This document shows, piece after piece, positions 1 to 40,263 of a stretch of DNA of 40,263 bases. Position 1 is the stretch's first letter. Every line of letters starts with the position of its first letter. Made by a program: the position numbers and the translations under genes. The notes beneath the pieces were generated by a model, which saw nothing but the letters and a program-made list of their open reading frames with translations, was not told where the DNA came from and ran no database searches. The stretch is from Myxococcales bacterium (GTDB lineage: Bacteria; Myxococcota_A; Polyangia; GCA-2747355). The DNA lies in assembly GCA_020431405.1 (NCBI GenBank), contig JAGQIK010000585.1, positions 1 through 40,263 on the forward strand. The letters run 5' to 3'.

Positions 1-1152
1 CGCGTCGAGGCCGCCGCCGCCGCCGAGCGCAAGGCTGGGCTGTGGCCCAACCCCACGCTCGAGCTGGCCATGGGCACGATCCCCATCGGCCCCAAGAACC
101 CCGAATTCACCGGGCGCGACATCGGCTTCAACGACATCGTCAACTACAGCGTCGCGCTCAGTCAGACCTTCGAGCTCGGCAAGCGCGGCCCGCGCATCGA
201 CGCGGCGCGCTGGATCCGGCGCGCCCGCCACAGCCTGCTGCTGCGTCAGATCGGCGAGCGCGCAGCGCAAGCGCGGCTCGCCATCGTCGAGCTGTTCGCC
301 GCCCGGCGACGGCTGGCGATCCTCGAGCGCATGCTCGCCGACGCCAAGCGCGTGCGCGAGCTCGAGCGCGTGCGCCTGCAGCAGGGACACCTCTCGGGCA
401 ACGACTTCGATCGCTTGCAGGTCGAGACCATCAGCCTCGCCGCGCGCCGCACCCGAGCAGCCGGTCAGCTGCAGCGCGCCATCGCCGGCTGCGCTGCGCT
501 GCTCGCCGCGCCGTGCACCCTCGCCGACAAGGCGACGCTGCCCGAGCCGCGCCCCGTCGACGCGTCGGCGCTGCCCTCGCCCGATCGCCGCCCTGACATC
601 GTCGCGCTCGAGCAAGCGCGCAAGGCGGCTCTGGCGCGCGGCAAGCTGGCGCGCCGCACCGCGATCCCCGACCCGACGCTCACGCTCGGCTATACGCACG
701 ACCGCTACATCCTGTCGGGCAGCCAGCGCAACTCGCTGATGGTCGGCCTCGCGCTGCCGCTGCCGATCTTCGATCGCGGCCAGCACGACAGCGCCAAGGC
801 GATCCACCAAGCCGCCGCCATCGACGCCGAGCGCGCACGCCGCGCCGCGCTGGCGCGCATCCAGCAGCATGGCCTGCGCGAGCAGCTGCGCGCCACGCTG
901 GCTGCGCTCGGGCGCCTCGAACGCGACGCGCTGCCGCGTTCTCGCCGCGTGCTCAAGCAGAGCTCGCAGGCGCTGGCACGCGGCCAACTCTCCATGACCG
1001 AGCTGTTGCTGGTGCGCCGCGCGCACACCGGCGTTTTGCTTTCCATCGTCGACGCGCGCCTGGCGGCGCACCGGCTGGTCAACGCCCTGCGCCGCACCAG
1101 CGGTGCAGACGCCACGCTCGCCGATAAGTCCCAAAGTGAGGCCAAACGATGA
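1..1152 (+). CDS. TolC/CzcC-like outer membrane efflux channel (5' end outside window)
   Basis: Outer membrane factor of a tripartite RND efflux pump; it forms the trimeric exit duct. The frame is open from base 1 and reads through AxLWPNPTLELAMG, the typical start of the mature CzcC/TolC family, so the signal peptide and true start lie to the left. The ATG at 70 is internal. The rest is long Ala/Arg/Leu/Glu-rich helix (coiled coil) with two similar halves, as in OEP-family proteins, including a second-half strand around GLALPLPIFDRGQ. The stop overlaps the start of the adaptor gene (ATGA at 1149-1152), so the two are translationally coupled. CzcC-type is inferred from the partner permease; the substrate is not visible here. 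Confidence 0.88.
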   Translation, partial: RVEAAAAAERKAGLWPNPTLELAMGTIPIGPKNPEFTGRDIGFNDIVNYSVALSQTFELGKRGPRIDAARWIRRARHSLLLRQIGERAAQARLAIVELFAARRRLAILERMLADAKRVRELERVRLQQGHLSGNDFDRLQVETISLAARRTRAAGQLQRAIAGCAALLAAPCTLADKATLPEPRPVDASALPSPDRRPDIVALEQARKAALARGKLARRTAIPDPTLTLGYTHDRYILSGSQRNSLMVGLALPLPIFDRGQHDSAKAIHQAAAIDAERARRAALARIQQHGLREQLRATLAALGRLERDALPRSRRVLKQSSQALARGQLSMTELLLVRRAHTGVLLSIVDARLAAHRLVNALRRTSGADATLADKSQSEAKR

Positions 1153-2372
1153 GTGACGAGACATCAGAGCGCGAAGCCAGCGAGAAGGTGCTCGAGCTCG
1201 AAGCGCCCAAGGCCAAGGTCAACGCGCGCTCGCGCACGCTGGTGCTGCTGGCCTCGCTGGCGGGCGCCGTGACGATGGTGTGGCTTTCGATCAGCCTGCT
1301 CGGTCACGCGCCAGCACAGACGCGCAGCGCGCACCCGGGCATCAAGGTGCGCGGCAAAACGGCGCTCGAGCTGGCCAAGGACGCGCCGCAGTGGAAGGCG
1401 CTCGCCCTCGCCGCCGCCAAGCCGGCCGCCGCCCGCTGGACCGATCCGATACCGGGCAACGTCACCTTCGACGCTCGTCGCGCCTCTCGCGTCGACTCGC
1501 CGCTCTCCGGCCGCGTCTCGCGCACCTACGTCGAGCTCGGCCAGCGCGTCGCGCGCGGCGCGCCGCTGTTCACCGTCACCAGCACCGACATCGCCAACCT
1601 CAACGCCGACATCGCGCGCGCCAAGGTCGACCTCGTCACCGCCAAGGCCAACGTCGCGCGCGTGCGCGCGATGGTCAAGGCGCGCGCGCTGCCGGCCAAA
1701 GACGAGTTCGCCGCCGTGCAGCGCCAGAAGGCCGCCGAGCTGGCCCTCTCGCTGGCGCGGCAAAAACGCGCGGCGCTCAAGGTGCGCGGAAGCGCCAGCA
1801 ACGCCTTCACCGTCGTCTCGCCGCAGGCCGGCGTGGTCGTCGACAAGAACGTGCTCGTCGGTCAGGAAGTCTCGGCGAGCAGCTCCAAGGCGCTCGTGCA
1901 GGTGGCAGACCTCGCCCAGCTGTGGGTCGTCGCGTACCTGCCGGAAGCCGAGGCCACCAACGTCGCCGTCGGCGCGCGCGCGCGCGTCAGCTCGCCGTCG
2001 CTCAGCGCCGCGGTGGAGGGCGAGGTGGAGCTCGTCTCCGCCGTCGTCGATCCCAAGCGCCACACCGTGCCGATCCGCGTGCGCGTGACCAACACCAAGA
2101 GCGTCCTGCGCGCCAACATGTTCGTCAACGTCAGCTTCTGGGCCAAGGCCCTCGAAAACGCCGTCGAGGTGCCCGCCACCTCGGTCGTCTCCGACGGCTC
2201 CGAGCAGTACCTCTACGTCAAGAGCGGCGCGAGCGCCTTCAAGCGCCGGCGCGTCGTCACCGGCGCCATGCACGCCGGCCTGGTGCCGATCTACAGCGGC
2301 GTCAAAGCGGGCGAGATGGTCGTGGTACGCGGCGCCATCCTGCTCGACAACCACCTCGCCCTGGCCAACTAG
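1149..2372 (+). CDS. RND efflux periplasmic adaptor subunit (CzcB-like membrane fusion protein)
   Basis: Periplasmic adaptor linking the inner-membrane RND permease to the outer membrane channel. The 407-residue product has a cytoplasmic N-terminus, one membrane anchor (about residues 30-50), a lipoyl-like domain (about 112-148, with VDSPLSGRVSRTYVELGQ), an alpha-hairpin (about 150-210), then beta-barrel and membrane-proximal domains ending in YLYVKSG and VVRGAILLDN, all typical of HlyD/CzcB proteins. The start ATG overlaps the upstream stop by 4 bases. It is second in a channel-adaptor-permease order, as in czcCBA operons. No His-rich metal-binding N-terminus is seen, so the ion cannot be named. 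Confidence 0.92.
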   Translation: MSDETSEREASEKVLELEAPKAKVNARSRTLVLLASLAGAVTMVWLSISLLGHAPAQTRSAHPGIKVRGKTALELAKDAPQWKALALAAAKPAAARWTDPIPGNVTFDARRASRVDSPLSGRVSRTYVELGQRVARGAPLFTVTSTDIANLNADIARAKVDLVTAKANVARVRAMVKARALPAKDEFAAVQRQKAAELALSLARQKRAALKVRGSASNAFTVVSPQAGVVVDKNVLVGQEVSASSSKALVQVADLAQLWVVAYLPEAEATNVAVGARARVSSPSLSAAVEGEVELVSAVVDPKRHTVPIRVRVTNTKSVLRANMFVNVSFWAKALENAVEVPATSVVSDGSEQYLYVKSGASAFKRRRVVTGAMHAGLVPIYSGVKAGEMVVVRGAILLDNHLALAN

Positions 2373-2396
2373 CGCTCACGCGCGGAGACCACGACC

Positions 2397-5300
2397 GTGA
2401 TCGACGCCATCGTCCGCTATTTCATGCGGCAGCGGCTTGCTGCGTTCGTGCTCGCGGCGACCCTCGCTGTCGGCGGCTACTACGCGTTTAGACAGCTCAG
2501 CATCGAGGCTTTCCCCGACCCCACCGACACCCAGGTGCAGGTCATCACTCTCTTTCGCGGCCAGCCCACCGAAGAGGTCGAGCGGCGCGTCTCGCTGCCG
2601 CTCGAGCGCGCGCTCAACTCCACGCCTGGCTTGGCGCGTATGCGCAGCATCTCGCTGTTCGGTCTCTCGTTCGTCACGCTGACGTTCTTCGACGGCGTCG
2701 AGCCGCTCATCGCGCGCCAGCAGGTGGGCGAGCGCCTGCGCGGCGCCGACCTGCCCGATGGCGTCACGCCCGAGCTGGGGCCTAACTACACGCCCATCGG
2801 CGAGGTCTACCGCTACACGCTGACTGGCAAGGGCGCCGACCCGATGACGCTGCGCACGCTGCAAGAGTGGGTCGTGCGCCCGCAGCTGATGCGCGTGCCG
2901 GGCGTCGCCGAGGTGGTCAGCTACGGCGGCCTGCTGCGCGAGATCCACGTCAGTCCTGATCCGGCGCGCATGGCCGCGCTCGGCGTCGACCTCGACGACA
3001 TCTTCAAGGCACTCAAGAAGGGCTCCTCGAACGCCACCGGCGGCTATATGACGCGCGGCTCCGAGATGTTCGTCATCCGCAGCCTCGGCATCTTTCGCGG
3101 CCTCGACGACATCGGCAAAGTGCGCGTCAAGTTCCGCGACGGCGCGCCGGTAACGGTCAAGGACGTGGCGCAGGTGCGCGTCGGGCACGCGCCGCGCCAA
3201 GGCATCGTCACGCGCGGCAACAACCCCGACGCCGTCGAGGGCATCGTGCTGATGCGCCGCAAGGAAAACCCGTCGGTGGTGCTCGACAAGCTGCGCGCGC
3301 GCATCGCCGAGCTCAACAAGCAGATCCTGCCCGACGGCATCACCGTCAACCCGTTCTACGATCGCTCGGAGCTGGTCGACACAACGCTGCGCACGGTCTT
3401 TCGCAACCTCGCGGAAGGCGCCGGGCTCGTCATCCTGGTGCTCTTCGCCTTCATGCTCTCGATCCGCGCGTCGCTGATCGTCGCGACGGTGATCCCGCTC
3501 TCGCTCGCCGCGGCCTTCGTCTACCTGCACTGGCGCGGCATGTCGGCCAACCTGCTGTCCATGGGCGCGATCGACTTCGGCATCATCGTCGACGGCGCGG
3601 TGATCCTCGTCGAGCACATCTTCCACCGCTCCGAGTCACTGCCGCCCGGAACGCCGCACCCGACGTACGCCGAGCAGATCCTGCACTCGGCGCGCGAGGT
3701 GGCGCGTCCGACGCTCTTCGCGCTGCTGATCATCATCGCCGCCTACATCCCGATCTTCTCGCTGCAGCGCGTGGAGGGGCGCATCTTTGGCCCGATGGCC
3801 GTCACCGTGGTGAGCGCCCTGCTCGGCGCGCTGGTGATGACTTTCTCGCTGGTGCCGGTGCTGGCGTACTTCGCGCTGCGCAATCGCAAGCGCCCGCCGC
3901 GTCAGTCGCCGCTGCTGGTATGGCTGCGCAACGCCTACCGGCGCACGCTGAGCTGGGCGCTGTGGCGCCCCATCGCGGTGATCATCCTCGCCTGCGGCGC
4001 GCTGACCTCGTCGCTAGTGGCGCTGCCGCGCCTCGGCTCCGAGTTTCTGCCAGCGCTCAACGAGGGCGCGCTCTACATCACGTTCACCCTGCCGCCCAAC
4101 ATGTCGCTCACCGAAGGGCGCAAGATGGTGCCGCGCATCCGCGCGCGCCTCGGCCGCACACCCGAGGTCACCGCGACACTCTCGCAGCTGGGCCGCCCCG
4201 AAGACGGCACCGACGCCACGCTGCCCAACAACCTCGAGTTCTTCGTGCGCCTGGCGCCGCCCGAAAAGTGGCGCAAGGAGGTCAAGTCCCTCGACGACCT
4301 CATCGCGCGCATCGACCGCAGCCTCAGCGACATCCCCGGCGTGGAGTACAACTTCTCGCAGCCGATCCGCGACAACGTGATCGAGAACATCTCGGGCCAG
4401 TTCGGCCAGATCGCCGTCAAGATCTACGGCTCGGATCTCAAGGTGCTGCAGCAGCTCGCCGAGGACGTCAAACGCGAGGTGCTCGGCGTGCCGGGCGCCT
4501 CCGACGTCGGCGTCGTCAAGTCCGCCGAGGCGCCGCAGATCGCGGTGCGCCTCGACCGCGCGGCGCTGGCGCGCTACGACCTCGACCTCGGCGACGTACA
4601 GGACTACATCGAGACCGCCATGGGTGGCCACGTCGCCGGCGAGCTGTGGCAGGGCGATCGCCGCTTCGATATCACCGTGCGCCTGCCCGAGGCGACGCGC
4701 CGCGATGCCGCGCGCATCGCGCGCATCCAACTGCCGCTCAAGACGGGCACGCTGATCCCGCTCTCGGCCATCGCCACCGTCAAGATGGACACCGGACGCG
4801 CCGCGATCACGCGCGAAAACGGGCAGCGCTACGTTGGCGTGCGCATGAACGTGCGCGGGCGCGACATGGGCCGCTTCGTCGCCGACGCGCGCAAGCTGGT
4901 GGCCGCCAAGGTCAAGCTGCCGCAGGGCTACAGGCTGACCTGGGGTGGCGAGTTCGAAAACCAGCAGCGCGCCATGAAGCGGCTGCAGCTGGTGATCCCG
5001 CTCGCGCTCGGCATCACGTTCCTGCTGCTCTTCGCCGCCTTCAGCAGCGTCTTCGACGCGCTGATGATCATGCTCAACGTGCCTTTCGCGCTGGTCGGCG
5101 GCGTGGCAGGGCTGGCGCTGGTCGGCATGCCGCTGTCGGTGTCGGCCGCCGTCGGCTTCATCGCGCTGCTCGGTCAGGCCGTGCTCAACGGCGTGTTGAT
5201 GCTCTCGGCGATCAAGCGCCGCCTCGCTGACGGAGACCCCGCCGACAGCGCCGTCTACTTCGGCGCGATGGACCGCCTGCGCTCGGTGGTGATCACCGGC

Positions 5301-5573
5301 CTGCTGGCGGCCCTCGGCCTGCTGCCCGCCGCGCTGTCTACCGCCATCGGCAGCGAGACGCAGCGTCCGCTGGCCGCCGTGGTCGTCGGCGGCTCGGTCT
5401 CGGCAGCGCTGCTGACGCTCGTCTTTCTGCCCGTGACCTACTACTGGGCGCTGCGCGGTCGCGCGTGGCTCGCCGCTCGGCGGCGCAAGCCCGGCAGCGA
5501 TACACCGAGCGGCGATACGCCAAGCGGCGACGCCCCGAGCAGCAGCGACACGCCGATCAGCGACAACGTATGA
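2397..5573 (+). CDS. Heavy-metal RND efflux permease (CzcA/CusA family)
   Basis: Proton-driven inner-membrane pump of 1058 residues, the usual length for the family. It begins with GTG 24 bases after the adaptor stop, preceded by a GGAGA element. An N-terminal membrane helix is followed by the periplasmic SIEAFPDPTDTQVQV segment typical of CzcA/CusA. TM4 carries the heavy-metal-exporter signature DFGIIVDGAVILVEH (D393, D399, E406), which separates the HME class from drug-type HAE pumps. Two repeated halves of about six membrane helices each flank two large periplasmic loops. The C-terminus is a short low-complexity tail rich in SGDTPSGD repeats, probably cytoplasmic. Divalent (Zn/Co/Cd/Ni) versus monovalent (Cu/Ag) specificity cannot be settled from this reading. 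Confidence 0.95.
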   Translation: MIDAIVRYFMRQRLAAFVLAATLAVGGYYAFRQLSIEAFPDPTDTQVQVITLFRGQPTEEVERRVSLPLERALNSTPGLARMRSISLFGLSFVTLTFFDGVEPLIARQQVGERLRGADLPDGVTPELGPNYTPIGEVYRYTLTGKGADPMTLRTLQEWVVRPQLMRVPGVAEVVSYGGLLREIHVSPDPARMAALGVDLDDIFKALKKGSSNATGGYMTRGSEMFVIRSLGIFRGLDDIGKVRVKFRDGAPVTVKDVAQVRVGHAPRQGIVTRGNNPDAVEGIVLMRRKENPSVVLDKLRARIAELNKQILPDGITVNPFYDRSELVDTTLRTVFRNLAEGAGLVILVLFAFMLSIRASLIVATVIPLSLAAAFVYLHWRGMSANLLSMGAIDFGIIVDGAVILVEHIFHRSESLPPGTPHPTYAEQILHSAREVARPTLFALLIIIAAYIPIFSLQRVEGRIFGPMAVTVVSALLGALVMTFSLVPVLAYFALRNRKRPPRQSPLLVWLRNAYRRTLSWALWRPIAVIILACGALTSSLVALPRLGSEFLPALNEGALYITFTLPPNMSLTEGRKMVPRIRARLGRTPEVTATLSQLGRPEDGTDATLPNNLEFFVRLAPPEKWRKEVKSLDDLIARIDRSLSDIPGVEYNFSQPIRDNVIENISGQFGQIAVKIYGSDLKVLQQLAEDVKREVLGVPGASDVGVVKSAEAPQIAVRLDRAALARYDLDLGDVQDYIETAMGGHVAGELWQGDRRFDITVRLPEATRRDAARIARIQLPLKTGTLIPLSAIATVKMDTGRAAITRENGQRYVGVRMNVRGRDMGRFVADARKLVAAKVKLPQGYRLTWGGEFENQQRAMKRLQLVIPLALGITFLLLFAAFSSVFDALMIMLNVPFALVGGVAGLALVGMPLSVSAAVGFIALLGQAVLNGVLMLSAIKRRLADGDPADSAVYFGAMDRLRSVVITGLLAALGLLPAALSTAIGSETQRPLAAVVVGGSVSAALLTLVFLPVTYYWALRGRAWLAARRRKPGSDTPSGDTPSGDAPSSSDTPISDNV

Positions 5574-5603
5574 CGCGCGCGCCGGCGCAGGCATGATAGG
5601 CAG

Positions 5604-7097
5604 ATGCGCATCCCGACGAAGATCAGCCTCGCGCTGAGCGCAGCCGGCCTCGTCGTCTTCGGCACCTACGGCGTCGTCTACTACGCCATCGAGCGCGGCG
5701 CCCTGCTCGGTGTCGCCGAGCGCCAGCTCGACCTGCTCTCGCACAGCCTGCAGGTGGCCATCGAGAACGCGCTGCGCGATCGCCAGATCGACGACATCAA
5801 GGAGACGGTGAGCAAGCTCGACAAGATCGACCCCTCCTTCGACGTGCTGATCTACGACAAGGACGGCCGCATCAAGACATCGTCGACGCAGGTCGCCCCT
5901 TCGAGCGAGCTTCGCCGCGCGCTGATCCGGCGCGTCGTACAAAAACGCAAACGCGAGATCACGACCCTCAACGACGCGGGGCCGCTGCTGGTGGCCGCCG
6001 CGCCGCTGCTCTCGGACGGCGGCGAGCTGCTCGGCGCGCTGCTGCTCCTGCGCCCGCTCACAGACATCGAGCGCAGCCTGCGCAGGACGCGCAACGGCGT
6101 GGCGCTCACGGTGGCACTCTTCGCGCTCAGCTCGATGCTGTTGGGCCTCTTTTTTGGCGCGGGGCTCGTCACGCGCCCACTGGCGCGCCTCGCCGAGGGC
6201 ATGCGCCGCGTGCGCACTGGCGATCTCAGCTCGGAGCTCGATCGCCAGTCACGCGATGACGAGCTCGGCCACGTGGTGCACGAGTTCAACGAGATGGTGC
6301 GCGACCTGCGCAGCACACGCGACGCCCTCGAAGCCGCCGCCGACTCGCGGCGCCGCCTCGAAACGGGCCTTCAGCGCGCCGACAAGCTGATCGCCATCGG
6401 ACAGCTCTCGGCGGGGCTGGCCCACGAGATCGCCTCGCCGCTGCAGGTGCTGGGCGGACGCGCGCGCGCGCTGCTCGGCCGCCTCGAACAACCGCAAGAG
6501 CTCGAGCGCGGCCTCGACATCATCGTGCAGCAGACCGATCGCATCACGCGCATCGTCGAGCAGCTGATGCACTTCGCCCGCCGGCGCGCGCCGCGCACCA
6601 CGCCGACGGACCTCGCTGCCGCAGTGCGCGCCGTAGTCGAGCTGCTCGGCGTCGAAGCGCGACGCCGCGACGTCAAGCTGGCGCTCGAGGTCGAAGCCGA
6701 TCTGCCGCGCGTCGAGGCCGACGCCGACCAGGTCCAGCAGGTGGCGCTCAACATCATTCGCAACGCCCTCGACGCCACCGCCGCCGCTGGCAACATCACG
6801 GTCTCTCTGGCTCGCGACGAGCTCGACGACGCGAGCGGAAAAAAACGCCCCGCCCTGCGGCTGCAAGTGCGCGACACTGGAGTGGGCATGAGCGAGGAGA
6901 CACAGGCACAGCTGTTCGAGCCGTTCTTCACCACGCGCGCCCCGAGCGGCGGCACGGGGCTCGGGCTGGCGATCAGCCGCTCGATCGTGCTCGACCACGA
7001 CGGCAGCATCCAGGTCGAGTCGACGCCTGGCGTGGGCAGCACCGTCACCGTGATGCTGCCGCTCGAACGGCGCCGCGGCGCCGAGAACAGCGCGTGA
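5604..7097 (+). CDS. Membrane sensor histidine kinase (ZraS/NtrB-like)
   Basis: Sensor kinase of 497 residues, probably controlling the adjacent metal efflux genes. TM1 (about 8-26) and TM2 (about 167-188) bracket a periplasmic sensor region of about 140 residues. A HAMP linker follows (about 189-243), then the dimerisation domain with the phospho-accepting His in [11 protein letters not shown] (H274). The ATP-binding domain has an N box (NIIRNALD, N387), a G1 box (DTGVGM, 424-429) and a G2 box (GGTGLGLA, 449-456). It lies 30 bases after the pump gene and its stop overlaps the GTG of the response regulator, so kinase and regulator are coupled. The arrangement resembles ZraSR-type pairs; metal sensing is inferred from context. 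Confidence 0.93.
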
Positions 7098-8497
7098 CGG
7101 GCGAGTCAGCGGCGCATGCCGCCCGCGTGCTGGTGGTCGACGACGACAGCGCCGTCGCCGAGCTGCTCACCGAGACGCTGGTCGAGGCCGGCTATCGCGC
7201 CGAGTATCAGACCGACGCCAGGCAGGCGCTGGCATACGCACGCGAGCACGCGTTCGACCTGGTGATCTCGGACATCGAGATGCCAGGTCTGCGCGGCGTC
7301 GACCTGATGCGCGCGTTGCAGCACGAGCGCCCCGACCAGCTGGTGATGCTGATCACCGCATTCGGCAGCATCGACCTCGCCGTCGAGGCGGTACACGCCG
7401 GCGCGTGCGACTTCATCGCAAAGCCGTTCAACCTGCAGGCGCTGCTGCTGTCGGTGGCGCGCGCGCTTCGCGAGCGGCGCATGCGGCGCGAGATCGTGCG
7501 CCTGCGTTCGTCGATCGCTGGCCGCGAGCCGAGCGACATCGTCGCGCGCAGCCCCGCCATGCGCCGCGTGCTCGACCTGGCACAGCGCGCGGCGCGCACT
7601 GACGCGTCGGTGGTGCTCACCGGCGAGAGCGGCGTGGGAAAAGGCGCCATCGCACAGCTGATCCACTCGCGCAGCGCGCGCAGCGCGCGCCCGCTGATGC
7701 ATATCAACTGCGCCGCGCTGCCGCCGACGCTCGTCGAGAGCGAGCTGTTCGGCGTGGTCTCCGGCGCGTTCACCGACGCGCGCACCGACCGCGCCGGGCT
7801 TCTGCGCGAGGCCAGCGGCGGGTCGCTGTTTCTCGACGAGCTGGCCGAGATGCCGATCGAGTCGCAGCCCAAGCTGCTGCAGGCGATCGAGACGCGCGAG
7901 GTGCGCCCCGTCGGCGCCTCGCAGGCCTACCGCTTCGACGTGCGTATCATCGCCGCCACCAACCGGCCGCTGCTGCGCTGCATCGAAAACGGCACGCTGC
8001 GCGAGGACCTCTACTACCGGCTGGCGGTGATCCAGATCGACATCCCGCCGCTGCGCGAGCGCACCGAGGATATCGAGCCGCTGGTCGACGCCATGCTCGG
8101 CCGCGCGTGCAAAGCCTTCGAGCGACAGATCGTCGGCGTCGCCGAGCCGGCCATGCGCTGGTTGTTGACGCACGACTGGCCGGGCAACGTGCGCGAGCTA
8201 GCCAACGTCATCGAGCGCGCGGTGGCGCTAACCGACCACGACGTGCTGCAGCTCGACGATCTGGCGCTGTCAGGGCCACCGATGCGAGCGCCCGCTGCGA
8301 GCGCGAGCGTTGCGGGCGAAGGCGACGCCGACGGCTTCCTCGAACGCGCGCTAAGCCGCAAGCTGCCGCTCTCGCTGGTCGAGCGCGCCTACATCGAGCA
8401 GATGGTCGAAGCCTGCGAGGGCAACAAGCTCGAGGCGGCGCGCGCGCTCGGCATCGATCGCCGCACGCTCTACCGCAAGCTCGCCGACAGCGACTAG
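7094..8497 (+). CDS. Sigma54-dependent response regulator (NtrC family)
   Basis: Transcription activator of 467 residues. The receiver domain (about 10-125) has acidic residues D16/D17, phospho-accepting D60 in VISDIEMPG, and K110. The AAA+ domain (about 148-380) has Walker A GESGVGKG (177-184), Walker B LFLDEL (245-250) and an arginine-finger region. The sigma54-contact loop reads GAFTDA rather than the consensus GAFTGA. The C-terminus (about 428-467) is a Fis-type helix-turn-helix, [20 protein letters not shown]. The start is GTG at 7094 within GTGA, overlapping the kinase stop. Its likely target is a sigma54 promoter ahead of the pump operon, which lies outside the window. Confidence 0.94.
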
Positions 8498-8508
8498 CGC
8501 GACGACTT

Positions 8509-9345
8509 CTAGGTACGGAAGCTGAAGCCGGCGCCGACGACGATGTCTTGCGCGGCGTCGGTAAGACCGATCAGCGCCTGCACGTCGAGCTGGATGTCTT
8601 TGGTGAGCAGAAACAGCGCGCCGAAGTCGAAGGAAACAGGCGCGGTGAGGTCGGTGTTGATCGGCACGATGAACGCGCCCTCGACCCACAGGCTGAGGCG
8701 CTGGCGCATCACCGGCAGCGTGTAGGTCACGTTGGTCACGTTGCGAAAGCGCGCGTGACGCTCGACGCCCGGCGGCGCGATGATATCGGCGCCGAGGTTG
8801 AGGTTGACCGCGAAGCCGGCGCCGAGCCCCCAGGTCGCCATCGTCATGAACAGCGGCGTGATGCCGCGCGCGCGATCGTCGGCGTCGAGGGTCAGCGCGT
8901 TGCTGCCCGTGGGAAAGAAGACCATCGTCATGAACGAGAGGAACGGGATCGCGCCGCGATTCTGCGCCAGGATCATCAGCTTGAATCCGAAGGCCAGGTC
9001 GCCGAAGCCCACGTGCGTATCGGCGTTTCCCGGTGGCCACAGCGTGGTCAGCGTGTCGCCCTCGATGCGCAGCTCGAAGCGATCGTGAAGGCCGAAGCGG
9101 ATGAACACCGGCAAGCTCAGCAGCGTGGTTGTCGCGTCGGCGCCGCCAAGGCTCGCACTGTTGTGGCGCACGTCGACGCCGAGCTCGAGCTGAAACTGCA
9201 GCTTGTGCACGGTGGTGCTGGCGTAGGCAGCGCCTGGCCGGTCGGTGTTGATCAGATCGTCGGCTAGCGGCGCGTCGGCGCGCGCGACGCCGCCCAGGGC
9301 GCCGCTGATCAGCGCGGCCAGCGCCAGGACCAGAGGGGTTCGCAT
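8509..9345 (-). CDS. Outer-membrane beta-barrel protein (phenol-degradation meta-pathway/transporter-like)
   Basis: Secreted protein of 278 residues with a clear signal peptide (MRTPLVLALAALISGALGGVARADA). The mature part opens with LADDLINTDRPG and continues as alternating amphipathic strands (LQFQLELGVDV, RFELRIEGDTLTTLWPPG, FGDLAFGFKLMIL), ending in an aromatic strand VGAGFSFRT, as expected for an outer-membrane barrel. The pattern fits the MetA-pathway-of-phenol-degradation/transporter family (PF13557-like), which says little about substrate. The ATG at 9345 is preferred; an in-frame TTG at 9354 is an alternative. It is last in a five-gene minus-strand run, 24 bases (15 from the TTG) after the preceding stop, and is convergent with the response regulator. 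Confidence 0.75.
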   Translation of the reverse strand: MRTPLVLALAALISGALGGVARADAPLADDLINTDRPGAAYASTTVHKLQFQLELGVDVRHNSASLGGADATTTLLSLPVFIRFGLHDRFELRIEGDTLTTLWPPGNADTHVGFGDLAFGFKLMILAQNRGAIPFLSFMTMVFFPTGSNALTLDADDRARGITPLFMTMATWGLGAGFAVNLNLGADIIAPPGVERHARFRNVTNVTYTLPVMRQRLSLWVEGAFIVPINTDLTAPVSFDFGALFLLTKDIQLDVQALIGLTDAAQDIVVGAGFSFRT

Positions 9346-9369
9346 GCTGCGCAAGAGCTCGCTCGCTTC

Positions 9370-9924
9370 CTATCCAGAGTTGCCGTCGACGAGCATGTCG
9401 ATGGCGGCGTCGAGGGCGTCCAGTGTCCCATCGAGCGGCGCGTCGCCAGCCGCGTCCGCTGCGTCGACCATAGCGTCCGAGGCGTCAGCGTCCACCGAGG
9501 CGTCCGCGTCCACCGAGGCGTCAGCGTCCACCGCAGCGTCGCCCGCATCGCTCGCGTCGGCATCCACGCCGGCGTCACCCGCGTCACCCGCGTCGCCCGC
9601 GTCGCCTGCGTCGCCCGCGTCACCCGCGTCGCCCGCGTCGCCCGCGTCACCCGCGTCGCCCGCGTCGCCCGCGTCGCCCGCGTCGCCCTCATCGGCGGCA
9701 TCCGCGTCGTTGCTGGCGTCGAGGTCCGGGATCGGCCCGTCGGGCAATCCGACGTCGCCGCGTCGGTCGACGCGCGTGTCCTGCGGGATCGCATCGGGCA
9801 GCTGCGTCGGGTAGAGGTCTGTGCAGCCAGATCCCGCCAGCAGCAGCAGCAGCAGCAACGCCACGCCGAGCACCAGCACACGCATCGAGCGCCCCGTCAC
9901 GATCGTCATCGCGTGACCCGTCAT
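9370..9924 (-). CDS. Lipoprotein with collagen-like GDA repeats
   Basis: Putative lipoprotein of 184 residues. A hydrophobic stretch ends in a lipobox (LLAGSGC, Cys34). The mature part has about 13 consecutive Gly-Asp-Ala triplets followed by DASVDA repeats, giving a highly acidic, extended, collagen-like chain. At the DNA level these are 9-bp repeats (about 9570-9690) and 18-bp repeats (about 9485-9535). The start ATG at 9924 overlaps the stop of the previous gene (ATGA), which supports the longer N-terminus over the internal ATG at 9885. No enzymatic domain is visible. A spacer or surface-extension role is inference. Triplet number is probably variable between strains because the repeat is nearly perfect in DNA. 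Confidence 0.7.
   Translation of the reverse strand: MTGHAMTIVTGRSMRVLVLGVALLLLLLLAGSGCTDLYPTQLPDAIPQDTRVDRRGDVGLPDGPIPDLDASNDADAADEGDAGDAGDAGDAGDAGDAGDAGDAGDAGDAGDAGDAGDAGVDADASDAGDAAVDADASVDADASVDADASDAMVDAADAAGDAPLDGTLDALDAAIDMLVDGNSG
9485..9690 (-). repeat. In-frame minisatellite: 9-bp units coding GDA, then 18-bp units coding DASVDA
   Basis: About thirteen near-identical nine-base units (CCCGCGTCG/CCCGCGTCA on the plus strand) lie at about 9570-9690, with longer DASVDA units at about 9485-9535. Differences are mostly silent third-position changes, so the peptide repeat is kept while the DNA drifts. Confidence 0.8.
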
Positions 9925-10568
9925 CGCGTAACACGGTCGAGCTGCGCGCGCCGCTTGGCCTCGGCCTTCTCGAGCTGCACTCGCAGCGCCTTGATCACCG
10001 ACAGCTGCTCCGCCGTGCTCTTCTTCTTACCGTCGTCGGTGCAGAGCTCGGCCGTGTGCCGCACCACGCCGAGCGCCCGCGAGGTGCGGCTCGCGGCCAT
10101 CGTGATCGCCCCCAGGGTCACCAGCAGCGGCAACGCGATCATCAGCACGCGCCCCCAGTTGGGCACCGAGGTGCGGCGCGCGATCCACGGCGAAGCCACC
10201 AGCAGCAACAGCGCGAAGCCGCCGATGACCACCATCGCGCCGTGCTCGCGCCACACGCGCGCGACGAAGCCCTCGCCCCCGCTCGCGCGGGCGCGCGCGC
10301 AGAACTTGGAGCGCACCAGCTTGCCGTAGACGTCGCGCACGTGCTCCTCGAGCCCCATACCGACCTTGCGGTTGAGCGAGACGTGCGAGAGATCCACCGG
10401 CTTGGCCTTGGCGCGAAACGCTTTGGGTACGCGCTCGATCCCATTGACATACACCTTACGCCCTTGAGCGTTGGTGTACGTATAGATCGTCTGCCCCGGC
10501 GCCGCCGCCGCGGGCGCCGCGAGCACCACGCACAGCCAGACCACGGCCGCCACAGTCCACGTCCTCAT
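9921..10568 (-). CDS. DUF4124-like membrane protein
   Basis: Protein of 215 residues with an N-terminal signal sequence (MRTWTVAAVVWLCVVLAAPAAA). It is followed by GQTIYTYTNAQGRKVYVNGIERVP, which matches the start of DUF4124 proteins (a Tyr-Thr-Asn-x-x-Gly-x-x-x-Tyr pattern). Two membrane helices lie near residues 110-130 (VVIGGFALLLLVASPWI) and 140-160 (VLMIALPLLVTLGAITMA). The C-terminal tail is charged and helical, rich in Lys/Glu/Arg. The start ATG overlaps the previous gene's stop by 4 bases and its own stop overlaps the lipoprotein start, so it sits in the middle of a coupled run. Its biochemical role is unknown. Confidence 0.75.
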   Translation of the reverse strand: MRTWTVAAVVWLCVVLAAPAAAAPGQTIYTYTNAQGRKVYVNGIERVPKAFRAKAKPVDLSHVSLNRKVGMGLEEHVRDVYGKLVRSKFCARARASGGEGFVARVWREHGAMVVIGGFALLLLVASPWIARRTSVPNWGRVLMIALPLLVTLGAITMAASRTSRALGVVRHTAELCTDDGKKKSTAEQLSVIKALRVQLEKAEAKRRAQLDRVTR

Positions 10569-11103
10569 GGCTGCACCTCCGCCAGCGACGCGTCGAGCAG
10601 CGACTGGGCGCGCTGCATCTGCGCGCGCGCGATCTCCACCGAGCGCCACACTTCGTCGACGTAACCGTCTACCGAAGCCGACCAGGCGCGGTTGAGATAG
10701 CGCTCGGCGCCGGCGAAGCGCGTCATCACGTCGGCGTAGCGCTCGATGCCGAAGCGCGCCACCAGCGCCATGCGCGCCTCGGCCACTTCGGCGAGATCGT
10801 CGCGCAGCTCGTCGTCGATGCGCGTGTGCAGCGCGTGTGCGTCCTGGGCCTCGCGCCCATCCCACATCGTATCGATCGCCGCGTTGAGTCGTCCAAGGCC
10901 GCGCCGGACGACGTCCACGTCCGCGCTGACCTGCGCCGAGTCGCGCGCCGCGCCGCGCGCCGAGAGATGCGTCAGCACGAGCCCGATCAACGCGAGCGCA
11001 CCACACGCCCCGTAAAGACGCCAGTCGACAAAGCCGCGCTCGCTGACGCTGAAGAACGCCGCGCCGAGAAAGCCGCCGGCCAGCAGAGCTCGCGAGAGCC
11101 GCT

Positions 11104-11107
<4 letters not shown>
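10565..11107 (-). CDS. Small membrane protein of the OPT gene cluster
   Basis: Protein of 180 residues that I do not recognise. Two membrane helices lie near the N-terminus (LLAGGFLGAAFFSVSERGF and ACGALALIGLVLTHL), followed by about 125 residues of Arg/Ala/Asp/Glu-rich helix with coiled-coil character. It has no Cys cluster and no catalytic motif. Both ends overlap neighbours by 4 bases (11104-11107 with the OPT transporter, 10565-10568 with the DUF4124-like gene), so expression is probably coupled to the transporter. An accessory or scaffold subunit of that transporter is a reasonable guess, but only from context. Confidence 0.7.
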
Positions 11108-12897
<1,790 letters not shown>

Positions 12898-12979
12898 CTG
12901 TCATGGCTTGTAGCCCAGCGCGCGCGGCCGTGGCAAATCTCGCGGGTCGCGGCGCGGCGTGGTGAGCTACGATGTAGCC

Positions 12980-13375
12980 ATGTCCAACTACGGCATCGTG
13001 CACGGCACGCACCGCTCGGTGGCGGTGATCGTGCTCGTCAAGCGCGGCAAGCTCACGCGCGCCAGCATCGTCGGCAAGATCGACGACAACCCGCTCACCG
13101 CTGGCGAGCTGGTCGACATCTACGACTCCGACCGGCTGATGATCCTCAACCGCAACTACCGCGGCGCGCCCTGGTACGACCTAGGCAAGGTCAAGGCGCT
13201 GCTGCGCGAGTTCGAGCTCTCGCGCTTCTTCGACCCGGCACGCGACGGCGGCACCGGCATCTGGATCTGCTCTGATCGCGGCAACGTAGACACGACGCTG
13301 CAGGAGACCAAGCCGCTCGGCGGCCCCGGCACGATCCGTCGCTTTGTGGATCTGATCACAGCGATGCCGGATTGA
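12980..13375 (+). CDS. Hypothetical small protein, unknown family
   Basis: Putative cytoplasmic protein of 131 residues with no signal peptide or membrane segment. It begins MSNYGIVHGTHRSVAVIVLVKRGKL and ends with GGPGTIRRFVDLITAMPD. The composition is that of a normal folded alpha/beta protein, with codon use matching the neighbours. GTG codons at 12959 and 12962 could extend it by up to seven residues; the ATG at 12980 is chosen because the extension adds no recognisable sequence. It is divergent from the OPT cluster and 68 bases before a lipoprotein gene that has its own promoter-like sequence. I do not recognise its function. Confidence 0.6.
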   Translation: MSNYGIVHGTHRSVAVIVLVKRGKLTRASIVGKIDDNPLTAGELVDIYDSDRLMILNRNYRGAPWYDLGKVKALLREFELSRFFDPARDGGTGIWICSDRGNVDTTLQETKPLGGPGTIRRFVDLITAMPD

Positions 13376-13388
13376 AATCGCACGCACT

Positions 13389-13416
13389 TTGGTTGGCGGG
13401 TGCGGGCGGATATGAT
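13389..13416 (+). promoter_or_regulatory. Candidate sigma70-type promoter for the 13444 lipoprotein gene
   Basis: TTGGTT (13389-13394) and TATGAT (13411-13416) are separated by 16 bases. This would place transcription start near 13423, about 20 bases before the ATG at 13444. It is the only AT-rich stretch in the gap. Not tested. Confidence 0.4.
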
Positions 13417-13443
13417 CGAGTCTAAAGAACCGAAAGAGCTGCG

Positions 13444-14784
13444 ATGCGACTAAGCCTATTTCTTAGCGTTGTGCTCCTCGTCAGTGGCTGCAGCTTGCTC
13501 GTCGACAGCAAGCTCGACGACAAGAAGGGCGGCCAGGCGGATACTACAGCCGACGCCACCGATGCCGGCGTGGACGGCCCGCGCGCGGAGGGCGGCGCCG
13601 AGACGTCCCCTGATAGCGGCAACGACGCGACACCCGCCGACGAGCTGTGCAACAAGCAAGCGGTGGCCATCGGCAACTTCGCCGACCCCGGCGCGGCCAA
13701 CCAGGCCACGCTCGCCGTCGACAGCACCGACCTGCCGAGCGTGGTCGTCGTCGCGAGCGGCAACGCCGTCAAGCGCCTGTTCTACGACGTCGCGATGAAG
13801 AAGTGGGCCGAGCACGCGGTCAACATCCCGCCGTCCGCGGGCGCCGGCGCCACCAACCGCGTGGCCGCGGCCTTCGACGAGCGCGACAGGCTGCACGTCT
13901 TTGTCGGTCGCGAAGCGACCATGGGCGACTCGCAGCACGAGCTTTATCACATCCCCTACAAGGTGCTGCCCGACACCCAGCCCGAGCGCGCTCCGATGCG
14001 CGTGGGCGCAGACATCGATTACATCGACGCCGCCAGCGGCGGCAGCTCGATCTGGTTCGCCACCGCCTACGGCGACGAGCACGGCTTGCACCGCGTCAAC
14101 CTCTTGGGCGCCAACAACTTCCAGATCACGCTCTGCCAGCAACCGATCAACCCCATCATGATGCGCAACTATGGCTACTCGCGCGTGGCCGTCTCGCGCG
14201 ACAAACAGACCGTCGCCGCGTCGTACTACTTCGAAGAGATCACGCCGATGCCGGGCGACGGCGTGCGTGTCGAGGCCTTCACCAACAGCGGCAGCGGCTG
14301 TCCACCGAAGCCGATGCCGCGCGGGGCCGATCACCGCTTCAACACCGCTGGCGGCACCATCGAGCCCACGCCGATGGTGCTCGCCGTGCAGAACGACAGC
14401 ACGGTGATCGGCGCGTGGATCGAAGCCATCGCAGGCGGCTCACCGCCCGGCGGCACGCTCAGCTTCGGCGTCTTCACCGGCAGCAACTTGACGGTGATGA
14501 CCCCCACCGCCGGCATGAACTTCAACCCACGCAGCGCCGAGGTCGCGCTCACCGACAAGGACCGCGGCCAGCTCGTGGTGCAGACGCTCGCGCCGCAGCC
14601 GCAGGGGCCGACGCTGAGCTGGTTCGAAGAAGGCTCGCCGTGGACCAACACCGCGCTCGCGGCCGGCGGTGGGCCGCTGGTCAGCATCGCCGTCGACCGA
14701 CGCAATCGACTGCACGTCGTCTACTCGCGTCAAGGCGCCAGTGGGCCCGAGCTAGCCTACGTATGCCGCGACACGACCAACTAG
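13444..14784 (+). CDS. Lipoprotein, possible beta-propeller-like exposed domain
   Basis: Lipoprotein of 446 residues. The signal peptide ends in a lipobox (LLVSGCSL, Cys16). An Asp/Ala/Gly/Thr-rich spacer follows (about 20-60, with DTTADATDAGVDG), then a domain of about 380 residues built of repeated short strands with the recurrent pattern x-V-A-x-D-x-R/D-x-R-L-H-V (FDERDRLHVFVG, VDRRNRLHVVYS). Such spacing of strand-turn units is typical of beta-propeller or sialidase-like repeats, but no catalytic signature is seen. It ends 7 bases before the TPR-PEGA gene, so the two are likely co-transcribed. Function unknown. Confidence 0.8.
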   Translation: MRLSLFLSVVLLVSGCSLLVDSKLDDKKGGQADTTADATDAGVDGPRAEGGAETSPDSGNDATPADELCNKQAVAIGNFADPGAANQATLAVDSTDLPSVVVVASGNAVKRLFYDVAMKKWAEHAVNIPPSAGAGATNRVAAAFDERDRLHVFVGREATMGDSQHELYHIPYKVLPDTQPERAPMRVGADIDYIDAASGGSSIWFATAYGDEHGLHRVNLLGANNFQITLCQQPINPIMMRNYGYSRVAVSRDKQTVAASYYFEEITPMPGDGVRVEAFTNSGSGCPPKPMPRGADHRFNTAGGTIEPTPMVLAVQNDSTVIGAWIEAIAGGSPPGGTLSFGVFTGSNLTVMTPTAGMNFNPRSAEVALTDKDRGQLVVQTLAPQPQGPTLSWFEEGSPWTNTALAAGGGPLVSIAVDRRNRLHVVYSRQGASGPELAYVCRDTTN

Positions 14785-14791
14785 GCAGACC

Positions 14792-15796
14792 ATGAATACG
14801 CTTCGCAGACTCCTACTCGCCGTGGTCTCGATGTCGGTCGCCGCGACGAGCTCGCCTGCCGCCGCGCAAGGCCCCGCCGCGCACCACTATCGCGCCGGCA
14901 CCTCGTACTACGCTCAGGGGCGCTACAAGGACGCGCTGCGCGAGTTCGAGGAGTCGTACCGGCTGAGCAAGAAGCCCGAGCTTCACTACAACATCGGGCA
15001 GACCTACGAGCGCATGGGCCGCATCGACGACGCCATCGCGCGCTACAAGCGCTACATCAAGGAGTCGGGCGACAAGAACGCGACGCTGCTCGAGAAGATC
15101 AAAAACCTCGAGCGGCGGCTGGCCGCCACCGGCATCTCGCTTTCATGCAAGGTCGACGGCGCCGAGGTGATCGTCGATGGCAAGAAGATCGGCGTCACGC
15201 CGCTGAAGAAGCCCATCGCGCTGCACGCCGGCTCGCACAACGTCGAGGTCAAGAAGGCGGGCTACCGCAGCTTCAGCGCGTTTGTCTCGGTGACGGTGGG
15301 CAGCGTGATCGCGGTGACGGCTGCTCTGATGAAAGACACGACGGGCGCGGTGTCGGGCACGGGCACGGGCGCGGGCGCGGGCGCGAGCACGGGCACGGGC
15401 GCGGGCGCGGGCACGGGCGCGGGCACGAGTAGCGGCGCAGGGGTGGGCACGGGCTCGGAGAAACGTTCGGGGCGGATGTGGACTTGGATCCTGGCCGCCG
15501 GTGCTGGGGCGTTGTTCGTGACCGCCGCCGCCACGGGTGGTGCGGCGCTGAGCAAGGCCAGCAACGCGGTCACCGACAGCGACAGCAAGGCCGACGCGGC
15601 GCGCAGGCTGGCCTTGACCAGCGACATCACGCTCGGGCTCGGCATCGCGGCGACCGTCGGTGCCGTGATCGCGTTCTTTGTCGAGGGCAAGCGTGCGCGC
15701 AAACGCGCGACGACGACGCCCAGCGGCACGTCGCTCAGCGCCGCGCCGATGCTGGGCCCCGGCCTCGCCGGCGCCGCGGCAACCCTGACGTTCTAG
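14792..15796 (+). CDS. TPR and PEGA-domain membrane protein
   Basis: Exported protein of 334 residues. It has a signal peptide (1-25, ending AAAQ) and two TPR repeats (about 29-95, with YYAQGRYKDALREFEESYRL and YNIGQTYERMGRIDDAIARY). A PEGA domain follows (about 113-165, VDGKKIGVTPLKKPIALHAG then HNVEVKKAGYRSF). Next comes a Gly/Ala/Thr linker (about 183-222) encoded by 6-bp DNA repeats, then two C-terminal hydrophobic segments (about 231-252 and 277-297) and a basic tail. TPR and PEGA domains mediate protein and surface-layer contacts, so a scaffold role in the envelope is likely. The combination is common in myxobacteria. It is paired with the upstream lipoprotein gene and convergent with the protease gene. 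Confidence 0.82.
   Translation: MNTLRRLLLAVVSMSVAATSSPAAAQGPAAHHYRAGTSYYAQGRYKDALREFEESYRLSKKPELHYNIGQTYERMGRIDDAIARYKRYIKESGDKNATLLEKIKNLERRLAATGISLSCKVDGAEVIVDGKKIGVTPLKKPIALHAGSHNVEVKKAGYRSFSAFVSVTVGSVIAVTAALMKDTTGAVSGTGTGAGAGASTGTGAGAGTGAGTSSGAGVGTGSEKRSGRMWTWILAAGAGALFVTAAATGGAALSKASNAVTDSDSKADAARRLALTSDITLGLGIAATVGAVIAFFVEGKRARKRATTTPSGTSLSAAPMLGPGLAGAAATLTF
15357..15432 (+). repeat. Hexamer repeat array (GGGCAC/GGGCGC) coding a Gly/Ala/Thr linker
   Basis: About twelve tandem six-base units lie inside the TPR-PEGA gene, coding GT, GA and AG pairs. It is an in-frame microsatellite, so linker length is likely to vary without breaking the frame. Confidence 0.75.
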
Positions 15797-15808
15797 GTCA
15801 GTTCTCGA

Positions 15809-17179
15809 TCAGTACGTGCGCATGGGCATCAGGCGCACGCGGCCGACGTTGAGCAGCGGCGGCGTCCCCGGATAGAGCTGGATCGCGCCGTCCACCGCCA
15901 GCGGCTGATAGCCGCGCGCCTGCACCAACACGCCGTAGGTGCGTCCGTGCCGCAGGGCGTGCTTGGAGCGGAAGATGCCGCGCCCGTCCGAGATCGCCGC
16001 GGTCGCCAGGTAGCGCTTGATGGTGCTGGGTCGCACGGCGCGCACGCTGACGCCGGGCCTGACCACCATGATCACCGCGCCGCGGATAGGCCGCATGGTC
16101 GACGCGTCGACGACGATGCCGGCGACCACGCTCGTGCGGCCGGGACGACCTTGCACGGAGCCGGGGCCGCCGGAGCCTGGCGTCATCCCGCCGCCCGGCG
16201 GTGGCTGGTAGCCCGGATAGCGCCGGCTGCCGCCGGCGTAGGGGCTTCCGCCCGGGCCGCCTGGACCGGGGGCGCGTCCGGCGCCGGGACGATCGCCGTA
16301 CTCGCGCATGCCGCGCGGCACGCCGTCGGGTCCGACGGGCGGCGGACCGGGCTGCCCCGGAAGGCGCGGCATCACGTAGCGCGTGCGCGGCCCCACCGTG
16401 CGCCGCGCGAGACGCGCCCAGCGCTTGCCCACCACCTGCGCCAACAACGGCCGCGCTTTGCGCACTGGACGCGCGAGCCCGATGTTGGTGCGGCCGCCGC
16501 GGCGATAGCGCAGCAGCGTCGGGATACCGACCAGCTCGCCGTCGCCGTTGAATGCGGCGCCGCCCGACACGCCGGGCGAGATCAGCGCGTCCGTCTTGAT
16601 CCAGGCGCGTGCGACGTTCTTGTGGTCGAGAAAGCCCGAGACCTTGCCGGCGGTGAACGTGATCGTCGCACCAGCCACGGCGGGATAGCCGACGATGTAG
16701 AGCTCGTCACCGGGGATCAGCTTCTTGGAGTCGCCGACGGGCGCCACCGGCCAGCGGATGCGGCGCCGCAGCGGCTTGCCGTTGAGCTCGCGCTCGCACT
16801 TGACGATGGCGAGATCGAGCGCCGGCTGGCGGATGGCGCGCGAAGGATCGGCGAGGCAGATCGCCTTGGGCTTCTTGTCGAAGCTCTTGGTCACCGTCAC
16901 GGCGATAGCGTCGTGCACCTGCCCGGTGCGCACGTTGGAGACCACGTGGTTGTTGGTCAGGATCAGGCCGTCTTTGGAGATGATGGTGCCCGAGCCGTTG
17001 CCGATGGCGACCAGCCGCGAGCCTTGGCGCTTGAGGATCACCAGGCGCACCACGGCGCGCATGATGGCCATGCGCTTGTTGCGATTCATGCCGGCCTCGG
17101 CCGGCTGGATGGCGGCGAGCTGCACGGCCAACGCGACCACCAGCGCCGAGGCGGTGACCGCTTTCAGTCCGAGTTTCAC
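15809..17179 (-). CDS. Secreted trypsin-like serine protease with C-terminal carboxypeptidase-regulatory-like domain
   Basis: Predicted periplasmic or secreted endopeptidase of 456 residues. The start is GTG at 17179, with AGAGGA about 8 bases upstream and a signal peptide beginning directly (MKLGLKAVTASALVVALAVQ, cleavage near PAEA-G); the frame extends upstream to an ATG at 17275 but adds only basic, non-secretory sequence. The catalytic triad reads H78 (TNNHVV), D122 (LDLAIVK) and S205 (SPGVSGGAAF), as in HtrA/V8-type S1 proteases. No PDZ domain follows. Instead there is a Gly/Pro-rich linker (about 285-365) and a beta-sandwich of CarboxypepD_reg type (VVAGIVVDASTMRPIRGAV). The latter may anchor or bind substrate. 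It is convergent with the TPR-PEGA gene. Confidence 0.85.
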   Translation of the reverse strand: MKLGLKAVTASALVVALAVQLAAIQPAEAGMNRNKRMAIMRAVVRLVILKRQGSRLVAIGNGSGTIISKDGLILTNNHVVSNVRTGQVHDAIAVTVTKSFDKKPKAICLADPSRAIRQPALDLAIVKCERELNGKPLRRRIRWPVAPVGDSKKLIPGDELYIVGYPAVAGATITFTAGKVSGFLDHKNVARAWIKTDALISPGVSGGAAFNGDGELVGIPTLLRYRRGGRTNIGLARPVRKARPLLAQVVGKRWARLARRTVGPRTRYVMPRLPGQPGPPPVGPDGVPRGMREYGDRPGAGRAPGPGGPGGSPYAGGSRRYPGYQPPPGGGMTPGSGGPGSVQGRPGRTSVVAGIVVDASTMRPIRGAVIMVVRPGVSVRAVRPSTIKRYLATAAISDGRGIFRSKHALRHGRTYGVLVQARGYQPLAVDGAIQLYPGTPPLLNVGRVRLMPMRTY

Positions 17180-17322
17180 GAGCTGGTCCTCTTGTGTGCG
17201 TTCGACGTGTTCGCTTCGACGGGTCGAGCGCGCGATTATTCTCCGATTCTGCAAGCCTTCCAGGCCGCAGCGCAACCCACGGCTTGAGAAGCGCGCCCCT
17301 TTGGCTTATCACACTGCCCGTC

Positions 17323-18117
17323 ATGCAGCTTCACCGCGATAGCGCCGCAGAGCCGGCGGCCCAGCTGGCGACCCTGGAGCGCAAGATCACCAAGGCGGTC
17401 GGCAAGGCCATCGGTGATTTCAAATTGATACAGGACGGAGACCGCGTCATGGTCGCCGTCTCCGGCGGCAAGGACTCCTACGCCCTGCTCGCCGCCCTGA
17501 GGCTGCTGCAGCAGCGCGCGCCGGTCCGTTTCACGCTCGAAGCGGTTAATCTGGACCCCCAGTACCCCGGCTACCAACCCGAGATCGTTAAGAAGTACGT
17601 CGAATCGCTCGATGTGCCGATCACGATGCTGGACGCGCCGATCCATCAGCTCGTGCAGGACAAGCTCAGCCCCGGCCAGGCCGCCTGCCCACTGTGCTCG
17701 CGCATCCGGCGCGGGGCGTTCTACACGCTGTGTCGCGAGCGCGGCTTCAACAAGCTGGCCCTCGGCCACCACCTCGACGACGCCATCGAGACACTGCTGA
17801 TGAACATGTTCTACTCGGGCGCCATGCGGGCGATGCCTCCGCTGCTCGAGCGGGACGAGGTGCCCCACGTGGTGCGCCCGCTGATCTACTGCCTCGAGGC
17901 CGATGTCGCGGCCTACGCCGCCGCGGCGCGCTTCCCGGTGATCCCGTGCGCCAGCGCGCACTGCGCCGCCGCCGACCGGCGCCGCCAGGTGATCAAGGGC
18001 CTGCTCGCCTCGCTCGAGCGCGAGCACCCCAGCATCAAGCACAACGTGCGCCGCGCGCTGGGCAACGTCGACCCGCGCTTTCTGCTCGACCCGCTGCTCG
18101 AGCGCTCTAACGTTTGA
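17323..18117 (+). CDS. ttcA: tRNA 2-thiocytidine(32) biosynthesis protein TtcA
   Basis: ATP- and Fe-S-dependent tRNA thiolase of 264 residues that makes s2C32. The PP-loop is SGGKDS (47-52). The cluster-binding CxxC lies in AACPLCSR (C122, C125, the same spacing as in E. coli TtcA), followed by LALGHHLDDAIETLLMNMFY. The distal cysteine motif, normally CxxC (PCNLCGSQ), is PCASAHC here (C209, C214), so spacing differs and the GSQ part is missing. The ATG at 17323 is chosen over upstream frame because the family start follows it closely. Its 3' end overlaps the convergent TIGR02996 gene by 11 bases. It stands alone. Confidence 0.93.
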   Translation: MQLHRDSAAEPAAQLATLERKITKAVGKAIGDFKLIQDGDRVMVAVSGGKDSYALLAALRLLQQRAPVRFTLEAVNLDPQYPGYQPEIVKKYVESLDVPITMLDAPIHQLVQDKLSPGQAACPLCSRIRRGAFYTLCRERGFNKLALGHHLDDAIETLLMNMFYSGAMRAMPPLLERDEVPHVVRPLIYCLEADVAAYAAAARFPVIPCASAHCAAADRRRQVIKGLLASLEREHPSIKHNVRRALGNVDPRFLLDPLLERSNV

Positions 18118-19600
18118 GCGCCGCTTCGACCACCGCGCGCTGCTTGTCGCTGACCAGCGCGTGACGCCCGTCGTCGCCGCGGCGAAACAACAGCTCATCC
18201 CAGCGACTGGTCGTCTTGGCGAAAAACGTCACCTCGCGCGCCGCGCACGAGTCGGCGTGCAGCGCCTTGACCCACTTTTCCCACATCCACGGCAGCTCGA
18301 CCCACAGCGTGTCGAGTCGCTGGCAGAACGGCGCGCCGAGCAGCGCCGCGGGCTCGGCGTTGCAGCTGTGCGCGCGCAGGTGGCGAAGCGTGGCGATCTT
18401 GTCGAACGCGCGCGCCAGGGCGTCGAGGGTCGTGGGACGTACCGTCAGCGCGAGCGTGTCGATGGCGGGCGGCGCCGGCGCGGCGATCAGCGCCTCGAGC
18501 ACCTCGTTGTTGTCGAACGTGCCGCCCTGTAGGCGCAGCCGGCGCAGCGAGCGCATCACTGGATGTAGAAACACCTCGGGCGGTCCGTCGAGCTGCACCA
18601 CCGTCGACCACAGCGGGTGGCCGACCGCGTCGCTGACCAGCTGCGGGCGGCTGGTGTCGACGATGCAGCGGCTCAAAAAGCCGTGGTCGAGCTCGAGGTC
18701 CCGGCGGAAGACGACCTTGTCGAGCGGGCCGAGCAGCGCCGAGAGGTGCGCCTTGAGCAGCGCCTTCATGCGCGTACGCTGCGCCTTGTCGATCTTGTCG
18801 AGGCCGCTTTGCTGGATCGACAGCGAGACCAGCTCGGCGCGTGGATCGCCCTGCTCGGCGAGCGCGTCGGCGTAGACTGCGCGCAGAGCGAGGTCGTCGG
18901 GGTTTTCGAGGACCTGCTCGAGGATCGCCTCGAGCGATCGCTCGTGTGTCGTCGGCGCGGCGGGCGTGACGAGCCGCGCTAGCGCCGACGCCGCCGCGGC
19001 GCCGAGGGGCGGCGGCGTCTCGATCGCCTCGATAGCGTCGATGACCTGCGCGGCGGCGGCGGCGACGCGGTCAGCGATGCGCGCCCCACCCTTGCTGGTG
19101 CGCAAGACCTCGTCGTGTATGGTCTGCACGGCGCGCAGCTGCTCGACGGCGCGCGGATCGCGGATCGCTTCGACCAGCGCGCAGATCTGCGTCCAGAACT
19201 TGGAGGTGGTGCGATAGGGCGTGGCGTGCAGCACGGCGAGCACTGCCGCGTCGCGGCGCGGATCGCTCGGCCACTGCGCGAGCAGCCCCGCGCGGGCGGC
19301 CGCCTGCGCGGCGGGCACGTCGCACCAGCTGCCGAGCAGACCGTCGAGCTGCTCGGCCCGCTGCGCGGCGGCGCGCTCGTTCCACAGCGCGCAGGCCGCC
19401 TCGCTGCGTCCGATCAGATCGTCGGGGCGCTCCTCACAGGCGCGACGGCCCAGCGCTTCGATGGCGTCGCCGAGCGCCGCATGCGGGGTCGTGCGCCAGG
19501 CGGCGAGCAGCACGTCGAGCGCCTCGGTGAGACGTTGGGCCTCGGCGTGCGCGGCCGCCTCGACGAGGGCCTGCTCTACTCGCGTCGAGTCTGGCGTCAT
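18107..19600 (-). CDS. TIGR02996 domain-containing protein
   Basis: Protein of 497 residues with no signal peptide. A TIGR02996 (repeat-companion) domain lies at about 222-270, recognised by LEAILENPDDLALRAVYADAL-like spacing followed by EQGDPRAELVSLSIQ. This domain is known mainly in Myxococcota and planctomycetes, where it precedes leucine-rich or other repeats. The C-terminal half here has Leu-rich segments (LRRLRLQGGTFDNNEVLEALI, TLRHLRAHSC) consistent with degenerate LRR repeats. The N-terminal half is helical and Ala/Glu/Arg-rich, TPR-like in texture. Function is unknown; a protein-interaction role is inferred from the repeats. Confidence 0.8.
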   Translation of the reverse strand: MTPDSTRVEQALVEAAAHAEAQRLTEALDVLLAAWRTTPHAALGDAIEALGRRACEERPDDLIGRSEAACALWNERAAAQRAEQLDGLLGSWCDVPAAQAAARAGLLAQWPSDPRRDAAVLAVLHATPYRTTSKFWTQICALVEAIRDPRAVEQLRAVQTIHDEVLRTSKGGARIADRVAAAAAQVIDAIEAIETPPPLGAAAASALARLVTPAAPTTHERSLEAILEQVLENPDDLALRAVYADALAEQGDPRAELVSLSIQQSGLDKIDKAQRTRMKALLKAHLSALLGPLDKVVFRRDLELDHGFLSRCIVDTSRPQLVSDAVGHPLWSTVVQLDGPPEVFLHPVMRSLRRLRLQGGTFDNNEVLEALIAAPAPPAIDTLALTVRPTTLDALARAFDKIATLRHLRAHSCNAEPAALLGAPFCQRLDTLWVELPWMWEKWVKALHADSCAAREVTFFAKTTSRWDELLFRRGDDGRHALVSDKQRAVVEAALKR

Positions 19601-19632
19601 CGGTGCAGAATAGCGCGGTCAGCTGTGTCGCT

Positions 19633-21171
19633 TCAGAGCTTCGACAGCTCGGCTGCAGTCAGCGCGCGATCGAAGATACGGATGTCGGCGAGTCCGCCGC
19701 TAAAGCGCGGCTCGCTCTTGTACATGTCGAGCCCGACGATGTGTGGTGCCGCCGCTGTGCCCACCGCGACGCCGCTAAACAGCGTGTACGCGGTGGCGAC
19801 ATAGACGGGGTTTTGCCGGCCGGACCATTCGTAGTAGCGCAGATCACCGCTGGTCGTCGCCGACTGCACCATCGCGTGATCGATCCACAACGCGTAGGTC
19901 GTGCCGTCGTAGGTCAGCGCGAAGTGATGCCAGCCCGACGCCAGCGCCGCCACGTCGGTGCTGATCGGCGCAGGTGCTTGCTCGTCGACGGTGTGCACGT
20001 GCGCCGAGAGCGTGGTTCCCGCCTGCTTGATGCCAAAGCCAACCCAGCGCGCGAGCAGCGTCTGCTCGTCGCTCACCGGCGCGCTCCAGTCGTCGCGGTG
20101 GGCGTAGAATGCGACGGTGATGTGCTTGCTGTTGAGCCCAGGCGTGTACGGGATCGTGGCGTAGCGGCCAAACTGACCACCGGGGCCGAACTGCGTGCCG
20201 CCGCCGGTCTTGCCCTTGGGGCCGCTGATACTGCCGAGAACGAGGTTCCACTCGGGCACCAGATCGTTGCCCGCGCGCGCCGCCGCGAGCGGCCACACGC
20301 CGATCACAGGCGAGGTCTGCGGCAGGCGCGCGACGTGCGTCTCCCACGCGACCTTCTGCAGCATCGCGCGCTGCTGCGCCGCGACGTCGAGGCCGCCCGA
20401 GCCGAGGCCGACGGGCGACTGGCCCGTGAGCGCGATGTAGAACACGCACGCTGCCAAGTAGCTGCCCAGCGCCGTCGGATGCGACTTGTCGGGCTGGTGC
20501 AAGGCGAGGCCGGGATCGTCCTCCATCGCGCGCGCCCAGGCGCGGCCTACCGGCGCGACTCGCGCACCCGACGCGTCGGCGTGGCGCATGTAGTAGTGGT
20601 TGATCGACGCGTTGCTCTCGAAGACGCCGTCGCCCTCGACGATCTGCCACAGGTGCAGCCACGTCATGAAGAGCAACGCCTCGCCGCCGCTCTGCTCGAT
20701 GCGGTCGACGAGCGAAAGCAGCGCCGGCTTGGGCGCGTACCAGTTGACCGCCTGCCACGGCTGTGCGCTCTGATCCTGAAGCACCACCGTGTCCCAGCCT
20801 TGCGCGATGAGCTGCTGCGCCACCGGATCGGCGTCGTGCTGCTCCCAGCGGCTGCTTCCCGGCGCGTGCATGGCCACGGTGATGCGCACGGGCGATTGCG
20901 GCTCGCGCGAGAGCTGCGCCACCACGTCGGGCAGGTTGTTGTAGTAGGTGTAGCTGTTGCCGATGAACAGCACGCGTTTGACGGGCCGGTTGTCGGCGGC
21001 CGCGTCGGCATCGGCGTTGCCGTCGGCCCCCGTCTCGCGCAACATCGGCGCAGCGTCGGCGCCCGCGTCGCGCGGCGCGATGGTGCTGTCTGCCGCGAGC
21101 GATGTTTGCGAGCTGCAACCGGCGAGCAGGCAGGCGACGAGCGAGAGCCACAGCAGAGACTTGCGGAGCAT
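19633..21171 (-). CDS. SGNH-hydrolase lipoprotein with LamG/concanavalin-like C-terminal domain
   Basis: Lipoprotein of 512 residues. The lipobox is CLLAGCSS (Cys19), then an Asp/Ala/Gly-rich spacer. The SGNH-type catalytic domain (about 64-250) has block I in LFIGNSYTYYNNLP (S73) and the distal acid/base pair in DKSHPTALGSYLA (D228, H231). The C-terminal half (about 310-505) is a LamG/concanavalin-A-like jelly roll with the usual ASGWHHFALTYDGTTYALWID strand and an ending SGGLADIRIFDRALTAAEL. Likely an exported esterase or carbohydrate deacetylase acting on a polysaccharide. The frame continues upstream to 21315, but the ATG at 21171 begins the signal peptide directly. It is divergent from the AraC gene. 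Confidence 0.82.
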   Translation of the reverse strand: MLRKSLLWLSLVACLLAGCSSQTSLAADSTIAPRDAGADAAPMLRETGADGNADADAAADNRPVKRVLFIGNSYTYYNNLPDVVAQLSREPQSPVRITVAMHAPGSSRWEQHDADPVAQQLIAQGWDTVVLQDQSAQPWQAVNWYAPKPALLSLVDRIEQSGGEALLFMTWLHLWQIVEGDGVFESNASINHYYMRHADASGARVAPVGRAWARAMEDDPGLALHQPDKSHPTALGSYLAACVFYIALTGQSPVGLGSGGLDVAAQQRAMLQKVAWETHVARLPQTSPVIGVWPLAAARAGNDLVPEWNLVLGSISGPKGKTGGGTQFGPGGQFGRYATIPYTPGLNSKHITVAFYAHRDDWSAPVSDEQTLLARWVGFGIKQAGTTLSAHVHTVDEQAPAPISTDVAALASGWHHFALTYDGTTYALWIDHAMVQSATTSGDLRYYEWSGRQNPVYVATAYTLFSGVAVGTAAAPHIVGLDMYKSEPRFSGGLADIRIFDRALTAAELSKL

Positions 21172-21324
21172 AGGTGGGCGCCTCGTGGGGTAAGCCGCTA
21201 AGCGAAGGTCCAAAGATAGCAGGTCGCGCGCCGTCAGCTTCCTAACGGGGCGCGGCGCCACGTTCAGCAAGGTCGTGAATTCGCATCGCGAGGAGCGGGC
21301 ACGAGCGTTGCACACCTTCGGGCT

Positions 21325-22179
21325 ATGAAATTGCCCGCGTTATCTCTGCTGCAAGACCACGAGCTCGGCGCACCGCTCAGGCTCACCCGCTGGCGTTGGT
21401 CCGGCGCTCGACGCGAGCAGCGCTTCGAGGCCGCCGCCGGCACGCACCCGCGCTGGGAGCTTTCGTGGTGCACGCGCGGCGACGCGCGCTACCGCATCGG
21501 TCAGCGCGAGCTGCAGCTGGCGCCCGGCGATCTGATCGTGGTGCCGGCGGGGCTCGAGCACGCCACCACCTTCGTCGGCGACGTGCTCGCCGCGTCGATC
21601 AAGGTCAGCGACGCGCGGCTGCGCGCGGTGCTGTCCGCGCTCGACACCAAGGCCTCCGCGCGACTGGCCATCCTCAGCGGCGACGACGCGCGGCGAGCCG
21701 CCGACATCGGCAACATGTGTCTCGCCGAGGCACAGGAGGGCCGCGGCGCCGAGCTCGCCATCGATGCCCTCTGCGAGGCGATGCTCGTCACCGTGCTGCG
21801 CAGCTTCTGCGGCGCGAGCGACGACGACGCGGACGAGACACGCCGCCTCGACCCGCGCATCGCCGCCTCCGTACAGCAGATCCGCGACGCGTTCGATCAA
21901 CCGCTGACCGTCGAGACGTTGGCGCGCACCGCCGGCATGAGCCGCTACCACTTCAGCCGCGCCTTCAAGGCGCAACTCGGCCACAGCCCCTACGCCTTCC
22001 TCACCGAAACGCGCCTGCTGCGCGCGGCGGCCACGCTGCGCCGCAAGCGTGATGTCCCCGTCACCGTCGCCGCGCTCGAAGCGGGCTTCTCGGACCTCGG
22101 CCGATTCGCGCGCGCTTTTCGCCGCCGCTTCGGCGCGACACCGACGCGCTATCGCGCGGCTGCGGGCGAGGTGTCGTAA
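21325..22179 (+). CDS. AraC-family transcriptional regulator
   Basis: Regulator of 284 residues. The N-terminal cupin (about 20-110) has the typical YRIGQRELQLAPGDLIVVPAGLEH strand pair and would bind an effector. The C-terminal double helix-turn-helix (about 180-280) carries ETLARTAGMSRYHFSRAFK and the second recognition motif VAALEAGFSDLGRFARAFRR, with family end FGATPTRYR. It is divergent from the SGNH lipoprotein gene (153 bases between starts) and 113 bases ahead of the alpha/beta-hydrolase lipoprotein gene; either could be a target. The effector is unknown. Confidence 0.92.
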   Translation: MKLPALSLLQDHELGAPLRLTRWRWSGARREQRFEAAAGTHPRWELSWCTRGDARYRIGQRELQLAPGDLIVVPAGLEHATTFVGDVLAASIKVSDARLRAVLSALDTKASARLAILSGDDARRAADIGNMCLAEAQEGRGAELAIDALCEAMLVTVLRSFCGASDDDADETRRLDPRIAASVQQIRDAFDQPLTVETLARTAGMSRYHFSRAFKAQLGHSPYAFLTETRLLRAAATLRRKRDVPVTVAALEAGFSDLGRFARAFRRRFGATPTRYRAAAGEVS

Positions 22180-22292
22180 AGGCGCTGCGCCGCACGAATC
22201 GCACACAGCTGCGCACGAACCGCATTTCGCCGCGCGCGCCAGCGCATCAGCCTTGTCTTCGACGACCCACCGCTTATCCGGAGACAACCCAT

Positions 22293-23972
22293 ATGCGCCC
22301 CCGACGCCACTCCCCCACCATCGCGCTGGCCCTCGCACTGCTCGTCGCCCTGCTCCATCTCGCCGGCTGCGAATCCCGCGAGCCCGCCGGCACCAGCGAC
22401 GCGGGCACGGTCACGCTCGACACGCTCTCTGCGGACGCGGACGCCGCCCACCCCGCCGACGCCGACGCCGGCGCCGACAGCGCGGCGCCGCTCGCCTGGG
22501 GTCCCTGCGATCTGACCAAGTGGTCGGGCACCTACCCGGCGCCCGGACCGGGCGTCACCATCGAGTGCACCACGGTCGCTGTGCCGCTCGATCATGCAGC
22601 GCCCGAAGACGGACGCCGCGTCTCGCTGATGGTGGCGCGCCAGCTCGCCGCCCAGCCGACCTCGCCGCGGCGCGCGCTGTTCTTTCTGGCGGGCGGCCCC
22701 GGCGGCTCGAGCGTCGAGACGAGCGGCACGATCCCGCTCTACGTTGCCAAGCTCGCCGAGACCTTCGACCTCTACTACATCGACCAGCGTGGCACCGGCG
22801 AGTCGGGCTTTCTCGGCTGTCAGAGCTCGCAGAACGCGCCGCGCGACGAATCGGAGTGGCGCGCCTGCGCCGCCGAGCACGACGCTGCGCGCCTCGTGTT
22901 CTACGGCACCGACAGCGCCGCGCGCGACATCGAGCTCGTGCGTGCGCGGCTCGGCTACGCGCAGATCTCGCTGCGCGGCGGCTCGTACGGCACGCGCCTG
23001 GCGCTCGAGTACATGCGCCTCTATCCCGCGCGGGTGCGCGCCGCGGTGCTCGACGGCGTGCTCGCCGCCGACACCGACATCCTCTCCGAGTCCATCGGCA
23101 CGTTCGACCGCGGCATGAAGCTGCTCGTCGACGACTGCCGGGCGAGCAGCAGCTGTAGCGCGCTGTGTCCCGACCTCGCGGCCGACGTCGCCAAGGTGCG
23201 CGCCGACCTGGCGGCAAACCCGGCGCTGATCAAGATCGGCACGCAGCAAGCGCTGCTCGGTGACTCGGACTTCATGTCCATCGTTCAGAACGCGCTCTAT
23301 CGCGCTGCGCTGCGCTTTCGCCTGCCACGCGCCGTCTGCACGCGCGCGCGTGGCGATGGGCGCGCGCTCGACCAGCTGCTCTCGCTGCTGCTCGGCCAGA
23401 CCGTCAGCGGCACCGTCGACCCAGCGCCCCTCGCCGACAAGCGCGGCGTTCGCCGCCTCGCCGGCGTAGCCCTCGAGCATCTCGCGCGGCTGCCGCTGGC
23501 GCGCGTGCCGCTCGCGCCACTTTCGCCGCGCGGTCCGGTCGCCGTCGCGCCGGGGCTGCAGCAGACGATCTTCTGTCGCGAGTGGATGCCGCTCGGCCCC
23601 GGCGTCGACGCGCTCGCCGCGCTGCAATCCAAGCAGACCTACGGCAGCCTCGGCGAGTCGCTGCTGCCGCGCGTGCGCGCCTGCGATTCGTGGTCGGTCG
23701 GGCAAGCGCCCGCGGCGCTCGGCAAGGCTGTCGTCTCCGACGTGCCGACGCTGCTGCTCAGCGGCGCGCTCGACTTGCAGACCTATCCCGAGTGGGGCGA
23801 CCAGGCCGCCAAGACGCTCTCGCACGCCAAGCACGTGGTGATACCGCACGCGACGCACTCGACGATCAGCGTGCCCTGCGCTGCGCAGCTGATGACGAGC
23901 TTCCTGGTGGCTGGCAGCGTACAAGGGCTCGATACGAGCTGTGTCGGCGCGATCAGCGCCCCCGCCTGGTAG
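22293..23972 (+). CDS. Alpha/beta-hydrolase lipoprotein (TAP-like, tripeptidyl aminopeptidase type)
   Basis: Exported hydrolase of 559 residues. The signal peptide ends in a lipobox (LLHLAGCES, Cys26), then an Asp/Ala spacer to about 65. The hydrolase fold has an oxyanion loop FLAGGPGGSS (131-140), the DQRGTGESG strand-turn, and the nucleophile S231 in RGGSYGTRLALEY. Near the C-terminus lie the acid (SGALDLQTYPEW) and the His (IPHATHST), and the last part matches the TAP-like C-terminal domain. Such enzymes release N-terminal tripeptides or hydrolyse esters. A GGAGAC ribosome-binding site precedes the ATG. Possibly regulated by the adjacent AraC protein. Confidence 0.88.
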   Translation: MRPRRHSPTIALALALLVALLHLAGCESREPAGTSDAGTVTLDTLSADADAAHPADADAGADSAAPLAWGPCDLTKWSGTYPAPGPGVTIECTTVAVPLDHAAPEDGRRVSLMVARQLAAQPTSPRRALFFLAGGPGGSSVETSGTIPLYVAKLAETFDLYYIDQRGTGESGFLGCQSSQNAPRDESEWRACAAEHDAARLVFYGTDSAARDIELVRARLGYAQISLRGGSYGTRLALEYMRLYPARVRAAVLDGVLAADTDILSESIGTFDRGMKLLVDDCRASSSCSALCPDLAADVAKVRADLAANPALIKIGTQQALLGDSDFMSIVQNALYRAALRFRLPRAVCTRARGDGRALDQLLSLLLGQTVSGTVDPAPLADKRGVRRLAGVALEHLARLPLARVPLAPLSPRGPVAVAPGLQQTIFCREWMPLGPGVDALAALQSKQTYGSLGESLLPRVRACDSWSVGQAPAALGKAVVSDVPTLLLSGALDLQTYPEWGDQAAKTLSHAKHVVIPHATHSTISVPCAAQLMTSFLVAGSVQGLDTSCVGAISAPAW

Positions 23973-24013
23973 CCGCACGAAAAAAAGGCGCTTGACGGCG
24001 ACTGCGCGAACAG

Positions 24014-24045
24014 ATAACAGATAGCTTATATAAGCAATCTGTTAT
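24014..24045. promoter_or_regulatory. 32-bp palindromic operator overlapping the ArsR start codon
   Basis: Outer half-sites ATAACAGAT (24014-24022) and ATCTGTTAT (24037-24045) are perfectly inverted, and the core GCTTATATAAGC (24024-24035) is itself a perfect palindrome. Only the two linking A residues break the symmetry. The right half-site runs into the ATG at 24044. The AT-rich core could serve as a -10 element, which would put the transcript start at or next to the ATG. Confidence 0.75.
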
Positions 24046-24409
24046 GCACGCATCCGCCTCTCAGATACTCGACGCCACCTTCATGGCGCTCGCCGACCCC
24101 ACGCGACGCGCCATCCTCGCACGCCTCGCGCAGGGCGAAGCCTCGGTGGCCGAGCTCGCCGAGCCGTTCGAGATCAGCCAGCCGGCGATCTCGCGCCACC
24201 TCAAGATCCTCGAGCGCGCGGAGCTGATCTCGGTCGGTCGCGACGGCCAGCGCCGCCCGCGCCGAATCGAGGCGCGCTCGCTCGCCGCGGCCAGCGCGTG
24301 GCTCGAACGCTACCGCGAGGTCTGGGAGGCCAGCTTTCAGCGGCTCGACGCGCTGCTCGCCGAGCTGCAACAAGAAACCAAACCCAAGAAAGCGAAGAAG
24401 CGACGATGA
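24044..24409 (+). CDS. ArsR-family winged-helix regulator
   Basis: Repressor-type DNA-binding protein of 121 residues. It opens ILDATFMALADPTRRAILARLAQGE, the standard start of ArsR proteins that are paired with AHSA1/SRPBCC genes. The recognition helix region reads FEISQPAISRHLKILERAELI. It has no Cys or His metal-site motif (no ELCVCDL), so it is not an obvious metal sensor. No Shine-Dalgarno is seen before the ATG; instead a palindrome overlaps it, suggesting a leaderless, autorepressed transcript. Its stop overlaps the ATG of the SRPBCC-VOC gene (ATGA at 24406-24409), so both are expressed together. Confidence 0.93.
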   Translation: MHASASQILDATFMALADPTRRAILARLAQGEASVAELAEPFEISQPAISRHLKILERAELISVGRDGQRRPRRIEARSLAAASAWLERYREVWEASFQRLDALLAELQQETKPKKAKKRR

Positions 24410-25710
24410 GCAACGCCCAACCGGCGCAGGTGAGCCTGCCCAGCGACAGCGCGGTCCAAGTGACGCGCTCCTTCAACGCGCCGCGCGAGCTGGTCTGGCG
24501 CGCCTATACGAGCCCGGCACTGCTGCAACGCTGGCTGCTCGGCCCGCCCGGCTGGGCGCTGGTGGTCTGCGAGATGGACATGCGCGTCGGCGGCAGCTAC
24601 CGCTGGCGCTGGCGCAGCGAAGCGGATGGCAAAAGCTTCGGCTTCGACGGCGAGCTGCGCGAGGTCACGCGTCCGAGCCGCATGGTCCACACGCAGCGCT
24701 ACGTGGCCGGCGACATCGGCGGCGACATGGGCGACGGCGAAGCGATCGTCACCGTCGAGCTGCGCGAAGAGGCTGGCATCACCACTGTCGTCACCACCAT
24801 CGACTTCGGCAGCCAGCAGGCACGCGACGCGGCGATGTCCACCGGCATGACCGACGGCATGGAGCAGAGCTACCAGCTGCTCGACGGCGCCCTCGACGAC
24901 GGCGCGGCAGTCGGCGAGCGCAGCCCGATCATCCCCTGCATCTGGCTCGACAGCGAAGCCGAAGAGGCCGCGCGCTTCTACGTCGAGACCTTCCAGCAGG
25001 CCGCGATCAGCGGCTCGATGCGCTACCCCGAGTCGTCCGCCGGCAACCCGTCGGGCAAAGCGCCCGGCAGCGTGATGACCGTCAGCCTCGAGCTGCGCGG
25101 CCAGCGCCTGCTGCTGCTCAACGGCGGGCCGATGTACAAGCTCAACGCCAACATCTCGCTCTTCGCGCATGCCGGCGACAGCGCCGAGGTCGACCGCCTC
25201 TACGCCGCGCTGTCCGACGGCGGCCAGGCGCTGATGCCGCTCGACAGCTATCCCTGGAGCGAACGCTACGCCTGGGTCGTCGACCGCTTCGGCGTGTCGT
25301 GGCAGCTGATGGCCGGCGCACGCGAAGATGGCGCGCACATCGTGCCGTGCCTGATGTTCGCCGCCGCGCAGCGAGGCAAGGCCAAGGCCGCCATCGATCA
25401 CTACTGCAAGATCTTCGAGCGCAGCCGCGTCGAGCAGCTCGAGCACTACAGCCCCGAAGAGCAAGGCCCCGAAGGCGGCGTCAAGCACGGCCGCTTCACG
25501 ATCGCCGGTCAGCCGATGGTCGCCATGGACGCTCACGTCGCCCACGAAGGGACGTTCAACGAGGCCTTCTCGCTGCAGGTCATCTGCAGCAGCCAACCGG
25601 AGGTCGACCGCTACTGGGCGGCGCTGTGCGACGGCGGCGAAGAAGGCCAGTGCGGCTGGCTCAAGGATCGCTTCGGCGTCTCGTGGCAGGTGGTCAAAGT
25701 CGGCGCGTAG
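24406..25710 (+). CDS. SRPBCC (AHSA1-like) plus two VOC/PhnB-like domains, fused
   Basis: Three-domain fusion of 434 residues. The N-terminal START-like SRPBCC/AHSA1 domain (about 15-165) has FNAPRELVWRAYTSPALLQRW and GGSYRWRW. Then come two PhnB-like vicinal-oxygen-chelate domains: about 172-300 (IIPCIWLDSEAEEAARFYVETF ... RFGVSWQLM) and about 306-434 (IVPCLMFAAAQRGKAKAAID ... RFGVSWQVV). Elsewhere these are usually separate genes next to an ArsR regulator. Both domain types bind small hydrophobic or polar ligands; no substrate can be named. The start ATG overlaps the ArsR stop. It is convergent with the transglycosylase-like gene (1 base apart). Confidence 0.88.
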   Translation: MSNAQPAQVSLPSDSAVQVTRSFNAPRELVWRAYTSPALLQRWLLGPPGWALVVCEMDMRVGGSYRWRWRSEADGKSFGFDGELREVTRPSRMVHTQRYVAGDIGGDMGDGEAIVTVELREEAGITTVVTTIDFGSQQARDAAMSTGMTDGMEQSYQLLDGALDDGAAVGERSPIIPCIWLDSEAEEAARFYVETFQQAAISGSMRYPESSAGNPSGKAPGSVMTVSLELRGQRLLLLNGGPMYKLNANISLFAHAGDSAEVDRLYAALSDGGQALMPLDSYPWSERYAWVVDRFGVSWQLMAGAREDGAHIVPCLMFAAAQRGKAKAAIDHYCKIFERSRVEQLEHYSPEEQGPEGGVKHGRFTIAGQPMVAMDAHVAHEGTFNEAFSLQVICSSQPEVDRYWAALCDGGEEGQCGWLKDRFGVSWQVVKVGA

Positions 25711-25711
25711 C

Positions 25712-26512
25712 TCAGTTCCCGCCGCCGGTGGCGCGCTTCCAGAGCCCGCCGAGCGTGTTACCGAGCGACTGCAGCATCGTCGGCTTGGGCTTGGCCAGCT
25801 CGGCGGCGCAGCTGTCGTACTGCTGCTGATACTGCGCCGCCGTCGCGCGCACGCGCCGCGCCGACGCCTCGTGCCCGCTGTTGTAGTCGCCCGCGCGATA
25901 GCCGCTCTGCCCGACGTGGTAGGCGAGGTACTGCTTGTACGCGTCGTTCTTGCTGATGCCGAGCTCGCGCGACGTCATGTCGACATACCAGCCGACGAAG
26001 TCCGTCGCGTCTTTGGGGTCGGTGCGTTTGGCGCCGCTGCGCCCCGTCTCGCGCTTGTAGCGCTCCCACGTGCCGTCGAGCGCCTGCGGATAACCGTAGG
26101 CCGTGCTCTGGTGCGTAAACGGGATCGAAACGCCGAGCACCTTCTTCGGCGGCGGCCGCGCGTGCTTGTCGAAGCCTGACTCGTGGCGAATGATCGAAAG
26201 CTGCGTGCCCACCGGAACGCCCCACTTCTTCTCCGACGCCACCGCGCCCTCGTAGAACGCCGGCTGCTCGCGAAAGATCGAGCACACGTTGTTGACGTCC
26301 TGCGGCACCTGCGCCTTCGCCATCCCGGGCGTCGCCAGCATCGCCGCCGCCAACACGCAGGCGCGAAAGAGCTTACGGCAGCGCCCCGTCTTGCCCTTGC
26401 CCCTCACCACACGCCGCACCGTCGCCGAACGCCGCGCCTCCACCGCTGACGGCGCGGCAGCACCCAGCGCGACGGTCACGCACAGCAGCAGCATCGGCAG
26501 ACGGGTCCCCAC
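25712..26512 (-). CDS. Secreted lytic-transglycosylase-like protein
   Basis: Exported protein of 266 residues with an SLT/lysozyme-like core: WGVPVGTQLSIIRHESGFDKHA (the Glu of RHESGFD is the expected catalytic acid), followed by STAYGYPQALDGTWERYKRETG and a YLAYHVGQSGYRAGDY segment matching the lysozyme-fold end. Likely cleaves peptidoglycan. Two hydrophobic signal-like stretches lie near the N-terminus: one right after the GTG at 26512 (PMLLLCVTVALGAAAPSAVEA) and one about 50 residues later (LFRACVLAAAMLATPGMAKA). The true start may therefore be an internal GTG close to the second; the longer form is given. The C-terminus is Gly/Lys-rich. Confidence 0.72.
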   Translation of the reverse strand: MGTRLPMLLLCVTVALGAAAPSAVEARRSATVRRVVRGKGKTGRCRKLFRACVLAAAMLATPGMAKAQVPQDVNNVCSIFREQPAFYEGAVASEKKWGVPVGTQLSIIRHESGFDKHARPPPKKVLGVSIPFTHQSTAYGYPQALDGTWERYKRETGRSGAKRTDPKDATDFVGWYVDMTSRELGISKNDAYKQYLAYHVGQSGYRAGDYNSGHEASARRVRATAAQYQQQYDSCAAELAKPKPTMLQSLGNTLGGLWKRATGGGN

Positions 26513-26617
26513 GCACCCCAGGTTTGCAAGGCCCGCGCCCGCATCGGCCGCGTGATCTCAGACAGTTAGCTAGCGCAAAAGGCGGCGCCAGGTGCAGCCA
26601 GGCGCCAACCGTTTCAG

Positions 26618-26771
26618 CCGGGGTCACTCTATGCGCTGTAACCCGCCGGATCTAAAGCGCGAAAACAGCACATTGACATTTCCCGTGTCCGAATAGCGGA
26701 CGTTGGGTTTTGTCATTGTGCCTATTTCCGCCTTCAATTCCGGGCGGTTGCGGATCAGAGAGTGACCCCGG
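26618..26771. mobile_element. MITE-like full-length imperfect palindrome with 13-bp terminal inverted repeats
   Basis: Perfect 13-bp inverted repeats CCGGGGTCACTCT (26618-26630) and AGAGTGACCCCGG (26759-26771) bound a 154-bp element. The two arms remain complementary across the whole length (about 70% by hand alignment) up to a perfect central stem GTCCG-AATAG-CGGAC. It has no ORF of its own. Base composition is more AT-rich than the surroundings. It lies at the 3' end of hmgA and encodes that gene's last residues and stop. No clear target duplication is visible. Confidence 0.7.
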
Positions 26772-27939
26772 GGTCGAGCCAGCTTTTGCCGTAGGTGCGG
26801 TCTTCGACCTCGAGCGCGGCCTTGGCGGCGCGCAGCGGGCGGAAGGTGTCGATCATGACGGCCAGCTCGTCGGTGGCTTGTTTGCCGATGGAGGCCTCGG
26901 CCGTGCCGGGGTGCGGTCCGTGCGTCAGGCCGTCGGGGTGCAGCGTCATCGACGCCCACTCGATGCCCTTGCGGCTCATGAACTTGTCCTTGGCGTAGAA
27001 CAAGACCTCGTCGGACATCACGTTGGCGTGGTTGTAGGGCGCCGGGATCGCCTCGGGGTGGTAGTCGTAGAGGCGCGGCACGAACGAGCAGATCACCGCG
27101 CCGTCGCACTGGAAGGTCTGGTGCACCGGCGGCGGCTGATGCACGCGCCCGGTGATCGGCTCGAAGTTGTGGATGCTGAAGGCCCAGGGATAGTAGTAGC
27201 CATCCCAGCCGACCACGTCGAAGGGGTGATGGTCGAGCGTGACCTCGGTGAGCATCTGCTGCGCTTTGACCACCAGCGTGTGCTCGCCGCGCGCGTCGTG
27301 CACGGGCAGCGACTCGGGGCGCCGAATGTCGCGCTCGCAGAACGGGCTGTGCTCGAGCAGCTGGCCGAACTCGTTGCGGTAGCGACGCGGCGTCTCGATC
27401 GCGCCGCGCGCCTCGACCACCAGCAGCGTGTGCTCGGCCGTGCCTTGCGCCGACTCGTCGAGCATCAGCCGGTAGGTGATGCCGCGCGGGATGACGAGGT
27501 AGTCGCCGTCGCCGTAGCGCAGGTCGCCGAAGATCGACTGCAGCGTGCCCGAGCCCTTGGCGACATACAGCAGCTCGTCACCCTCGCCGTTGCGGTAGAA
27601 GCGCTCGTCGCTGACCGTCGGCCGCGCCAGCGAGATCACCACGTCCTCGTTGAACAGCACCGGCGTGCGCTCTTCGACGAGGGTGCCGCCCGCCGGCAGC
27701 TGGCCGAGACGAAAGTGCCGCATGCGCAGCGTCGGATCGGGATCGACCTCGATGTCGACCATCCTCAGCAGCTTCGTCGACGTCACCGTCGTCGGACGCC
27801 GCAGGTGATAGAGCAGCGACGAGATGCCGACGAAGCCTTTGTTGCCCATCAGCTGCTCGTAGTAGAGCTCGCCCCTCTCGCTGCGAAAGACGGTGTGACG
27901 TTTGTCTGGAACCCGGCCCAGCCGGTGGTAGATGGGCAT
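26755..27939 (-). CDS. hmgA: Homogentisate 1,2-dioxygenase
   Basis: Fe(II) dioxygenase that opens the ring of homogentisate to maleylacetoacetate in tyrosine breakdown. The 394-residue product is the short bacterial form. It begins MPIYHRLGRVPDKRHTVFR. The iron-site region is well conserved: PPPVHQTFQ, RLYDYHPEAIPAPYNHANVMSDEVLFY (H304 and D310/E311), and LTHGPHPG (H340/H343). The start ATG is 2 bases after the hppD stop, so the pair is one operon. The last residues (about DPGVTL) and the stop lie inside the inverted repeat of the adjacent palindromic element, so the natural C-terminus has probably been replaced. Activity is likely kept because all core motifs are intact. Confidence 0.93.
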   Translation of the reverse strand: MPIYHRLGRVPDKRHTVFRSERGELYYEQLMGNKGFVGISSLLYHLRRPTTVTSTKLLRMVDIEVDPDPTLRMRHFRLGQLPAGGTLVEERTPVLFNEDVVISLARPTVSDERFYRNGEGDELLYVAKGSGTLQSIFGDLRYGDGDYLVIPRGITYRLMLDESAQGTAEHTLLVVEARGAIETPRRYRNEFGQLLEHSPFCERDIRRPESLPVHDARGEHTLVVKAQQMLTEVTLDHHPFDVVGWDGYYYPWAFSIHNFEPITGRVHQPPPVHQTFQCDGAVICSFVPRLYDYHPEAIPAPYNHANVMSDEVLFYAKDKFMSRKGIEWASMTLHPDGLTHGPHPGTAEASIGKQATDELAVMIDTFRPLRAAKAALEVEDRTYGKSWLDPGVTL

Positions 27940-27941
27940 CG

Positions 27942-29027
27942 CTAGAGGTTCCCGCGCGCGGCCTGCTCGCGCTCGATCGACTCGAACAGCGCCTTGAAGT
28001 TGCCCTTGCCGAACGACTGGCAGCCCTTGCGCTGGATGATCTCGTAGAACAGCGTCGGCCGATCCTGCACCGGCCGCGAAAACAGCTGCAGCAGGTAGCC
28101 GCCCTCGTCGGTGTCGACAAGGATGCCGAGCTCGCGCACGGCCTCGCGCTTCTCGTCGATGCTGCCCACGCGCTGCCAAACCTCGTCGTAGTAGGTCTCG
28201 GGCACGTAGAGAAACTCGACGCCGTTATCGCGCAGCCGCGTGACAGTGTGCACGATGTCGTCGGTAAGCAGCGCCAAGTGCTGCACGCCGGGGCCGTCGT
28301 AGAAGTCGAGGTACTCCTGGATCTGGCTCTTCTTCTTGCCCGCCGCCGGCTCGTTGATCGGCATCTTGATGGCGCGCGTCTTGTTCGCCATGACCTTGCT
28401 ACGCAACGCCGAAAACTCGGTGGAGATGTCCGTGTCGTCGAACGAGACGAACTGGTGAAAGCCCAGCGTGCCCTTGTAGAAGTCGTGCCAGACGTCCATC
28501 TTGCCTTCTTCTACGTTGCCCACCACGTGGTCGACGGCGAGCAGACCCACGCTTTGCTCGTCGATGGGCGCCGGCCGAAAGCCCGGCAAGAACGGCCCGT
28601 CATAGCCGCGCCGGTCGACGAAGGTGTGCACCGTGTCGCCGTAGGTGCCGATGGTCGCCAGCCGCACGCGGCCGTGCTCGTCCTCGACATCATGCGGCTC
28701 GGCCACCGCGCGCGCGCCGCGCTCCACCGCCTCGGCGAAGCACAGGTCAGCGTCGTCGACCACAAACGCCACGTCGCGCACGCCGTCGCCGTGGCGCTCG
28801 ACGTGCTCGCCGACCTCGTGACCGCCCTGCATCGCCGACGTCACGCAGAGCCGGATCTTGTTCTGCACCAGCACGTAGCTGGCGCGGTCGCGCACGCCGG
28901 TCTCGGGGCCTGCATAGGCGACCTGCGAAAAGCCGAACGCCTTGCGGTAGTAGTAGGCCGCCTGCTTGGCGTTGCCGACCCACAGCTCGACATGGTGGAA
29001 CTGTTTGACGGGCAGTTGCTCGGTCAT
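27942..29027 (-). CDS. hppD: 4-hydroxyphenylpyruvate dioxygenase
   Basis: Fe(II) enzyme converting 4-hydroxyphenylpyruvate to homogentisate. It has 361 residues and two VOC halves: FHHVELWVGNAKQAAYYYRKAFGF at the start, and the catalytic half with iron ligands H167 (VDHVVGN), H250 (GVQHLALLTDDI) and E329 (LFYEIIQRKG). The family C-terminus GNFKALFESIEREQAARG is present. The ATG at 29027 is chosen because AGGGG lies about 7 bases upstream; an in-frame ATG at 29048 would ignore it. First gene of the hppD-hmgA operon; a promoter-like pair lies at 29072-29100. With hmgA it gives the upper tyrosine pathway. Confidence 0.95.
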   Translation of the reverse strand: MTEQLPVKQFHHVELWVGNAKQAAYYYRKAFGFSQVAYAGPETGVRDRASYVLVQNKIRLCVTSAMQGGHEVGEHVERHGDGVRDVAFVVDDADLCFAEAVERGARAVAEPHDVEDEHGRVRLATIGTYGDTVHTFVDRRGYDGPFLPGFRPAPIDEQSVGLLAVDHVVGNVEEGKMDVWHDFYKGTLGFHQFVSFDDTDISTEFSALRSKVMANKTRAIKMPINEPAAGKKKSQIQEYLDFYDGPGVQHLALLTDDIVHTVTRLRDNGVEFLYVPETYYDEVWQRVGSIDEKREAVRELGILVDTDEGGYLLQLFSRPVQDRPTLFYEIIQRKGCQSFGKGNFKALFESIEREQAARGNL

Positions 29028-29071
29028 TGCTAACCCCTTATTTTGCACGCGATTTCTCGCCTTCAGGGGGC

Positions 29072-29100
29072 CTTATAGGATCAACGCGGCGAACGCGCAA
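29072..29100 (-). promoter_or_regulatory. Candidate promoter for hppD-hmgA
   Basis: On the minus strand TTGCGC (29100-29095) and TATAAG (29077-29072) are exactly 17 bases apart. Transcription would start near 29065, leaving a leader of about 38 bases with the AGGGG ribosome-binding site. Spacing and position fit a housekeeping promoter; not tested. Confidence 0.5.
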
Positions 29101-29108
29101 CCGGCGTG

Positions 29109-30746
29109 CTAGTCGTGCTCGCGCCGCACTCGCAGCCCGCGCGGCGTGGCCAGTCGCTCGACGCCCGCCAACAGCGCGTCGACGATCACGGCCAGCAGCG
29201 CGGCCGGCACGGCGCCGGCCAGTACCAAGTCGGTGTCGGTGAGGCTCAGGCCGGTGACGATCGGCTCGCCGAGACCACCCGCGCCGATGAACGCTGCCAG
29301 CGTCGCCGTGCCGATGTTGATCACCATCGACGTGCGCACGCCGGCAAGGATCGTCGGCGCCGCCAGCGGCAGCTCCACGCGCCAGAGGCGCTGCATCGGG
29401 CGCATGCCGAGCCCCGTGCCGACCTCGAGCAAGCGCGGGTCGACGCCGCGCAGCCCCGTCACCGTGTTGCGGAGGATCGGCAGCAGCCCATACAGAAAGA
29501 GCGCGAAGATGGCCGGCTTCGCGCCGACCCCGAACAGCGGCAGCATAAACGCGAGCAGCGCGATGGAGGGGATGGTCTGCAGCACGCCAGCGGCCGCCAG
29601 CGTCAGCGCCGAAGCGCGCGGGCGGCGCGAGATCATCACGCCGATGGGGATGCCCAAAAGGCACGCCGCCAGCACGGCGACGCCGCTGAGCATCAGGTGC
29701 TCGGCGGTCAGCCGCAGCGTCTTGCCGCGCCGCTGCCAAAGCAGCGCGAAGAAGCCGAGCGCGCGGCGCTTCACCACGCGCTTGCCGCCGATCAAACCGC
29801 GGCTCTGCAGAAACACGCGCGCCGCCGAGGCGAAGCGCTTGCGCGAAAGCTCCACCTCGCCGTTGAGCACGCGCATGGTCACGTTGTCGATGCGCCCGGC
29901 CAGCATCGAAAACGCCGCGATCACCGCCGGCGCGCGCGCGGCCAGCTCGGCGCGCACCAGCGGCGCGGCCTCGTAGGGCGGAAAGAAGCGCCGGTCGTCG
30001 CGCAGGATCACCGCGTCTGCGTGAAGCAGCTTGGCGTCGGTGGAGTAACTGTCGCTGACGTCGACCTTGCCGTTCTTGAGCGCCTGGTAGACCAGATCGT
30101 GCTCCATACCGACGAGGTTCTTGGGCGCGAGCTTGTAGGCGCGCCGCAGCCCGACCATGCCGTCGTCGCGCCGCAGAAACTCGTAGGACATGCCCCAGCG
30201 CAGGTCGGGCACGCGAAGCAGGTCGCTGATCTTGCGCAGCGCGTGCTTCTTCGCCGCCGCCACGTGCGCGATCAGCACATAGGTGTTGCTAAAGCCGAAC
30301 GGCGCCAGCCACAGAAGCTTGTCCTGCTCGCGCGCCGCGCGGCTGACGCGCGCGAAGACCGCCGACGCGCTCTGCGCACTGCCCTTGTCCTTGAGGATCG
30401 CGCGCAGCGCCGTGCCGGTGTATTCGACGTAGCAGTCGATCTCGCCCGTCTTGAGCGCGGTATACGCCAGCTGGGTGCCGCCGAGGTTGTAGCGCCGCAC
30501 CACGCGCACGCCCGCGTGCGCCTCGGCCAGCTGCGCCAGCATCTCGCCGAGCAGCGTCGACTCGGTGAACTTCTTCGAGCCGATGGTGATCGTCGGCTTC
30601 TGCTTGCCGCGGCCGCCACCGCCGCCGCCAGCACCATCACCGCCGCCGCCGCGTTTGTCGGCGCGCCCGTCGGCGCCCACCAGCAGCGCCGCCACCAGCA
30701 GCGCCAGCAGCGCCGCCATCCGCCCCGCTCGCGCCAGCGCCTTCAC
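29109..30746 (-). CDS. Osmoprotectant-type ABC transporter: substrate-binding protein fused to permease
   Basis: Fusion of 545 residues from the OpuC/ProX-ProW family (betaine, choline, or ergothioneine-like compounds). An N-terminal signal or anchor helix (about 8-25) and a Gly-rich linker (about 32-47) precede the binding domain (about 51-315: ITIGSKKFTESTLLGEMLAQL, DCYVEYTGTALRAIL, VDVSDSYSTDAKL). The permease domain (about 335-540) has the EAA loop GVDPRLLEVGTGLGMRPMQRLWRVELPLA. The binding domain is N-terminal; in well-known fusions of this family it is C-terminal. Its start overlaps the ATPase stop by 4 bases (30743-30746). Only one ATPase and one fused subunit are needed for a complete importer. 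Confidence 0.9.
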   Translation of the reverse strand: MKALARAGRMAALLALLVAALLVGADGRADKRGGGGDGAGGGGGGRGKQKPTITIGSKKFTESTLLGEMLAQLAEAHAGVRVVRRYNLGGTQLAYTALKTGEIDCYVEYTGTALRAILKDKGSAQSASAVFARVSRAAREQDKLLWLAPFGFSNTYVLIAHVAAAKKHALRKISDLLRVPDLRWGMSYEFLRRDDGMVGLRRAYKLAPKNLVGMEHDLVYQALKNGKVDVSDSYSTDAKLLHADAVILRDDRRFFPPYEAAPLVRAELAARAPAVIAAFSMLAGRIDNVTMRVLNGEVELSRKRFASAARVFLQSRGLIGGKRVVKRRALGFFALLWQRRGKTLRLTAEHLMLSGVAVLAACLLGIPIGVMISRRPRASALTLAAAGVLQTIPSIALLAFMLPLFGVGAKPAIFALFLYGLLPILRNTVTGLRGVDPRLLEVGTGLGMRPMQRLWRVELPLAAPTILAGVRTSMVINIGTATLAAFIGAGGLGEPIVTGLSLTDTDLVLAGAVPAALLAVIVDALLAGVERLATPRGLRVRREHD

Positions 30747-31522
30747 CGCGAGACCTGCACCGTCTCTTCGGCAGGGTCGTCATCGCCAGCGTCCACCGTC
30801 ACCTCGTGACCGAGCATCTGGCGCACGAAGTCCGACGCCGGCGCGCGCTTGATCTCGGCCGGCGAGCCGAGCTGCTCGAGCGCCCCGCGCCGCAGGATCG
30901 CCACCTGATCGGCGAGCAGGAACGCCTCTTCCATGTCGTGCGTGACGATCACCACGGTCTTGCCGAGCTTGGACTTGAGGTCGATGAACTCGCGCTGCAG
31001 GCGGCGCCGGATCACGGGGTCGAGCGCGCCGAACGGCTCGTCCATCAGCAGCACCTCGGGGTTGGCCGCCAGCGCGCGCGCCAGACCCACGCGCTGGCGC
31101 TGCCCGCCGGAAAGCTCGAGCGGATAGCGGTCGGCGAAGCGGCCGTGCTCGAGCCCGAGCAGCTCGAACAGCTCGCGCCGCCGACGCTCGCGCCGCTCGG
31201 CGGGAAAGCCGAGCAGCCGCGGCACCACGTCGACGTTCTCGGCCGCCGTCATGTGCGGAAAGAGCCCCGCCTCCTGCACCACGTAGCCGATGCCGCGCCG
31301 CAGCTCGGCTACGTCGCGCTGCGCGATGTCGTGACCATCGACCAGCACGCGCCCGCCGGTCGGCCGCACCAGCCGATTGATCAGCTTGAGCGTCGTCGTC
31401 TTGCCGCACCCCGACGGCCCGACCAGCGCCATCGTGCTGCCGCGCGCCACCTCGAGGTCGATTCCAGCCAACACGTAGGGACCCTGCCCGTAGCGCTTCT
31501 CCACGCGCTCGAGCTTGATCAT
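30743..31522 (-). CDS. Osmoprotectant-type ABC transporter ATP-binding protein (OpuCA/ProV-like)
   Basis: ATPase of 259 residues that energises the fused transporter. Walker A is GPSGCGKTT (35-43), the Q-loop YVVQEAGLFPHMTAAENV, the signature LSGGQRQRVGLARAL, Walker B VLLMDEPFGALDP, and the H-loop VIVTHDMEEA. The closest family is the OpuCA/ProV group by sequence style (HMTAAENV, GALDPVIRRRLQREF). The tandem CBS domains that sense ionic strength in OpuA/OpuCA are missing: the protein ends shortly after the ATPase with a short acidic tail. The ATG at 31522 is supported by GGAAGGA about 6 bases upstream. First gene of the pair; divergent from the nucleobase permease. Confidence 0.92.
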   Translation of the reverse strand: MIKLERVEKRYGQGPYVLAGIDLEVARGSTMALVGPSGCGKTTTLKLINRLVRPTGGRVLVDGHDIAQRDVAELRRGIGYVVQEAGLFPHMTAAENVDVVPRLLGFPAERRERRRRELFELLGLEHGRFADRYPLELSGGQRQRVGLARALAANPEVLLMDEPFGALDPVIRRRLQREFIDLKSKLGKTVVIVTHDMEEAFLLADQVAILRRGALEQLGSPAEIKRAPASDFVRQMLGHEVTVDAGDDDPAEETVQVSR

Positions 31523-31620
31523 CGCGTCCTTCCGCTTGTTGGCCCGCTTCGGCATGAAGGGTCGAATATGCCGAACGACGAGCAATTTCGCTAGCAGCAG
31601 AGCAGCGATAGAATGGCTGC

Positions 31621-33012
31621 ATGGCATCCGAAGGCCTTATCTACGGCATCGACGACAAGCCGCCGCTGATCGAAACGATCGGTCTCGGCTTTCAGCACTA
31701 CCTGACGATGTTCGGCTCGACGCTGGCGATCCCGTATCTCGTCGGCGGCTACATCGGGCTGCCCAAGACCGACCAAGCCTTCGGCTGGCTCATCGGCACG
31801 CTGTTCTTCGTCAGCGGCATCACCACGCTGCTGCAGACGACGCTCGGCAACCGGCTGCCGATCATTCAGGGCGGCACCTTCTCGTTTCTCGGCCCGACCA
31901 AAGGGCTCTGTCAGAGCAAGGCGCTCGCCCACGCCTCGTGGCAGCTGCGCATGCAGAACGTGCAAGGCGCGATCATCTCGGGCGCCTTCGTCGAGATCTT
32001 TCTCGGCTTCACCGGCCTGCTCGGACGGCTGCTGCGCTCCATCGGCCCGATCACCATCGCACCCACCATCGCCCTCATCGGCCTCAGCCTCTACGAGTAC
32101 GGCGCGCCCAAGGCGGGCACGCATTGGGGCATCGGCGCGCTGACCATCGGGCTGATCATCCTCTTCTCGCAGTACCTGCGCCGCACGCACCGCATCTTCG
32201 AGCTGTTTCCGATCCTGCTCGCGATCCTCATCGCCTGGGGCACCGCGGCGATCCTGACGGTCACCGGCGTGTTCGGCCCCGGCCATCCCGCGCACGTCTC
32301 CACGGCGGCGCTCGCCGTCGCCCCGTGGTTCCGGCTGCCCTACCCGGGGCAGTGGGGCATGCCCAAGTTTTCGCTGCCCGGCTTCGTGACGTTTCTCGCC
32401 GGCTACCTGTCGTCCATCGTCGAGTCGGTGGGCGACTACTACGCCTGCGCGCGCCTCGCCGGCGCCGGCATCCCCACCAAACAGATGATCAACCGAGGCA
32501 TCGGCATGGAGGGCGTGGGCTGTCTCGTCGCCGGCGCCTTCGGCACGGGCAACGCGACCACGTCCTACAGCGAGAACATCGGCGCCATCGGCCTGACGCG
32601 TGTGGGCAGCCGCGTCGTCGTGCAGGCGGGCGCGATCCTGATGCTGGTGCTCGGCGCCGTAGGCAAGTTCGGCGCGCTGTTCGCCACCGTGCCCGACCCC
32701 ATCGTCGGCGGCATGTACTGCGCGATGTTCGGCATGATCGCCGCCGTAGGCCTCTCCAACCTGCAGTTCGTCGACCTCAACTCGGCGCGCAACCTCTTCA
32801 TCCTCGGCTTCGCGTTCTTCATGGGCCTCTCGCTGCCGATCTACGTCGTGGCCCACCCGCTGAGCTTCGACCCGCAGTGGCTAGCCGACATCATCAACAT
32901 CCTCGGCCGCAAAGAAGCCGGCATGGCTGTCGCCGCGCTCATCGCCGTGCTGCTCGACAACACCATCCCAGGCACCCCGGAAGAGCGCGGCCTGAGCGGC
33001 TGGCACGGGTAA
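31621..33012 (+). CDS. Nucleobase:cation symporter-2 family permease (xanthine/uracil type)
   Basis: Inner-membrane permease of 463 residues with about 12-14 hydrophobic helices. NCS2/NAT-family marks include IGLGFQHYLTMFGSTLAIP, IIQGGTFSFLGP, SVGDYYACARLAGAG, and the signature loop YSENIGAIGLTRVGS, which matches the conserved [QEP]-N-x-G-x4-T-[RKG] motif. It imports purine or pyrimidine bases with protons or sodium; the exact base is not fixed by these motifs. A dihydropyrimidinase gene lies downstream on the other strand, pointing to base catabolism. It is followed by the long structured non-coding region, which could be its 3' UTR. An out-of-frame ATG at 31613 is not used. Confidence 0.9.
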   Translation: MASEGLIYGIDDKPPLIETIGLGFQHYLTMFGSTLAIPYLVGGYIGLPKTDQAFGWLIGTLFFVSGITTLLQTTLGNRLPIIQGGTFSFLGPTKGLCQSKALAHASWQLRMQNVQGAIISGAFVEIFLGFTGLLGRLLRSIGPITIAPTIALIGLSLYEYGAPKAGTHWGIGALTIGLIILFSQYLRRTHRIFELFPILLAILIAWGTAAILTVTGVFGPGHPAHVSTAALAVAPWFRLPYPGQWGMPKFSLPGFVTFLAGYLSSIVESVGDYYACARLAGAGIPTKQMINRGIGMEGVGCLVAGAFGTGNATTSYSENIGAIGLTRVGSRVVVQAGAILMLVLGAVGKFGALFATVPDPIVGGMYCAMFGMIAAVGLSNLQFVDLNSARNLFILGFAFFMGLSLPIYVVAHPLSFDPQWLADIINILGRKEAGMAVAALIAVLLDNTIPGTPEERGLSGWHG

Positions 33013-33207
33013 GCGGCGGCCCTACACATCGGGCAAGATCCCACGACGGGGCACCATAGCGCCAAGATTTCATAGCGCTAGACTTGCCCACGCGCGCCAA
33101 CTCAATAAACTCGATCTCATCTCGACGGGAAATTCATACGCAGGATTTCCGAATGCGTCGGGCCCCGAGCAGGGCTCTACGGCGGTCCTCCTCGGTTTCG
33201 CGGGCCA

Positions 33208-33227
33208 CGCTTTTCACGTGAAGAGCG
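33208..33227. promoter_or_regulatory. 20-bp palindrome, possible operator
   Basis: CGCTTTTCACGTGAAGAGCG is symmetric at every position except one T/G pair, with a perfect 10-bp centre TTCACGTGAA. It lies about 40 bases upstream of the long Shine-Dalgarno. Perfect symmetry with no loop favours a protein-binding DNA site over an RNA hairpin. Confidence 0.45.
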
Positions 33228-33264
33228 AAACGCAAATACTGGGTCCCGCGTGTTGGCTTCGCCG

Positions 33265-33280
33265 GAAAGGAGGTGATCCA
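33265..33280 (+). promoter_or_regulatory. Ultra-long Shine-Dalgarno (16 bases complementary to the 16S 3' tail)
   Basis: GAAAGGAGGTGATCCA is the exact complement of TGGATCACCTCCTTTC, the usual 3' end of bacterial 16S rRNA and its immediate extension. Seven bases separate GGAGG from the TTG at 33281, the ideal distance. The same AGGAGGT (33268-33274) can pair with ACCTCCT (33317-33323). Confidence 0.6.
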
Positions 33281-33325
33281 TTGTCTAGTCTGAAACCGGT
33301 GATCTGCGAGGTGGTGACCTCCTAG
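33281..33325 (+). CDS. Possible 14-codon leader peptide (MSSLKPVICEVVTS)
   Basis: A TTG-initiated frame 7 bases after a near-perfect Shine-Dalgarno encodes MSSLKPVICEVVTS and stops at TAG 33323. Support is the ribosome-binding site alone; the frame is too short for codon statistics. Its last codons and stop form the strand that can mask the Shine-Dalgarno, and GAGGT (33308-33312) can instead pair with ACCTC (33317-33321), so two exclusive foldings exist. The Lys-Pro-x-x-x-Glu pattern is loosely like PqqA-type precursors but lacks the Glu-x3-Tyr pair, so that assignment is not made. A leader peptide or a non-translated ribosome-binding decoy are both possible. Confidence 0.3.
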   Translation: MSSLKPVICEVVTS

Positions 33326-33421
33326 GCTGTGACTAAACGATGTTCAAGCGGCTCTGCCGCACCCTGTTTGAAGGGCGCCGCAGAGTAAAGGAAGGCCTGG
33401 GAGAGACCCAGGCACCACCGC

Positions 33422-33583
33422 AGCCCCGACGACTCCCGCACATCACCGGCGGGACCGCATAGCTCCGGCACGAGGCCACGGTCGCAAGTGCGACCGAGCG
33501 TCAATCTAATCGATTGATTCGACCGCTGACGCGGTCGAAATGGCCGCCGGGGCGTGTGGAGAAATCGTCGGGGCTTTTTTTTT
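33422..33583 (+). terminator. Rho-independent-type terminator formed by a long-range closing helix
   Basis: AGCCCCGACGA (33422-33432) pairs perfectly with TCGTCGGGGCT (33565-33575), followed at once by nine T residues (33575-33583). There is no local left arm, so the terminator stem must enclose three internal hairpins. It would end plus-strand transcripts before the convergent gene at 33641. Confidence 0.6.
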
Positions 33584-33640
33584 GCCCGCCGCCCACTAGG
33601 CCGCGCACCCGCAGCCGGCGCGGCGCGCCGAGCGCCCGAG

Positions 33641-34243
33641 CTACTGGAAGTAGCCGCTGAGGCGCTGCTCGAGCTCGACGCGGTCGAACTCGGAGACGAC
33701 CAGCGGCGACTCCTTGGGCGCACGCAACGTCGGCTTACGCGCGCTCTCGCGGTAGTGAATCGCCGTCTGCTCGGTGTCGACTACCAGCCGGCAGTCGCCC
33801 ACCACGTAGCAGGGCTCGCGCTCTTCGAGGAAGTAGGCGTTCCACTCGAAGCTGTCCATGCGCACGTGCGTCAGATCGGCATCGCACTCTTTGCGCAGCG
33901 CGCGCAGCACGTCGAAGGAGAACGAGTCGGCCGAGCCCGACGACGTCTGATACTCGTGCTTGAGCATCAGGTAGGCGTTGTAGCTGACGACCTCGATGCT
34001 GCCGGTGCCGTCCTCGACAACGAAGTTGTTGGCGCGCGCGAAGCTCAGCTCGAGGCGCCGGCCGGAGTTGGTGACGGCGCGACAGTAGATCTGGTAGGCG
34101 ACGACGTTGACGCCGAGCAACGGCGACTGGATCTTCTTCAGCGCGCGCGCGCGGCCCTTGACTGCCATCAGGCCTTCGCGCGCCTCACTGATTTTGCAAA
34201 GCGGCGTCTCTTTGACCAGGCGCTTGACGGCCGCGAGCGTCAT
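33641..34243 (-). CDS. Hypothetical protein downstream of dihydropyrimidinase
   Basis: Cytoplasmic protein of 200 residues with no signal peptide or membrane helix. It begins MTLAAVKRLVKETPLCKISEAREG. The middle contains FVVEDGTGSIEVVSYNAYL and later EWNAYFLEEREPCYVVGDCRLV, a beta-rich pattern that recalls the GIDE-type (PF12483) domain, where a DGTG turn is followed by an EExEPxYVxG strand. That resemblance is weak and by eye. It starts 13 bases after the dihydropyrimidinase stop, so the two are likely one operon, but no mechanistic link is evident. It is convergent with the structured RNA region. Confidence 0.65.
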   Translation of the reverse strand: MTLAAVKRLVKETPLCKISEAREGLMAVKGRARALKKIQSPLLGVNVVAYQIYCRAVTNSGRRLELSFARANNFVVEDGTGSIEVVSYNAYLMLKHEYQTSSGSADSFSFDVLRALRKECDADLTHVRMDSFEWNAYFLEEREPCYVVGDCRLVVDTEQTAIHYRESARKPTLRAPKESPLVVSEFDRVELEQRLSGYFQ

Positions 34244-34256
34244 CAGCGCCGCGCTG

Positions 34257-35648
34257 CTAGAAATGGGTCGGCTCGCGCTGCAGGAAGCGCCCCCGCCCCA
34301 CCGTACCGACGAACTTGCCGTCGCGGGCGGCGACCGCGCCGCGCACGGTGACCACCTCCGGATAGCCGGTGACCTTCCAGCCCTCGAACGCGCTGTAATC
34401 GACGTTCATCGTCTGCTGCTTCTGCGAGATCGTGGTCTGACGCTTGGGGTCCCAGATCACGAGATCGGCGTCGGCGCCGAGCTGGATGGTGCCCTTGCGC
34501 GGGAAGAGCCCGAAGATCTTGGCCGCCTGTGTGCTCGCCGAATCGACGAAGCGGTGCAGGTCGAGACGTCCCTTGGCCACGCCCTCCGAGTAGAGCAGCT
34601 TCACGCGCTCCTCGAGCGCCGGGATGCCGTTGGGGATCTTGCGGAAGTCGTCTTTGCCCATCGGCTTCTGGTCGCCGTAGTCGAACGGCGCGTGGTCCGT
34701 GGCGACCGTCGAGATCAGCCCGTGCTTGACGCCCGCCCACAGCACGTCCTGGTTGCGCTTGTCGCGCAGCGGCGGCGACATGACGAACTTGGCCGCCTCG
34801 AAGCCGTCGCGCTCGGCGTAGGTCATGTCGAGTAGCAGGAACTGGATCAGCGTCTCGACCCACGCGTTGACGCCGCGATGCTTGGCGCGGCGCGCGTTGG
34901 CGAGCGCCTCTTCGCACGACAGGTGAACGACGTAGACGTGCGCGTCGTGCACCTCGGCGAAGGTCATCAGGTGGTTGGTGCCCTCGGCTTCGACCAGCGG
35001 CGGGCGGCTGTGGTAGTGCCACTCGGGCTCGACCTTGCCCTCGTCGAAGAGGCGCTGCGACATCTCGGTGACGAGCGTCTCGTTCTCGCAGTGCGCGGTG
35101 GTGATCACGCCGAGCTGCTTGGCGAGCTTGAGCGTGTTGTAGAGCTCGCCGTCGTCGATGCCGAAGGCACCCTTGTAGGCGAGGAAGATCTTGAACGAGC
35201 CGACACCTTTGCCGACGATCTCGCGCGTCTGCGCCTCGACCTCCTCGTCGTAGCGCGTCACGGCGAGGTGGTAGGTGTAGTCGCAGGCCGAGCTGCCTTC
35301 GCTCTGCTTGTTCCACGTCTCGAACGCGGCGAGCGGCTGCTCGCTTTTGCCTGGGATGCAGAAGTCGATGAAGGTCGTGGTGCCGCCGAGGATCGCCGCC
35401 TTGCTGCCGCTGGTGTAGCTGTCCTTGGCGTAGGTGCCCATGAACGGCAGGTAGATGTGCGTGTGCGGATCGATGAAGCCGGGGAAGACGTACTTACCGC
35501 TGGCGTCGATGACCTCGGTGCCGGGCGGGAGCTGCGAGGCGTCGATGTTCTTGTCGATGCGGGTGATCGTCTCGTTCTCGGCGTAGACGTCCGCCGTGTA
35601 GCGCGCCGACGCGGTGACGACCTCGCCACCTTTGACCAGTAGTCCCAT
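34257..35648 (-). CDS. hydA: Dihydropyrimidinase / D-hydantoinase
   Basis: Zinc amidohydrolase of 463 residues, opening the ring of dihydropyrimidines (reductive uracil/thymine pathway) or 5-substituted hydantoins. Motifs: metal-binding GFIDPHTHIYLPF, the carbamylated Lys region SFKIFLAYKGAFG, TAHCEN, VVHLSCEEAL, and the Asp motif VATDHAPFDYGDQKP. The ATG at 35648 follows GGGAGG by 6 bases; the frame stays open far upstream across the lipoprotein gene on the other strand, but that part is not coding. Together with the nearby nucleobase permease it suggests pyrimidine salvage or use as nitrogen source. The usual partners (dihydropyrimidine dehydrogenase, beta-ureidopropionase) are not in the window. 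Confidence 0.93.
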   Translation of the reverse strand: MGLLVKGGEVVTASARYTADVYAENETITRIDKNIDASQLPPGTEVIDASGKYVFPGFIDPHTHIYLPFMGTYAKDSYTSGSKAAILGGTTTFIDFCIPGKSEQPLAAFETWNKQSEGSSACDYTYHLAVTRYDEEVEAQTREIVGKGVGSFKIFLAYKGAFGIDDGELYNTLKLAKQLGVITTAHCENETLVTEMSQRLFDEGKVEPEWHYHSRPPLVEAEGTNHLMTFAEVHDAHVYVVHLSCEEALANARRAKHRGVNAWVETLIQFLLLDMTYAERDGFEAAKFVMSPPLRDKRNQDVLWAGVKHGLISTVATDHAPFDYGDQKPMGKDDFRKIPNGIPALEERVKLLYSEGVAKGRLDLHRFVDSASTQAAKIFGLFPRKGTIQLGADADLVIWDPKRQTTISQKQQTMNVDYSAFEGWKVTGYPEVVTVRGAVAARDGKFVGTVGRGRFLQREPTHF

Positions 35649-35757
35649 GGATGCCTCCCCGATGGCTTGGCGTGAGGGGCGAGTATATCGCGACGCGCGC
35701 GAGTCAGGCGCATCGACTACAATGTTGGGCGCGACCATCGCAGCAGCGGAGGCCTTG

Positions 35758-36564
35758 ATGACTAAGAGTCGCTTACTAGCTGTTTTTGCTGTGCTAATCC
35801 TCTTTACCGGCGCGTGCTCGGACAAGCTGCCGCCGGTCGGAGACGGCGGAAAGTCCGACACCGCAACCAACGACGCCCGCACCGACGGCTCCAATCCCGG
35901 CCCTGACCAGAGCACCCCCGGCGACACCGGCACGCCAGGCGACAACGGCACACCGGGCGACACCGCGGCGCCCACCGACGGCGACATCGGCACCCCGGCC
36001 GACACCGGCACGCCTGGCGACACCACCACCCCGGCCGACACCGGCTCGCCCGTCGACACCGGGACGCCCAGTGACGGCAACATCGGCACCTGCGGCGCGC
36101 TGCGTCTTTGCGCTGCCGGCTACTTCTGCGAGTACAACACCTGCACGCCGACCAAGGCGACGATCGGCCAGTGCCGTCTCATCCCCACCGGAACCTGCGC
36201 CGCCACGACCAAGCTCGAGTGCGGGTGCAACGGCGTGACGTATTTCAATACCTGTCTACGGCAGCAGGCAAAGGTTAGCAGCGTGGCGACGGGCGTGTGC
36301 TCGACCACCGCAGCCACCTGCGGCGGCATCACATCGACAAAGTGTGCCGTCAAAGGGACCGTTTGCGTCCGGCAGGGCAGCTCGAGCTGTCCGACGATAC
36401 TTGCTACCGGAAAGTGCTGGGTGCTGCCAGCGACCTGCTCGAGCAAGGACAGCACTGGTTATCGCGACTGTTCAGCCTCCCCCGCCAAGTGCGCCTCGCT
36501 CTGCACAGCAGCCAAGTCTGGGCGCTACTACGCCGATGCGTCCTGCTTGATCAAGTTTCCCTAG
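35758..36564 (+). CDS. Lipoprotein with PGDTGT repeats and a Kazal-like domain
   Basis: Lipoprotein of 268 residues. The lipobox is LFTGACSD (Cys20); GGAGG lies about 6 bases before the ATG. A Thr/Pro/Gly/Asp spacer (about 50-108) is built from PGDTGT-type repeats encoded by imperfect 12-18-bp DNA repeats (about 35920-36075). The Cys-rich exposed part contains a Kazal-like core: CGCNGVTYFNTCLRQQAKV ending in GVC, with the cysteine spacing of Kazal-type protease inhibitors, and further cysteine pairs after it. This suggests a surface-anchored inhibitor or binding protein; inhibition is inference from the fold. It is divergent from dihydropyrimidinase with a gap of 109 bases. Confidence 0.78.
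   Translation: MTKSRLLAVFAVLILFTGACSDKLPPVGDGGKSDTATNDARTDGSNPGPDQSTPGDTGTPGDNGTPGDTAAPTDGDIGTPADTGTPGDTTTPADTGSPVDTGTPSDGNIGTCGALRLCAAGYFCEYNTCTPTKATIGQCRLIPTGTCAATTKLECGCNGVTYFNTCLRQQAKVSSVATGVCSTTAATCGGITSTKCAVKGTVCVRQGSSSCPTILATGKCWVLPATCSSKDSTGYRDCSASPAKCASLCTAAKSGRYYADASCLIKFP
35920..36075 (+). repeat. Degenerate in-frame repeats coding PGDTGT/PADTGT
   Basis: Imperfect 12-18-bp units such as CCCGGCGACACCGGCACG repeat about eight times within the lipoprotein gene and code the Thr/Pro/Asp/Gly spacer between lipobox and cysteine-rich domain. Confidence 0.65.
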
Positions 36565-36565
36565 C

Positions 36566-36764
36566 GAGCGCAGGACAGGTCCCACCCAACCGTAGGCGTG
36601 CTCGAAGCCGACCGCTCGTAGTCGTGGTTGGCTCCGCGCGCGTCGGGTTCGGCGTCGCGAGCGAAAAGCTCTGCCCTGACGATCGGCCCCTCGCGCATCA
36701 GTCGCTGCCTCAAGCCTCTCTGTGCCGCCTGGCCTTTACGCGGCCTCACCAATAATGTATGGAT
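36566..36764 (-). pseudogene. Decayed C-terminal fragment of a GNAT acetyltransferase
   Basis: On the minus strand the frame from 36764 reads ...RLMREG...ARGANHDYER, then after loss of one base continues VGFEHAYGWVGPVLRS. This aligns with the end of the intact GNAT protein at 39459-40263 (QRMLDGDAEHG..., VNRIYARVGFEHVYDSV). The start and the first two thirds are missing. It occupies most of the gap between two plus-strand lipoprotein genes. It is a paralogous remnant, not a copy, because the residues differ widely. Confidence 0.5.
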
Positions 36765-36814
36765 TTCACGACTTGCTTCAGCTTCGGGCAATTCGATAGC
36801 CACAGGAGCACACT

Positions 36815-39448
36815 GTGACCATATCCACCTGCAAGGCCTTCGCTCTCGCGCTCGCCGTTGCCCACATTGCCGGCTGCTCGCAAACAAACCCCGACTACTG
36901 CGATGAGAACACGCCGTGCGCCTCCGGACGCACCTGCAACCTGCAAAGCAGAAGCTGTGAGCCTGCGAAGGACGGCGCGATTCCACCCTCCGATGGCGCC
37001 GACAGCGGCACCGACGCCGACGCGGCGTCGAAGAAGAAGGCCAACGGCGCCGCTTGCGCAGCTCCGTCGGAATGCGAGAGCAACTCGTGCACTGATGGCG
37101 TGTGTTGTGAGTCGGCCTGCGCTGGCACCTGCCGCACCTGCAACGGCACCATGGCGGGGACCTGCGAGCTTGTCGGCGCGGGCGCCGATCCGCGCGGCGA
37201 CTGTACAGGCACCGACAGCGTCTGCGAGGGTAGCTGCGACGGACAAGGTAGCTGCACGTTCCCCGACGACACCACATCGTGCGGCGCGACGACCTGCAGC
37301 AGCGGCTCGCTCGAGACCAAGGCCTGTGACGGCAGCGGTGGCTGCAGCAGCAAGACCAACCTCTGCAACGGGTTCGCCTGCGACAGCGCCGGCACGAGCT
37401 GCAAGACGGCGTGCAGCGGAAACAGCGACTGCAACCCGCCCTTCACCTGCGTCAACAACGTTTGCGTCGCGCAGCTGCCCAACGGATCGGCCTGCGGCAC
37501 CAACGACAATGCCTGCGCCTCTGCCCACTGCGTCGACGGCGTCTGTTGTGGCTCGGCGAGCTGCAGCACGTGCAATCGCTGCAACATCGCTGGCTCGGAA
37601 GGAAGCTGCGCTGCAGTACCCAATGGCGAGCTCTGCGGCGCGACGAAGTGTGACGCCAATGCAGTCGCCGTGCTCACACCGACCTGCGGCTCGGGCAACT
37701 GCAACGACGTTTCTGCCAGCTGCGGAACATACAAGTGCAACAGCTCCGCCTCGCCCGTCGCCTGCCGCGCCGCCTGCAACGACATCAACGATTGCTCGGC
37801 GGGGAGCTACTGCGACGCGAGCAAGGCCTGCGTGCCCAAGAAGGACAACGGCATGAGCTGCACGGCGAACGGCGAGTGCAAGACCGACGCCTGCGCTAAG
37901 GAGGGCACGGCCACCTCTGGCGTCTGTTGTGACCGCGCCTGCGGCGGCGGCGCCAACGTCTGCGAGAGTTGCGCCCTCAGCGGAAAAGTCGGCACGTGCT
38001 CGTTCAAGAGCGCCGGCACGGTCTGCGGCCCCGGCGCAGACGTTTGCACCGACAACGCGACGACGCGCAGCAGCGCGACACTGCGCCAGCAATGCAGCGG
38101 CACGGCGGCGACGTGCGGCGCCAGCGGCGCCTGTCCGGCGGGCACGAAATGCAACGCCGCGAAGACGGCCTGCGCGACGAGCTGCTCCGCGCATTCGGAG
38201 TGCTGGGAAGGCATCTGCGACCTCTGGGACATCCACAACGCGCAGAACAAGTGCGCGTCACCCGCCGACACCTGCCACGTCAGCCCTGGCGGCAGCGGCA
38301 ACGGCACCTTCGGGTCGCCATTCGGAATCATCCAGAACTGCCTGGCCGCCAACAAGAAGTACGTTCGCGTCAGTGACGGCACCTATAACGAAAGCCTATC
38401 CGTAAAGAACAAAGTCGCATTGATCGCGCCACAGTCGCCCGCTGAAGCCATGGTCACAGGCAGCTTCACGAGCAACGTCATCATCCAAAGTCCGAGTGCC
38501 AGCGACGCGCTCACCGTCGACGGCAGCAAGATCGCAGGCAGCGACAAACGTGCGCTGGTCTACGGCATGCGGTTTACGAGCACCTCCGGCAGCGGTAGCG
38601 CAATCTACGTCACGCAAGCGGCGAGGGTCGACCTACTTAGCGTTGGCGCTCACGACGTCGCAGGCACGTGTATCTTCTCGGATGCTTCAGCAGCTCTCAT
38701 CGTCGCAAGCTCGGGAACAAGCCGCTGTGGCACTGGGATACTGAAGGTAGGCGGAAGTCTCGACCTGCGCGCCTCATATGTATTTGACCATCAGACCCAG
38801 GGCATCAGCGTGGGCAATGCGTCGTTGACCATGAGGTCTACAATCGTGGGCGGAAACAATGTCGGTGTAGCCATCAGCGAATCTACTGTGGACATCGATC
38901 GCGTGTACGTTCTTCAAAACAACGACAGGGGCATCGAGATCGCTGATTCCACGGCGAAGGTCACAAACACCGTGGTCGCCTCAAATGGCTCGTGGGGGAT
39001 CGTAGTCGCAACCGTCGGCGGAACGGCTCCAGGATCGAGCGCAGACTTCGGAAATGTAACCGTAGCCCACAACAACGGCGCGGCGGCCGACGTGTACTGC
39101 GACCCCGTCTCCAATGTTACCGGCCGGTTCGTTAACAGCATCATCTGGGACGACACGGGCACCGGCTTCAGTGGGTGCTCCTTTGAGTACTCGACGATCA
39201 AGACAGATAGCTCGACCCCCACGGGCCCCGGCAACAACTCCCTCGACCCGCAGTTCACCTTCCCGTCGGTCCTAGACTACACCCTCACAAGCGCCTCTCC
39301 GTGCGTCGACACCGGCTCCGACACCGGCGGCAGCATCGGCACATCGGTCATCACTGCCACAGACGTCAAAGGCAACAACCGCAAGGTCAAGGTTGGCTCG
39401 ACGTCGAGCACCATCGACCGCGGTGCGTTCGAGCGTCAGACGCCGTAG
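36815..39448 (+). CDS. Large cysteine-rich lipoprotein with C-terminal beta-helix-like domain
   Basis: Lipoprotein of 877 residues starting at GTG (36815), with AGGAG 7 bases upstream. The lipobox is HIAGCSQ (Cys21). About residues 25-490 are rich in cysteine, with at least three modules of the type C-x-S-x3-C-x-DGVCC-x-C-x-C-x2-C (SCTDGVCCESAC, HCVDGVCCGSASC, TSGVCCDRAC) as found in myxobacterial extracellular proteins. The last ~370 residues have no cysteine-rich repeats but regular short strands (LSVKNKVALIAP, ITESTVDIDRVYVLQNN-like, ITVAHNN) and match a right-handed parallel beta-helix (pectate-lyase-like). GC content and codon use drop in this last part. Likely surface-exposed; substrate or partner unknown. 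Confidence 0.82.
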   Translation: MTISTCKAFALALAVAHIAGCSQTNPDYCDENTPCASGRTCNLQSRSCEPAKDGAIPPSDGADSGTDADAASKKKANGAACAAPSECESNSCTDGVCCESACAGTCRTCNGTMAGTCELVGAGADPRGDCTGTDSVCEGSCDGQGSCTFPDDTTSCGATTCSSGSLETKACDGSGGCSSKTNLCNGFACDSAGTSCKTACSGNSDCNPPFTCVNNVCVAQLPNGSACGTNDNACASAHCVDGVCCGSASCSTCNRCNIAGSEGSCAAVPNGELCGATKCDANAVAVLTPTCGSGNCNDVSASCGTYKCNSSASPVACRAACNDINDCSAGSYCDASKACVPKKDNGMSCTANGECKTDACAKEGTATSGVCCDRACGGGANVCESCALSGKVGTCSFKSAGTVCGPGADVCTDNATTRSSATLRQQCSGTAATCGASGACPAGTKCNAAKTACATSCSAHSECWEGICDLWDIHNAQNKCASPADTCHVSPGGSGNGTFGSPFGIIQNCLAANKKYVRVSDGTYNESLSVKNKVALIAPQSPAEAMVTGSFTSNVIIQSPSASDALTVDGSKIAGSDKRALVYGMRFTSTSGSGSAIYVTQAARVDLLSVGAHDVAGTCIFSDASAALIVASSGTSRCGTGILKVGGSLDLRASYVFDHQTQGISVGNASLTMRSTIVGGNNVGVAISESTVDIDRVYVLQNNDRGIEIADSTAKVTNTVVASNGSWGIVVATVGGTAPGSSADFGNVTVAHNNGAAADVYCDPVSNVTGRFVNSIIWDDTGTGFSGCSFEYSTIKTDSSTPTGPGNNSLDPQFTFPSVLDYTLTSASPCVDTGSDTGGSIGTSVITATDVKGNNRKVKVGSTSSTIDRGAFERQTP

Positions 39449-39458
39449 CGCTTCAGCC

Positions 39459-40263
39459 CTAGCGCGCGAAGCGGATCTGCACCGAATCGTAGACGTGCTC
39501 GAAGCCAACGCGCGCGTAGATGCGGTTGACTGCGGGCGCGTCTGCGTCGGCGTAGAGACAGACGAAGCTGTTGCGGCCGTGCTCGGCGTCGCCGTCGAGC
39601 ATGCGCTGCGCTAGCGCGGCGACGCTGGCCGAGGCGTAGCCGTGGCCGCGCTGCGCTGGCGGCGTGTAGACCATGTTGATGCGGATGCCGCTGGTGGTCT
39701 TACCGGCCACCGAGTTGAGCGAGACCACCTCGTCGCCGTGCTGCCAGACGTAGACGTCGCCGGCGGCGATGCGCGCGCCGATGCGATGCTCGCGAAGCTC
39801 GCGCGTCTCGTCTTCCATCGCCATGCCGGTGTCGGCCGTGAAGCTGGCGACCCAGTCGCATAGCCGCGGCGCTTCGTCGGGGCGCGCGCGCCGCAGCTCG
39901 CCGGGGGCGGGACGCGGCGGCGGCGTGACGGTGCGCAGCAGGCGAAAGCGCATGTGCATGCGCCGCTCGGGCACGGCGTTGGGCCACAGGCGCGCGAAGG
40001 TCTCGGCGCAGGCGACGTGACCGGTGACGCCTGGTAGCGCGGGCTCGATCTCGACCATCGCTTCGGCCACTGCGCCGAGCGCGGCCTCGCCGTCGCCATG
40101 GACGATCAGCGGATAGGGCGGCGTGCGCAGCGCCACGGCGACGACGCGATCGCCGTCGTGGGCGGTGAGAAGCTGCGGGACGAGGCCGGGGATGACGTGG
40201 CGCTCGAGCTCGCCGGCGATGCCGAGCACGAGCATGGCGTCGATCTCGTTGCTGAGCAGGTAG
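39459..40263 (-). CDS. GNAT-family N-acetyltransferase (5' end outside window)
   Basis: Acyl-CoA-dependent N-acetyltransferase. The frame is open to the last base of the window (YLLSNEIDAMLVLGI precedes the first in-window ATG at 40235), so the start lies to the right. The GNAT core is in the last 130 residues: INMVYTPPAQRGHGYASASVAALAQRML (the acetyl-CoA-binding motif A, with the RGxGYA loop) and NRIYARVGFEHVYDSVQ (motif B and the usual GF ending). The N-terminal part resembles the proposed second domain of two-domain GNATs. Substrate unknown. It is convergent with the beta-helix lipoprotein gene. Confidence 0.9.
   Translation of the reverse strand, partial: YLLSNEIDAMLVLGIAGELERHVIPGLVPQLLTAHDGDRVVAVALRTPPYPLIVHGDGEAALGAVAEAMVEIEPALPGVTGHVACAETFARLWPNAVPERRMHMRFRLLRTVTPPPRPAPGELRRARPDEAPRLCDWVASFTADTGMAMEDETRELREHRIGARIAAGDVYVWQHGDEVVSLNSVAGKTTSGIRINMVYTPPAQRGHGYASASVAALAQRMLDGDAEHGRNSFVCLYADADAPAVNRIYARVGFEHVYDSVQIRFAR

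Follow-up and report, generated by a model that had tools for sequence, protein, structure and literature searches.

CC2171 (RF01867), found in Caulobacter and other Alphaproteobacteria, is a free-standing RNA gene. It has GAAAGGAGGUGAUCCAnUGUCU at its 5′ end, where a complement of the 16S 3′ end is joined to a start codon, together with a short open reading frame (sORF) and a helix that joins the sORF to the bases before the terminator. In its Rfam consensus, early sORF bases CAUuGuC pair with GaCaAUG just before the terminator. A CC2171 locus has been listed among the intergenic small RNAs (sRNAs) of Mesorhizobium huakuii (PMC5596092), Rfam 15 gives one additional covarying pair for the family (PMC11701678), and two earlier predicted non-coding RNAs of Caulobacter, CC2171 not necessarily among them, proved to be translated (PMC4117421). 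In the literature, we found no described function for CC2171. Two other kinds of RNA invite comparison: leader-peptide attenuators such as the trp and speF leaders, in which translation of a short ORF disrupts a helix beside an intrinsic terminator, and dual-function sRNAs such as SgrS and RNAIII, i.e., structured free-standing RNAs with a translated sORF.

Here, we analyzed a stretch of 40,263 nucleotides from a Myxococcales bacterium (hereafter, the window), in which a first-pass annotation had placed an undescribed structured RNA at 33208–33583. This RNA is genuinely structured but not purely non-coding, as it carries an extreme Shine-Dalgarno (SD) sequence and a short ORF with start, frame, and stop kept in relatives.

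Results

The RNA lies in a gap of 628 bases (33013–33640) between a uracil/xanthine permease gene on the + strand (PF00860) and a convergent gene on the − strand without a Pfam family, the setting that the first-pass annotation had described. All six stems listed there, including the 11-bp helix followed by T9, were found in place (Table 1), and the fold was, as had been anticipated, better than that of dinucleotide shuffles: −183.8 vs −141.5 ± 6.9 for 33208–33583 (z −6.2, 0/100), and z −7.9 for the likely transcript 33256–33583 (0/100 shuffles as good). The beginning of the annotated region needs a correction in that a palindrome at 33208–33227 (CGCTTTTCACGTGAAGAGCG) is probably located upstream of the RNA start; it overlaps the candidate −35 hexamer and is possibly an operator rather than a part of the RNA. 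A consensus promoter scan returned none in the region at its threshold. From sequence features, we infer an RNA start at about 33247–33256 and an end at 33583, most likely defining a free-standing gene with an RNA product about 330 nt long. The permease, the small gene without a Pfam family, and a dihydropyrimidinase-like amidohydrolase are clustered at 31621–36089, which suggests a pyrimidine uptake and breakdown cluster.

Table 1 Features of the RNA locus, in window coordinates.
Feature	Coordinates	Strand	Remarks
Candidate promoter TTCACG, 16 nt, AATACT	33213..33240	+	Each hexamer 4/6 matches, read from the sequence; weak
Super-SD AAAGGAGGTGATCCA	33266–33280	+	15-nt complement of the usual 16S rRNA 3′ end UGGAUCACCUCCUUU
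sORF, TTG start, 14 codons, LSSLKPVICEVVTS-stop	33281–33325	+	Start, frame, and stop kept in relatives
P1 5′ strand GGTGGTG	33310–33316	+	Within the last sORF codons; pair probabilities in the window 0.72–0.80
Internal hairpin enclosed by P1	33351–33386	+	−20.2 kcal/mol for the stem 33352–33385; window fold only
Internal hairpin GCCTGGG-AGAGA-CCCAGGC	33395–33413	+	−12.9 kcal/mol; directly before the P1 3′ strand
P1 3′ strand CACCACC	33413–33419	+	Separated from the terminator helix by 2 nt
P3 (terminator outer helix) 5′ arm AGCCCCGACGA	33422–33432	+	Pair probabilities 0.82–1.0
Hairpin inside P3	33434–33454	+	−9.9 kcal/mol
Stem inside P3	33455–33469/33546–33559	+	Window fold
Hairpin inside P3	33479–33496	+	−12.0 kcal/mol
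Stem inside P3	33500–33518	+	Window fold
Stem inside P3	33518–33539	+	−14.8 kcal/mol; 33519–33538 in the window fold; overlaps dispersed palindrome 33512–33543
P3 3′ arm TCGTCGGGGCT	33565–33575	+	11-bp helix with 33422–33432
U tract, T9	33575–33583	+	With P3, forms the intrinsic terminator

While the stems had been recognized, three elements had been missed, namely the super-SD, the sORF, and the helix that we term P1. The TTG start codon stands directly 3′ of the super-SD, and AAAGGAGGTGATCC occurs a single time in the 11.2-Mb assembly. Because neither a 16S gene nor a matching 16S 3′ end was recovered in this assembly, the complementarity of the window copy rests on the near-universal 16S end, which a genome from the window's class (L148) shows directly. 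Parts of the SD are weakly paired within a hairpin of the MFE structure (33259–33265/33296–33302), making access to the SD uncertain; by its sequence, the window copy would be bound by 30S subunits and translated. A second ORF, with an ATG start (33342–33464), is not preceded by an SD.

One of the annotated stems turned out not to be specific to this RNA. The palindrome at 33512–33543 (28–32 nt, TTCGACCGCTGACGCGGTCGAA core) recurs nearly unchanged in at least 24 further places on other contigs of this genome, in one case as two copies 34 nt apart, and is a REP-like dispersed repeat within the terminator domain. The stem at 33518–33539 is a copy of this repeat.

Next, we looked for relatives of the RNA. 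Since a BLASTN search of the region against 59 related genomes yielded only palindromes of the window's own genome, relatives were sought by motif. Most of them escaped the strict motifs (CCANTGTC or NTGNCNNG) and were recovered by a relaxed one (AAAGGAGGTGATCNNNTG), which matched in 27 of 379 genomes from the window's phylum, among them most of those sampled from one family. Most of these matches represent the same RNA. Within the class, matches were obtained in 4 of 290 genomes and the RNA itself in 2, both from the window's order, and the RNA is therefore not universally needed. As the search motif guarantees an SD in every relative, the conservation of the SD is partly ascertained. We left L016, L174 (in a long ORF), and L184 (with the same variant motif as L174) out of all counts. 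The first of these, a gammaproteobacterial-type RNA beside a TonB receptor and a transposase-like fragment, comes from a short contig in a bin assigned to the window's phylum (G184); given these gammaproteobacteria-like neighbors, it is probably contamination or foreign DNA in its bin, or else a recent transfer.

Read side by side, L146 from the window's order and L158–L182 from the phylum displayed the same order of parts: the super-SD, a GTG or TTG start, an sORF that usually ends in EVVxx and a stop codon, a variable middle part of the RNA, then CA[CT][CT]ACCG just before the CCCC-rich arm of a multibranched terminator, and a U tract. The genes next to the RNA differ among relatives. The distance from the start codon to GAGGT took several values between 24 and 57 nt and was divisible by 3 in all but one of 26 members (25 of 26), with the stop usually four to five codons after GAG, for ORFs of 13–24 codons. 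Within codons 2–9 of the 15-codon members, we counted 157 non-synonymous vs 50 synonymous codon changes. Start, frame, and stop are conserved among relatives and the peptide sequence is not, a pattern to be expected if the passage of a ribosome matters rather than the peptide, although this argument is indirect. In the phylum relatives (e.g., L162 and L164), the end of the sORF holds a conserved GGTGAGGTGGTG that is itself SD-like and, at a distance of about 12 nt from the stop codon, could pause a terminating ribosome.

Compensatory changes among homologs, which the first-pass annotation had expected of a genuine RNA, were present in both P1 and P3. P1 is the helix with the best evolutionary support: across 24 distinct sequences, 99.4% of cells were paired, with 15 compensatory cells and compensatory changes in 5 of 7 pairs. 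Variants in relatives include GGTGACG/CGTCACC, GGTGATG/CATCACC, GGTGGTC/GACCACC, GGTGTTA/TAACACC, GATGGTG/CACTATC, and GGTCGCG/CGCGACC. The 3′ strand was located through its ACC motif and the terminator 3′ of it, and this anchoring constrains the first three pairs, leaving the other four free. Shuffled controls did as well in 0/500 cases for the cell, type, and score measures and in 5/500 for the count of pairs (counts rather than probabilities, as the sequences are related), and sliding the partner strand reduced pairing to 26–82%. Across members, the P1 3′ strand is found 1–3 nt before the multibranched intrinsic terminator. By eye, L146, L178, L179, and L180 have hairpins of differing sequence at the position of 33395–33413.

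For P3, MAFFT introduced gaps in the composites, and covariation was hence scored by scripted swapping of arms between members. In 19 members, 165 of 171 cells paired, a number inflated by the choice of arms for best pairing, compared to 101.7 ± 6.3 after swapping (0/5000, again a count among related sequences and not a probability).

We then compared the RNA to described families. At gathering score, Rfam 15 yielded nothing anywhere in the window, and hence none of the known large structured RNAs (RNase P, tmRNA, SRP, 6S, introns, OLE, and others). At permissive E-values, ApoB, snoTBR7, and Ms_IGR-5 were taken as chance matches and CC2171 alone stood out. It scored 21.7 bits (E 0.018 for the region), far short of the 75-bit cut-off, and owed its match almost entirely to GAAAGGAGGUGAUCCAnUGUCU. 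Across the 11.2-Mb assembly, the top RF01867 match was again the window RNA, although at E 0.07. The earlier statement that no known family fits thus holds at the level of scores, but the 5′ block and the architecture are shared with CC2171. Our literature searches returned no description of the element, sequence matches being 16S-processing oligonucleotides and an unrelated barcode; papers on CcnA and RusT gave no link to the window RNA.

A scan with AAAGGAGGTGATCCANTGTC across one genome per GTDB species recovered at least 118 stretches, against a chance expectation of about two (calculated for 19 fixed bases and 257 Gb searched on both strands). The matches listed came mostly from Alphaproteobacteria, and single ones carried the labels Gemmatimonadetes, Nitrospinota, and Gammaproteobacteria; nearly all had a short ORF at the start codon, of 14–33 codons in most, and most had a terminator 120–200 nt after the SD. 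The orientation of the downstream gene was mixed for the alphaproteobacterial relatives listed (54:50, by a rough ORF rule), whose subtypes keep peptide starts such as VSHC, VSRVILERG, and MSSE. Five of the 20 wider-relative loci tested reached the RF01867 cut-off. A blind helix search over 103 alphaproteobacterial loci gave 51%, not clearly more than the 37–53% in controls (runs of 7 or more), and the claim of a P1 counterpart in these bacteria draws on Rfam's own structure and on subtype patterns read by eye.

Two groups of these wider relatives had features of their own. In the marine copies L068 and L102 (SAR92/Cellvibrionales), the terminator is reached about 57–63 nt past the SD, ahead of any in-frame stop codon, so that ribosomes would, by sequence, stall on a non-stop mRNA. 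Rhodobacterales-type copies (such as L065, L022, and L113) carry CATCTCCTT or ACCTCCTTT downstream of the sORF, which can pair with the SD and is possibly a built-in anti-SD.

Discussion

We consider it fairly probable that the window encodes a free-standing regulatory RNA that is translated and serves to capture or sense ribosomes, as a switch or sensor. Its anatomy is well supported by comparative evidence, i.e., covariation in P1 and P3, in-frame conservation, and a free-standing gene. Mechanistically, a complement of the full 16S 3′ end placed directly before the start codon would grip a 30S subunit roughly as firmly as is possible for an mRNA. The ribosome would translate the 13–24-codon ORF and stop where the last codons (GAG GTN NTN...) are one strand of P1, which it would have to melt when nearing the stop, as these codons form that strand. 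At the stop, it would cover the P1 5′ strand, and occupancy would set whether P1 is closed (compact, beside P3) or open. The signal would be the act of translation, not the peptide, and the output may be the titration or sensing of free 30S subunits, or altered RNA stability or target access upon P1 opening.

Several observations could also fit a small mRNA with a functional peptide, whose SD and structures serve high expression and stability: the SD is strong, the frame is conserved with an EVV motif near the C-terminus, and alphaproteobacterial subtypes retain their peptide starts. We regard this as unlikely, because changes in codons 2–9 of the 15-codon members are mostly non-synonymous, the conserved GAGGT codons are a P1 strand, and L068 and L102 reach the terminator before any stop codon. 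That CC2171 is catalogued as an sRNA in Rfam, and that the gene is free-standing with a terminator and no in-frame downstream gene, would be consistent with an ordinary trans-acting base-pairing sRNA whose SD-like stretch serves as a seed or arose by coincidence, with the sORF left unused. However, a seed would not be expected to keep a start codon at a fixed distance or to show triplet-spaced indels as far as GAGGT, and the motif matches the whole 16S end rather than an mRNA motif, so that we find this reading quite doubtful.

The first-pass annotation had considered a free transcript or the permease 3′ UTR, of which the free transcript is most likely. The RNA does lie downstream of the permease on the same strand, but its super-SD stands about 250 nt away from the permease stop, the next gene is convergent, and relatives flank unrelated genes in either orientation, making a permease 3′ UTR, or an attenuator of the neighbor, highly improbable. 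Finally, one stem is a dispersed palindrome and the SD is the reverse complement of the 16S end, as would be the case for a non-functional palindrome or REP array, or for a reversed 16S gene fragment. This is scarcely credible, since complementarity to 16S ends after 15 nt, and the covariation of P1 and P3 in two dozen genomes contradicts it.

Extending the ribosome-capture reading beyond the phylum, we tentatively propose that the window RNA, its phylum relatives, and the CC2171-like alphaproteobacterial RNAs may form one superfamily of ribosome-capturing RNAs. Each would combine a maximal anti-16S sequence with a throw-away sORF and a helix that the ribosome opens next to the terminator, and would serve to sense free 30S subunits or to buffer them. 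We found no description in the literature of a regulator class that senses or buffers free 30S subunits. If true, many bacteria, among them most of the genomes sampled from one family of the phylum and numerous Alphaproteobacteria, would carry a small RNA gene conserved mainly for the tightest possible grip on the ribosome, offering a concrete way to study the sensing or buffering of free 30S subunits in cells. CC2171 would gain a structure and a testable logic, and its catalogued range would appear far too narrow.

Among known systems, leader-peptide attenuators are similar in that translation of a short ORF would disrupt a helix beside an intrinsic terminator, but they need a regulated downstream gene on the same strand, whereas the next gene in the window is convergent and the neighbors of relatives are mixed. 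The window RNA resembles SgrS and RNAIII as a structured free-standing RNA with an sORF predicted to be translated, yet differs from them in its full complementarity to the 16S end, a peptide that is not conserved, and no known target-pairing seed. Compared to CC2171, it has a different sORF, a multibranched terminator, and about 320 nt instead of about 160–180 nt between the SD and the U tract. The CC2171 5′ block GAAAGGAGGUGAUCCAnUG and the start codon recur in the window, where the block reads GGAAAGG... and differs in its first base; this shared 16S-complementary block could be convergent. The helix from the sORF to the pre-terminator bases has its analog in P1, at the end of the sORF instead of its beginning. 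The window RNA is thus not a CC2171 member by score and, judged by analogy, is alike in architecture: the same kind of 5′ end, an sORF, an sORF-to-terminator helix, and a free-standing gene.
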